64,000 nt of DNA, taken from Phlebiopsis flavidoalba. Lineage: Eukaryota; Basidiomycota; Agaricomycetes; Polyporales; Phanerochaetaceae. The number at the start of each line of letters is the position of its first letter. Position 1 is the first letter of the stretch. The DNA lies in assembly GCA_035772785.1 (NCBI GenBank), contig JAOCPU010000007.1, forward strand, positions 624,001 through 688,000, in the 5' to 3' direction. The translations under genes were made by a program, and so were the position numbers. The notes beneath the pieces are model-generated. The model ran no database searches. It was not told the DNA's origin and saw only the letters and a list, made by a program, of their open reading frames with translations. Positions 1-64,000 of this stretch are shown here, piece by piece.

Positions 1-1348
1 TGTAGATGAGAGTCGCTGACGCAGATCCCAATGGCGTCTGGTATCCACTTTGCAAACCTTGACTTGAGCCTCACGGCGACTCAGAGTTCGCTACTACTCG
101 CCCATACGACGCCCGAAAGTCGCCCGCGGCGTACTTAGCGTAAGTGACATGGGATTTTCTTGAGCGTTGCGGTCTGGCCATAAATCACATGTCAGAGTTG
201 TCTAGATGCACGCACTCGCACGTGAACTTGAATGCTGCGTAGTAGCACCTTACGAGGACTTATAAATATACTCAACGGCGGGAGTTGCATGCGCTGATCT
301 TAAAAAGGCAACCCGACATCAGCCGGCAACGTCCGCGTCATTTTGCCGCGGTTCCCCGTTCTACGGCCTGTCGGCTCATCTCATCATGAGTGTTTGCTCG
401 TCCTGACAACTATTTGCGACCTTATTCTGGGATTGAATGTGCGTGCACCAGTTCGCAAGCCGCTATACTGATCATGCCATTGCACGCGGTCTGACTAGAA
501 CAACTTTGACGTCTGCCTTACTGGTTGCCTGATGCACAGAGGAAGATATCACGGACCTACTAGATGCATCGGACGATGGAAAGGGGGACCTATTTTTCTC
601 GTACCTCCATATAAGGTTTGGCCAGATGAAACGGTAGCTGTATCGGCGGTTAATGTTCTGCGATCGCAAAGCCGCATTCGTGTGGTAGTTGGAAATCCAA
701 ACATGAGCACTAGGCAGTTTGTGCTCGCTCTGTTAGGAGCGTCTTATGGCTTCCCAGGGTGGTGCACCGCCCGCACAAAAAACATCCAGTCGTTCCTTTC
801 TGACTGGGCGGCCATGTCCTGAGACCTATACAGAATCATCACGCGCGCGCGCCGCTGCAGCGCCATACGCTCATCACACTGAAACAGTGAAGCATCTTCT
901 CAATATGAATGGCAACTCCATGCCGGATTTGCATCTCGGATGCCCGAGAGCGGCGGGAAAAAAGGCGGAAATCAAACTTCAAGGAGCTGAACAACTTTGC
1001 ATCCCGCACCAACCCACGTCGCTTTCTTGACGTCTTCTTCCATTACTTGATTTTTCTCTGTTGTGTTTTGCGCCTTATAACTCGCTTGGCCAACAATCCG
1101 ACGCTCTTTTCCGCGACAGGCGTGCCTCGTGAGTTTATTTCAATTGTATGACATGTAATTTATCACTGACGGGATGGCAAGCTACCATGCAATATAATTA
1201 GTATGTAAATCCTCCGACTTTCCAATGCGAAGGGATCCTGACGTGTTATTCAGTCTACCGGCTAATTATTGCAATCTCGCCGCTCGAGGTGCGCGCACAA
1301 AGTACTTGGTCGTCGCGCGACTGACCAGATAAAGTTCTTTATATTTGG
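1..1348. other. No recognised gene
   Basis: The short open frames here (for example around 530-820 and 746-1030) resemble no family I know and have no convincing splice structure. A TATA-like element (TATAAATA) lies near 260-268, but no gene start could be assigned to it. The last part probably holds the unresolved first exon and promoter of the DUF6533 gene that becomes readable at about 1349. Confidence 0.4.
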
Positions 1349-2781
1349 GACTATTGCGTGACATTTGGTGACGAGATACAGTACTTCTGGGGGCGAAAGA
1401 TCACACCAGCGACCGCCTTATTCATGATCAATCGATACGTCAATTTACTAATTACAATATTGGAACTCATGGAACAAGCCTCTCTTCAAACGACGAAGGT
1501 GCGCCATTATCTTCCCCATCTCGCGATGTCTACCTCTCATTCTCAAGGCCCAACGATTGTCTAGAGGTAAATACCACCTGTCGAAGCGCCTTGTAACATG
1601 AAAATGCTCAAGTTTTGACCTGTACTAGCTGTGATTGGACTGTACGAATATTGCAGACTTGCCTAGTTCTGGCACTGCTAATCGTCTCCGGTACGTCCCA
1701 CGCCACACTCGTCGAAGTTTGCCTGACCTTAATTTAATAGTCTTCGCCACGTTACGCGTTTACGCAATTTGGAATTGTAAACTGGAAGGTCGCTCTCCCA
1801 GTACTTCTTCTCTCCCTGGTTCCTCCGACACTCGCTATCGTAAGTCAAATTTCCAGAGACCTAGCGAGTACTTCTAAACCCCATGCCTTGGTACCTTGTA
1901 GTTAGTCGACTCCAGGCAAGACGTCGTGACTGCTCCTTTACCCTCGACGGGCTGTGCGGTCTACAACACCACGTCAATCCGCCCATCAGTCTATACCAAG
2001 TAAGTACACCCCTCCCATTACTCTCGTTGAGATAGCGAGTTTAACGTTTCTCGAAACGTAGAAGTGTGTTCTATTCTTTACACTCGCCGAGTGGGTACTG
2101 ATGTGTATGTAGTTATCATCGCGAATAGGGCCTTCACGGCAACATATGATGGAATTGTTTTTGCGCTGACAGCGATAAGGTCACTTCAACTTCGCAGCAG
2201 ACGCGCTTCGTCGATGATCGGAGATCGCCCAAGCATAATGTACCTTCTTCTCCGAGACGGTAAGGCATGCCAAATTTTAGTCTCCGGAGTGTGACTGAAT
2301 TAGTTCCTCCCCACCAGGTACCACCCACTTTTTGTAAGTGAGTATCATCATATGGTCGTGAGGTCTTACTGAAGAGCATAGTATCCTTTTTGGCCGTTAA
2401 CCTATCCCAAATTGTTGTGACCGCCCTTTACGCGGTACGTTTGCGCGTATTATATCTCAGAATAAATCTCAAGATGGAGCAGGGCAATAATTTCATATCA
2501 TATTTCGTCTCTCCGTGAGTGTACCAATGTCTTAGAACCTGCTTCTCTTACCAAACTGCACATTGTCGACGTGTTCTAGCATCACAGCTATTCTAACATC
2601 TCGCTTTCTCATCGACCTATGCTCTACAGCGTCTCAGAATGAGGGCTCGCGTTATGCAACGGAACAGGCGTCGGTCTACTTAACCTCTGAGATGCAAAGC
2701 ACCCAGTATCAAACGGTGAAGGGCACAGAAGCCTTTGCGAGTTCATTTGGTGGCCATGCGCTAGCCTCTAATCGCAACTAG
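1349..2781 (+). CDS. DUF6533 domain membrane protein (fragmented reading frame)
   Basis: This is a multi-exon gene of the basidiomycete DUF6533 family, multi-pass membrane proteins of unknown function. The first readable exon has the family hallmark FGDEIQYFWGRKIT followed by FLINRY-like MINRYVNLL. Next come a membrane segment with VFATLRVYAIWN (about 1737-1775) and, after a one-base frame shift, NWKVALPVLLLSLVPPTLAI. A loop with GCAVYNTTSIRPS (about 1950-1990) precedes the segment YDGIVFALTAIRSLQLRSR (about 2145-2205) and LLLRDG. The C-terminal exon holds ILTSRFLIDL, an Asn/Ser/Gln-rich tail and a stop at 2779-2781. The N-terminal exon was not found. Intron donors of GTAAGT type fit most joints. 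At least one frame break is needed, so it is either a decayed copy or an indel-affected sequence. Family assignment is from the motif order; function is unknown. Confidence 0.62.
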
Positions 2782-3102
2782 AAGCTTGGGTCTCTTGGGA
2801 AACGAGTTTCAGGCTATCAACGGAAAATGTTTGGGAAAAGGGAGCAGTTGGGCTGAGGCGAGGGGAGATAATCGTCGGTGATAGCTTGTGTATTGCTAGC
2901 AGCAAGAAGTCCGAGACTTTTCAGCGTCCATATAGAGTTCAATCTGCCAGATAACTGGCCTTAAACAGAGAGCTCATCAGCTCTTTCGTGATCACTGTAT
3001 TTTCTACCTTTGCCTAGGTTTCGAATTTGCGTTGGATTACTGTCTCAAATGGAGAATTGGCATCGAACAGATTATGATAAATAATGAGGCAGCGATCGAT
3101 AT

Positions 3103-3175
3103 AGCAACTTGGCGCAGGGGTAGCGCGCGGGGCTCATAACCCCGAGGTCGCTGGATCGAAACCAGCAGTTTGCTA
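3103..3175 (+). tRNA. tRNA-Met (initiator type, anticodon CAT)
   Basis: The sequence folds as a cloverleaf with the anticodon arm CGGGG-CTCATAA-CCCCG and T arm GCTGG-ATCGAAA-CCAGC. The ATCGAAA T-loop (A54, A60 type), the TGGCGCAG...AGCGCGC D arm and an A1:U72 closing pair are hallmarks of fungal initiator tRNA rather than elongator tRNA-Met. The acceptor stem is imperfect: the 3' side is one base longer than expected and one C:T mismatch remains. This could be a sequencing indel or slight decay. No intron is present. T runs downstream can end Pol III transcription. Confidence 0.85.
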
Positions 3176-3192
3176 ACCTCTTGTTTTGCTCG

Positions 3193-3199
3193 TTTTTTT
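3193..3199 (+). terminator. Pol III T-run after tRNA-Met
   Basis: Seven consecutive T residues lie 18 bases after the tRNA. A shorter T4 at 3184-3187 comes first and may already suffice. Confidence 0.5.
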
Positions 3200-3384
3200 A
3201 CCTCACAGCGCACACCACGAAAACGGCTTGAGATAGACATGGCTCAAGCTTCAAATATTTAACACAAGGACACCAGCCCAGCTCCCAATTATCTCGATGC
3301 ATACCAGCGATGCGCTGAGGTTACCTAGTCATGAACCAACGCGGACATTTGTTTGCTACCCTACGCATATGAACGTAACTTCTA

Positions 3385-4306
3385 CTAAGCATTACTAGCC
3401 TCTTTGACTACCTCTGCAGCCATCTCCCCAAGGATATCAAACCTCCAATTATACTTCGCGGGGGTGCCCTTACTCATCACTGCCCCCGGCCGTGCGATGT
3501 AGACACTCTTGAGGCCCAGCTGGTTTGCCGGAGCATGATCATGCGTGAGCGACGCAGCAACGATCAACACTTCCTCAGGCTTGATGCAGAACTGCTCGTC
3601 AAGCTTCCCCAGCGCATACTTGAAGTTGGCAGGGTCAGGCTTGTAGGACCCGATGTCTTGAGCGGTGTATACCGCGTCAAAGGTAAATTGGTTGTTTTAG
3701 GATCGGAATGCTCGAGGATTGCGCGGGTGCCGGAGAAGGAGATTTGGTCGACATTAGAAAGGACAGCAAGCTTGAAGTGTTTAGAGAGTGTCGCAAGGGC
3801 AGCGATAGTATCAGGGAAGACTGGCCATTTGGGGATACTCTTTCCGAAAGCGATGTCAGCTTCCGTTAGGCCCAGAGGTGGTAGGATCATCTGCAGAAGC
3901 AGATGTACCCGCTCTGGTGAGCTGTTCGGAGCCTCCTACAGAGACTACGGGTACAGCAGGTACACCCGCATCAGGGAGTGACGGCTTGTTCGTCAATCGG
4001 CGCGCCAACTCCGCATGTACGTGGGCGAGTATGTCACTGTAGAGCATGGTGGGATATTTACTTTGTAGGTCCGCTTCGACACCCTCGAAAGCAAGCAATG
4101 TATCTTTCTTGGATTTGGCGAGCGGCGATTCCAATTGTTCCAACATCGGCTTGAGGCCTTCAAAAATACCGGTTTCCCAGTCCTCGTAGGATGATACAGT
4201 TGAGTCAGGGGTTTAGATAAAAGCTTTTCGTACAAGTACTTACCACAAGTGTTGCATAGACATCGAAGATAAGAGCCTTGAACTGAGTGAGTCGTAAGTC
4301 GGACAT
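3385..4306 (-). CDS. Haloacid dehalogenase type II (HAD superfamily hydrolase)
   Basis: This is a cytosolic HAD hydrolase of the 2-haloacid dehalogenase (type II) family common in fungi; its real substrate is unknown. Translation starts at MSDLRL (4304-4306). Exon 1 carries motif I, ALIFDVYATLV, with the nucleophile Asp, and ends at 4244. An intron follows, and exon 2 begins at 4182 with DWETGIFEGLKPML. Motif II is AVLSNVD, the motif III Lys lies in GSYKPDPANFKYALGKL, and the C-terminal acidic/His motif is VAASLTHDHAPANQLG. The end is EMAAEVVKEASNA and a stop at 3385-3387. Two one-base frame breaks are needed, near 3875 and near 3705. All catalytic residues are otherwise present, so I favour sequence errors over a true pseudogene. 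The usual DVYGTLV is DVYATLV here. Confidence 0.85.
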
Positions 4307-5089
4307 ACTAAGTAGCCTCCAGCCTAGCCGAACAAGTATGAGTTTATGTGAGGGAGCGGAAACTACATCGAGACGGATATAACGTGTCAAACTCACTTTT
4401 CAGAATGTATATGGCGGAGCACTGATCGTGTCGTTTGCTTTGAGCTTTGTTTATGTACTTGGCGATATCGATCGCGTCTAACAAGCCATGACTCTGACTG
4501 CCCGGTGCCGCGTGACGTCAAATGTCGCACATCCTGGGGGGAGACCATGAGCGCTTGTGGGGGCTCATGAGACAGTTGAGAGATTCTGTCTCACTGAGAT
4601 GTACGAGATATCTCATGGGAGCGTGCTGAGACTCCTGAGAGGCCTTTGGCTCGAGGGCCTTTGAGAGCCTCTGAGACTCGCCCTGACACCATCTCGACGC
4701 CCCAAGAGACATCGGCTATGGGCGTTTATTACGTTGAGACGTCATTGAGACGGTCTTTCCCGTGAGCCCGTGGGGAAATTTGCGACAGTCACACATAAAC
4801 ACAGAAGAATGAGCGCATCAATCCCGCCATCAGGTTGACTTTGGGCATAGTATCGCATCACTGACGCCAGACGCCACAACTCTCTTAGATCCCGATCCAT
4901 GCGCGATCGGATTTCCACGTGCACCGCTTCATTTACCACAACCACAAGCACTGAGCACTGGGTCTCGCGACAACCGACGAGCACTCGAATTAAATCGAAC
5001 ACAAAATTGGGTATCCTGCCTATAGTAGCTGATACTTGCACTGAGGGCTCGTTAGAACTTGTATACTCACGTACTCGTCACACACCACC
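4307..5089. promoter_or_regulatory. Divergent intergenic region between HAD and SIN1 genes
   Basis: No gene is seen. The stretch 4540-4745 is unusual: it is dense in GAGA/CTGAGA-type words (many copies of GAGAC, TGAGA and CTCATGAG), a short imperfect simple repeat lying between two divergently transcribed starts. It probably holds both promoters. Confidence 0.45.
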
Positions 5090-8000
5090 ATGTCCTTGAT
5101 CAGTGACCCAGAGTAAGCAATTCATCCCACTCACCCGCAAAGCGGTTAGCAGTCGTCTCACTCCTCGAAGTTTTCTCATCCATAGTATTCGTCTTCAATA
5201 CCTTCGCAATGTCGAGGATCCGTATGGGCCGCGTCTCATATCGCTGGACCCATCATATCGCTCCAACCCGTACGTGGTAGACGCAGGGCTCGCGGACGCG
5301 GAGCGGTGGCCCGAGCTTGCGATGCCTTCAAGTCCTGCACCAAGTGACGACGAATCCAACCCGCCACGGCCCAGACCGGGCGCAGGGCCCTTCTGGGTGC
5401 CACGGGCTTGAAGTACACGACAACAATCCTGGGACCAACGCGGACAGGCGCACTTGGGCTGCGTGTCTCTGGCAAGCGTGCTTCGTTGTCTGCATCACGA
5501 CGGCAATCTGTACGACGGTCTGTGTCTCAACCCCCCGTCCTGCAAGAGACATCAGAGAAAGACGAGGCGGACGCGACGCCGACGCTTCCCTCGTCTGCGT
5601 CCCCACGTAAGACGGATACCGGTAGGCTCATCGCAGAGGTAGAGATCAAGGTCGATGAGGCGTCGCCGGTGGATATGGAGCCCGGACCTGGAGTCGGGCT
5701 ACCGTCTTCCTCGTCAGCGTCGACTACACCCGCCGCAAGCGCGAGTACAAGCGCCAACCCTCCACCGCCGCCCGCGAACATCCCCATTCCATTCATACCC
5801 AAGTTTCGGGGTGCAGCCGAGATGGAAGCGCGAAGACAGTTACGAATGCGGAATCGTGTTCCACCCGGGGGTGCGCCGAGAGCTCAAGTGTCCGCCCCTG
5901 CGTATCTGGATCCGGAGATGTCGTCTTCGTCTTCGTCGTCGGCACTTTCTATCTCTGACGTTGAAGACCATGTTATTCCCGAAGGAGATGAAGTAGCCGA
6001 CATCCGACTCTGATGATCTAGATGACGAAGACAACGTTGGTGGTGCCGCCGTGGACATCATGGGCGACGATATGTTTGATCCGTTAGTCCTGTGCTCATT
6101 CCGCAAGGATTGATTTGATACTGACAAATTACTTTGCAGAGAATTTTGCAGGTAGCCGTGGCACTATGCTTGATGATATGTCTGATGGCATATCAATCAT
6201 GTCGGGCTCACAGTCCATGACATCTGCCTCAGATTTCTCAATAACACACTCATCGTTACCCCACATCAGCAGCGTTTTCGCAATAACAGCAGTCGCCTGA
6301 GCCCAGTACGCGAGAGCCACACAAATGAAGAAAAGTCGACAGAAGTAACACCTGAACGTGCCTTCGAACATAACGTCGACTCCTATTTTGAGATGGTCAC
6401 CCCGCCACCGCCATCTGACAAGGGTGCACGAGACAATGCAGGCAGGCAGCCGCACCTCACAATCCCTCTAGCATCCGCCGCCCCAGCCCTACACTCTCCC
6501 TCTAGCAGTAGCCTCTTCACACGCCGCCCCGTCCAGCCCGCAAAACCCGGCAAGTCCGCGCTCACGGCAATGCTAGCGTCTGAGAACGACGAAGAGTCTG
6601 AGAACCCATTCGCAGAGTTTTACAGCGCCATTTCTGGACGTTCCGAACCGGATAGCATGAGCGTACAGGTGTTCTTCCCGCATGCGATAAAGCCAGCCAA
6701 CGAGGCTATGAAGCTGAACGTCAGGAGGGATGCAAGCATGGAAGAGGTTCTCGGGTTTGCACTGTGGTCCTATTGGGAGGAAGGTTGGCTGCCGAAAATC
6801 GACGAGGGCTTGAACGGGGAAGAGGATCCGAAGTGGGGCACGGTGTGTTCTGCGCTTGGGTGGATTATGAGGATCGCAGAGGATGACGGAGAGGTTGATG
6901 AAGATTATCCTAGTGGGTGTCAATGACTATTGCTTTGTGTCGCGCTGAAGGTTTGCAGTACCGGACCGTACACTCAAGGTTCCGAAATTCGCCATGAGCG
7001 CATTTTGCGGTACTGAAAGCGAATGAGCATCAAAGTATGTTTTCTGTCCAAACGCGCCCCTTTTTGATTCTTAGACCCTCCGACAGTACAGCAAAACAAG
7101 ATCACCGAATCCAAGATCCAACGTCGCCGCTCGCGCATCGTCCTGAAGAAGAAGAAATCTGCCGAGCTTTTGAAGAGCAGCGGTCCGGTCATTGGCGGAC
7201 TTGCCCTTCCCGAGCAAAATGTCCTCGGCATGAGTGCCAGTACCGGTCCTGCGTCGATGCTAGGCTCGTCACTTGGGCTGTTCCCAAGCTCGTTTTGGAC
7301 CGTCGTCCATGCAAGGGCCCGCCACAGTTCTTGCGAATCCGCATTGCGGATATGGCGGATGCCGGACACGTGTCGACCACCATCCAAGGCGTGTGCGTAT
7401 ATCCGCTGTTTTTGTCTCATAGACCATTCATTGAAGGGTGCAAAAACAGACACGGCGGCATGTACATGGCCGAAGTACTCGACGCAGTGTGCTTGAAGCG
7501 CAAACTGAGCAACCCCAAAGAATACGCGCTCGTGCTTGACCTCAAGCCTGTCAAGTTGTTCATCCCATTGGACAGAACAGTCAAGAGTTTGCAGGGCAAA
7601 CGTGACTTGATGCTCATTAAGAAGAGCATGTTGCAGACTTATGGTGTCGATATGGGTAAGAGGATCACAGGGAGGTCGTCGGATCCGAACGGTAAGTGAA
7701 TGCTCCTGTGGGGTTATGTGGCTAGTTTTTGACAATGAAAACCGTAGCATCAATCTTCAAGAGGGCGACAGAGGCAACAGCAGCAAGCAGCTGTGCTCGA
7801 TTATACCACTGCTTACAAGGTCAGCTTCCAGGATGATCATGTTGTGTTGAGACTGATACTCACGTAAACCCTTTACAGCGCTTTACTGTGTATCGTAAAG
7901 TGCCCATGCTTGTCACACGCAGTGCCCGACTGTTTAGCTATTGACGGTGGATATATTCACGTACGATGCATAATGACAATGTCCGGGTTCTACACTGACT

Positions 8001-8345
8001 GTTGAGCTTGCGTAGATCATGCCTCAAGCCAACAAAGCCAAGAACGTATTCGAAAGTGGCAAAACGGCGTCCTATGACATCAAGAGTATCGTGACTGTCC
8101 AGCAGTCCGGAAAGAATAGTTCGACCTTCAAGCTTGTTGTACCGCGGGACGCCGAGAGGAACAAGCGGTACGAGTTCGAGGCAGAGAACCCAAAGATGGC
8201 TGGTATGTAGTTGAATGTCAGATGAGTCGATGTCGTGCTGACTTGCTCTCCAGCCGAGATTGTGCAGACGATCAAGGGCTTGAAGCAACAGCTGGAGAAG
8301 TCTGGAACTAATAAGCAATCCAGGAGGAGCCGTCACGTCGCATGA
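5090..8345 (+). CDS. SIN1: TORC2 subunit SIN1/AVO1-like (CRIM, Ras-binding-like and PH domains)
   Basis: SIN1/Avo1 is the TORC2 subunit that recruits AGC-kinase substrates through its CRIM domain and binds membrane lipid through its PH domain. The start is ATG 5090 (MSLISDPE), followed by an intron with donor GTAAGC. The N-terminal half is Ser/Pro/acidic low complexity with the family block IPFIPKFRG (about 5785). The CRIM domain (about 6650-7030) reads FFPHAIKPANEAMKLNV, EVLGFALWSYWEEGWLP and GWIMRIAEDDGEVDEDYP, continuing after an intron into RTLKVPKFAMSAF. A middle domain (about 7330-7700) has FLRIRIADM and MYMAEVLDAVCLKRKL. The PH domain (about 7880-8300) contains NVFESGKTASYDIKSIV and RYEFEAENPKMA. 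One-base frame breaks occur near 5400, 6000, 7010 (T run), 7290 and 7940 (T run), while domain order is complete. Because the gene is normally essential, these look like indel errors. Confidence 0.9.
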
Positions 8346-8553
8346 GAACATATGCGAGTCTGTCCGCATAAACACCCATCTTCAACATGTCACGCACTGT
8401 ATTTTCACGCCAATGGAATGGATAATCTGGTTCAATGAGTCCGAGTGTGTAGAATGAGATGAAAACATTATATGATCTCTGCATAGACGGTCAGCGAACA
8501 ACCGGAAAACAAGGTTGATGTACTCACAATACGCGAGCAAACCCGGAAATGCT

Positions 8554-9018
8554 CTACATAGCTCTGCAAATGACCTCTCCATTGAGACCGAGCTGTACCG
8601 CCTCTCTCGCCTCCAACCACTCATGCTCCTTGTTGTCCGTCCTCACCACTGCAATCTCACCCATTCGGAGCGGCTTTTGACTCTGCACTCTCCGTCCACT
8701 ACACAGCAACATGATCTCCTTCGGCGTCATGTATATCTTCTTGCTCGGCTTGCTGATGAGTGACATACTCGTCAAGACTGGCCGGTCTTCACGGTACTTC
8801 AGGTCTGCCCATATCCGCCGCTGAGCGTCGCCAACCTCGTGGAACTGTTGTGGTGACGCCTGAGCGGTGGTGCCTCGCGTCACGCTTTGCACGAAGCCGG
8901 TACGGAGGAGCACAGAGAGGATGGCAAGATTTTGAGTCGTGTGCGGCACGCATATCGACTTGTGCCGTGCACGGAACGCATTTTGGATGTGGGAGCAGAG
9001 GTGGAAAGGGAGAACCAT
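8554..9018 (-). CDS. MRPS8: Mitochondrial small ribosomal subunit protein uS8m
   Basis: This 154-residue protein is the mitochondrial form of ribosomal protein S8, an early assembly protein contacting the central domain of small-subunit rRNA. It is one open frame without introns from ATG 9016-9018. The start MVLPFHLCSHIQNAFRARHK matches the family N-terminus. The conserved core includes NLAILSVLLRTGFV, LKYREDRPVLTSMSLISKPS and, near the C-terminus, GEIAVVRTDNKEHEWLEARE ending in GEVICRAM. The length fits fungal mitochondrial S8. It is one of the few genes here with an intact frame. It diverges from a small gene starting only 58 bases away. Confidence 0.9.
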   Translation of the reverse strand: MVLPFHLCSHIQNAFRARHKSICVPHTTQNLAILSVLLRTGFVQSVTRGTTAQASPQQFHEVGDAQRRIWADLKYREDRPVLTSMSLISKPSKKIYMTPKEIMLLCSGRRVQSQKPLRMGEIAVVRTDNKEHEWLEAREAVQLGLNGEVICRAM

Positions 9019-9076
9019 GGCGTGCTGTTTCTGGGTTTATTGTCAGTCAATCAAGTGTTCAAATGTAGCTTACAAG
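9019..9076. promoter_or_regulatory. Compact bidirectional promoter
   Basis: These 58 bases separate the start of uS8m (minus strand) from the start of the small charged protein (plus strand), so they must hold both 5' leaders or promoters. No TATA box is visible. Confidence 0.35.
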
Positions 9077-9303
9077 ATGATCCTGACCGACGAGGACCCG
9101 ACCTGGAGGGTATGAGCGAGTGAGTTTTGAGACTCTGAAGCCGAGCTGGACCAAGTCCGAGAACGAGCGGAAGCGCGCGACTAGAGTTCCGCCACGTGGG
9201 AAAGAGCGCTCGCAGGCGCGAAGACATCGAGCGACTTGTGGCGGCGCCCGAGGACAAGAACTGGGTCTCGAGGATAATCTACCGGCAGCAGCTAGCTTGT
9301 TAA
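9077..9303 (+). CDS. Small charged, helix-rich protein (unrecognised)
   Basis: I do not recognise the family. The reading begins MILTDEDPTWR (ATG 9077). After a short break or tiny intron with donor GTATGA it continues ELDQVRERAEAR. With one base shift it goes on as LEFRHVGKSARRREDIERLV and APEDKNWVSRIIYRQQ to a stop at 9301-9303. The total is about 65-70 residues, mostly Arg/Glu and predicted helical (coiled-coil-like). Coherence across the shift and the close divergent pairing with a mitochondrial ribosomal gene suggest a real small protein, perhaps mitochondrial, but this is inference. Confidence 0.4.
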
Positions 9304-9510
9304 ACATCAATTATGAAGGACATAGGAAAGAGTATGGGCTGTATGTAGTCGCGTAAAAATATTGCTACATACGGGTAAACTAGTCTGTGAAAAATCCAAG
9401 AAACAAGGGAATCTAGCTTGAAATTGAAATAAGCGAAGGCGACAGTCCAACCAACGGATAACGCAGCCGGGCATACATAAGTCGTTAATCATAAGTCATT
9501 AGAGTCATTT

Positions 9511-12500
9511 TCAACGCCACACTGGCTTGCTGGACTTGGCCGCTCGCGACTCGGCCCACTGCTTTACGCTGTTCTTGCGTCTCAAATTCAGCTGCTGCTG
9601 CGACTCCAGCTCAGCCACCTGCATCTTCTCCATCGTCTCGAACGTCTTAACGAGGTCTTTAACGCTCGCACCGCTGTCCCGCCGTTCTCGCGGAGGAGCA
9701 GCAGAGTTGAAGTCCGTAGAAGAAGAGGGACGTGAAGATACGGGGTTCAGTTGGACCCAGCGGCGTGGTTGCTGAGTGGGACGAGGAATCATGGAGGGTT
9801 TGGGTAGGGGCACTGGATTCAGATGAACAAGATCCTTTGGCGCAGCGGGCTTGTCAGGCTGCTTCGCCGCCGGCGTCGTGATCGGCCGGCGAGGCTTGCT
9901 AAAAATCTCAGGCGGTGGCACAGGGAGGACGGGCCCGTTGGCGGCTGGGGTAGGCTTTGCTTTGGTGGTGACAGCCTTCGGTGAACGTGGCAGATAGGAG
10001 AAGATGAGGCCTTTGACCTTCGAGGCGAGAGTATGGGCAGCCCGCCCGGGCATGAGAGGGCTTACGAAGCTCCTATTTGCCTCCGGTAGGAATGAACTGG
10101 CGTCGGGGTCTTCGTATGCAGGAGATGGGAGTTCGCCGCGTTCGACGGCGACGGCATCCTCCAGTAGCTGAGAGTAACGTACACTTGTAGGAGGCGAGGA
10201 AGCGGCGGTGGAGGTAGGTAGAGAAGTGGATACCTCAGTAGATGCAGAGTTGTTCGTGGTAGAGGCTGCATGGTGAGTGGGTATAAGAGTCGGCGCCTTG
10301 AGAGGTTCTCGAGGAGTATCGAGATCTTTGAGGATTGACGTATACGGTGAGAGTAAAGTGCTGTACTGGTTGTCGGTCATCCATGAATGGGCGGCGGATG
10401 TATCAAATGTCATGTTGGGCCGGGCATGGCTGCGAGCCATCTGTTTCCGCTGAAGAGCGCGCACTCTCTTCAAAAGGTTCTCGCTATGACATAAATCAGT
10501 GGAAGGGCCCATGCTGGTGATAAAACGGGCTTACTGAGTCCATGCAGGTCCCAAACCGACCATCGTCTTTCCATCGAGCTTTGTAATGAACCTATCCGCA
10601 ACCTTCTCGGAATCGACTGAGTCCGCCGGTGCCAATGAATGGCCGCCTATGGCCAGACGTTCTTCAGTATAACAACGGTCGAGAGTCTTCCAATCCGCCT
10701 TTGACCACTCCCGGGGCCCTGTGTTTGCGACAGAAGGGCTCTCAAATGTCGACTTAGCAGCCCGAAACTGCTCACCCCCATCGACACGTTGCCGGGTGTC
10801 TTGAGCTTAGCGGCGGGCTTAGGCGGGGTAAGCCCGTGTAGGCCGCCTTCCTCCATGATTATGGTCGCCTCGGCCTCTTTCAACAGCTCCTCGAGGTTCG
10901 TCCGCGGCGTACCATCAATGACCATCGACCTCCCGATGGCGCCTCCGAGCATGCCACGACGGGCGGTGGCTGAGCTCTTGCCGACCGCGCTTTGCAAGAC
11001 AGATCGACGCCGGGCGCTCTTCATGGTGGAATCGAGGTCAAAGGGGGTTCGGTGCTTTGGTGACGGAACATGTTGAACACAGTCGTACTTGTGCTGGTGA
11101 AGCGAGATGGTCAGCGAAGGGACTTGAACTACCACGGCATAAACTCACCATGCGAAGAATCGCAGCGGCACGCGCTGCAGCCATCGGGTCGCTGCTCGTA
11201 ATCTTCACTATGCTAGTATCCAACAGCGTCTCATCCTCGGGATCCTCTTCGGGCAGATCGAACACGGGGAGCGTAGTATTTGCACGATGGGATTCGCCCG
11301 ATCGATCAGTGTGGTTGGCACCGGAGGTCTGTGCTACATCCGGTGTGCGAACGTGGAAGGGATTGCGGGGGCTTACATGGAGCTTAGGAGTAGCAAGTAG
11401 CGGAGGCGCAGGTCGACCCTCTGGATCAAATTCTGCTCGCTGTGAGGGTTCGCGCGATAGCTCGCGCATGACGGAGAACGCGTCCTCTTCCTCCAGTTCC
11501 ATTTCCCCTTCCTCGGCGTCATCAGTGTGTGGCACACCGAGCGACCACTCTTGTTGTGGGTCATCGTCCTCTGAAGGAGGGAGTGGCTCGGGCTCGGCTT
11601 CCAAAGGAGGCTCAACGTAGTTGCGTCTTGGAGACGGGGCGAATGAGACGGCTTCGGCGAGGGAAGTCGGAACAGAAACGTCGACGGGAGGCTGCTCTGA
11701 TGGAGAGACTGCTAGCTCAACCCCTGTAGCGAGAGCTGTTTGTTGCTCGTCCGTTTGTGAGTCAGCCAGTGGCTGAGAGACGTTTAGCGGTGGAACTTCA
11801 GCCGATGTTTCCACAGGAGCTGAGGCGGAGGGCATGTCTCCAGATTCGAGAAGGGCTGGCGTTGGCTGTAGATCGCCGGTCTCGACATAAGAGAGCACAC
11901 TTTCCGCATCATCTACATCGTGTGCTACATCGTTTGTAGCATCCACGAAACGAGACGCTTCCTCTTGATACATTTCCGCGTCGTCCGACATTCCCGCAGG
12001 CTCCGAGGATTCATGCTCACTGGGTAAGCGGACGCTGTACTCAATGATAGACTCCATCGAGACAGCGCCATTCAGGTGAGTAGGCTCCTCTACTGGTGGA
12101 TCGGTGGCAACGTTGGGCACATTGGTGGGGATTGGCTCTGTGGGTACTTCAGGCGGGTCGATCTGCACGTTAGAGGAATGTTCGAGTGAATTGTTTTCTT
12201 GTGAACCGAGTTCACCGTTCTCGGCACCAGGAGGTAAATCGCTAACTTGACGAGAAAGTGACTGTGATTCAATTGCTTCTTGCTGCAAGTTTTCATCTTC
12301 ATAATCGGCAACTGGGAGTTCATCTACCTCCTGGTGGGGGGCTCTCCGGTATAGGACTATGCCTAAGCGCCGGAAGCAGCTTTGAGCGGGGGAAAGGGCT
12401 GACTGGCCTCCCCACACATGTCTTGTCGCTCTCTTGGTCATGCTGCTCGGCGGATCCGCCTTGGTTGGGACGGCAAAGACTTTGAACCTGCCTGTATATT

Positions 12501-13657
12501 CGCCCGCCTGATCAAACTCGCTCGCGCCCCCGTCAGGCTCGTCGTCTGTCCAGGGTTCATCGGGGTCCCCAGGCTTGTCGAAAGCAAAGAGAGGAGGTAG
12601 AGGGAGTTCGTCGTCGGTGGTGTCGACGTCCATGTTTGCGAAGTCGAGGTTCTGTACATGAGCGTTGTCGAACTGGGACGGCCGAACAGGAGATGAAGAG
12701 ATAGGTGGTGTATCACGAGAGTGAGTGGAGGCCAGACTAGCCCTAGGCGCTTTGGGCTTTCGCTTTGTGCTCGGCGGTGGCCCGTGGAGCAACAAGAAAT
12801 CTTCCGTAGGAGATGGCGGAGGCAGCGGCTCGTTCAGGTCGATCTCCGGCGGTTCCTTCTTGATCTGCAAGGTCAATCGCCTCGATTTGACGTTGCTCTG
12901 TGTCATAGATTTACGTTTTGCTGGACTTTGATACTGAGGGCATAGGCGTATAGAGAACCTCCCGTGGAGGCGTGAAACCTATCTGGCGGTGGCTCATATT
13001 GGGGAATGGGCGTGGTAGAGCGTCGACGCGACGCAGATCGTTCTCGTTTGAGCGGAGATCCTGGGGAATGTAATCTGCCAATATATTATTCGCATGTGGA
13101 GACTGGAGAAGCGACCGCTTGGAAGGAGATGTGGATGCTCCAAGTTGAGAGGACTTGGCAGACGGTTTCGTAGGTGTATCCGCCTCATGAGCAAAAGAGA
13201 CATGAAGCTTAGATTGTTTACGTGCTCTCGGGTTTGGCGTTGCTTCAAGTGTGACGCGAGAGGAACTAGCGACCGCAGCCTCAGCTGCATCAACAGAAGG
13301 CAGATTGCTAATGGAGACTGTAGAATGGTTCCGCTTGCGCTTGGACGCGTTCAGAGGGGGATCCTCTCCTCCCAACTCCGGCCTGAGTTGGTCGACGGAG
13401 TTCGCGCCCCGGAAGCAGCCTTGCCACGAGAGACCTAAGCTGACATTGTCAATTACCTTATCCGCACACCAGGTTGTTCAACGTACTCTCAGAGTTTCTT
13501 CCGGGGGCGGGCTCATCAGCATCTGCGGCGCCTTCCCCTCCTGACGCGAAGGATCAGTGGTAGACTCGGTATGATTTCCAGGGTCCATGCGCGTGCGACC
13601 GTTCTTGCGAGGCGAGTGGGTCGGTACTCCAGGCACTTTGTGGGCCTTCTTCGGCAT
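9511..13657 (-). CDS. Large Ser/Pro/acidic low-complexity protein, probably nuclear (unrecognised)
   Basis: This is a long gene read from ATG 13655-13657 (MPKKAHKVPGVPTHSPRKNG) to a stop at 9511. The N-terminal part is basic and Ser/Pro-rich, with a first intron donor GTACGT. The middle (about 12900-11100) is strongly acidic and Pro/Ser/Glu-rich. It ends in DPMAAARAAAILRM, followed after an intron by a basic stretch (KSARRRSVLQSAVGK) and a Thr/Pro motif. A compact conserved-looking module, REWSKADWKTLDRCYTEERL followed by ENLLKRVRALQRKQ, lies around 10720-10450. It looks like a small helical domain built on Trp residues. The C-terminus is Pro-rich, then a short coiled coil (about 9650-9580). 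Frame breaks occur near 12900, 12350 and 10720. I can describe but not name it; the basic and acidic regions suggest a chromatin or spindle role, which is inference. Confidence 0.65.
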
Positions 13658-14040
13658 GGCTTCGTGGGTATTCGCGATATTGAGGTATTAAGATCGGTTA
13701 AACAAGAAAGAAGAGTAAGGTATACATCCAGAAGGAAGTCGAAAGGTAGATCATAGATGAAGGTCAAGAGCAAGAGTAGATCACAGACGTGCAGGAAACG
13801 GCGTTGCACAAATGGGCGTCTATTGCCATGTTGCACGTGAATCGGTCCGTACTACAGAGAGCTGAGCCTCGCGTCGATGAACCGAACTGCGTCAGTGAAC
13901 TTGAAAACTCGGTGTACTCAGAGGCAGAGCCGGCGGGGAAAGGGTTAGATTGCAAGGTGAATCGCATAGATCTTGTGTATATTGTGTAAAGTTAACCTTG
14001 GTCAGCTCATTCTAGCCCAGCCTGTGCCTCAATCATGGGC
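13658..14040. promoter_or_regulatory. Intergenic region upstream of the large low-complexity gene
   Basis: Nothing codes convincingly here. It contains the 5' leader and promoter of the gene starting at 13657 and the 3' flank of the DcpS gene ending at 14041. A 66-codon open stretch on the plus strand (13789-13989) shows no family likeness. Confidence 0.35.
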
Positions 14041-15271
14041 TCAAAACAAACCGTGTTGGTTCCCCAAGCCGTACGTCAATGTCAACCTCTGATAGATTCC
14101 GGGGGCATCATCTCCGTCGAGCTCAAGCTATAAAGGGAATTTAGAGCAGTGTTGTGACTGGTGCTGGAAGCTGACGTACCAATGAAATGATATCGTCAAG
14201 CAGATACGCTTGTCCCACTGTACTACCCATGGTTACCATGGAAGTTCGCATTTACGATATGGACGTGGAAGTGATCTGAAAGAGCTTGAGCCTAACCTCG
14301 ATAAGAGTGCGAATTCACTGACAATATGAGGGTTGGTAGTGTACGTAGAGCCTGATGGCGCCTGCACCGAGCCCCCCACTTTTCCTGCACAACACGGGTT
14401 GCTTCAGCACGAATGTTACGCAGCATGGGCAAATGAATCTTCCGCAGGTCTCGCAAGGACCGGATCGCGGATGAAGCTGATATTGCGACAAGATATAGTG
14501 ACGGTATTGTAATGAGGTCCCACTTCATGTCTGGCAAGATGACATAGCCGAAGTCCAAGGATGGCGAGCGGTAGAGAATCTTCTCCGCTTCCGATTTGCC
14601 AGAAAGGATATCCTCGACCCTTCGGGTCACGTCAGTGATAGTTTGGTCATAATCACGCGGCAATCTTACCATTGGGTCCTTGACGGAGGGAACGCGTCTA
14701 TATATAGGCTTCACGATCTTCTCGTATAGCTCGGGAGGTCTCTCGTACCATGACGAGGTCCTGCTTGGTGTACTGGGTAAATGTTAGAAGGGGGAGGCAC
14801 ATACATATCAAATGTCACACAAGTTCACCTTACGGATGTGGACCTCCGTAGCAGGACATATGGAATATTGATCTTGAGATCGGGATGCTCGCGAGAGGCT
14901 TCAAGCCAGCCGAGGAACCAGGAATACTACTAACAGACGGTTAAGTATCTGAGGGTGAGGTGTAGCAGCTTCCACGCACGATATCATTGTTCTCCATGAA
15001 TTGTACATCCTTCAAGAAATGCGTGATAAGCGTGGAGCCTTGCTGAGCAGGCAGGGGACGTCTTCTCGACACGAATGATGGCGGTGAGGCGTTTCTCAGA
15101 GTCCTCAGCGTCCGGCACGGTGCCAAGCAGAGTCAAACTATGTGCCACAGGGTCTGCAGAGCTAGATATCAACTCTGGTCGCTGGACGAAGCTGGTCAAG
15201 CACGTACCGTCGTTCAAGATACGCTCGAACTTGTAGAGCCTCAGCGAATTGATATCTTTTACGGTAATCAT
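14041..15271 (-). CDS. DCS1: Scavenger mRNA-decapping enzyme DcpS (m7GpppX diphosphatase)
   Basis: DcpS hydrolyses the cap left after 3'-5' mRNA decay, giving m7GMP. The start MITVKDINSLRLYKFERIL (15269-15271) is in exon 1, which ends at 15208 with donor GTACGT. Further exons give HSLTLLGTVPDAEDSEKRLT, AIIRVEKT, STLITHFLKDVQFMENNDI, DLKINIPYVLLRRS and YTKQDL. These are followed by VEDILSGKSEAEKILYRSP, FGYVILPDMKWD and RSLRDLRKIHLPMLRNIR. The HIT catalytic triad FHVHIVNANFHGN lies in the last third, and the end reads LDDIISL, LELDGDDAPG and LTLTYGLGNQHGLF, with a stop at 14041-14043. Frame breaks near 15060 and 14310-14390 are needed. Motif order and size match fungal DcpS well. Confidence 0.88.
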
Positions 15272-15681
15272 CCCTGTTCGCTGTGATGGTCGTTTGAGAA
15301 GCTGTGGTAGAAGCTGCTGTGGTCGTGGTTGGGCATTGAGCGGGTCCTAGAGGGTGGGAGTAGATGCACTCTGGTTCGGTGCGGTCCGCAACGCAACAAC
15401 AGAACGATCGCAAAGCACAATCGCGCGCTCGTCACCGGCTTGAATTCTACCATCATCCCTTCTGAACACATGGTACCCCCAACCACATGCGCCATGTACT
15501 TCGCATTGCAGGCAATACTCAGAACATAACCACTTTGTTATCTCGAATGCTCGAAGCGTGGAACGTGCGCACCTCAAGGCATTTAAGAGTCAGGTCGTCC
15601 CAGAGCTGCTTGACAAGGCTCGAGACGGCCGTCAGCCCCTCACCGTGTTTACGTTTTACGCTCGAGCCTGCGCAGCTCTTC
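15272..15681. promoter_or_regulatory. Divergent promoter region between DcpS and metallophosphoesterase
   Basis: The two flanking genes point away from each other, so this 410-base stretch should hold both promoters. Open frames on both strands show no family likeness. Confidence 0.4.
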
Positions 15682-17456
15682 ATGACCATGAGTTTACTTT
15701 TGCGTACCATCGTGGTAGCCTTGGGGCTTGTTGCGCCCAGCCGCAATCGCGGCTCCTGCTGGTGATGTTCGAGGTAAGTTCTACCAGCGTTGGACACAAG
15801 GGCTCAATAATAATTCTGAACAAACTTCAGTTCTAGCGGTTCCTTCTGAATTGAACCCATATCCCAATTTGCCCCGCTTGACGTTCAAGCCGGATGGTAC
15901 CTTGAAGATCACTGTGTTCTCGGATCTTCATTATGGAGAGAACGCCTGGGACACTTGGGGCCCCCAGCAGGAGACGTCAATAGCACTCGCCTCATGAACA
16001 CAGTACTATCGAGCGAGAAACCAGACTTTGTGTATGCTTCATTTTTCTCGGTACACACTTAAAGATAATTGAAATGAGCAGCGTCTTGAACGGGGACCTC
16101 ATCACAGGAGAAAGTGAGTTCCGTAAGGATCACTTTTTGCAGTTCCGAGAGCTGACTTGCTCATATCATCAGACACATTCCGCGAGAACTCTACCGTCTA
16201 TATAAACGAGATTATCGCGCCGCTGAATCAGATGAAGATCCCATTCTGCTCTACTCAGGGCGTAAGGACCCTAGATTTCTTCTCAGCGTCTTTGGCAGCT
16301 GACCAGCGAATGTATAGAAACCACGACACAATCCTAACATTACACACCTTGCAGAAATTCAAACGGAGAGCAAAAATACGCGCCGCTGACCTACACCAGG
16401 ATTGCGCCAGCCAGGATCAGTGGCGGTAGCGGGGGCAAGTATGGCCCTGGGACGTATTGGGTACCGGTACGACACCACTGATTATTGCTGCCTGGAACCT
16501 CGCTAACCGACGTTCAGATTTATGCGAACAAAAATGGTGCCCCTGTCGACTATTCGCCTAGTGATGGTGCTAAGTTGCATGACAGATTTTGCCCCCGGCT
16601 CTCATCATCTGGGCTTTTGACTCCCGTGGTAGGTCAGGTGCAAGCTCACCGAATTACATCAACGAATGCTGGTTACTAGGTGGTAACTCGGAGGGCGTCA
16701 ACTCAACTTCTCTCCCGGACTGGGTGGACTCTTCTGTGGCGGATTGGATAGAACAAGAGACTAAATTGATGGACTCCGTCTGGGGACCAGGTGACCAGAC
16801 GCGCGGCGCCCTTGCATTCGTCCACATTCCACCGTGAGTGACCATTGAGATTCCACTTCGCGAAGTTGATTGATCGAGCATGTTGTTCAGACACGCAGTT
16901 CAGGCCGTTGTGGCAAAACCTGAACAATACAATAAACCCTGGGCTCAACGGTACGTGCAGACTGGCCTTGCAAAATGATTTATTACTCAAGGCGAGCTAG
17001 CGGATGCCCTTGGTCAGGGCTCGACGCAAGCTTCAGGCGAACCTTCGTCGCAGCGGCAAAGATCAGCCATTCTGGGATTCCTTGAACGCTAACGTGAAGA
17101 ATTTGCACGCGGTGATCTCTGGCCATGGTGCGTGCTTGATTCTCTCTCTTCAGCCCACCAATCGTGGCCAATGGTTTGCTGCAGATCATGGTGATGAGTG
17201 GTGTGCCCGTGAGCCAAACAAGAATGTGATATTCTGTTTCGACAAGCATTCCGGGGTGAGGCTGTCCGAGTCAAGCGTGTAAACGACTGCTGACGCTCAG
17301 TCCTCTAGATACGGAGGTTACAGTTCCCCAAGCTGGGGCCACGGCGTCCGCAACATTGTATTCTCCTCGGCGAGCCCTGCCGTTGGCCCCGAGACCTGGG
17401 AATTCGGATGGAAGATGGGCAAACTCACGCGCGCATTACCCTTGATCGAAAACTAG
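15682..17456 (+). CDS. Secreted or vacuolar calcineurin-like metallophosphoesterase (Dcr2/PAP-like)
   Basis: This is a dinuclear-metal phosphatase of the fungal family that includes yeast Dcr2 and plant PAP28/29-type proteins. The start MTMSLLLRTIVVALGLVA (ATG 15682) is a hydrophobic signal peptide. After the intron comes VLAVPSELNPYPNLPRLTF. Metal motifs in order are VFSDLHYGENAWDTWGP (D, H), VLNGDLITGE (GD, across an intron), NHDT (the usual GNHD, disturbed at a splice joint near 16310), VISGHG + DHGDEW (HxH type, interrupted by an intron near 17125), and WGHGVRNIVFSS. The C-terminus reads WEFGWKMGKLTRALPLIEN, stop 17454-17456. At least seven exons are seen. One-base breaks lie near 15745, 15975 and 16390. 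Substrate is unknown. Confidence 0.83.
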
Positions 17457-19230
17457 CCCTTGACGTTGTGCGTCATGCTGTACCTGAGAGTTTTCTGTCA
17501 CCGATCACGCCTGCAAATGCCATCGTTGCGCTCTGACACGTCCCTGCGCTCGCTTCTCACATAGACAGCGGGCTACAGCGAGTCGGTAACGGCCTGGTGT
17601 GCGTGTAGACTCTCAGCTAGTGTCAGTCCTGTCAGATTCCATTTATTTCGCCAAGTTTCTCTACCCGCAGCGATTCCGCCTTCGAAAAGCGTAAAGGCCT
17701 TGTCTTACGGGTAGTCACGACGGGGCGCGCGTGGGCAAAAACCGCCTTGCCAACTCATGGAATCGCAAAACCTGTAGGGTCTGAATGAACGTGAACCTGT
17801 CGCTGACCGCGCGGAAACATTCTTCCAAGTAGTAGTTGGTGATCTCTTGCCGCCCCGGTACCTGTCCGAGGGAAGGTCGGCCGTTTGTGAGGTATGTTTC
17901 ACGCCTATTTTTCGTACTCGTGGTGCCCACCATTACTGCGCAGGCTCGGCATTCGGGCCCCTCGGTCATCCACACATGCACGCTCGCCGAGAGTCTACAC
18001 ATGCCATCCGACGCAAATTCGTCGTCGTAATCAACGTATCTTTTGCCAATCTGTGGCGCGGGCGCACCACGAGGTTGGGTCAAAGCACCGGAAGCTCGAT
18101 CTTACACTTAGGTAGACGGCAGTGTGTGAGCTCACCCCCTTCGTACTACGGAAACAGGTTAGTCTCGGTGCGTGCGCAGGGTATCAGGATCTTGGCATCC
18201 TAGGCGCGATGGGTTGTTATAGCAGCAGGCAAACGATTATTCTAGTGACTCGGGGCTTCTCCCACGCCGGCCATGATTCGTCTTTACGCCTCCCTGCCAG
18301 CCGGGCCGCCCTGCTATGGATGGACATTCCCTGTTTTTTGCAGACCCCCCCCCGGGGGCGGGAGAGTATGCACCTGCTGTTACGAGGCCTCACGGGACGA
18401 GCCGCAGACCCTTGCAGGGCCAATATGATGGTCCGGTGATCATTCAGTTCTCCAGATATTAGCTTAGCCGAGTCCCTTCGAAGGTATCATTTGTTTAAGA
18501 TGGCTTATCTTTAGGTAACACGCGATGGTCCGCACCTGAATTAGGTCGCAGCATTTTTAATCCGTCCGCGCCCTGCTAGCCGCTAACTTTTGGGACGCAA
18601 AACGAGGTTGTAGAAAATCTCCAAGCCAAACCCCGTGCCTCAGTGGCACATAGCCGAACGTGGGGTCGGCATATTGAAAAGGCACGGAACCATGGCCATG
18701 TATGCCCCCGGCATACTTCGCTGCAACCCTGATATCGGAACCGTGCGGTGGGTCGACGATGCTCTGGTTCAAGATCCGGGTGACTACGACACGACAGCTC
18801 TGAAATCCAACACTGCGTCGAGGATGCCACTCCCCCCCGCAACACGTCGTCTGGGTGGCACGCTTTGGTATGGTCGGGGCTCGCTGCATCGGCGGTGGTG
18901 CGCATACGCTTACGTTGCACTTCGTCCAGGGTCGTACACCATTATATTCAACAAAAGGGAGCCGTGGAACCTACCTTCAGTCTTGTGGTCCCCTACTCTG
19001 TTGCTCTTACCGGACGATACTATCAACCTCCTTCTCTCGATCACTAGTCATCAAGATGGCTAGCCATTTCCTCGTGCAATGTGGGCGTTGACCGACTACG
19101 ACAAATCTGCACTCGGACCAGAGTGCATCTATATCAATAACCATCTCATTGCGCCCATCTAGTCCATTCCACCCACTAGCCAAGTACAAAACCGGCCCCG
19201 ACCTCTGGGCAAATTATCTGCACTGTACAC
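17457..19230. other. Gene-poor stretch, possibly decayed 5' part of the P450
   Basis: No family could be recognised on either strand. The region directly precedes the P450 relic and may hold its degraded N-terminal exons, but I could not align any residue pattern (membrane anchor or proline hinge) with confidence. Confidence 0.35.
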
Positions 19231-21062
19231 GTGGTGATTGGGAAAAATACGCGATGGCAAACGTCATCTCTTAACATTCAGTCGCTACACCACAAGTACG
19301 GTGATGTTGGTCCTAGCGCTATGGATAACGCAGACTCGCATTCCGCCCTCCAACTGCCAGCTCTCGTGCAAACTAAAACTGAATCCTGGTGCTCTAGACC
19401 TGCACCTGAGGGGCTCTCGTTTACTGCTGCCATTCGGAAATCCAACCGCATGCTGACCTGGCCCCGGAAGGACCACGGCATGAAGGGCCGTGCGATGCCA
19501 CCAAGACGCCGCTTCCTCTAATCTTCTTCCCTACAGGACCGACGGCCGGACCATGCGCGCCGACGTAACACCTTCGAACCCCCACCCCGACGCGCTACGT
19601 GTAACTCACGCACGCGGCTCTCACAGCTATGTAACAGCCAAGCCGCTTGCGGAATCAGAAGTTCGCCAGACAGATGGTGGTAGGAAACTCTCCAGGCTGC
19701 AGCTCTGCGAAAACTGTCTGTTAGGCGTACGAGTGGATCTCCATCCCTTTTATACGTAACGATTTTCATGGGGTGGACGATGGCGTGAAGTGGGCCAGTC
19801 ATTTGGCGAAGGGCAGTTCAGTGAGTGAACCTCGCGGATGTCTCTTATGACTTTGGCGGCGGAAACAGAGATGCTCCGCGGCCGCGATATAACCGACTGG
19901 TTATGGAAGTTACTTGAAGTCGGGGAATAGAGGTTTGTTAATTGCTATTTCCAGGCTCCAGACTCGCTTGCTGAATATATCTTTAAGCACCCGCTGTTGT
20001 TCTTTGAACATAAATATCCCATGTGGCTCTCCTACTTACACACCAATTGCGCGTTCCTGCTCTTAATGCGCAATATTGTATCATATGCGCTCAACAATTG
20101 CCTTCAAGCTGTAAAATCGGCGAGGTACAGAGAATGGCTCGCAGTGGCTAAAGACCTCTTCTATTACCTGGATGCGTCTCATCCAAACGTGTCACGACTT
20201 TTCGCTGTACGGTTAAGACTCATTTGGGAAAATCTAGAGTCACCCGAGGATCATGGCGTAAGCTGACGCTCCGCCCGACAAAGTTTGGTCATCTCGATGC
20301 AGTGCTCGGTGTCGTGCGCCGGCGCAGACACTACAAGCCTACCACACTGAGCAATTTGGTCTATTACTTGAATGTGCAATCCCGAGGGCTATAGAAACGC
20401 TTCAGAGAGGATTGTCGACAGATACTATACCGCAAGGAGAAGATATGCACTCAGGTCACTAGGCACCATGTTCAGATGCCATATTTGGAGGCCGTTATGT
20501 ACGTACATCGAAAGACTACTATAATGTCCGATATCTGAGAACTATTATAGCATTAGCGATGAAGCTATGAGGCTGCACCCCGCAGTGCCAGTGGCAGTAT
20601 GCGAACCCCTCCCCGAGGGTCAGGAGGTCAGGCCATCGGAAAACAGTGTGCGTGTCCCATCCTTCCTGTACATCGCCCCGCCCGTGCTGATCCCTAAAGT
20701 CTAACTCAACAAAGCTTTTGTTCCCGAAGGCGCGCAGACGCGGATCCACGCTTACAGACGATGGCCCCGGGACCCGCGCAAATTTGCAATCGCTTTCTAT
20801 ACAGCTTCTGGGCTCGGAGCGTTTGGCTTATCTGCCGGTGGCCATCTCCCCATCATCAGGAGAAGTTACAGTAACACAAACCCCTACGCGTTCCATACCG
20901 TTCTCAGTCCGGACCGAACAACATGCGTTGCCAAGAATTGTGAGGGATGGCTGGAGATGCGAATTTTGTCTGCCACTTCATGCAGAAGCTCGAGGTACGG
21001 CTTTGCAGACGGGTGGGACCGTAGTCAGTGGCTTGAAGATTTCGCGGCGATGCATTTTGTGA
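19231..21062 (+). pseudogene. Cytochrome P450 relic
   Basis: Scattered pieces match a basidiomycete cytochrome P450 in the right order but not in one frame. An N-terminal piece has HHKYGDV (about 19288). The helix-C region shows DHARRRNTFEP (about 19550), where active enzymes have a HARRR-W motif. The K-helix ExxR motif is intact as EAMRLHPAVPVAV (20561-20600). A VPEGAQTRIH segment (about 20725) and YRRWPRDPRKF follow. The heme loop is degraded: the Cys can be read in TCVAKNC (about 20925-20945), but the FxxGxR part before it is lost. The C-terminus reads RFADGWD-like YGFADGWDRSQWLEDF (about 21000-21045). Unlike neighbouring genes, this one has many substitutions in addition to indels, so I read it as a true pseudogene. 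Confidence 0.62.
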
Positions 21063-23899
21063 CCGCGATCGACGATGGGCAGAACTCCCCGTCGTGGCTT
21101 CAGAGGCTTAGAGTACCCCTGAGCGTTTCTTGTTATACCGTACGCGCAGTGCTGCATTAATGCGCACATCTCATCAATATGGACTGTCGACTGTCCATAA
21201 CCACCGCACCTCTGTAACTGCTATGTTCAACTACTCCCGTCATTCTTGTGCCAAGAATCGGCATTCCGCCGCGATGGGCAGGGTCGGACACATCGAAATT
21301 GGCGAATCACAAACGCTACGGACGGCCCCCGGCCGCTCTACTTAAATACATTGGTTTATGGATGCCTGTGCCAGGTCGGCTTCAGTCTCTTATATTACAG
21401 AGTGCGACCGGGAGAACCCCGATGTGTAGGATCCAAGCTGGACTATTGTCAGAAGCCCAAAGACCGTAAGCAAAACCAACTTAATGAAATAACAATATAG
21501 ACGGCCTGATACGTCCAAAGTCCTTACACCGTCAACATTACGCCTAACGCCCAGTCTTGCTGGCCAGATTCCATTCATCACATGCCGCAGCAGGACAGAA
21601 TGCAGTCTGCGGGACAAACTACATTATTCATAAAATGCCAACGACACAAGCTCGCAGTGCCTCTCGACTGACCTTCTTCTAAGCCTAATAGATTCTACAC
21701 ATTCCACCATCAATCCCTCCAGGCATATCCATTTGACGGAATATTACATGTGACACCTGTGACCAGTGCACAAATACGTCACAGTGACAGTGACGCGGTG
21801 AATGAACGAAGGACTGTCACGACTCGAATAGCGTTGCTCGCCTCCTTCTCCATCTCGAGCAAGCACAGCGATATCCACAAATCTACTCGCGGTCGGCTTG
21901 ATCGTTAGCGCATGCACAACGAAAACCTGCAAGGCTCAGATTTCACCACCGATGGCTGCAATGGGCGGTAAGTCTCCTGTTCATCACGCCTGGCTACTGG
22001 GCACGAACACTATGCCATGCCTACCAGAACCAAACCGATCCTTCCGCAGCTCATTACAATTCTGGCTCGAGCAAGTCAAAGCAAAAGGACCAAGTTCGCC
22101 TTGCACCTTACGGGCCGGGAGCTATCTGTCCCCTAGGGTAGCCTGTCCGGAAGATAATGCTTAGAACTGGTCTCCCATGCGTTTAGTTTCTGTGCGAAGA
22201 TGATGCGTGAAATCAGTTCTAATATTCCGCTGTGAGTAGAGCCTCATATAGTGCTTGCGGAGCGTAGCACTGACTGAATTTTCACCAACACTTTCCAACC
22301 TAGAGAAACCCACATTGACCTAATAAAACACACTGGCCCGTGGGTATAGCTGCACGCGTGTTCTCATTCCTTGACTTTATGTCTGCTTCGAGAATCACGA
22401 TTCAACGCCGAAACATCAGGAGAAGCCGCATAGATGCGATAACATCGAAGCTACCCACATGGCTAACCAGGGGCGGGTCCCCAGCACTAGGATTCGTATC
22501 CCCCGTCGTCTTATCCATTGCTGAGAATGCAGAAGATTACTAAATAAAATTTTCTTATCATAAAATGGGCTATCGTCAAACACACTACGTTTATACGCTA
22601 TAAGAATGTTCAAAAGTCACACTCTTGAGGGGCTCGAAGACTTGTGATGCGATGCTATGACCAGAGGAAGTCAGAGGTTCTCCGGGGCCGAAGAGTGTGT
22701 CGGGGGAGAAGAAGATTTGCAGGCCGGAGCCTTTGGGCTACGTCTGCGCGCGACACAGGGCTGTGGTATGCAAGGGACCCGTAGGGCGAGCCTACAACGG
22801 TGCGGCGGCGGCAAATGTTTCCCCAAAATGGACAGCCAGCATACTGTAGCAGGGAATTGCCAGAAAAAAAAAGTACGTTAGTATCTTACCCCTAAAACTA
22901 TTGACGGGTTCTGACCAGCGTGACCAAGGGACTAGGAAAAGACACAAACCATTTTGTCGTTCGGACGGAGCATCCGATGGACTGGGCCGTTTCCCTGCTA
23001 AGTCCTTCTCGCACCCTTGCCAACACTTCCGTCCAGACATCCTTCCAAGACACCCTGACCTCGATTTGTGGAACGGTCGAACGAAGATATGCGTAGTCCG
23101 CAGATACGCAACGCAATATTGTGGTTACCAGACCACATGAGCGATCCATTTACATGTCGCCTCAAGTACGATGGATGTATGTGGCGCTCATGAAGGGGTT
23201 GAAGGCCGCGCTTGAGAGGGAAAGTGTGGCACAAAACCCATGCAGAGACACAGAGATCGTATTACACCCATACAGTGCTCCAGACCTGACCCCTTGGTGG
23301 ACTATAGTGCCGTGTTCGCCATTACCGACCATGTGGTCCTGCTGATGGACCATTGCTGTTCCGTCGTAGCTGCTTTTTCAAGACTCCGATTGCAATTCCC
23401 CGTCTCCGAAGACATAATGGACACTCCATGGTCTGTACGTGCCTGGTTGTTAAGTCCGTACAACAGCACAACAATTGACTTGGATACACTTCGTATTTCG
23501 TAGATTGTGGCCTGGATTAGGTAACAATCGACGATCCACATCGTCCTGTCAGACGAGCCTTTACAACGTTTTCCATCTACGGTAAATATTCGCGGGGACG
23601 CTGCCTGGGCCCGATAGCAATGTCTTCTGAGGGGCTCCTTGGTTTTTCGGAATCGCAAGTGCTGTCCACAGGGGAGACTCCCGGCTCGTATGCAGCTCCT
23701 CTCCTTCTCTCGCTGACGGTGCAACAGCCATGCACCGCTCCCTGGAGGGCATGAGGCGTGTATGTGGCGGCTATCACTGTGACAGGAACTCGTGTCCGAG
23801 AAGCTGAATACAACGCCCAAAGCGTGCCGCCTATGCCGTGGGGCGTATAAGTACCACCGCATGCCAACAGGATGGCCCTGTGCGTACTGTCTCTGTAGC
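21063..23899. other. No recognised gene
   Basis: About 2.8 kb with only short open frames on both strands and no motif I can place. Some frames (for example around 23160-23345 on plus and 23302-23862 on minus) are longer than average for the local composition but have no family signal. It may contain decayed sequence like the adjacent P450. Confidence 0.35.
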
Positions 23900-26346
23900 T
23901 ATGGCCGGGATTTCTGGACAAGGGGATGGAGGCCCTCGATAGGGCTGCGGATTCACGTGTCGTTGGCTGTCGTCATCGGGACAAACAAATATGGTGGCCA
24001 ACACAGGAGCTGCGCCTATACCAAACTGCCTTGGCCCTATTGTGGTGACGGTTTAGACAAACTGTTGAAGACAATACAAGCTTCCAAAGCTCTACAGGTA
24101 TTTGGTCTTTTGTGGTCTGTGGCTTTTTAACAAGAGGCTGGGCTGACTCGAGTACAGAAAAAGTGCTCTGGACTTATAAATACCTGTCGTGAGCTCCAGA
24201 GGTTCTTCAGACAAACCGGGAAGTCATTGGACTTACAAGCCTTGAGGATTCTACTCTCTCCAACACTATTGGGTATGTGGCATAGTGACTATACCGCTCA
24301 GACCCTCTCTCTGATTATCAATGTCTAGCGTAATTGAAGACGCCCAACAGACCTTAGTCCCGTACACGAGGATGAAACCGCTTCAAAGCCATAAGTACGT
24401 TCCACGGTTCGTGAGCGTGTGTGGTCATGAGGCGCTAACGCGGAGCAGTGCAGAAAATGGGATGAGGAAGGATATTGAGCGTCAGGAGTCGAGAGTTAAG
24501 GACGAGCTCCAAATTTACAAAGTGCGTGGAGCGGTCTCCTCTGGTTCAAGGTGTCCTGATCAAGGTCTAGTTGAGACAAGAGCAGGAGGTCCTCTCAACT
24601 GTTGAGGAAGCGAACGATATGTCCAAGATGCATGGCAGACGGCTAGAAGTTATGACTGTTGACGTGCAAGCGACGGTGCAGCAAACTACCGGGACATTTA
24701 ACAGCGTCGTAGGGTGGGTCTTAGAATCCCACTCTGGCAATAAGTACGGGTCGTCATCCGAATCCCAGTCTAGGAGGTTTGTGTGTCCCGGTCGGCACCC
24801 GACAATCCCAGTCTAGCGATGAGTTTGGGTCGTCGTACTATGTACTACCTCTCCACGCCATCAATGGGCCTATCCCAGACTACATCCCTCCCGGCTATCC
24901 GTCAGAAACTCTGCGCGCGCTGCCACAGCAATCACCACCAGCCCCGCAGCAAGATGGTATTAGGACGCGATAACCCCGTAGAGGAGATTCCTAGGAAACG
25001 CTCAATGGTCCAGCGCTGATGACAGTCTTGGGTCTCAAATCGCCTCGAATAACTGGATCGCTCCGCGCAATCGCTACTTGGCGCTGGCTCAGGTAAACTT
25101 CCCTGCCTGAGTGGCCTAGTATAGTCATTGTTTTTTGGACGATTTCTACTAGGGTCCTGATTCGCTTACCCCGAGACTCGGTCGAGAGGCACGTGAAATG
25201 GGGCATGAAGGTGAGGGGAGACGACGTCTTGGCTTTGGGTGTGGCTAACGTATTGAATATGGGTGGGTATCAAGAAGGCGAGCTCGAAATCTGGTCCCAC
25301 CTTCAGCACTCGCATGCGTGTCCCACTCTTGGGTGCCATGGAGTTTTGGCTCCCTCAAAATGGGTTTCCACCTAGGCTTGGTGAGATGAATTACGACATC
25401 ACGTGTTTCGCACGCATACTTACACTAATCCGCTAGGTTTCTCCGTATTACAAAAATCGCAATGTCGTCGAGTATGCCGCTGCCATTCCGCATTTCCAGA
25501 GTAATTTTAACAATTTGCTTGCAGCTATGTCAACACAAACCCGGGTGTAAATCGCTTCCAACTCGTAAGTTCATTTTCCTGACTCCCATGATGATGTCGC
25601 TCACCTTCATGTAGTATGTAGACTTTGCTTTGGGAATGGAATATTTGCACAGTCCAGAAGGTCGCTCACGGTGATGGTAAGTGCCCCTGACTTCTCGTGT
25701 AGTATGTTGCTAATTCAATCTTCCAGTCCGAGGGGTACGCATTTCTTCCGTCTACTAATCTCCGCCGTTGTTTTGCTGACATGATCATTTTCTATCTCTA
25801 GAGACAGCATCTTGATCAATGACGAGGTGTGTGACATTGGTCGCTGCGTTTGCTACTCATCCTGGAGTCCTCCACAGGGACAAGCCGTGATGAGCGACTT
25901 CCACATGTCGCGCTTCGTCGACATCAAGATCGCCCTACGACCCCGTGACTGCGAGTCCGAATACGAGGCAGAACTGGCGCACTGGCGTGCCCCCCGAGCT
26001 GATAGTCGACTACCGTCCCCCGAATCTCAAGAGCGACATCTACTCGTTTGCGCAGACCTTGTACGAGATCGGCACGGGCAAGAAGCCCAATGCACGCGGA
26101 ACGGGCATGCGCAGGCGGGATGTGAGGGCGATGATGGCCACAGCTCAACGATGGACTCCACCCGAAAGAGGCCTCCGCGCAATGTGTGGTTCCCGGACGA
26201 CGTGTTGGGCTCTCATGGAGCGCTGCTGGAACCACAACCCCGACGAGCGCCCCAAGATTGACGAGTGCCTCGACGTTTTTTGCGCAAGGCGAAACGAGCG
26301 ATACCTCAGCGAACAGTCGCAAAAGTCGAGCGAGGTCGCCGAGTAG
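23900..26346 (+). CDS. TKL-type protein kinase with N-terminal helical region and altered DFG motif
   Basis: The start is not fixed. The N-terminal part (about 24040-24620) is helical and charged, with LINTCRELQRFFRQTGKSLD and a Glu/Arg coiled stretch, resembling the helical adaptor regions before basidiomycete TKL kinases. A Pro/Ser/Gln linker follows (24700-24970). The kinase domain begins after 25190. The N-lobe has ELEIWSHLQHSHACPTLG (about 25280-25335), then VSPYYKNRNVVEYAA (25437-25480) and VDFALGMEYLHS (about 25620). The catalytic loop HGD-VRG-DSILINDE is built across two introns (25667-25828). The activation segment has AVMSDFHMSRF in place of DFG, then HWRAPELI. The C-lobe has KSDIYSFAQTLYEIGTGKKP and CWNHNPDERPKIDECLDVF, stop 26344-26346. 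The catalytic Asp is kept, but the Lys after HGD is Arg, the Mg-binding Asn is Ser and DFG is DFH, so activity is doubtful. Confidence 0.7.
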
Positions 26347-26765
26347 GGGGTCAGGTAGAGGTTTGACCATAATATATAACGTGTTCTGTCTCTGTTTTTT
26401 TCTTCATTCTTCTGCACAATGGACTATGATACCCCAATTATTCAGAAACATGTATCGCTGAACGTTTGATTTAACATAACAAATATTATTAGTATTTCAA
26501 TTTGCGTCAGGCTCATGGGAGGAAGTGAGAAAAATGATTCGGTGCCAATTCGGTGCATCCCAGCGTAGCTCGCAGTGGTGCACGCATGGTCACAAATACA
26601 AAGTCCACAAATGGTTTCGTAAGGGAAACAGTCAAGACGACATTTGATTACCAATGATTATCTGTGTACGCATATAGAGGAGGCCGTGGAAAGTATATAG
26701 TACAAATACTGAAAACAAGTACAGTGTCGAGCCAGGACACATCAAATCGGAAAGGAAATTGGGTA
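26347..26765. other. Convergent 3' intergenic region
   Basis: AT-rich sequence between the ends of two converging genes. It should hold both polyadenylation regions; nothing else is seen. Confidence 0.4.
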
Positions 26766-28093
26766 TCACTGAAAGTACACATTAAGTCGAAGCATTATCA
26801 TTGGAAAGTCGTTGCATAGATCGCATAGTCGGCCTGCCTGATCAGCATAAGCCCCCAGAGGCGCAAGCACCTCCGCACTAACAGTGCCCCCCTCGCGGCC
26901 CTCGGGCCCCGAAACGCAGACCTTGAGCTCCGTCGCATCGGTGACCTTGTTCACCGTCGTATCGAGCACCAGGTGCCCGAGCGTCCCGCGTGCGTTGCGC
27001 TCCTGGAGCCGCACGGCGGGGTGGTAGCCGTAGAAGTCCCAGCCGCTGTAGCCGATGTCCGAGCGTGGTGATGCTTTTGTGATGGACACCTTGGCGGCGT
27101 CGGCGGCGTCGAGGGTGGTTTGTTGAGCGGGACGGAAGAGGAGAGCGCGAAGCTCAGCTGCGAGCCGGCGTCGTAGCTTGCCGGTTAGGCAGGGTGCGGT
27201 TGTGGTGTTCTGCGTGGGACTCGCGACGTTGGGGAGGGTGCAGTTGCCGGCGATGGAGTCGTCGATGAAGTTGTAGTACACGTGTTTTGAAGGGTCGGGT
27301 ACATGTCCACAGGGATGAGGGACTGTGGGGTGTCCCATGTACGAAGGGCGAAGACCCATTCGTCGTCGTCATCGGGGTTGGTGATTTCGTAGGTGAAGAG
27401 TTCGGTAGGCGACGCCCGCGTTGGTGTTGTCGTAAAAGTACGCGACGTTGACGACATAACGGGGATCGTTGACAGATTTGCCGTCCAGATAAACCATCAT
27501 GGGATAGCCGTCGCATCCGTGGTCCCATATCCTCTGGCAACAGCCGTCATTAGTAGCAGTGTATAAGAGCAAGGGCTATATCTCACCTTCTGCACAATGG
27601 GCGATACGATCCACCCACCGAAGAAGGGCATTATGATGAGCACGATGCCAATCGGGATGACCAAAAAGAGTTCTGTGAGAACCCATAGAGTCCTCGTAAC
27701 GCCCTTTCCTCCCCACGACCATGTAGTGGCAAGTATTGCCCACATCATGAACGCATTGGCGATGCCCCAGCAAAAGCCGAACATGAACATCATGACTTGG
27801 TACCGGTGTGTACGCCGAATGAGAGCGGGAGACCGCGTTCCGTGGGACAGGATTTACATGGGCCTCAACGTCTGTCGAGAAATCCATGAAGAATCTGTGC
27901 CGTAATAGTGAAGAAGGGATAGAGACGTACAGAAATAAATCCACCATGCGTCCGCGACGTTGATCAGCAGCCATAGCTGGAGAGTACAGATTAGCACAAA
28001 GCTCACGCGTTGGGTACGCTTTCAAACTTACCACCGGAACGGCGTGATGATTTGCACACCAGTTTGACACTGCTGTGACGACGCGGCGGGCAT
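26766..28093 (-). CDS. Multi-pass membrane protein with large C-terminal lumenal/extracellular domain (unrecognised)
   Basis: The start MPAASSQQCQTGVQIITPF (28091-28093) is followed by an intron with donor GTAAGT. Exon 2 gives LWLLINVADAWWIYF, a hydrophobic segment, and then a further intron. The next exon holds MMFMFGFCWGIANAFMMWAI and ELFLVIPIGIVLIIMPFFGG, two strong membrane helices. After an intron the chain becomes soluble: RIWDHGCDGYPMMVYLDGK, then DEWVFALRTWD, YYNFIDDSIAGNCTLPN, SGWDFYGYHPAVRLQERNA and TVNKVTDATELKVCVSGPEG. It ends at a stop at 26766. Cys and Asn-X-Ser/Thr sites in this part suggest an exported domain. Frame breaks occur near 27415 and 27300. Similar proteins are common as hypotheticals in agaricomycetes; no function is known to me. 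Confidence 0.7.
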
Positions 28094-30018
28094 TGCTGGG
28101 GGATATGTACGTGCGATAGTATGTTGGAGATAGCTATGGGTAGGAGGAGGATAAAGTCATGGAATACGGAGAAACTCCGAGCTCTCCGGCTTTGTTATAA
28201 GGCATATCGGGCTCCAACGTGCACTGTCCCTTTCCTGGTTGAGCCTAGCACGGCGGGCAGGCGTGCAGATCCCTACGGCAGACGGTACCTTGTGGGAATG
28301 CGGTGCGATCCCCGACGTATCGGGCGCGTCGCCGTAGGGCCTGGTGAATTTAATCTAGCTCGCGGGGCGCGAAAGGGCGAGTCATGTTTTGCTTGTAGGG
28401 CCAAGTGGGGGCCGCGGGCAGCATGCGAGAGGGGGCGTAGAGACGCGCGTGATGGCTGTCCGGCTCGACCTGGGGGGGCAATGAAGGCTTGGCCGGGAGT
28501 TGCCGAGGCGGCAATGAGACAACCTGGTGCGCGAGGCAGTTGTTTGGTTGTCTCCGGCTGTAGCGCAATGTCATGCGGGGTTTGGGTTCCGAGGATAAGA
28601 GGAAATAAATGAAGAGGGGAGGTGAGGCAAGGAGCTATGAACGTGCTTGCACACCCGCATAGCGTCTATACCTAATCTCGCTCCACTGCCTCGTGTATAT
28701 TGGTACACAGGCTGGATAGAAGTGGGGCATGTCTAGTAAAGCCTACGAAAACTTGAGTTTTGTTCCTTTGTTCCTCGCAGATATTCAGTTGCCCCAGCGA
28801 GTGCACCGGTATGTCGACGCCAACCTTCTGGTGAGCTGTTGACTACCTCAACTACAGCTATTTTGCTGATATTAGCGTAGGAAGGCGTAATTCCGTATCA
28901 CTTACCCATGATTTTCCGGAGTTACAGCGTACTCTACGCATTATTACTAGTAACTAGCAAGACTTAGGCTGTGTCCTGAGATGCGCTGGAAACGGCCGAA
29001 AATCCTAAGGTGCGTGCATGGAGCATGTTCTGCGATCACCAATGTAAGGTAGAGCGTCCAGTTGATCTTCCTAGCTTCATCATAAGTATACGCTGTCGGC
29101 TTTGCCCCATGGTTCATTGTGAAGTCGATTACCCAGCGGTTGATACTTCAAGTTGGACATCTTCGCCATGCCTTGTACTTTGTGTACAGCTCTTGTGGAC
29201 ACCGTCTGTCCTTTCCAAGACAGACTCTGCGCACGCAGCCCATAGCGATGAACTTCAAAGAGTGATAAGACGACCGCGCATATGAAGACCGTGGTCGGGC
29301 GTTTGAAGTTCTTAAGCGCCCTCGGAGCAGCCAATCACAGGCCGGTTTCATTCCACGCGTGAAACCCGAAACGCGTTTTACACGCACACATTCCTCACTA
29401 AACCACCTCAGCATTCTTTGTTTTTCGTGTTTTATTTGGGCCAGGAAAAATTACATTGGGAGGTTATAGCTAACAAAGACTTTGTGGCGATGGCCATCAG
29501 GGGCAGGAAAAATAGTTGTTCAATTAATTAGAATTGACAGTGGGCCCGACGTCAAGGCAGAAGCTAGTACTAGTGGTCTACAAACAATACAAGGCTATTC
29601 TAGCTATCATGCATAGCAAGGGCTTCTCGTTGCTAAGGCAATTCAGTCAACTCTCCAATCAGGGAGGAGTACGGTCTACAAGAGAACGTGAACGAGGCAC
29701 GCAAAGGTACCGACTGGCCAGAAATACACGCGTACTAAAACTACAATGGCTTTACTATCAAAATATCAAAACCCAAACGTGCCCCTTAACTCGCAATAGC
29801 TAGTGCTGGAGCGCGCCAGATGCGCTCTTCAAGACGTCATACGCCACGCAAAGCGGCGCCTCCCACAACTCCCAAGGATATTCACGTCCATCGACAAGCA
29901 CCCAATCTCTCCAATACCCCCACACAGCCGGTACGAACCGTACCCCTGACTCACTTGGCATTGACTAAATCACTAATAAACCTATTCGCGTACCTTGTTA
30001 CAACTATAGACCCGTCGC

Positions 30019-30085
30019 GTGACCTGCAAAGAAATAGCGACATACACGCCCGGTGACCTGCAGCAGAAAATAGCAACATATATCG
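30019..30085 (+). repeat. Imperfect tandem repeat, unit about 34 bases
   Basis: GTGACCTGCA followed by AAATAGC and ACATA recurs with a spacing of about 34 bases, starting at 30019 and again at 30053. Only two copies are seen. Confidence 0.5.
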
Positions 30086-30351
30086 GCAGCGCCCGCGCGT
30101 TTCAATGCCTACGCGACGCCGCGGGAGCTCCGCGACGCCGGGAACACACGGCTGCGCATGTCTCCGCCCGCAACAAAACTTCCTCCCCGCTCCGAGGAAA
30201 AGGCTGCGAGATCTCCGAACTGGGGTGAGATCTCGACGATCTCCCGTTTGTCGCGTCCCTGCTAGGAAGCGCGTTCTTCCTTACTATGCGGGGGACCCTG
30301 TAAATTTATGTGTGTCTTGTAGGCTTCTCGAGCAAAAGCGTCGTGAGATGG

Positions 30352-30758
30352 TCTTGACCGAGAAGATACGACCTGACACTTGCAGATAGAGTGGTGCGGT
30401 GGTAACAGAGAAGGAGCGGGTGTGCGCCGATCGGCTGATGCGTTCCGCCGCGCGCCACATCCCAAAAGGAGCCGGGTGGGGACACGGGAGCTGGCCACGC
30501 GCGTCCCCGGTCTGCTTCTGCGCGGTCGCTCCGGGATAGGTTTGGGCTCGATTGATGTATCTGTTGCGAGAAGGAGGCCGCGGCGCAGGTCCGTTGAGCG
30601 TGCGTTCGTTTGTGATTTCGACGAATGGTGGTGAGGGCATCCTAACCATCTCTCGTTTATCTTTCTCGTGCTTAAGTTGGCGCGGCGTGCGTCGTGACCG
30701 AGAAGATGGCGGGTGAAAACTTGCAGATGGTGGTGGTAAGGCAGGGAAGGAGCGGGTG
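30352..30758 (+). repeat. Imperfect direct repeat, offset about 340 bases
   Basis: A block of about 70 bases at 30352-30422 is repeated at 30692-30758. Both copies contain TGACCGAGAAGAT, CTTGCAGAT, a GGTGGT-rich stretch and AAGGAGCGGGTG in the same order. The flanks diverge. Confidence 0.5.
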
Positions 30759-31549
30759 CGGTGCGCCGAGCGTATGGGGGTTTATGCGCCCCGCGCCACG
30801 AAGGCCTAACGTCGGACGCGGGACGCCACACGCGGCGGACTCGGATGATCAGATGTGGTTCGTTCTAGGGAGCTCGCTCCGAGAGGGTTTGCTCGAGGTG
30901 AGAGATGCGGTTAGGATGTTTGATGTTGGAAGCGAAGGAAGGCTGATACACGGTGCAACGCTTCGCAAACCGTCGTTCGTGATCCCCGGCGTTTTACGCG
31001 TCGCTGCGAATCTGTTCGTCGAAGATGGACGTCGACTGAAATAGTATGCACGTTCACTTGGGCGAGACTGGGTTCGAGGCTTAGTGTGCAGAGTGTTCTT
31101 TTTTTTGAGAGTACTGCCTCTCATCAGCACATCACGAAGGAAGATGGGAGCACGACGCGAGCCCACGAACCCAAAACCCAAACCTTGCGCGACACCCCCG
31201 CGCGGTGCCACCAACAGCCCCCCGGCGCACGCGACGCCTAGCGCGACCGCCGCGGGTGGCACAGGCACCGTGCACCCGCCCACACTGGATGAAGGGTGGG
31301 TGCATGTGGGGCTTTTCTCCGCGGGGCCACGTACGTCCCACGCGATAAGGGGCAAATGTGGGAAGGTGCGCGGTTGCGGCGGGTTGAGGGCGAATACATG
31401 GATTTACAAAAAGGGTGTAGATTAGACGGGTGCACGCGCGGGCGGCGGGGCATACGTGCGTATAATACATCTCATACTCGTACCAAACCTCCAAAAAACC
31501 ACAACACAGAGCAAAGAAAAGGGGGGACGGAAGGAAGGAAAGTAGAAGT

Positions 31550-33446
31550 CTAGGCCTGCACCTTCTCCTCGACGCTCGCGCGTAGGGGCGCTGCCCTTGA
31601 AGGGAAGGGCCCTGGGCGGGGACGTCGACGACGTGGGTGTGCGTGTGGTGCGGCTCAAGTGCGCGGGCCGCCGGTGGTGGCGGCGTGCTGCCGTGCGTGT
31701 GCGTGTCGTCGTGGAACGCGTGGTGCGCGCCCCGCGTCGAGCCCGACGTAGTCGTACGCGAACTCGCCCATCTCCGCGTCGTCCATGCCGAGGATCCTCC
31801 GCCTCCTCGTCGCACCGCATCCGGCACCCCGGGATGAAGTGCATGATCCACAGGATCACCGTCTGCGCTGCGTCAGTGAAACATTAGATGAAGGGGAGGG
31901 AAGGGGGACCCACGGTCATGACGAAGGAGTAGCCGAGCCCGGACATGCTGTCCGCGAGCTGGTACGCGAGCTGGATGTAGTGGTGGTCGAGCCACCCGCC
32001 GGGGATGACCGCGATGCCGTCAAAGCCCGCGACGCTCGCCTGCGCGAACAGGCCCGTGAGGAGGTTGCCCACGATGCCGCCGATCGCGTGCGACGCGAAA
32101 ATCTATGCGCTGTCAGCGTGGGCTATTTTCTTTTAATGAGGGGGACGCACGTCGAGGCAGTCGTCGTAGCCAAAGAGGAACTTGAGCTGCGTCGCAAAGT
32201 TGCATACGGTGCCGGCCATGAAGATCCGAAGAGCACCGCCGCGGCTGTAACCATTGTTTAATGGAGTGGTGGAGGGAGGGGAGGGGGGACGTACGGGAGC
32301 CGACGAAGCCTGAGCCGGGGGTGATGGCGACGAGGCCCCGAGATGGCGCCTGAGCAGAAGCCGACGGCGGACCATTTGCGCTCGAGGCGGTAGTCCTGGA
32401 AATGCGGTTAGCGGGTGTAAGCGGGAGGGCGGACGGGGCGCGCACCCAGAACATCCAGGTGAGGCCGCCGACGGAGGCGGCGAGGTTGGTGACGATGCAC
32501 GCCTGGATGACGGCGCGGAGGTTCGCGGAGAGCGCGGAGCCGCCGTTGAAGCCGAACCAGCCCCCGAACCAGAGGAAGAGACGGTGCCGAGGACGACGTA
32601 GGTGGTGTTGTGTGGCTTGTACGCGAGGCGCTCGGTGCCGTAGCAGCGGCGGCGGCCGAGGTAGATGGAGATGGCGAGCGCGGCGGTGCCGGAGGAGATG
32701 TGGACGGGCGTCCCGCCGGCAAAGTCGAGGCCGCCCATGACGAAAGAAGGACCAGCCGTTGGAGTTCCACGTCCAGCCAGCACGCGGATCGGGTCGTACA
32801 CGATCGTCGTCCAGATGAACGTGAAGACGATTGTGGGGCCGAGCCGCGCGCGCGCTCAGCGACGGCGCCCCAGCGCGAGGATGGGCGTGATCGCGGCGAA
32901 CATGAGCTGGAAGACGCAGAAGGCGATCGACGGGATGCGCGAGCTGCCCCGATGGACGGCTGCGCGAGCACGCCTTGAGGCCAAAGTAGCCTGCGCGGCG
33001 GTCAGCACGGGTAATATTTGCAGCTGGGGCACGTACGGAGGTCACCGATGTACGCGCTGCCGGTCTCGCTGAAGGCGAGCGAGAGAACCCCAGAAGAACC
33101 ACTGGGGGGCGCGGGGTGAGCGTGTGATGTATGCGCGCGCACGCGGTGCGTACCTGGAAGGAGGACGACGGCGACGACCATCATGGAGAGCCAGATCATG
33201 GGAGAGCCGCGTTCTTGCGGCGGAGGAGACCTGAATAAAAGAAGCCGACGCCGGGGATCATGAGCCAGACGAGGGCGGTGGAGGGCGAGGACCCAGGCAA
33301 TGTCGCCGAGGTCGTACACGACGGGCGTGTCTGGGGGGCGCCGCGGGGTCGTGGTACACGAGCGAGCCGGCTGCGGGGAACGGGTGAGCGCGACACAAAC
33401 GGCAGCGAGAAAGACACTTGCAGTCATCGTAGGTGACGTTGACCAT
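31550..33446 (-). CDS. AMT1: Ammonium transporter (AMT/MEP family)
   Basis: Plasma-membrane ammonium uptake channel/transporter with 11 membrane helices, trimeric in the family. The start MVNVTYDD is at 33444-33446, followed by a short intron and AGSLVYHD. Then come LMIPGVGFFYSG, the family signature at the pore entrance, LSMMVVAVV, ETGSAYIGDL, WTWNSNGW and DFAGGTPVHISSG (about 32695-32735), which carries the first pore His. Further on are ALAISIYLGRRR, FGFNGGSALSANLRA, TPGSGFVG, HAIGGIVGNLLTGLFAQA (about 32050-32100), with the second pore His, and YQLADSMSGLGYSFVMT. The cytosolic tail has DDAEMGEFAYDYVGLD, the conserved regulatory segment, and a His/Thr-rich end, stop 31550-31552. At least six introns and many one-base frame breaks are present, all in a very GC-rich context. 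GATAA-type sites lie upstream. All pore residues are present, so I take it as functional with sequence errors. Confidence 0.9.
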
Positions 33447-33520
33447 GGTCGGCAGACGCGGTGAGGTTCGTGGTAAAGAAGCAGCCCTGGAGCGAGGGTT
33501 TTGTGTTATGTGGGCGGGCT

Positions 33521-33662
33521 GTTATCAGCGTAGCGCCGCTTGGCGAGGACACACTGAGTCAAAATGCATTCAAAATTACGGTGACAGCGACTTATCGTCC
33601 AATGGGTGGCCCCGACCTTATCGCACCGCCACCGCCCCGCGTTCTGGAGTGGCCCAAGATAG
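33521..33662. promoter_or_regulatory. GATA-factor site cluster upstream of the ammonium transporter
   Basis: GATAA cores lie at 33522-33526, 33591-33596 and 33617-33622 (oriented with the gene on the minus strand; the last two are GATAAG), and AGATAG at 33657-33662. Fungal ammonium permease genes are usually under GATA-factor nitrogen repression. Site function is inferred. Confidence 0.45.
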
Positions 33663-34714
33663 ACACGGTGGTTGTTACCTCTCTGCTTACCGTTCCTTGC
33701 CTTTTTTCTGACTACTTCGGACTGCTTCAGCCTGCTTCTTACCCGCTTCTTACTACCCCTCTTACCACCGTCCTCCGCGCCCTTCCTGATCCGGCCCGCC
33801 ACCAAGCACCCGCTGATCGTGCCTGGCCGCCGCCGCCTTCCCCACACGACCAAATGTCGTCGGCCACAATACTCATTTTATCTGCACAAACAATACGCAG
33901 CGAGACATGCATCGCGTACATACCGGGAGCCCCTGTCTGTCGATGCTACGACCCCCGCCTCGCAGTCTCGGCCTCGACGCTCTCGGCACACCCTGCACTG
34001 TGCCCTGCACGACCCTCCGAGGATTCCTCTCGGCTTAGAACATCTTCAGGGAGAGCCAGGGCAGGACACGATCTGCCCGCAGGAAAACCCGAGGCCAACT
34101 GCACCCCCATGTCATAGCACGTCCCAGCACATGTCCTTATCTCGCCGCCCGCAGCCGCGGTGGCGTCCCCTGTTCTCTGGCACGCCGCGTCGCTCGGCAG
34201 ACGCGGTCGGTCGAGGCGCAGGCGGAGGGGGGTGGCGCGTGACTCGGCGGCGGGGCTGCACCGACAAGGCCGACGGACGGCCGTGCGCGCGAGGCATCTG
34301 CCCGCCATTACCGTGAGATGGGCTCTTCGATAAGAGTGGGCAATTTCGGGGGGCTGCCCCCCCCCCCCCCCCGTCGGGCCGTCCTGCGCGCCGGGCGTAA
34401 TGCGCGGACGCTCGGATGGGGCTGCGCGTGTGTGGGAGCGGGCGGGCTGGTTGGGGACTTGTCCAGAGGCGTGTTGGTTAAAGTTACGAAAAGCCATCTG
34501 CACAATGCGGTAGAAAGCAGCCATGAATTACACACCCATATATTATGACGCGGATCGAGTGTCAATGAAAGCAGAGACGGCGCAGAGGGAAAAACCACGC
34601 GCGGCGCCCGACGCTCTGTTGTTTGCGCATGCTTGACGCATGCCCGCCCTCGGGACTTGCCGTCCAACCGAGTCGCTCGGCCTGCACCCGCTCTGCAGAC
34701 GACCACCGACCGCC
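33663..34714. other. Intergenic region with a 16-base C run
   Basis: No gene is recognised. A run of 16 C lies at 34357-34372, and the surrounding sequence is GC-rich. It should hold distal promoter elements of the transporter and the promoter of the gene starting at 34715. Confidence 0.4.
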
Positions 34715-35841
34715 ATGCTCGCCCTGCTCCGCGCATCCCACAGCTGCCGACACCCAGCGCACACACTGTCGCACAAGCCTCCCGTAGCGTGCCAGCGCTG
34801 CGTGCGCTCCATGCGACACCCGTCGGTACGTGTCCTGTCACTTTTCCGGACCACAACCACGCCTACTCAGACTCTGCCCTCCTCCTCGCTCTGCTACACG
34901 CACTGCAGCCCTGAAAGAAGAAGAAAAAGGCCGCAGCGGGCGACGATCTGGTCGGCGAGGACGCCTTCGCCGACGACGCAGCCGACGACCTCTTCAGCAC
35001 CGCACACCCTCCACCCGTCCCTTCAGACACCCGACAACACCAACCGCAGACCCACACCCCCGACGGCAAGCTGACCCCCGCGGCGCGCCTCGCGCGCTTC
35101 GACGCCCTCCGCACGCTCGATCGAGGAGCACAGCGGCACACACCCCGCGCGCGCGGCGCGCGCGCCGCCCCGAGCAGCTCCGCAACAGCGCAGGTCAGGG
35201 CGAAACCTGTTCGGCCTCGCGAGCGACGCGGCGCAGCTGCAGGCCGCCCGGTGTGGACCTCATCCCGCGCTGGCGCGACGCGAAAGAGCAAGGATTTTTA
35301 ACGCCTTCACGCCGCCATGGCCGAGGCGCTCGTCCGTGCGTCCTCTCCCCGCCCCTCCCTTTTTCATCAGCTAAAGAGGAACAAAGCCGGTGCACGAAGA
35401 GCTCGCGGGCCGCCCCGCTCGCGCTGCACGTTGACTTCGCCCGCCACCGCGCGAAATACGGGGGTGGATATACCGTAGTGTGGGCGCCGCCCGCGCGCTG
35501 CTCCGTGCGCTGCGCGGAGAGCCGCTGCACGCGAGAGCGCAGGACGCTCGTCGGCGCTCCTCCCCGCGTACGGACTGCACCCCCGCGGAGGCCGACCCGC
35601 TCGCGTGTGCGCTGCTCGCGGCGGCGTGTCCTGCGCGCGGACGCGCCGGAGGCGGGCGAGGCGGCGGGCGAGCTGCGTGCGTGCGTTGAGGGAGGCGTTG
35701 AAGGGCGAGGTGCAGGTAAAGGGGCGGGAGGGCGTGTGGCTTGCGGAGGCGCTTGAGACGGTGGAGGGCGCGTTGAGGGAAAGGGGGGAGGCGTGCGAGT
35801 GGGTGGGGGAGTGGCGGGTGAGGAATCCGGTGTTGGCGTAG
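34715..35841 (+). CDS. Probable mitochondrial protein (hypothetical, helical-repeat type)
   Basis: The start MLALLRASHSCRHP (ATG 34715) is a basic, Ser/His-rich leader that looks like a mitochondrial presequence. It is followed by an intron with donor GTACGT. Exon 2 has an acidic block (GDDLVGEDAFADDAADDLFS) and then KLTPAARLARFDALR. After frame breaks the chain reads LIPRWRDAKE, an intron with CATCAG acceptor, then LHVFARHRAKYG-like residues, GAARALLRALRGEPL, EADPLACALLAAACP, and the end EGVWLAEALETVEGALRERG and WVGEWRVRNPVLA, stop 35839-35841. The Ala/Leu helical-repeat pattern recalls mitoribosomal or PPR-like assembly proteins (for example mS27-like), but I cannot name it. At least four frame breaks occur in this GC-rich tract. 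Confidence 0.5.
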
Positions 35842-36101
35842 TGTCGTCTTAGAGTTGATGTGTGGTTTTCGCTGCTGGTGTATGGCCTGCTTCGCCATAG
35901 GAAAATGCATTCCACGCAGGTTTTCTTTCTTTTTATTATTCAAAGCGTGGGCGAGGCCAGGTTGGTCCATAAGATCGACCACGCGCATGTGTGGCTCCTC
36001 GTACTACTACACCCTATCTCATCACACCGGCGAAATCGCGTAATACTGTCGCGTGAGAGACGCCCCGCCCGGGATCCTCTCACCCGCCGCACACCGACCC
36101 A

Positions 36102-38188
36102 ATGTCGGCTTCTCCACTTGCCTCCGCCCACCCTGTCGCCGCGGCCAGACGACGAGGCCGCGCCGCTGCTCGACGGCGAGCGCACCCGCCGCATACGGCA
36201 CCTCCGCGCCCGCTGACGTCGCACCAAGCCAGCGGGCTCGCCGCTCACAAATTCGTGAGTACCGCGTCCCCCTCAAATGAGTAGGCAGAGGAGCTGAGGA
36301 AGGCGCGAGATTGTGCCGATGTTCGATAGGCATCTTCCTCGCTGCGATGGACGGGACGGTAAGTCGTCGCGGCGTCGTACGCGCGCATCGGGAGCGAGCT
36401 GGCGCCATCTCCAGAACACGAGCTGGATCGCGACAGGGTACATGCTCATGCTCACGAGCTTTCCAGCCGCTGTACGGCAAGGTGCGTGACGTCGTGCCCT
36501 CGCTCGTGCGCGTGCTGAATGAAGGGCGTAGTTGAGTGATATCTTTGGAGGATGAAGAGCTGTTTGGTGTTTTCGTATGCCGTGTTTTGCGCTCGGGTGT
36601 CTGTTCTGTGGCCTCGCGAGGAATATGACGGAGCTGGTGGCGGCGAGGGCGTTGGCGGGGGTTGGAGGGGGGGTGATTGGTGGAGGGTGGTATGTCGACG
36701 TGCGTCGCTTGAGCCCATTGCGGAGCGTGTATTGACGAGAGATTCTAGCGGTTTGCGTCTATCATCATGTCCGACGTCGTAACCCCTACGCGAACGAGGT
36801 ACATGGCAAGGTGCGTCCACCACGGAAACGATTGAACTACACACCACTGACCGCCCACAGGTGTAGCAAACATGGTCTTCGCGTCCGGCCAAGCAGCTGG
36901 CGCCCCCGCTCGGCGGCTACCTCGCCGACACCCTCGGCTGGCGCGGTTCCTTCCTCCTCCAGGTGCCCCTCGCGCTCGCCGCGGTCCTCGTCCGCCGCCC
37001 TCGCGCTGCGCCTGCCCGCGCGGCCCGCAGAAGACCTCCGCGCGAAGCTGCGCCGCGTCGACTTTGCCGGCGCCGCCGCGCTCGTCGCGGGCGTGTTCGC
37101 GCTCCTGCTCGCGCTCGACCGCGGGTGGCAACGTCGCGTGGGCGGACGCGCGCACGCTTGGGTGCCTTGCCGCGGCGCTGGCGCTCCTCGCGCTGTTTGC
37201 GTGGATCGAGCTGTCGTGTCGCGGCGGAGCCGTTTGCGCCGCGCGAGATCGTCGGGAGCCGTGCGCTTGCGGCGAGCTATGCGGCGAATTTTCTTTGGCG
37301 CGGGTACGCCCACTGCGCTTGCGTTTCTTGTGACGCTGTTTCTTCCAGGCTGTGCGTGGCGCGAGCGCGGCGGACGCGGGCGTGGTGCTGCTTGCTGCGG
37401 TGCCGTTTTGGGGTTGGAGGGAGTTTGTTTGGTGGGCTGATGATGCAGCGCACGGGGAAGTATTATTGGGCTTACGGTTATAACGCTGGGTATGATGGTG
37501 CTGGGGCAGGTGCTGGTTCCTGTGTTTTCGGGGATTTGGGTGTATTTCGTATGCCGGACTCGTTGTTGGTCAGTGCTCAGAACTTTGGGTCTCGTATTTC
37601 TGCTGACGGTGTTTCTAGGCTTGTGCTTTAGTGGATTTGGAAGGTCGGTATGCGCTCTTCAGTGGTTCGTGGAATGTCTCTAATGTTGATGCTGATTATA
37701 GGGACTGGAATAACCACGACCTTGATCTCGCTCATAGCCAACGCAGGGCCAGAAAACCAGGCTGTCGCCACAGCCGGCACGTACCCTCTCATCCTGCATT
37801 TACCTTCTTGCTCACTCCCTACACAGTATCTTACCTCTTCAGATCCCTCGGCACAGTCGTCTGGCTCTCGCTCTCCACAACACTCATGCAAGACACCCTG
37901 CGGCACCTCCTCTACAAACGACTCACAGGCGAAGACGTCGACGCGGTCCGCCCCTTCTCCTCTTCCCCGCCACATGCACTGACGAGGCCTGCAGATCATC
38001 CGCCCGCGTGCGCGAAAGCCTCACGTACATCGGCGACGAGCTCGAGCCGCACGGTGCGCGCGACGGTCGTCGCGGCGTACGCGGACGCGATCCACGTCGC
38101 GATGGGCTTCCTCTGTGCCGTCAGCGTCTGCGCGGTCGTCGCGGGGCGTTGCATCTTCATCAAGGAGGTGCCGCTCTCGAAAAAGTGA
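36102..38188 (+). CDS. MFS transporter, 14-helix drug:H+ antiporter / vacuolar basic amino-acid type
   Basis: The likely start is MSASPLASAHPVAA (36102), followed by the acidic dileucine-like DDEAAPLLDGERT common in vacuolar members of this family. Helix 1 has IGIFLAAMDGT, continuing across an intron into VVASYARIGSEL, WIATGYMLMLTSF and QPLYGK. MFS motif A, SDIFGRK-like, is split by an intron near 36480-36540. Next are NMTELVAARALAGVGGG and SDVV, then FAAGQAAGAPLGGYLADTLGW (about 36870-36930), the antiporter motif region. The second half shows LVAGVFALLLALDRG, ALALLALFAWIEL, PFAPREIVGSRALAASYAAN and GGSLFGGLMMQRTGKYYW. The C-terminus reads FRSLGTVVWLSLSTTLMQDT and VRATVVAAYADAIHVAMGFL, ending EVPLSKK, stop 38186-38188. 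Many one-base breaks are present; the substrate is unknown. Confidence 0.82.
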
Positions 38189-38889
38189 CCGCGGCTGCTG
38201 TTTTGGATTATTGTTTTTTTTATATGGTAGATGCGCTGTTTGTGGTCGAATTCGGAGCGCGTGCTGGTGTGTTGCCTGCGCAAAGCGGTAGCGAACGCGG
38301 GTAAGTTGTTGCCTGCCTACAAAGCGGCTGCGACGATTCGGAGGGCAGCGTCTGCACCCGACCAAGAAAAGGGGTTGTTGCGACGCCTCCGTCGCCTACG
38401 CGCCCGTCAAGAAAGTGGCTGTTGCCTCGACCTCGTAGGCAATACTCGACCAGTAGGCAGTGTTTGCTCCTAGAGAAAGCGAGTCGTGACGTCTCGGCGG
38501 CAGCCTTTGTTCTCCGCTTACGTGGTATGATGATAGCTGCCGCACAGACTCTCGCTTCAATGTTCGTCTCACGGCTTATGCGACTATTGTCTTTCTCCAC
38601 GATGCAAGCCCCGTACATTGTACTCGAGGTTGCTCGCCGTCGTCATCGAACGGTACGCCACATACACCGGCCCGGGCGACTACTACGTACATAGAAGTTG
38701 GTCCGTCATCACATCTCTGAGCCCCCCCCCTGTGTTTTGGCGGCTAGCATTACGGCAACGTCGTGATGCCTGTTTGCGGCGAGAAGACGATGGTCTGCAG
38801 CGTGCCCTCGGGTATAACTGCCAGGCAGACCGCCCGTCCCCCGCACTGTACACTTTCCGCTTTTTCTCTCGGGGGGGGGGGGGCGTACG
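38189..38889. promoter_or_regulatory. Intergenic region; 5' part of duplicated unit A and a 13-base G run
   Basis: It holds the 3' flank of the MFS gene and, from about 38480, the upstream part of the duplicated unit that recurs from about 41605. Conservation of this non-coding part between units suggests it includes the pseudokinase promoter. A G run (13) at 38871-38883 sits just before the assumed start. Confidence 0.4.
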
Positions 38890-41415
38890 ATGCTGCCGGC
38901 TCAACAAGAACACGCAAGGCCATGAGATGGTCGGGGCGGAGTCCTTAGGTGTCCGGTCTGTCCCTCTTCGCAGAGGCGTCGGCAAATTCCGGGGGCCGAT
39001 ATACTACCCAAATTGGTGAAGTCGATATATGAGAAGGTGAAGAAGGCCAGGGAGCTCAAGGTGTCGTCCGAATTCCTCTTTAGAAAGTCGACATGGTTAC
39101 TGAACCCCAATAGGAAGAGCTGTTGGGGGTTGCACAGAGAATGTGGGGCGCTTCTAGAGGCTTTCGATGCCCATTGCCAGTATATGCTGCGTCGGGATTG
39201 GACAGAGATGACTATTGCCCCCGTCGAGGACACACACGACAGTGAGTTCCTGTAGCTTCTGCACGCGTCGCCCCGCTGACGGTACTCGCCAGGGTCCTGG
39301 AGTTTGTGTCTCGAAAAACTCGATGGCCTATTTCTCTCATGGCTTTTTAAACGATTTTGTGCGCATTTATCCTGAGTCCTTAGTGCTTGGCTACTGTTTT
39401 GACCTTGAACGCAGTCCTCAGACAGAGCGTGATCAAGGACGACCCTATAGCAGTTTTGCAACAAGAAAGATAGCCGAGGCGATCGAGCTTTTGCAGGTGA
39501 GGATGTGGCGTAAACTACTATACTATCCCTCTAAATGTTCAGATAAAGCTCCCTCCAGGTTCGAAACGGTTGCAAAGCCATAGAACAAGGCGCAGATACC
39601 AATGACAAGCTAAACCTCATCGTGGAGCTGTTACACCGTGGACAGAATCCTGAGCGCTTCCCCGAGGTATGTCGCCTGAAGGGGAGTCGTCAGAAGCCAA
39701 ACGAGACACAACAGGTGATCAACGCTCTTCTTCAGTAACAAGCATATACTCATGGATACTACGTTGTCTTGCAGGTGATCCTCGATATGGACGCCGACAA
39801 GGATAGACCGGACGCGGATCTACAGGTTGCAGGCATGAAGGTCTCCCGTGCGCAGTTTCAACGTCATATACTCTGATCTCGTCGACTATCTCGAAACCCT
39901 CGAGAAGTACACAGGGAAAGGCCCAGAAAATACCAACCTGGGGAACCGTGTCTCTCTTGTAAATAAGAGTCCCCTAACGGAGGGGACCCTATACACGTAC
40001 CTGTATCAAGGCATGTATTGTGGGAAGCTGGTCAGTGGCCTTTTGCACCTCCTTTGCGGCCTCGCTACGGTGTTGTTAAGGTGGCGGTCAAATCTTTGAA
40101 GGCACTCAACAACGACGAGGATATCCTCGAGAGAGGAAAAAAGGTAGATCTAATTTGCCACTGCCTGTGGAGATTTTTACCGAGAGCCCGATAGCGCTTT
40201 CTGCAAGAGTTTGGGGTGGGTGGTCGACACTGCAGCACTCTAACATCCATCCCTTTCTTGGCTGGACTGACGCGTGTACTGGCTTAGGATATGTGGCTAT
40301 GGTCAGTCGGCCGGTGATGATCAGCGGCCACTCACTGGTAAAGCTGATGCGTCGTTACTATTCAGGTTTCTCCCTGGCGAGAGAATGGAGACATAATGCG
40401 GTAAGATTCATTTATTCCATTAATCCTTTGTATATGTAATCTGAATTATTTATTATCAGCTACTGTAAGCGGTATCCAGACGCGAATAAATATCACCTAG
40501 TAAGTATCACATACTCAACTTTAATCATTCATTGCGTTGGCGACAAGAACTCACTGGACATAGCTTGCAGGTGCAGCAGCTGGGCTACAGTACTTACACG
40601 GAGTCAAGAACATAGTTCATGGCAGTAGTAAGTCCCTCGATTTACGTGTTGGTTGCTCTACTCTAAGTTTTCAACAGTAAGAGGGGTGCGTCACTCGGCG
40701 ACATCAGGCGTTACATAAACTACTTTACTGACAGAATATGTAGAGCCCAACATACTTATCACAGATCAGGTAGCTACACTCATTCATGAGTATTTTCTCT
40801 TTGGGGGCTCACCAAAGCTGGGCAGGGCGAGGCCGTCCTCACTGACTTTTCCGTTTCGGAAATCTGCAAGGACCTCACCTCGACCATGTCTGAACTCTCC
40901 CACACACGCACTCCCTGCCTTCAGTGGCAAGCCATCGAGGTTATCCTGGAAAGCAAGAGCCCGTCACTGAAATCGGACATCTGGTCTATGGCCATGACTA
41001 TGCTGCAGGTGTTCACCATGAAGAAACCATTGGTGGGAGAGATCAAGGCAGACTATCTGATCATCACCTTCTATCAGTCCAGGCAAAATCGCCCGAAGAG
41101 GCCCGGGATAACCTGTGGGTGACGGATGCGATATGGGGGTTTATGCAGCAGTGCTGGCAAACCGAGCCTGAGCTACGTCCGAATGCCTCTCAAGTGCTGG
41201 AAACCCTCCAGCAAGCGGAAGCGGCGTATGTTCCACCTGATGCAGATTCTTCATAGTACTATGGTTCTCAGCATCGTGTATTCTTCATCACAACGGACAT
41301 CTCGGACATTTGTACATACTATGTAAACAGCTCTGATGTAATGACAAGGCTTTGATTTGCTTGAGCCTGCATGGCGAAGCATAGAACCTTCCTATTTAGG
41401 TAGTTTGATGTCCTG
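38480..41415 (+). repeat. Tandem duplication, unit A (about 2.9 kb)
   Basis: This unit and unit B match along their whole length with the same order of upstream region, gene and 3' flank. Marker words include CGTGACGTC (38485 and 41606), ACGTCATATA (39861 and 43001) and the shared 3' flank ACCTTCCTATTTAGG (about 41388 and 44528). The offset grows from about 3,120 to 3,140 through small indels. Units are clearly diverged, so the duplication is not recent. Confidence 0.85.
38890..41256 (+). CDS. Pseudokinase with N-terminal helical bundle, MLKL-like layout (copy A)
   Basis: The start near ATG 38890 is tentative. The N-terminal region reads GADILPKLVKSIYEKVKKAR, LHRECGALLEAFDAHCQ and ATRKIAEAIELLQVR, a helical, coiled pattern like the MLKL-N/HeLo-like adaptor regions before fungal kinases. 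A linker follows with LIVELLHRGQNPERFPEV and VILDMDADKDRPDAD. The kinase part starts with FNVIYSDLVDYLETLEKYTG and NLGNRVSL, then TEGTLYTYLYQGMYCGKLV in place of a Gly loop. It continues with VAVKSLKALNNDEDILE (Lys kept), GVWSTLQHSNIHPFLGWTD, GLQYLHGVKNIVHGS (HRD Asp replaced by Ser), NILITDQ and AVLTDFSVSEI (DFG is DFS). The C-lobe has SLKSDIWSMAMTMLQVFTMK and GFMQQCWQTEPELRPNASQV, stop 41254-41256. With no catalytic Asp or Gly loop it should not phosphorylate; a binding or switch role is inferred. Frame breaks occur around 40040-40200. Confidence 0.7.
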
Positions 41416-42011
41416 CAGAAAATTGTATGCCAATGAGTGCTCGTGGTTGTCTTTAGAGGCTGAGGGAAGTATTCTTAATACTGACTTATGCTTATTTTAT
41501 GACGAATTACGAACGGGTGTGGTACTGTTGGAAAAGAGCTGTCTTATGCCGAAACTGAAGCGGGCGCGCCGATGTGGTGTTGTTAGAAAGCCTCGGATCG
41601 TGACGCGTGACGTCCAGGCTAGCCGCCTTGTTCTCGCTTGACGTGTTGTGATGAGGGTTGCATAGACTCTAACCTCAATGTCGCCGTCGGAACTATAAGT
41701 TTTCATTGTCCTCCAACGCGACGCAAGCATTGCGCATTGTACTCGATGGCCCCTCGCCGTCGTTACACATTACGCCACATTTCCCAGCCCCGGGCGACTC
41801 CAGAGTAGAAATTGGTCCGTCATCTCATCTCCGAGCCGTGTTCCTTAGCGGTTAATGGCATTACGGCAACGTTGTGATGGCGAAGCTCTTGACCGCGAGA
41901 AACAATGGCCTGCAGCGTGCCCCGAGCCGGGCCATAAGTGCAAAGCGTGCTGCTCGTCTCCCGCGCATTATTCTCTGCTTCTCTCTCTGTGTATGTTTAT
42001 ACCTCACAACA
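41257..42011. promoter_or_regulatory. 3' flank of copy A and upstream region of copy B
   Basis: Non-coding stretch between the two duplicated genes. About 190 bases (41415-41605) are not part of the repeat and mark the junction of the two units. The remaining part matches the region upstream of copy A. Confidence 0.4.
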
Positions 42012-44555
42012 ATGCTACAGCTTAACGAGGACACGCGGGATGTGATAGTGGGCACAGCGAAGCTCATGGGGGCAGCTTTTGCGTCCTTGTCTGGGCACAG
42101 AGGCGGTCGCAGATTCCGGGGGCCGATGCTATCCCAAAAACTCGTGGAGATGATAATGAGAGGGTACAGAAAGCCAAGGAGATCAAGGTGTGTTCTGAGC
42201 CTTCTAAAGGTCGCTTTGGTCGCTGAAATCGAGTAGCAAGAGCTGAGGGAGATCAGTGAGAGGTTGCAACGAGCTCCTGAGAGCTTTCAAACGACCATTG
42301 CAAGTTTCTGAAGAGTCGGAACATCGAGATCGTTTCACATCACCGTCAAGGACACAGACAAGAGTGTGTGAGTATTGCAAACTGCGGGGGTAGTTCGTTC
42401 ATCTCATAGTGCTATCCTAGGGTTTCTGGAGTTTGCTCTCAAAACAATCGATCGATATATACCCTCTAGCTTATGGAGACGAATCAGTACGCGCAAACCT
42501 CCCTGGTATTTACTGTTACCATAATTAACATTGGAGATAGTCACTTTAGGCAAGATCAGTGGGACGATGTGTAACAGCGCCTGTAACAAAAGAGGATAGC
42601 CCGGGCGATCGAAATTTCTCCAGGTGCGGGATGTGGCGTAAACTGCTACACTTTGCCTCGGGTCCCAATACATGTTTCTCCAGATCCGGACTGGTCGTTC
42701 TACAGGCCATACAGGCAAGGTGCAGAAATCCTTGGGGCGACAAATGAAATAAATGAAGGGGGGTCCGAAAAACTGCTGGACAATGCTGGGCAGCGTTCCG
42801 GGCGCTTACGTAACATGTCACCCGAGGAGGGAGCCGCAGACGCGACCAAGGCGCATCAGGTGCCTGGACCCCTCCACCTGCCATGAACTTGTGCTAATCA
42901 TTTCTGCGCAGATGATCCTGGATATGGAAGCCGACAAGGATGGGCCGGACGCGGAACTACGGGTCGCAGGCGTGAAGGTCTCTCTCCGTGCCCAAGTTCA
43001 ACGTCATATACTCTGATCTTGTCGATTATCTTGAGACTCTCGAAAAGTACACCGGGAAACGGCTAGAAAATACCAACCTAGGGAATCGCGTCTCACTTCC
43101 AAACAAGAGTCCCGTAGCGGAGGGGACCCTGTACACGTACCTGTATCAAGGCATGTATCATGGGAAGCTGGTCAGTGACCCTTCGTACCGCCTTTGCGCC
43201 TACGCTCACGATGGGTAGTTGTTCAGAGGAGGTGGCGGTTAAATCTTTGAAGGCGCTTAACAACGACGAGGATATCCTCGAGAGAGGAAGAAAGGTAGAT
43301 ATGATTCGCCACTACTGTGGAGAATCGAGATGTTTTACCAAGAGCCCAATAGCGGTTTCCTGCAAGAGTTCGGGGTGTGGTCGACGCTGCAACATTCTAA
43401 CATTCAGCCCTTTCTTGGCTGGACCGACGCGTGTACTGGGTTGGGATATGTGGCGTTATGGTCAGTCAACGGTGACGATCACTTACCGGTAAAGCTGATG
43501 CGTCATTGCTACTCAGGTTTTCTCCCTGGCGAGAGAATGGAGACATAATGCGGTACGATATCATTCAATCTGCTGCATATATCATCTGAATTATTTTCAG
43601 CTACTGTAAACGGTATCCAAACGCAAATAAATATCATCTAGTAAGTATCACATCCTCGACTTGAACCCTTGAAATTGCTACGGAAACTCACTGGACATAG
43701 CTTGCGGGGGTGCAGCAGCTGGGCTACAGTACTTGCACGGGGTCAAGAATATAGTTCACGGCAGTAGTAAGTCTTGTGATTCACGCTCTGTCACTTCACT
43801 CTGACTTTTCGATAGTAAGAGGGGTGCGTTGCTCGGCCACAGGCATTTGCATAGACCGTTTTACTGACAGAATGGGCAGAGCAACATACTTATCACAGAT
43901 GAGGTAGGGTACATAGATTGTATACTGTCTGTCATCCAGACTCAACAAGACTGCAAGGGCGAAGCTGTTCTCGCAGACTTTTCTGTTTCCGCGATCTGCA
44001 AAGATCTCACATCCACCATGTCCGCACTATCCCACACGCGCACCGCCGTCTCTACAGTGGCAAGCCATCGAGGTTGTTATAGAAAGCAAGAGGCCGTCGC
44101 TAAAAATCGGACATCTGGTCGATGGCCATGACCATGCTGCAGGTCTTCACCATGAGGAAAACCACTGGAGGGAGAGATCAAAGCAGACTATCAGATTTAC
44201 CGCTTCTATCAGTCTGAGCTGAATCGCCCGAAGAGGCCTGCGAATAACCCGTGGGTGTCAGATACATTGTGGGGGTTTATGCAGCAGTGTTGGCCAAACC
44301 GAGCCTGAGCTCCGTCCGAATGCTTCTCGAGTGCTGGAGACCCTCCAGCGCGCGGAAGCGGTGTATGTCCCATCTGATGCAAACTCTGTATAATATCATG
44401 GTTCTCACCATCGTGTATTTTTCGTCATAACGGATTCCACGGAAATTTGTGCAAATTATGTGAATAGCTCTGATGTAATAACAACGCTTTGATTCGCTCG
44501 AGCCTGCGCTCTATAGTGAAGCACAGAACCTTCCTATTTAGGCAGTTGGATGTCC
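41605..44555 (+). repeat. Tandem duplication, unit B (about 2.95 kb)
   Basis: Second copy of the unit described for 38480-41415, in the same orientation. Relative to unit A it carries extra single bases in short homopolymers (for example near 44102, 44160 and 44294) that break the kinase frame. Confidence 0.85.
42012..44393 (+). CDS. Pseudokinase with N-terminal helical bundle, MLKL-like layout (copy B)
   Basis: The start MLQLNEDTRDVIVGTAKLM (ATG 42012) is clearer than in copy A and is followed by GAAFASLSG, GADAIPK and ERVQKAKEIK, the helical N-terminal region. The linker contains MILDMEADKDGPDAELRVAG. The kinase part has FNVIYSDLVDYLETLEKYTG, AEGTLYTYLYQGMYHGKLV, VAVKSLKALNNDEDILERG, FGVWSTLQHSNIQPFLGWTD, GLQYLHGVKNIVHGS, NILITDE and GEAVLADFSVSAICKDL. 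The HRD Asp to Ser and DFG to DFS changes are the same as in copy A, so they pre-date the duplication and were retained. After 44040 three single-base insertions in homopolymers break the C-lobe (SDIWSMAMTMLQVF, ELRPNAS), ending at a stop near 44391-44393. It is either drifting toward a pseudogene or indel-affected. Introns match copy A in position. Confidence 0.65.
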
Positions 44556-44579
44556 CAAAACTGTACTCTAGCCAAATTT

Positions 44580-45252
44580 TCGAGGAGATCAACCTGCGCG
44601 CGGACGATCATGTTGTCCACATCGCTTTTTGCACATTCCACCCCTCCCGACGTTTCAACAAAAGATGGGCCAACCGCTAAAGGCAGAGCCCGAAGAGACA
44701 AGAATACCCGCCCGCGCCGCAGCCCAAGCCAGTTGACGCCAAAGAGCTCTCACAAATCCGCGATGCTATTTTCCAAGCACCGCAAGGCCATTGCATGGCA
44801 GGTGCATCGCTGGCCGCTAGACAAGAGAGTTGTAGACCGCCGGACAAAGATACACCTGCCCAGGTCATACCGCGCGGCGGACGGAGAAGACGTCAAGACT
44901 GTCTGGGCGGGTGGTCCGACCTGAACCAGGTCGTGCACAACCACTACAATCGAGGCCCTCGGTGACGAGGCGCCGCCCGCGCACGTTGCAAACTTTGTGA
45001 CGCCAGATAGTATTACAGTCAAGAGGTGAGTTGTTGGGTTTGTACAGGGAAGATGCAATGAGTAATATGTGCTAGGGCACGAATACCTCGGCCCTGATCC
45101 AAGGATAGCGGGGTACCGCTTTGATCATGTCGGAGAGGTGCATAATCAAGTTTTGGGACAATTTTCTGCAAGACCAGTGGATGGGCAAGAGCAAGTGGCG
45201 GTTTGACGTGAAGATGACGGAGGAAGGGAAGTGGGTGGAGGTAGACGACTAG
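44580..45252 (+). CDS. Unrecognised protein
   Basis: I do not recognise this gene. Readable pieces in order are EINLRADDHVVHIAF (44584-44630), a Pro/Lys linker, VDAKELSQIRDAIFQAPQG (about 44720-44780), EALGDEAPPAHVANFVTPDS (about 44950-45010), and after an intron EYLGPDPRIAGYRFDHVGEV (about 45080-45140). The end is FLQDQWMGKSKWRFDVKMTE followed by EGKWVEVDD, stop 45250-45252. The pieces are in different frames, joined by one-base shifts and one probable intron (donor GTGAGT near 45025). Acidic and aromatic C-terminal residues suggest a compact soluble protein. It converges on the aldolase gene, with about 126 bases between the two stops. Confidence 0.42.
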
Positions 45253-45378
45253 AGGGCGACGGAGAACACACAAAAAGGACCTATCTTTTCTGGTGGGACA
45301 TTGTATTTCGGGCATCATCATTCAGTATCATACTCGCACACTCACGTTAGGCTTCTGCGACCGCATGACTGCGCGCAT

Positions 45379-46582
45379 TCAATATCCAAATTCCCTTCCT
45401 CCGACGCTTCCGCCGCCCGTCGCGGCGGCCAAGTGCGACTTGACGGCATCTGCTATTGCAACCGACGTCCGAGGTAACATTGATCTACGCGCCACCGCCA
45501 ATGTGATCAATAGACGATAGCCAGGAACGCTGCGCTATTCTTACCATATCAAAGCCTTCTTTTGCCCGCCTTGCAGCTTGTTCACCGCGGATATGCAATA
45601 GAAGGCACTGCATGATACACAATGTTCAATGGTCACTTAAGTGTGAGTATTACAGTGATGTCCTCGGGGATAAGTACCGACTGACCATGAGCAGTTCTTG
45701 CCAGCGTCATGACCACCTTCAGGATTCGCTGGATCGCTTCTTCAATTTTAGGATGCGGGTCTGGGTTCGGTGGAGGGTAGCCCAATGACAAGGAGAGGTC
45801 GTAGGGTCCGATAAAGATACCATCTTTGACAGACGGTTCAGGTACGACTATCGCCGGAAAGCCAGGAACTTACCCAATCCTTCGACGGCACAGATGGCTT
45901 CGAGGTTGTCATACGCCTCGCGGTCTCGACCTGGACCATGACAACTATTCCCTCGTTCGCGGACTTGAGGTTTCGTTGGCCGACGATGTGAATGCCCCAG
46001 GAAGCCTGGGTGAATGGGCTGCCGAACCCACGAATGCCCCGCGGGGGGAAATCGGTGCGAAGCTGATACCGACCGATTTGACCTGTTCCGTCGTGGACAC
46101 CTTTGCGCTGCCCGTGAGCCACTTCCGGTGTTCCACTTCTGATAACGCACCATGGGCACTGAACGACGCCCCGCGCGCCGAGCGTCCAGTGCATACTTGA
46201 TCTGCCAGCTTCGCGCTGTCGGCATCGACCCCGGGGCCCGTCGCGGGCACTGCGCACGAGCACACTGGGCGCGTTGGGGCCCAGGAAAAATCCAGGACAC
46301 GGCCCAGAGCGATGGTCTCTGCCGCACCCGGGGTGAGGGGGATAAGTCCGTGTTCGCAGTCGATAGTCACCGCCAGGCGAGATGTCAAAGAGGCGATGAC
46401 GGCAGCGGCAAGGGTACGCGCACGCAAAGGGTCCTGGGAGGTGTGAGCCATGCGCCACAAAAGCTGGCTTGGAGGCTCTGAAGGCCTGGAGTAGCGGATG
46501 CGACGGGCCATTGTGTGGCAGCGTAGAGCGGTCCAAGGAGCGCGGGACAGCTCTGGCGACATAGGGCGTTTTGGGCGAACAT
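45379..46582 (-). CDS. HpcH/HpaI family aldolase (class II, metal-dependent)
   Basis: TIM-barrel aldolase of the HpcH/HpaI/citrate-lyase-beta-like family, which splits or forms 2-keto-3-deoxy acids using pyruvate and a divalent metal. The start is probably at 46580-46582 (MFAQNALCRQS), but other upstream ATGs are possible. The core has WVTIDCEHGLIPLTPGA-like residues (about 46370-46330; the His is the catalytic base of the family). Then come VRVPATGPGVDADSA, the substrate loop GIRGFGSPFTQASWG, VVMVQVETREAYDNLEAI with the metal-binding Glu, and DGIFIGPYDLSLSLGYPPPN with the metal-binding Asp. The C-terminus reads PKIEEAIQRILKVVMTLAR, AFYCISGEQAARRAKEGFDM and INVTSD, ending REFGY, stop 45379-45381. 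Frame breaks lie near 46480, 46250 and 46130. Introns occur in the last third. Confidence 0.85.
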
Positions 46583-47138
46583 TATGACCGTGCAAGCTCC
46601 CTGCCCAGTACGATCCTGGTCATGGGATATGCCCTGGAATGCACCCACGGGCCGTGTAATGGTTCGCTTAGGCCAATGGTAGGACACCGTTCAAATTAGA
46701 CATTGAGATCCTGGATTTAATTTGTCAGAAAATCACATTAAAATCGCAAATTCATTTCCCTTGTGGCCTTCCGAGTGCGTTGCGTAGAGGAAACCGGAAT
46801 ATGCGCGAGTGACGGCTGTGAACATTGCGAGACGCAGCGCCACGTGCCGCGGGGCGTTTGCGAGGAATGACGTGACTGTGCGACGGCAAAACGGCGGGTA
46901 TTTCAAATGTCGTTAAGAAACACATAAAAACTGCGAATGGATCTGTGGCTGAGGTATCTGCAACGTGTGGGGAATATTTTTTGGTATTTACGGGGACAGG
47001 AGTGATGTTCGGCGGGAGGTGCGCGCGTGGCGCATGAGAAAACGAGTGACCTGGGTGGGTAATCGAGGCGGGAGCCAAACATGGTGACCAAACAAGGCCT
47101 CTCTAATCTGTTCGTTGTGCTGTCGACGGCGTTGCGCG
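46583..47138. promoter_or_regulatory. Divergent intergenic region, aldolase / FHA gene
   Basis: No gene is seen. It lies between two divergent starts and should contain both promoters. The middle (46690-46760) is AT-rich. Confidence 0.4.
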
Positions 47139-50100
47139 ATGCCTCCATTCCTCGACGACCCAGCCACCGGGTGCCATTGCCGGCCCTCTACCTCTACCCT
47201 CTCAACGACTCCTTTGTCCCGAAACACATCTCGCTCGCCCGGCGACCAGCGTGTGAAGATTGGTCGACAGACCAACACGAAGACAGTACCCGCAGAACGA
47301 AATGGCTACTTTGACTCAAAAGTACTGAGGCAGACAGCATGCCAGAGGTGTGGAGGAAGTTGCGGCAAGGTTTTCGTACGGGCCTATTCCTGTGGGATTG
47401 GGGGGGGGGGGGGGAGACAGCCCCGCTAGTGCGACCCAGTCACCCTTGATGGTCGACGTGCTGTCTCCTCCCATGTGGCTATTTGTCGCTCATGCCATCG
47501 TGCCAGGATTTTACATTAAAGACGTTAACGAAGCGAGCTCAAACGGCACGTTTATAAACTGCGAGAGAGGCTCAGCGCAAAGGCCTCGAGTCGCGCAGCA
47601 GTTTGAGCTCAAGTCGGACGACATTGTGGTGCGTCCCGTTTCCTCGCGTCGCCCGCAGGGCGGGCCGTTTCCCATCTCCCCACAGGAATATCGGCATCGA
47701 CATTGTCGGCGAAGCACAACAGCGACGATTGTGCACCACAAGGTCGCCGCCCCGCGCCGTCTGTGTACTGCTTCACGGAGCAGGGATGCCCACCATGGCC
47801 GCACGCGCCGAGGCGCGAACAAAATCCAAACCGACATATGGTGCATCTTCTCGGGGGGCTAGGGGACCAGGGGATCGGGGGGCCAGCCGGGCGCGTTTGT
47901 ATCGGTTCGAGGTCTCGGAGCGGGAGGCGAACGGGGCGGGGGCGAGCAAAAACGGCGATGTCGGGGCCCCAACGGCGGTCGACGATGCAGCCACAAAGGG
48001 GCTGGTCGGATGTGCGGAGATGGGCGGCGGTGCGCGCGTCACGCGGGCAAGAGCGGGCTCTCGTTTTGACCACATTCTCAGCCGTCTGCAGGGCGAGCTG
48101 CAAAAGAGTCGCGAGACGGGTGTGCGGAGCTGCTGCACTCGTTGACGAACGCGATGAACGACATCCACGACACGATGCTCGGGGGCAACATTGTACGCCG
48201 TCCGTTGCCGCCGGTGTGCCTCTCATGCTGACGTTTCGTTTCCGTTTCCTTTTGCAGCCCTCGTCAGTACCACCATATCCGCAAACTCTCCCTCCCGTCG
48301 TTCCCCCACAAGCCCAACGACCTCCCGAGTCATCTGCACCCGCCCAGGCGTCTAGATCACAGGACTCGTCGTCGGCGCTCACGGAGCTGCAGTCGCAGCT
48401 GCACGAGACGCAGCTATCGCTGGCGAGCCACATGGACAAATCCGGACGTTGGAGGCCATGCTGGCGGAGCACGAGTCTATCAAGCGGGAGGTCTCGGCCA
48501 TGCGGGACATGATGGAGGATCGGAAACGCGAAAATGGAGCTGCTCCGGATCCAGACGCAGAGCCCGACGAACCTGCGGCTGCAGCGGTCGCATATGGACG
48601 ACCACGCCGAGGAGTTTGCCGGGGGGGGGGGCGGACGACACGACGACGCGCGGAGCGTCTCGACGGTCGTGCCGCACGAGCTCGAGCGCGTGGAGGAGGA
48701 GGACGAGGAGCAGCTGGCGGCCGAGGAGGAGGAAGAGGAGGAGCGGAGGGCGGGAGAGACGAGGTGCGGCCGCGGACGCCGGAGCCCGACGCAGATGGGG
48801 ATCCACGAGGACGAGGATGAGCACGTGATGCGGAGGCGGCGTCGCGAGCGGGGGAACCGAACGCGCGTCCGCGTTCCGAGTCCCCGCCGCCGAACCGCCT
48901 GCGCCTGCTGTCTCCCGACGAACTCGCACAGCGGTTAACGAGCCTGTCTGCGCAACTGGAATCTGCCCTGGAGCTCTCGCGGACACTGCAGCAGCAGCAT
49001 TCAACAGCACAGTCGACGATCTCGCTGCTTGAATCCCAAGGTGTCGACGCTCGACGGGCCCTCGTGGAGGCGACGCTCAATCACAAGTGAGCACACAGGA
49101 GCCGAGGCACAGCAGCAGCTCGCAGAAGCGGTCGAAGACGCAAAAGCGTCTGCGCGCGCTGTTCCTCTGCTGGAGGCCAGTGGGAAGAAAAACGTCGAGG
49201 CGCCGGCGGACGAGCTTGGGTAGCACAACGCGGAACCGCGAGTCGCTGACGGGTGGAGATGCTGAGTGGCCGAGGGAAGTGGAAGAAAAGCTGAAAAGCC
49301 TCAGGACTGGCTCCGCCGTCGAGAAAAAGAGAGGGGGAGCGAGATAGGTACAGGAGGAGTTAGCATGAAAGCTAGGGGCGGGTTTGGGAAGGCTGGGTGA
49401 GAGGTTAAGTGAGAATCGCGGGGCGAGAGTGTGGGGGCGAAAAAAAATGAGTGGGCGAGGTAGCGCGACCCGGCTTGCGGTCGCGCGCGGCGAAGAGTGG
49501 GATGCTCGGCGCCGCCGCTGCTCGATAGCCGGCCCTCGAGAAGCGCCAGGATGGGCTCGCGTCGGACGGCGGGCTCGCCCGCGCGCTCATTGGCGTCCTT
49601 CATTGCAAGTGTCCAGCACCGCGCGCCGCCGAACGGCCACGAGGGCCAAAGCTGCTCACCCAAAGCCGGGGAAGGGGCGACGGCGGGCGGCGTGACGCCG
49701 CCTAGCCTTCAGCGCAGACCTGTTCCGCGGCACTCGGACGGCGCCGCGCGACCCGAGAGAAGCGGCCGCGGGCCGATACGCGCCTCGCGCAGTCCGCGTC
49801 GCCGCGCGGGCGGACCGCGAGTGAGGCGGAGAAGGCGCGGCCAGGCGACGCCCGGGCGGCCTCCCTTGCTCCGGCGCGCTTCGTGGGCGACGGACGACTA
49901 TCGGGCGGTGAGCGGACGAGCGCGCGGGGCCCCGTTGCTGCGGGCGGCGGGCGGCGGAGGGCGCGAGACGGCGTGAGACGACGGCGAGGTGCTTGCTTCC
50001 GATCACCAGAGGCGTATCCGATCACGCCTGAATCCGTCTGATGCTGGAGAGTACAGCCCGTATCCTAATGGAACGCTTCCCGCGGCCCCGCGGTCGGCGC

Positions 50101-50308
50101 TGGCGGAGAAGGGGGCGCCGCCGGCCGAGCGTTGGGTGAGTGCCGTGGGAGCGTTGTGCCCCACCGGTCTGTGTCTGGGCCGCTTGCTGATCTGCAGTTG
50201 TCTTTGTGCAGGCTGCGCTGCATACGTACTCGGCAGCGATAGGCATCGTGCTCGTCGCTGCGGCGGCCGCGGCAGGTCATGTGGCGCGTCAAGCCCGACG
50301 GCTCGTGA
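47139..50308 (+). CDS. FHA-domain, coiled-coil, tail-anchored protein (SLMAP/Far9-Far10-like)
   Basis: The architecture matches the fungal SLMAP/Vps64(Far9)-type subunit of STRIPAK complexes: an FHA phosphothreonine-binding domain, a long coiled coil and a C-terminal membrane anchor. The start MPPFLDDPATG (ATG 47139) leads into LPALYLYPLNDSFVPKHISL and VKIGRQTNTKTVPAERNGYF (GR motif). After a 100-base intron that contains a 15-base G run come FYIKDVNEASSNGTFIN (NGT motif) and FELKSDDIV, GIDIVGE and IVHHKVAA. Coiled-coil parts are LTELQSQLHETQLSLASHMD (about 48385-48445), IKREVSAMRDMMEDRKREN, an Glu-rich block (48690-48760) and LLSPDELAQRLTSLSAQLES (about 48910-48970). The region 49250-50000 is Ala/Arg/Gly-rich and uncertain. 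The last exon gives ALHTYSAAIGIVLVAAAAAA and, after a shift, VMWRVKPDGS, a tail anchor with stop 50306-50308. Many one-base breaks are present. Confidence 0.75.
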
Positions 50309-51899
50309 GGCCTCTCCCTCCTCTACGTTATTGCGCCCGCGTCGATCTCTGGAACCTGTCTGCAGCTGTGTTTCGCTTTTTTGCCTTCTTCTCCTTTTTT
50401 TCTGCCTCAACTGCGCCGTGTAGCCCTTCAGCCTAAAGCCCCCTACCCGCGCCAACCGTTCGTTGCATTTTATATTATATTCCCGTCTCTCCTCTCGCAC
50501 GCCTGGCTACCCCGTATAACTATAACTCCATAATGACCACGACCATGACACCCGCATGCCCGTCCCCCGCGTGTGCTGGACATCTCGCCAATGGAATTAA
50601 GACGCGTCGATAAGGAGCCGTGCAGGCGCTGTTGTTCGCTGAATGGAGAAGCAGCAGACGTGTGCCCGCGCGAGAGCGCAGGTATCCTGCACACGGTGAT
50701 AAGGTGTGAAGACGCGGATGCGGGTCTATCGGCGCGATTATCAGGGGCGCCGTTAGTGGGTGGCGGACGTTGCTATGCGGAGCCGGGGGTGGCTCGAGAC
50801 GTTTCCCCTTCTCGTGTGGCGGGAGTTGCCATTGATTGACACGGTGGGTGATAAGTACAAGGTCTACGTGTCTGTTCGTGGTACTGGTACAGATGGTGGT
50901 ACAGTGCTAATTAGGCTAATAAACAGGATTATTATTATTATTATTATAGGAGTAGGGATGCGCTAGGGACTGTTTTGTTTTTCAGGATGTGCTGAGCTCG
51001 AGAAACGAGCCCGACGCGCGGTGCTCGTAGAGCGTCCGGCAGCGAGGGCGTTGCTGATCGAGCGCGCGTGCGTCTTGGCAAAGTGCGCGAACGTGCAGCC
51101 GCGCGAGCGGGCGGCGGCGACGGGCAGACGCGTGAGGCGGGCACGCAACCCGGGAAAGTCGAAGACCGCAGTGGTAACGGCGAGGCGTGCGGTCCGCGCT
51201 GAGCAGCGAGCTCGGCGCGGATGTACGTCGATGTCTTGCGTCCATGAGGGGGACTCTTACTGCGTCGTCCCGTCCTCTATCGTCGATGTCGTCGATGTCG
51301 GGAGTCGCGTGACACCTGGGGGGACTGTGGCTGTCGGTATCCTCGCTCTCTTAGCGGAGCGAAGTCACTGAGGCACGTCGAGGGTCAAGGTCGAGGGTGC
51401 GGAGTGGAGCGTCAGGACGGCGACGGTGCGCAGCGAGGCCGCGCGAGGGCGACGGGGGCAGCGTGGATGCGCGAGAGGCGGCGTGGTGTCCGATGGGAGG
51501 CGATGCTTGAGGTCACGGATGGCGATGACTCAAGCATCGGACAAGCCGCGTGTCGTGGTGTGCGTGGTTGTCTTGCAGTCACATCCGCCTCCTCGCCCAA
51601 CCCGCCCCGCAACCGTCCTCGTCGCTTGAATCGACCTGCCGGCGTGCCGGAGTGAGGGACGAATTGCGGATCAGGAATACCGGAGCAGCCGTGCGGATCT
51701 TGGGGTGCGGAGGCGCCGCCGCGGGCGAGCGGGCGTATGTCCTCGCGCCGGGCGCGCACGGGCTGTAGTCCCGGTCCAGCAGCGCGGCGGCGGAGGGACG
51801 CCTCTTTCTCGGATTTATTACTGCCTTCTTGAAACAAGCCACTTAGCAGCATCCCCACCCCTCCTGCCGGCGTCGAGCCCGCCGCACCTTAGCGCCCGA
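50309..51899. other. GC-rich stretch, possible 3' part of the Par32-like gene
   Basis: No family is recognised. A short ATT repeat lies near 50930-50945. Minus-strand readings between 51860 and 51380 and between 51245 and 50944 are rich in Arg/Ala/Pro and could be the C-terminal exons of the Par32-like gene starting at 52493, but no GRGGAGN motif is visible in them. Confidence 0.35.
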
Positions 51900-52493
51900 G
51901 CAGGCTCAGAACGCCGCGAGATGTTGCCGGACCCGCACGCAGGCCGACTACAGACGGCTGCACGATACAAGCACTTCAGCGGGAGGAGGGAGAGGGGGGA
52001 GATGACGCGACGGGAGCACGCACGACGCCGGAAACCTCGGTCCCATTACCCGCGAGACACGGCGCGATCGTACAGCGGATCATGTGCGCGCGTGCTACGG
52101 CGTTGCGCGAGCGCGCGGTGCGCGGTTGGTCCCCGCGCGACGCGCCGCCGCCGCGCGCGTGCGCGGTCGCACGAGGATGTTGCTACCCCGCCCCTGCCCG
52201 GCGGCTCGCCCTTGCAGCCGCGGTCAGCACGCGCGGGAAAAGGGGTCAGTGTCGTGGCGGCGTACCGGTGTACGTTTCCGACGGCGAGCTTCGAGCCGCG
52301 CGTGGGCGAGACGCGGCGGCGTCGGCGCCGCCGCCGCTGGAGGAGCTCATGTTGCCTGCGCCGCCGCGGCCTGTGGATTTCTGTGTGCGTGTGCGGTGAG
52401 CCGGTGTGCAGACGGCTAGTGGGGCGCACTCACGATCGCTGGACGGCCGCGAGGGGGGTCCTTGCGCTCTTCAGGGCTGGTCGGGGCGGGCAT
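51900..52493 (-). CDS. DUF3602 / Par32(Amu1)-like protein, copy 1
   Basis: DUF3602 proteins carry repeated GRGGxGN motifs. The known member, yeast Par32/Amu1, is a cytosolic phosphoprotein that moves to the plasma membrane and inhibits Mep1 and Mep3 ammonium permeases when Npr1 is inactive. Here exon 1 (52493-52434) reads MPAPTSPEERKDPPRGRPAI. A 53-base intron (52433-52381) follows, and exon 2 begins KSTGRGGAGNMSSSSGG (52380 downwards), a canonical first motif. A second motif, GRGGxSNIL, is read around 52176-52200 with one frame shift, and a third, GSGNISR, around 51918-51940. The C-terminal end is not fixed; 51900 is only where motifs stop. Ser/Arg-rich spacers fit the family. Two GATAAG sites lie about 300 bases upstream. 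Family assignment is from motifs; the role is by analogy with yeast. Confidence 0.7.
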
Positions 52494-52784
52494 GGAGGGT
52501 ATATGTGGGCGCGGGGGGTATTAGAAAAGGCGAGGGGTGGGGGAGCGCAAAATTAGACGGGGGCCGGGGATGATATACATGGGCGGGCGAGTGCGAAAGT
52601 CGTGGAGGAGAGTTTGCCGCCACGGAGAGCGGTGCAGGAAGCTGGCCGTCACTGGGAATAGCAAGGGGCCATCCAGGCAGGCCCCCGGGGGATCAGCGCG
52701 GCAGAGAACAAGGTGCGGGTGCGCTAGACGGGGAAGCACCAGCTGCCTGCTGTGATTGCGAGCATGGCGGTACCTGCGCTCCTC

Positions 52785-52821
52785 CTTATCGCACATCCCC
52801 TGCGAGCGCTGGCCTCTTATC
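52785..52821. promoter_or_regulatory. Pair of GATA-factor sites upstream of Par32-like copy 1
   Basis: GATAAG cores (CTTATC on the plus strand) at 52785-52790 and 52816-52821, about 300 bases upstream of the start at 52493. Function inferred from fungal nitrogen regulation. Confidence 0.35.
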
Positions 52822-55286
52822 TCCTGCGCCGTCCCCGGACGTGGGAGCGGGCGAGGTCACCCGCCAGCCTCGCTGTCCAAGAGCCTCTCGGCTCTGTCCC
52901 CTGCGCCGACCGTCCTGGTCTCTGCTGCACGCGGTGCGGGGGGCACGCTGTACGTCGCGGCGCGCCGCTGCAGTCGGCAACCTGCGCACCCGCTGCCCAC
53001 GAGCGCGCATGCACGCTAGGCACGCGCTCTGCAGCGTCCGCCACCGGGTGCAGCAGGCATGCCCGCCGTGCGGTGGCAGGCCTCGGAGCGTGAGGAGACC
53101 GCGGGCATTTACGGAGGTCGGCTGCAACGCATGGACGCCGTCATAACGTTCGTAAACCTGTGCAGGATGGCTGCGAGAAGCGAGTACGACGAACACTGAT
53201 TAGATATCCCGTGCGCACACTGCAGTATGGCAGTCGGTGCTGGTGGGTGCTAAACAACCACGACCAGGAGACGAAGGTGCACATTTAAGGCTCGGCGCCT
53301 ATCACAGTTTCGGCAGCTCGGAATGGACCCCCGCGGCGCAAGGGCACGAGCAGCAGGGAGTAGCCGCTTCACTTGTTGCCCTCCCTTCGCTGGCGCCCGA
53401 AAATTCCAGGAAATATCAACACGCACGCGGAGCAGCCGACGGGAACCTTTCCTGGCACACCCCCCGCGCGGAAAGGCACCGCGCCGACGCACACGCACGA
53501 CTGCGCGAACCCCGGGGGAATGGAAGCCACACACGACTATATCTAGGCTCAGAGTTTGCGGTGAGGAGATACGTCCACGCACGCCGTCACTGTATCAGGG
53601 GTCGGCTCTGCGTGCTTACGCCCACAAAGGGCCTCGCCACAATGTCCCCCGAACTTCTCCCATTCTCACTACTTGCTATCCTCGCTACTAGTACTTACCA
53701 CCCCCACGCCTCCGACAGCCCTGACACACCAACCCCACCTTTCAAAAGAAACCCCACAGCGGACAGCCGTCTCGTTCAGAAGACCACAGAAACGACGCCA
53801 CAACCCCGGGACCCCGCCAGACGCATCACGGCGCAGCGCGTAAGAAACCCTCCGAGTAGCTGTGGGCGCGCGAGGGGGACAACAACTGATGGCGATATAT
53901 TCTAGCCGATCGCCAGCGTGCCAGCTGCTAGGTGTGCGGCGCGGGAGTTGGCGGGGTTCGTGTCTCGCGAATCAGCGGGTGTTTGCGTTCATTTCATTCA
54001 TCTAATTTGATTTTGATTATTGTTGACTGGGTCTTGTCTGTTGTGGTAGGGTTCCGGGTGTCAGCGAACCGAATACGCGAAGCTTCAATGCTCGCACGAT
54101 GTTGAATCCCAGCGAACGGGTCTCGCACCCCTCATATTTATACTGGGGCTGGGGTTTTACGGCGTGTGGTACGTCCAATCCGTATTTATTATGGGTCCGT
54201 ATAAACAGCTCTTTGGGGGAGCGTTTTCGTGAGTCATTAGGATTAGAGCATAGACCTCGACCAACGGATACCTCCGCGATACTTTATTTTTGGCTACCGC
54301 CCCCCTTAGGAAGCCGGATGGGCGTTCTTGGAGATGGCGGTTGGGACGCCACTACGAATCTCATTCTGGGCCCGGGCCGATGCCGGAGTTGGGCGTGCGA
54401 GACGGCGACAGAAAACACCAGAACATTTCCGCCGTCAGACAAATCTTCGGCCAACTAGCCTTGTATGTGATGCCAACAACACACCGCACCCACACAGAGC
54501 AGTCCAACAAACTCCCGACCCTCAAGACCGCCGGGCACATATCCATCAAACACTCCCCTTGTCCTTTACCCCCGCATCTTGTTGTCTTGAAATGATGAGA
54601 GATACACATTCAAAATTACAACTCCAATACTGAGTATAGAACACACACTGTCTCGTCTGGGCGACCTACCTGCTGCTTCCTCAAGGCCGTCGTGTTTCTG
54701 CTGTAGCATGGCTGCTGCGTATAATCTCGTGCGGGAAAGCGGACGATTGGGGGATCTGGTGGAAAGGAGGGATGGGATTAGTAAAGACAATGGATCACGC
54801 AATCGACCGCAGTGATCGGGATGAAGTGGACAAAGGGGGCAGAGATGGATAGGGAAGGAAGTTGTGGGTGGAGAAAAATCGAGCATATAAATCAAAGGGG
54901 TGCAGGGTGGGATCAGCCCAGGGATACAGATCAAGGTCGAAAGATCAAAGTGGACACTCAAGGATGTGTATCAGCCTATCCCCCCCCGCCCCGAACGAAC
55001 CGCGATGTTATCTGCAGCGACGGCCTGCTGTAGGTTTTTCCGTACGACGCGGGGCGGGGTCAGGCACGAATGGCGGCTTATCGTGCTTTTGATTGTTCGC
55101 GTTTGTTTTGTTGCGTGTGTGAGGTGAAGGAGATAGGTGGACGTTGAAATTGGAGTTCGGAGGGGGTGGGTTCGGGCGCGAGAAACGAAAACAGCAAGAA
55201 AGTGGGACCGAGAAGGAGAAGAAGACACCGGAAACGACCACCCCATCCAACAACAAAAAAACAACACTCACCCTCTCACACACCCA
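52822..55286. other. No recognised gene between the two Par32-like genes
   Basis: 2.5 kb without family matches. Plus-strand frames around 53237-53905 are open for 222 codons, but their composition follows the local GC bias. 54000-54600 is more balanced in composition. Nothing functional can be supported. Confidence 0.35.
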
Positions 55287-56343
55287 TCACTCCCCCTTCT
55301 CCACCCCGCCCTCCTCAGCAATATCCGCGCCCCCGGGGTGCGCAAGCCGCTGCCACACCCTTGCCAACCGATCCCGCGACGCACTGCGCTCCCTCCCCAC
55401 ACCCCCGTCCCTCACCATGCTCCCGTCCCGCGCCGCACTGCCGTCCCGCGCCACACTGCCGTCCCGCGCCACGCCCCCGTCGCGCGAGGCGCTGCGCGCG
55501 CGCACAATGTTCCCCGCGCCGCCGCGCCCGTGCGCCTCGACGTCGTGCGCGTGCGCGACGTGCGCCTCGGGCGGCGGCGTGGGCAGGTCGGTGAGGTTCG
55601 CGCGGCCGCCGCGGCCTGTCGAGTGACTGCATTACGCGTTAAAAAGCGGGAGAGCGGGAGAGGGGGGCGCGACGTACAAGCCCTCGTGGGTGTGTGGTGT
55701 GGAGGGTAGTCCGCGTCGGGCGCGGAGGACGTGCGTGATGTTCCCCGCGCCGGGGCCGGGGCCCCCTCGAGTGCCGAGCAGCCCCGTCCCGCGCGAGCGC
55801 GGGAGCGCGAGATGTTGCCCGCGCCTCACCGCGCCCGCTCGACAACCTGTCTCTCATCATCAGACACGGGGGACTAGGGGGGAGAAGGGCGGGTGGGCGC
55901 CACGCGGCGGGTCTGGTTCTCGCGAGACGGCGCGTTGCGTGTGTCTGTGTGTTACCGAGGCGAGGACTCGTGGGTGTGTCGTGCCCTCGCGGCGCGCGGC
56001 GGTATGCGAGCTGGATGTTGCCGACGCGCGCCGCGGGGGCCGACGCTCGTTGCTGCGCCCTCTGTAGTTTTTTTTAGAGGGGAGGGGGGGGGACGCGGCG
56101 TCGGGTTCAGCGACGGCAGCTCGCGCCCCGGCGCGCGGTAGCGTATGCTTTCCTCAGGGTGCGCGGTCGACGCTCGGTGAGGCAGCGATGGTTGCCTGCG
56201 CCGCCGCGGCCTGTCGATTTTCTGGCCTTCTTTTGTCAGATGTTGGTGTGTTGTAGGCGTAGGGGGGACGACGCACGAAGGCCTCGCGGCCGCGCGAGAC
56301 GGAGCGGGGGCGGTCGTCTTTGGGTGCTGGCGGGGTCTGACAT
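55287..56343 (-). CDS. DUF3602 / Par32(Amu1)-like protein, copy 2
   Basis: The start MSDPAST (56341-56343) leads, after one frame shift, into KDDRPRSVSRGREAFVRR and, after an intron, STGRGGAGN (56191-56217). Further motifs on the same strand are RGARVGNI (about 56014-56040), GRGG-AGNIS (about 55811-55835), GPGPGAGNIT (about 55736-55760), STGRGGRANLTDLPTPPPEA (about 55565-55625) and HGRGGAGNIV (55506-55532), six in all. After the last comes a chain of near-identical RDGS units (SRDGGVARDGSVARDGSAAR...) and the end DRLARVWQRLAHPGG...GVEKGE, stop 55287-55289. The motif count and spacing match DUF3602 proteins such as yeast Par32/Amu1, an inhibitor of Mep ammonium permeases. Frame breaks occur between motifs. 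The RDGS repeats resemble basophilic kinase sites, an inference. Confidence 0.78.
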
Positions 56344-56412
56344 GGCGGGAGTGAGCAAGCGAGTCAACGCAAGTGGGCGTAGACGCTACGTTAATTAGGC
56401 CTGGGGCGCGGC

Positions 56413-56478
56413 GATAAGGGCTCTTTGGCGCCTTATCGCGCAGTCGTCGCGCTACCGCTGGCGTCCTGTGGCCTTATC
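56413..56478. promoter_or_regulatory. Triple GATAAG cluster upstream of Par32-like copy 2
   Basis: GATAAG cores lie at 56413-56418 (plus) and, as CTTATC, at 56432-56437 and 56473-56478. That is three perfect sites within 66 bases, 70-135 bases upstream of the start. In a GC-rich region this density is notable and fits control by a nitrogen GATA factor. Confidence 0.5.
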
Positions 56479-57359
56479 GCCCCGCAACATGTATTCCATT
56501 CCAACCGCCACAAAGGGCCTTCTTGCTACTCACCGTCTTCTGCGAGCGTGTCTGCAGCTGAGGACGGACGCGCCGTCGCTGCTCTTGCCGCGCCCGCCGA
56601 ACCACCGCGCGCCGAGCCCCGAGAGCGTGCGGGGGTCAGCGGCGCGAGCGACGGCTGCGCGAGGGCGACCTTGGAGGTTGGTGCGTTTCCGGCGAGGGTG
56701 GTCGTGGGCGGAGGGATGGAGAGAGATGAAGGAGGAGGAGTAAGGAAGGGAGTAGGAGGAGAGGGAGAGGATAGAAGACGATTCGACCGCCGCTGTTTTT
56801 CCAAGGCTGGCGCGCGCAAGGACGGCTGGCGCTGGTGCTAGGTCGTGGTCCTGGGTCCGGCCCCGTTTGCTCAAATACGCCCCGCGCGCTGGCCAATCCC
56901 CTAGACGCAGACCAGCGCCGGCCACGTTTCACCACCGGCTCTGACGCTCATCCCACCGAGACTTTCCCTGCCACAGTCGCCCCTTGACTTGCCCAACGGT
57001 CCATCAATGACACCACTATCCGGCGACCCCCCCGCAACGCCGCTCGCCATCGGCCTTGCGGCACTCGCAAGCTGCATCGCACCAACGTACCTTCTTTCTG
57101 TCCTCGCGCCGCGGGCCTTCAATCTTGTGTGTCGTCCAGATACACACACCCCCCGCACGACCGCTTTCACGCGTACTGCGTCAGTCACGACCGGCCATAG
57201 AATAGCCCGCGGTCTACTCACGCAATGGCTAATCCCCAGCCCTGCGATTTTTCCCTTTCTCCATAACCAGATGATGCACGCTTGGCCGCATTGCATTTGC
57301 ATTCTAATCCGGTATACATGTCCAGTAGTACTGAGCCACGACCACAATAGCATTCCCTT
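56479..57359. other. Intergenic region, Par32-like copy 2 / COG7 3' end
   Basis: No gene recognised. Distal promoter of the Par32-like gene plus the 3' flank of COG7. The plus strand is open over 56989-58410, but the downstream part is the shadow of COG7. Confidence 0.4.
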
Positions 57360-60060
57360 TTACCGGTGGGCCAGCCTCACGTTGCCCCACCCACGCATGC
57401 CGTCCGCCACCGCGCGCCCACAACCTCCGCCTCCACCCCATCCCTCTCCGCGCTCCCGGCGCCCCTGCTCCTCCGCCTCCACCGGCGCGCGCCACGCCCC
57501 CAGCACGCCATCCTCGACGCCCAGCCCGCGCCCGCGATCCGCGCGAGGTACCCCATGTTCCGCGGCGAGCTGCCGCCGCGCCGCGCGCGCTGATGGGCCC
57601 GCAATGGCCGGGAGCACGCGCCCCGTGAGCTCTCCGCGAGCAGCGCGCGCGCGAGCGCGGCGAGCCCCGCCGCCTCGACCGCCTCGGGCGCGAGCCCCTG
57701 CTCCTGCTGCTGCGGCCGGTGCGCAAGCGACGTGCTCCGCCGGTGGCCCTCGGGGGCCGGGAGCGGCGCGGCGAGCGCGGCGAGCAGAGCGCGGGGTCCG
57801 CGTGCGGGAGCGTGCGCAGCGAGCAAACGCGAGCGCGTCGTCCGCCGCAGTACACCTCGAACAGCCGCGGCAGGTTCAGCAGGCCTCGTCGGCCACGCGC
57901 TGCACGGGCGCGCTCGGCGACAGCGCAAGAAGCGCGGGACCACCCGCGTCGTGCACGCCCCCGCCCCCGCGCCCGCGGCTGCTCCACCGCGCCCCAGGAG
58001 GGGGAGGCGATGCGTACCCCCGCCAGCCGCCCCCGCAGCGGACGCGAGCAGACGTGTCCTGGCAGCGCGCGCTGGCACGCGCCCGCGAGCGCCCCGAGCG
58101 CGTCGTGCGTGAGCGGGGAGCAGCGGCTGCGCGGGGCGCGGCGCGCGTCGCCAGGCGGGGACGCGAGGAACGGGTCGGGCTCCGCGCGGTCGAGCAGCGC
58201 ATGGAGCGGCGCGCAGTTGAGCGTGCTCTGCGCGAGGGCCCCGCGCCGCGCGCCCCGCCGGCGCCGCAGCGCGCAGAGCATGCGCGGTCGCCGCGAGCGC
58301 CCCGCGGAGGCGCGCCTCGAACGCGGCCGTGCGCGCGTGCAGCGCGCGCGCGAGGCCTCGAGGCGCGTGCAGCAGCGCCTGGATCGCGGCCCCAGTCGCC
58401 CGGCGTGTAGTCCATGTCCGCGAGGTCGCCCGCGGCGGGCGGCGGCGGGGGGCGCCGCCTGGGTCCGCCGCGACGTCCGTCGGCGGACGCGGCGACGAAC
58501 GCCGTGAGCGAGCGCCTCGAGCGCGTTCCGACGAGCCGAGCGACGCGTACCCGTGCGTGAACGCGGCACAGCGCGCGAGCGCGTCCTCCGCGGCGGCGAA
58601 CACGTCCACCGCGCGCTCGCGCAGCACGGCGCGCGCGGTCCCCGGCCGGCTCCTCGCCGAGGATGCCCTGCAGCGCGTCCTGCAGCAGGCGGGCCTCCCA
58701 CCGCCCGTAGTCCGCTTGGAACGGCACAAACGGCTGCAGGACAGCTCGCCGTCCCCACGCGGCGCCCTACGGGGAGCCGCGAACAACCCGCTGATCGACG
58801 GCGCGCGGCCCACCGGCGCGAGAGCGACATGCGCGCTGACGAAGCGCCGCCGGTACACTTCCTTACTCCCTCTGGCGTGTGCGCGGCGCGTCGGTGGGCT
58901 CCGCCGCGGGCGCCGCGAAGCTGATTTTTTCGCGAATCTTGTCTGTCGCGGCAAGCAAAGTCGAGCGTGGCGGTAGTAGGCGGCGATGAGCTGCGGAGGG
59001 GCGCGCGCGCCGTGGTGGTCGCGCGCCGCGGCGGCGAGGCGTTCGGCGAAGCTGGGCTGCAGCGAGGCGAGCGTCGAGGTGATGACGTGGCTGACAGCGT
59101 GGCCTGGGGGTCGGGGAAGATGGCGGATATGGACGTGTGCGTTCGGTGGATGAGGCACGTTTAGAAAAACGATGCTTATCAAGAATGTAGTTGAGGAACT
59201 GAAGACAAACCTGTGTTGTGCGTGCACGCGTCTTGCCCGCAGTCTTTGAGTTGCGCGTTCTTGCCAGAAGCTCCGAGCAGGACCGGCCCTTGCGCGCAGC
59301 CGTAGTAGTAAGTTTCTTTGAACGAGGACTCGCGCTGGATGTTGGCCAAAAGAATGGAAAAGTATTGTTAGCGGGCCACGGCGACCGGCGATACGTCCTC
59401 GCGCAGTGGAACGGCCGCGACAGAGCCGCCAGAGCTGAGCGCCGGCCTCGAGCTGGTTCTGCGAGGCTCACCTGATGAGCGAACGCCGTGCTCTCGTATC
59501 TCGCGCTTAGCCCTCAAACACCACCATGCTCCGCGCCGGCTCGCGCAGCCGCTCCAGGCCGCGGGGGGGGGCGCTCGTGAACGCGCCATCTGCCCGAGCA
59601 AGCCCCCCAAGTCGCTCTCGACGCGCCGCCCCAACGCCTACCGCCACCCTCCGCGCAGCACCCTCCCGACGCCCGCGGCCATATTCGCGCGCAGTTCGCC
59701 CCGCGGCACCGCGAGCCGCGCCCACAGCAGCGGCAACGCGTCGCGACCCCCGCCTGCCTTGCTGGCCATGCACCTCGACACGCCCCCAGCGCGCTCCTTT
59801 GTCCAAGCCCCCCCCCCGCTCCACCCGCGCCCCGCGCGCTATGCGTGGCACGGTCGTACAGTCAGCCGTCGCGGCGCCCCAGAGCGAATGTCGTCCCAAC
59901 AGGACGACGCCGCCGCGCCCCGCCGTAGTCACCTCGCCCCGCCCCGAGCCTCGAGCGCGCCCAGCAGGCTGCCGCCACGCGACCGCTTCGAGGAACCTCG
60001 AAACATAACCCAAACATCACAAAAACCGACTCCCTGTCGAACACCTGGTGCATAGCGCGG
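57360..60060 (-). CDS. COG7: Conserved oligomeric Golgi complex subunit 7 (COG7)
   Basis: COG7 belongs to lobe B of the COG tether, which directs retrograde vesicle traffic in the Golgi. Recognisable blocks on the minus strand, in order, are RVESDLGGLLGQMA and RLREPARSMVVFE (about 59620-59510), then SQNQLEAG (about 59470). YFSILANIQRESSFKETYYYG-like residues span about 59370-59300 with KNAQLKDCGQD. Next are SSIFPDPQ-like residues and TSTLASLQPSFAERLAAAAR (about 59090-59030), LIAAYYRHARL, DKIREKISFAA, MSLSRR, PFQADYGRWEARLLQDALQG, AVDVFAAAEDALARCAAF and DWGRDPG. The final blocks are ALLDRAEPDPFLASPPGD, LTHDALGALAGACQRAL, LNLPRLFEVYCGG, LRTLPHADPALLAAL and, near the C-terminus, GYLARIAGALGVEDGVL, with a stop near 57360. 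The N-terminal exons could not be fixed and may reach about 60400. Very many frame breaks occur in this roughly 70% GC tract. Confidence 0.75.
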
Positions 60061-63000
60061 CGGCGTCCGCGTTTCTCGACGGGCAGAGACGGTGTTGATT
60101 CCAGGAGGACGGGGGCGTCGGCGTGTGCTTCGATCCGAGTCGAGCAGGTCTGCGGAGGTCTGTGGGAGCGGCGTCGGGTGTGTCGATGGCCTCCATATCT
60201 GTGCGTGTGTTCTTCAAGCCGTGTGGCAGAGCAAGGGGCCGGCTTGCTCACATTCGTCGACTGCGTTGTGCGGCTCGTTGGCCGGTGGTCCCGAGAATGG
60301 TTTTGTGGAGAGAAAGGTCGTCGTCGCGCTAGCAGAGTGATTGCGTCGCGCGTCAAAGTTGTGCGCAAGGGCGGGCCGCACTGCGAGTCCATCTTGACCA
60401 AAACGCCAGGTAGGTCTCAGCGTGCTCTCTAGTCTTCTGCACGCTCACGATGCTTTGCAGACGGCGAGTCGTCGTCCTTCCTAATCAGGACACACGTCGC
60501 AGATTCTGCTACTCCAACAGAAACCATGACGGCAGGTGAACCGAGTGAGGGCTCTCCCCTAGCCCCACCACCTGTCGCTCCCCAAAGGCACCTACAACAT
60601 CAAGAGCCGCGGCAAAGACCGGCAAGATCATCTACCTCGGCCGGCTGGCTCGACGAGGACACGCAGGCATGCTCCACCAAGAGCGTCCTCGTGGCTCCCC
60701 GACGACCATCAAAGTTCCGCGAGGTGCGTTCGTGCAGCGCCCCAAGGTGCAAGTGCACACTGACTCCAAGGACTGCCTGCAGTGGCAAGATCGAGGGACC
60801 TGCCGAATGGTACGTACCGCATCAAGACGTTTCACATCGCCGGGGATCCTCAGATCTTACCCGACACATGGTGTACGCCGCAGTCGTGATTCTCCTCTGG
60901 TCGACGAGCGTTGACTCTGACTGGATGATCCCTGCCTGCCGCGGACCACCGGCGAGCACAAAGTCACATGTGTGTCCACATGCGTTCTTGCGGGTCGTAG
61001 CTGTTTACCCCTAAACCACTCACCCACCTCCCACCAACAACTTTCTTCACATGCTTTGGCAAAGTGCATTGTGGCATGGCGCATCAATACGTCGTGAGCG
61101 TGGTCTGCTTCAGCGGCGTCGAGCCGGGGGCAATTCGCCGCGTGAGTGGTTGCAGTACGATCTCGTGTTTTCTCAAGCTGATGCTTTACAGCTCACTCTT
61201 GAGGCCATATGATGAAGCGAAAGGACCGAACGAGAGGAGTGTGTTAAACATCGTTACAGGAACCATATTCGCATATAGATAGGGAACTATATTGTACTGC
61301 TTACAGGACATAACACAGACGAGATTTCGTCTGGATTCTGTGGATGTCCTAACGTATCCACATAATTTTTCATTATTTCTTAAATCGGAGCGGATGGCCT
61401 TATATATCACAGATTAATGCTCAATCCTCCATCACGCTACCGTCAGACACCCCCTCACGGAGCAGACTGCTGTCTCAACCTATACGACAGCTGAGCTTCC
61501 ATCCAACTATCATTGCCAAAAAGCGCACCCACTCTCAAACATGTCCAACTGACCCCGAGTTCGGAGTGCCGTTCACAGGGTTCTTGCCTCACGCACAGAC
61601 GATCCTATCTTCGGTATAAGACACGCACGGGCACCCCATATACTCAAGGGACTCGTCCCGGGCTCGTAGGCCGCCTGCGCGACGTACAGCAGCATGCCGC
61701 GGAATGAACCACCGCGTCTTCGGTTTTGAGATCCACTCATGCGCGCGTACGGTAGTTCCTCAGCTATCATGAATCGTCTGCGTTTGGATAGCTTTGGTGG
61801 TGTTTGGAACGGGGAGCAGCACGGGGATATTTTCGTGACGAGCGTGAAAGAGGTAGGAGGTCCGTTGCGAGGCGGGGGAGGGAAAGGTCTGTGTGGTAGG
61901 GTATAGGCAAGAGGGTTGTGGGGTACGCGAAGCGGTATTGGCTGGAGGACGGCTCCGAGTCAGGAGGTTGGCGGAGGGGAAGACGATAGTTCAGACAAGC
62001 GGTGTGTCTCGCCACCAGAATCCTGTTTCTTGTAGGATGAGAAAACGGACGGGTAGCTGGGGAGGTCAGGCTCGCACCTGAATGGCGTCCTCGCATAGTT
62101 TCTCGCACTGTCCTGTGCCGCCTTTTCCACTTGAATGACGTCCTAGCACGTGTAAGATGCCAGTTTTTCTTGCCACAGCTATCTCGTCCAGGATACAGTT
62201 CCTGGACAGTATGGCGCCGGGATCGTCGACGGAAACGGTTCTCATTCAGCATCTTGGCCCCCGTACTCGGGATCGGATCGGGGTAGTTGGTAGACCTGAG
62301 AACTGGTATACGTAAGATTTGGTAGGCATGCTAAGAAGGCCTGGACGTACCCCAATCCAGTTTATTCCCGACGGCTCATGGGTGATCAGCTAGCACGACC
62401 GCTTGCCCACAGGGGACTGGCGTCGACCGCCACCCACGCCGTCTCGAGTGTCTTGACCGCGAATACCCCATCATCCACCAGCGTTGGCTTCGAAGTCGCC
62501 ATGGTGTGTACTGCCCCCTCGGTCATCTCCAGCAGCTCCGCGTCCATTCACTTGTCTGCCTCATTTGGGATTGGGCTTCGATGACCATGAGCCTTCGTCC
62601 GGACGCTGGTTTGCTTTTATCCGCGTGCCTTTTCACCTTCTTTTCCTCAGCAGCTCCAAATGAGGTCGGCAGACCAGCCATCACACGAAGTTGCTTCGAA
62701 CCTAGGATCGGGGCAGCTTCCCGGCGTAGAAAGGAGCAGATGAAAGCGGCACAGGCAATAGCTTTCCCGATGCGAAGTGTGCCACGCCTTCGCGGACAGG
62801 TTGTCTACTGTGATCCCGTCGGTCCGGCTTCATCCGATGGCCACCAAGTTCACAGGTGGTCGGCAAACGCAAATCGACGTTGCGCGGGACAGAGTCGAAA
62901 ACGGTTCAGGCGCTGTCCTCTAGAAAACTGCGATCGGATGTTCGGGGTCCAAGGAACAGATCCACGAGAGCGTCGCTGAGGGGTTTGCTGCACGGGCTTT

Positions 63001-63410
63001 TCTGCCTCTTCCTAATGCCTTTCAAGAGCGGTGCTGGCAGTGAGATTCGAGTTTGTTGTAAACTGGGTGTTGCTCCCTTCTTAATACGGCCTTGCTTCTT
63101 GTGAGATGGAAAGCATCTCGGGACTAGTCCGCCGTGGTGAAGCTTTGTAATTATGATCTCCTGTCCTTTTACGGGTTCGAATAATATCAGTTGCACGACT
63201 TCACTGTGAAAAGTGACAGTGAGGATTAAGACGATACGATACTTCCAGCCTCTGTGAGCTGTAGGTGAGTGCGGTAGGGCAAGTCGCGTGTGCACTGTGC
63301 AACTCGCCACTGAATTGCCAGAACTGTCTGTGGATAAGATAACCACGTGGGACACCCAGCTGCACGGATGGCTTACTGATTAATAACTCCTAAAAGGGAC
63401 TTTATCTCAA
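60061..63410. other. Mostly unassigned region between COG7 and tRNA-Asp
   Basis: It includes the missing N-terminal exons and promoter of COG7 up to roughly 60.4 kb. At 60530-60870 a plus-strand reading shows two Gly-Thr-Tyr-(Asn/Arg)-Ile-Lys elements (LPKGTYNIKSR and LPNGTYRIKTFHIAG), a spacing seen in beta-trefoil lectin-like proteins, but frames are broken and support is weak. At 62350-62500 the minus strand reads TLVDDGVFAVKTLETAWVAV, which I could not place. The rest, including 61.0-62.3 kb and 62.5-63.4 kb, has no recognised content. Confidence 0.35.
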
Positions 63411-63494
63411 TCCCTGGTAGTATATCGGTTAGTACACGCGCCTGTCATCTCTGAAGGTGCGCGCGAAAGCGGGGTTCGACTCCCCGCCAGGGAG
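63411..63494 (+). tRNA. tRNA-Asp (anticodon GTC) with a short intron
   Basis: The acceptor stem TCCCTGG pairs with CCAGGGA, the D arm GTAT...GTAC contains the A box TAGTATATCGGTTAGTA, and the T arm is CGGGG-TTCGACT-CCCCG. The anticodon stem CGCGC/GCGCG encloses CTGTCA followed by extra bases, so an intron of about 10 bases (around TCTCTGAAGG) sits just 3' of the anticodon, the canonical nuclear tRNA intron position. Discriminator base G fits tRNA-Asp. A T7 run follows. Confidence 0.92.
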
Positions 63495-63497
63495 GTC

Positions 63498-63504
63498 TTT
63501 TTTT
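63498..63504 (+). terminator. Pol III terminator of tRNA-Asp
   Basis: Seven T residues start four bases after the tRNA 3' end, a standard RNA polymerase III stop. Confidence 0.85.
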
Positions 63505-64000
63505 CACCCCCAGGTTGCAGCCAAGGCCCATCGAATCTCGATTTTACGCGATCAAAATTGTACATGTGGCGTCGGCGGTCGCCATTTTGAGTAGCCCGAG
63601 CCTTGCCAAATTGCCATCACAGTTGCACCTGGCCTACCTACACCCATCTTAGGGCTCAGACAGTCGACGGTATCTTTCTTCTGCACAGTTTTGCGAGAAG
63701 TCAGAATATGTCCAGATCCGTTGGGACTCCCTCTTGTGCCCCCAAAATTCCAGAGTTTCAATCAAATTCCACGACCAATGACTATCGCATACGGCTGGAT
63801 GAAGATCCTTTTTGGAAGGTAAAGAATAACAAACTCCCAGTGGACACCAACGCGGCTTAAATGGTTGGTACGATCCGATACCTTCAAGCCGTACAAAAGT
63901 CCCCAAGACGTGTTGCCCATTGGGTTGTGTTCCTGTATTTGCTTTCATGGGCCCCTATCTCGTCAAGTCTAATAGCGACTCAAGTACAACAAAAGGCCGA
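63505..64000. other. No recognised gene at the window end
   Basis: Short open frames on both strands (85 and 99 codons) overlap each other and show no family features. A gene continuing beyond the window cannot be excluded. Confidence 0.35.

What the first reader, a model, noticed from the sequence alone, without database searches (positions are those of the whole stretch)
38480..44555. Tandem pair of MLKL-like pseudokinases
Two directly repeated units each code for an N-terminal helical region followed by a kinase fold that has lost the HRD Asp (HGS) and DFG (DFS) and shows no clear Gly loop, while keeping the VAVK lysine. The same losses in both diverged copies imply the pseudokinase state was ancestral and kept. 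Helical bundle plus pseudokinase is the layout of MLKL, the membrane-permeabilising executioner of necroptosis, and HeLo-like/MLKL-like domains occur in fungal cell-death systems. A cell-death or signal-switch role is inference.
Basis: partly seen in the sequence, partly recalled or inferred. Interest (0 to 1): 0.75.

Follow-up and report, generated by a model that had tools for sequence, protein, structure and literature searches.

The report
Paired fungal pseudokinases, possibly MLKL-like
Two neighbouring copies of a fungal gene carry a kinase-shaped domain that has lost a key catalytic residue yet is kept nearly unchanged by selection, which suggests a working switch rather than a dead gene; whether its front end kills cells like the necroptosis protein MLKL is not shown.

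Summary
The tandem repeat is real (unit A about 38485-41413, unit B about 41606-44555). Each is a multi-intron gene with a kinase fold (spliced A: PF07714 2.2e-26). Both read HGS for HRD and DFS for DFG and keep the VAVK Lys, catalytic-loop Asn and DFG Asp. Kinase exons: dN 0.063, dS 0.457, omega 0.137 (bootstrap 0.086-0.209), no stop in 298 codons; 8 of 8 intron borders kept. So the pseudokinase state predates the duplication and was maintained. Frame breaks (1 in A, 5 in B) do not prove decay: similar ones occur in CCT5 and an ammonium transporter of this assembly. 10 of 10 relatives aligned, and 8 of 8 genomic paralogs read of 10 matched, keep the Asp. A third paralog, C (about 25.2-26.35 kb), shares an 8-base microexon and reads HGD/DFH. 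The MLKL link is unproven: N-terminal exon 1 is coding (38/76 identical) but has no Pfam, MLKL or database match and only a low-confidence helical model. Best reading: a maintained pseudokinase switch, perhaps nucleotide-binding.

The parts
38485..41413 (+). Tandem unit A (outer limits of three matching pieces, upstream region to 3' flank)
   Evidence: Self-BLAST of 37001-46000 against the window; alignment A1
41606..44555 (+). Tandem unit B, starting 3121 bases after A in direct orientation
   Evidence: the genome search by DNA returned only this place (1 candidate scored)
38983..39240 (+). Unit A, N-terminal coding exon (QIPGADILPKLVKSIYEKVKKARELK...); start codon not located
   Evidence: Frame-break-tolerant alignment to unit B: score 134, best of 60 shuffles 49, 38/76 identical; model helices 26-43, 48-55, 66-93 at pLDDT 45
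42110..42356 (+). Unit B, counterpart of the N-terminal exon, aligned with 6 frame steps and one stop
   Evidence: a 40-residue in-frame match
39857..41256 (+). Unit A, linker and pseudokinase gene body: exons 39857-40030, 40081-40143, about 40185-40301 (start not settled), 40366-40400, 40460-40499, 40564-40627, 40678-40685, 40746-40769, from 40826; frame break at 41105; stop TAG 41254-41256
   Evidence: Spliced reading; PF07714 E 2.2e-26 with X at the unsettled exon start and at the break
42997..44393 (+). Unit B, linker and pseudokinase gene body, same 8 introns; frame breaks at 43706, 44045, 44102, 44158, 44294; stop TAA 44391-44393
40090..40092 (+). Unit A, VAVK lysine codon (B: 43241-43243)
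   Evidence: positions of GTGGCGGT
40618..40626 (+). Unit A, HGS in place of HRD/HGD (B: 43757-43765)
40678..40685 (+). Unit A, 8-base microexon TAAGAGGG completing HGS-IRG (B: 43816-43823; C: 25727-25734 TCCGAGGG)
40844..40852 (+). Unit A, DFS in place of DFG (B: 43976-43984)
25150..26346 (+). Third paralog C, kinase part (start approximate): HGD 25667-25675, microexon 25727-25734, DFH 25896-25904; frame breaks seen by eye; its N-terminal part upstream (about 24047-24208) only weakly resembles A
   Evidence: N-terminal likeness 57 vs best of 60 shuffles 51

Best explanation
Units A and B are tandem paralogous genes for a signalling protein with a fast-evolving N-terminal (probably helical) domain and a TKL/FslK-type pseudokinase domain. 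The kinase domain has lost the catalytic Asp but keeps the Lys, Asn and Asp that hold nucleotide and metal. It most likely works without phosphotransfer, as a conformational latch: nucleotide binding, or phosphorylation of its Ser/Thr-rich activation segment by another kinase, changes its contact with the N-terminal domain, which then acts (oligomerises or meets a partner). Shown: duplication, gene structure, shared residue losses, purifying selection on the kinase fold. Inferred: nucleotide binding, latch action, and the output; cell death is one possible output and is not shown.
For: A/B kinase exons: divergence 23/314, 19/314, 75/316 at codon positions 1, 2, 3 against 126/416 in introns; NG86 dN 0.063, dS 0.457, omega 0.137 (0.086-0.209), 298 of 303 codons usable, no stop in either when B is read on A's frame. 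GT and AG kept at all 8 introns in both. HGS, DFS and AIE identical in both copies. In the alignment with 10 relatives (the 3 and the best 7 of the 35) the query alone departs at the catalytic Asp, the DFG Gly and the APE Pro. Of 10 loci outside A and B that the kinase of A matched, 8 could be read: all 8 keep the Asp, 7 of 8 the DFG Gly. VAVK Lys, catalytic-loop Asn (A HGSIRGPN, B HGSIRG-N) and DFS Asp kept. N-terminal exon 1 is coding in both.
Against: Frame breaks: 1 in A and 5 in B in the kinase exons; B's N-terminal exon needs 6 frame steps and a stop in about 250 bases, denser than the controls, so B may be decaying now. The control genes were not drawn at random. N-terminal dN 0.35 / dS 0.70 shows weak constraint. 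No gene was found elsewhere with the same HGS/DFS pair, so there is no ortholog to test. The A splice acceptor at 40184/40185 is not settled, and the start codons were not found. Loss of the catalytic Asp does not always abolish activity (recalled). No expression data.
Confidence: 0.55

Rival explanations
1. A fungal MLKL analogue: the N-terminus is a BaMLKL/HeLo-type four-helix bundle that permeabilises membranes, held in check by the pseudokinase and released by phosphorylation, perhaps by an active relative.
For: Layout N-terminal domain plus pseudokinase. The Goodbye/HeLo/MLKL_NTD-like superfamily is the most frequent among basidiomycete NLR N-termini (PMC9815663, passages), and a review says some HELL domains are joined to kinase/pseudokinase domains (PMC12881547, passage). 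Exon 1 model is helical. Third paralog C keeps HGD about 13 kb away.
Against: No Pfam match of exon 1 at E<=1, no PDB match to MLKL at E<=10, no database relative of the N-terminus at E<=10 among 122 candidates; pLDDT 45; DFG Asp kept, unlike mouse MLKL.
Confidence: 0.2
2. Recent pseudogenes: once constrained genes that are now losing their frames.
For: 6 frame breaks in the kinase exons of the two copies together; 6 frame steps and a stop in B's N-terminal exon.
Against: Same kind of 1-base break in CCT5, where residues 356|357 and 441|442 of the reference chain lie in different frames with 1 extra base, and in the window's ammonium transporter at 32580. Omega 0.137 and no stops in 298 codons. 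HGS/DFS predates the duplication, so it is not part of the recent decay.
Confidence: 0.15
3. Weakly active kinases: Asp loss compensated, DFS tolerated, so still enzymes.
For: Lys, Asn and DFx Asp kept; strong selection on the whole fold.
Against: Catalytic Asp, Gly loop and DFG Gly all lost together; 10 of 10 aligned relatives keep the Asp.
Confidence: 0.1

Closest known systems
Agaricomycete kinases of the FslK/TKL expansion (PMC3937382: abstract and first of two parts of Results read)
   Same: Tyrosine-kinase-like kinase fold (PF07714 here), multigene family in Agaricomycetes. From my own loci, not from that paper: HG-type catalytic loop and an intron just behind HGD(I)(K/H)G in L052, L054, L063.
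   Different: That paper calls FslK members complete and probably active; here catalytic Asp, DFG Gly and Gly loop are gone. Placement in FslK rather than TKL was not tested by a tree.
MLKL (vertebrate, with plant MLKLs)
   Same: N-terminal domain plus pseudokinase without the HRD Asp
   Different: No sequence match of the N-terminal exon to MLKL in the PDB; DFG Asp kept here; no known activating kinase; no membrane activity shown
BaMLKL / HeLo-like / Goodbye-like domains of basidiomycete NLRs (PMC9815663, passages)
   Same: Same division of fungi; helical N-terminal modules linked with cell death
   Different: Those are on NLRs; no Pfam match here; CDD MLKL_NTD could not be run
Tandem-kinase proteins P0005 (Suillus occidentalis), P0004 (unnamed source) and P0001-P0003 (Rhizoctonia solani)
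   Same: Same kinase superfamily; also contain a degenerate kinase-like domain (HGN with SGF; HGD with GFG)
   Different: Two kinase-like domains in one protein with the degenerate one in front (P0002 and P0003 break off inside the second); the IPGAD N-terminus was not seen in them

Membership tests
MLKL | N-terminal four-helix bundle homologous to MLKL 4HB/HeLo | tested here: inconclusive
   No Pfam hit at E<=1, no PDB hit to MLKL, exon 1 model helical at pLDDT 45 only; the whole N-terminus was not modelled
MLKL | Kinase fold without catalytic HRD Asp | tested here: met
   HGS in both copies
MLKL | Loss of the metal-binding DFG Asp (mouse MLKL, PMC10211241 passage) | tested here: not met
   DFS keeps the Asp in both copies
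MLKL | Switch phosphorylated by an upstream kinase; membrane permeabilisation | not testable with these tools
   needs biochemistry
BaMLKL / HeLo-like / Goodbye-like | Match to CDD MLKL_NTD or to Pfam HeLo/Goodbye-like profiles | tested here: inconclusive
   Pfam negative for exon 1 alone; CDD not available; only a piece of the domain tested
Agaricomycete FslK/TKL kinases | PF07714-type kinase domain with relatives in Agaricomycetes | tested here: met
   PF07714 2.2e-26; relatives named as Suillus, Mycena, Thelephora, Antrodiella, Calocera and Rhizoctonia, 26-33% identical in the alignment
Agaricomycete FslK/TKL kinases | Falls inside the FslK clade rather than TKL in a tree | not tested
   no reference FslK set at hand
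Agaricomycete FslK/TKL kinases | Complete catalytic motifs | tested here: not met
   HGS, DFS, AIE, no Gly loop
Processed or decayed pseudogene | No selective constraint on the reading frame | tested here: not met
   omega 0.137 (0.086-0.209) in the kinase exons, 8 of 8 introns kept; constraint averaged over the time since duplication, so very recent decay is not excluded

The most novel reading that the evidence does not exclude
A three-gene fungal necroptosis-like module: two MLKL-layout pseudokinase executioners (A, B) with fast-evolving N-termini, and beside them a paralog with the catalytic Asp intact (C) that could be their activating kinase, all three sharing a microexon-bearing ancestor. 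It would be an MLKL-style switch built from a fungus-specific kinase lineage, independent of animal MLKL, with nucleotide binding kept and catalysis lost.
Probability: 0.12. Interest if true: 0.75.

Novelty: new variant of a known kind. Interest (0 to 1): 0.4.

Why it matters
If right, this is a fungal pseudokinase pair whose loss of the catalytic Asp is older than its duplication and kept by selection, in or near a kinase lineage described as catalytically complete. It gives a tractable system for asking whether fungi built MLKL-like switches from their own kinases. It also shows that frame breaks in this assembly must not be read as pseudogenes without a control.

Tried and rejected
Considered and rejected: (1) genuine pseudogenes because of many stops and frame changes: most were introns; the rest resemble assembly-type indels seen in CCT5 and an ammonium transporter. 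(2) A and B as two haplotypes: they lie in tandem on one contig with dS 0.46. (3) A catalytic-loop Asp hidden by the splice choice: the other donor inside GGCAGTAGTAAG gives HGIRG, still without Asp (read by eye). (4) A likeness of A's third N-terminal exon (about 39547-39711) to B: alignment score 30 against best shuffle 41, not supported. (5) Likeness of C's N-terminus to A: 57 against 51, only suggestive.

Led nowhere: N-terminal search of the protein database (none of 122 candidates at E<=10); PDB search with the N-terminus (two chance-level hits); AF2 of exon 1 alone (pLDDT 45; no fold search was run on it because such a model gives meaningless matches). One search translated minus-strand chaperonin loci on the wrong strand; one search repeated two of the four (L030, L031), of which only L031 was followed up. 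Paper searches. The second AF2 job was not used: by the tool's description a spliced protein is not accepted, and single exons add little. The organism was not identified by name.

Full report
What was given.

The genome. The window is G000:C7:624001-688000 of a 36.3 Mb assembly in 129 contigs. Short introns and relatives named as Suillus, Mycena, Thelephora, Antrodiella, Calocera and Rhizoctonia point to a mushroom-type basidiomycete (grouping of these genera recalled); it was not identified further.

The repeat. A self-comparison gives three matching pieces: 38485-38807 with 41606-41922 (69.9%), 38971-39122 with 42098-42245 (72.3%), and 39771-41413 with 42908-44555 (80.7%). The starts are 3121 bases apart. 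A DNA search of the genome returned only this place (one candidate was scored, and common words are skipped, so absence of other copies is not proven). Exact-frame searches with a C-lobe piece found A, B and one weak further kinase on C15; with the N-terminal piece only A and B.

Gene structure. The many stops are mostly introns. Reading unit A with GT..AG introns of 41-64 bases gives one kinase protein, FNVIYSDLVDYLETLEKY...GKLVAVKSLKALNNDEDILERGKK...WSTLQHSNIHPFLGW...VSPWRENGDIMRYCKRYPDANKYHLLAGAAAGLQYLHGVKNIVHGSIRGPNILITDQGEAVLTDFSVSEICKDL...LQWQAIEVILESK...SDIWSMAMTMLQVFT. It matches PF07714 at 2.2e-26 over profile positions 28-258 of 258, with X at the unsettled exon start and at the frame break. 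An exon of only 8 bases completes HGS-IRG; it is present in B and, between introns at the same places, in the third paralog C. The start of the third kinase exon (40185) is the least certain border, and at the seventh intron two AG acceptors lie 2 bases apart. GT and AG stand at the aligned places of all 8 introns in both copies, 32 of 32 bases, while the introns differ at 126 of 416 sites.

Catalytic residues. Both copies: VAVK Lys kept; HGS (Asp lost); Asn of the catalytic loop kept; DFS (Asp kept, Gly lost); AIE for APE; Gly loop reduced to EGTLYTYLYQG. So the residues that hold nucleotide and metal are kept and the catalytic base is lost. I aligned 10 relatives, the 3 and the best 7 of the 35: the query alone departs at the catalytic Asp, the DFG Gly and the APE Pro. 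Three of the 10 (P0001-P0003) have themselves lost the DFG Asp (GFG) in the aligned domain, and in P0005 (Suillus occidentalis) and P0004 (unnamed) a second, front domain reads HGN and SGF. In the same genome the kinase of A matched 10 loci outside A and B at E<=0.01. I could read 8 of these 10, not all of one kinase group: all 8 keep the Asp (HGD, HRD, HCD, YRD or QD), and 7 keep DFG; the exception is C with DFH. One more locus, L058, which one search did not match, reads HGD with RFQ at the DFG place. One search scanned 20 kinase loci taken from the 63 matches.

Selection. At codon positions 1, 2, 3 the copies differ by 23/314, 19/314 and 75/316. Nei-Gojobori on 298 of 303 codons (5 touched by gaps dropped; the unsettled exon start left out): dN 0.063, dS 0.457, omega 0.137, bootstrap 0.086-0.209, no stop in either copy on A's frame. 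Intron divergence, 30.3% uncorrected, is of similar size to the synonymous divergence, 34.2% uncorrected. A copy free of constraint for most of the time would have raised positions 1 and 2. The N-terminal exon is different: 76 codons, dN 0.354, dS 0.696, so it is coding but evolves fast.

Frame breaks and the control. One search lists 11 indels inside the exons as drawn. Two lie in the unsettled start of the third exon, two cancel each other, one is met by the alternative acceptor, and six are frame breaks, 1 in A and 5 in B, assigned by which copy stays in the kinase frame. To see whether such breaks mean anything here, I looked at genes that must work. In the CCT5 chaperonin gene (L031), residues 336-356 and 357-393 of PDB chain 9fqr_Gs (CCT epsilon) lie in different frames with 1 base between them (bases 1926 and 1928 of the reverse strand), and so do 397-441 and 442-486 (bases 2236 and 2238; the match proper begins at 443). 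In this window, the ammonium transporter on the minus strand changes frame at base 32580: profile columns 109-198 in one frame and 198-243 in the other, with no room for an intron. That is 3 breaks in about 290 codons of control, against 1 and 5 in about 300 codons of A and B. The controls were picked after breaks were suspected in them, so the rate is not an unbiased estimate. Assembly error is the simplest cause. That CCT5 is single-copy here was not proven. Against this: B's N-terminal exon needed 6 frame steps and one stop in about 250 bases, denser than the controls, so a decaying B is not excluded.

The N-terminus. Exon 1 of A aligns with B as protein at score 134 against a best of 49 in 60 shuffles, 38 of 76 identical. 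It has no Pfam family at E<=1, only two chance-level PDB hits at E 1.3 and 1.5 and none to MLKL, and no database relative at E<=10 among 122 candidates. AF2 of exon 1 alone gives three helices with pLDDT 45. The likeness of the third N-terminal exon was not supported, and that of C's N-terminus only marginal. So the helical-bundle claim is plausible and not established.

The third paralog. C lies at about 25.2-26.35 kb in the same window and orientation. It has HGD, then the 8-base microexon TCCGAGGG, then DSILINDE and SDFH, with frame breaks seen by eye, one of them next to the HGD. The other genomic relatives looked at for this (L052, L054, L063) have one intron behind HGD(I)(K/H)G and no microexon (by eye). 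I infer, without a tree, that the microexon marks A, B and C as one group and that the loss of the Asp falls on the branch to A and B, while the DFG Gly is gone in all three.

How it works. The best-supported reading is a maintained pseudokinase that acts as a conformational latch on its N-terminal domain. The activation segment DFSVSEICKDLTSTMSELSHTRT keeps its Ser/Thr residues in both copies (B: DFSVSAICKDLTSTMSALSHTRT), which is where a switch phosphorylation would fall; that is inference. Cell death as the output is a rival at 0.2.

What is in print. FslK kinases are described as having all sub-domains and as probably active, expanded in Agaricomycetes (PMC3937382, abstract and first of two parts of Results). 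Basidiomycete MLKL-like domains on NLRs are described in PMC9815663 (12 of 23 passages). PMC12881547 (passages and section 18) states that some HELL domains are joined to kinase/pseudokinase domains. PMC10197012 (passages) reviews HeLo and MLKL in fungi. So the layout as such is known; I saw no paper in the listings of searches on a maintained HGS/DFS pair, but these listings are short and most subscription papers are not held.

Verdict. Filed as a new variant of a known kind (lineage-expanded fungal kinases), not as MLKL, because the DFG Asp feature is not met and the bundle is not established.

Noticed in passing
window 24047-26346: Third kinase gene C with the same 8-base microexon as A and B, catalytic HGD kept and DFH for DFG.
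   Followed up: partly
window 32113-33180, minus strand: Ammonium transporter (PF00909) that changes frame at 32580 without room for an intron; sign of assembly indels.
   Followed up: yes
L031 (G000:C12:305098-306620): CCT5 chaperonin gene with two 1-base frame switches shown; gene models of this assembly need care.
   Followed up: yes
window 36867-37631: MFS-type transporter gene (PF07690, 27.7 bits, below the 33.4 cut-off) next to unit A, by eye also split between frames.
   Followed up: no
window 6186-6926: CRIM domain (PF16978, Sin1) in an open exon.
   Followed up: no
L058 (G000:C54:234614-235060): Another HGD-type kinase-like locus that reads RFQ where DFG is expected, so perhaps a second kind of degenerate kinase in this genome.
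   Followed up: no
P0005 (Suillus occidentalis), P0004 (unnamed), P0001-P0003 (Rhizoctonia solani): Tandem-kinase proteins whose front kinase-like domain is degenerate (HGN with SGF, or GFG): degenerate kinase domains seem to have arisen more than once in this fungal kinase group.
   Followed up: no
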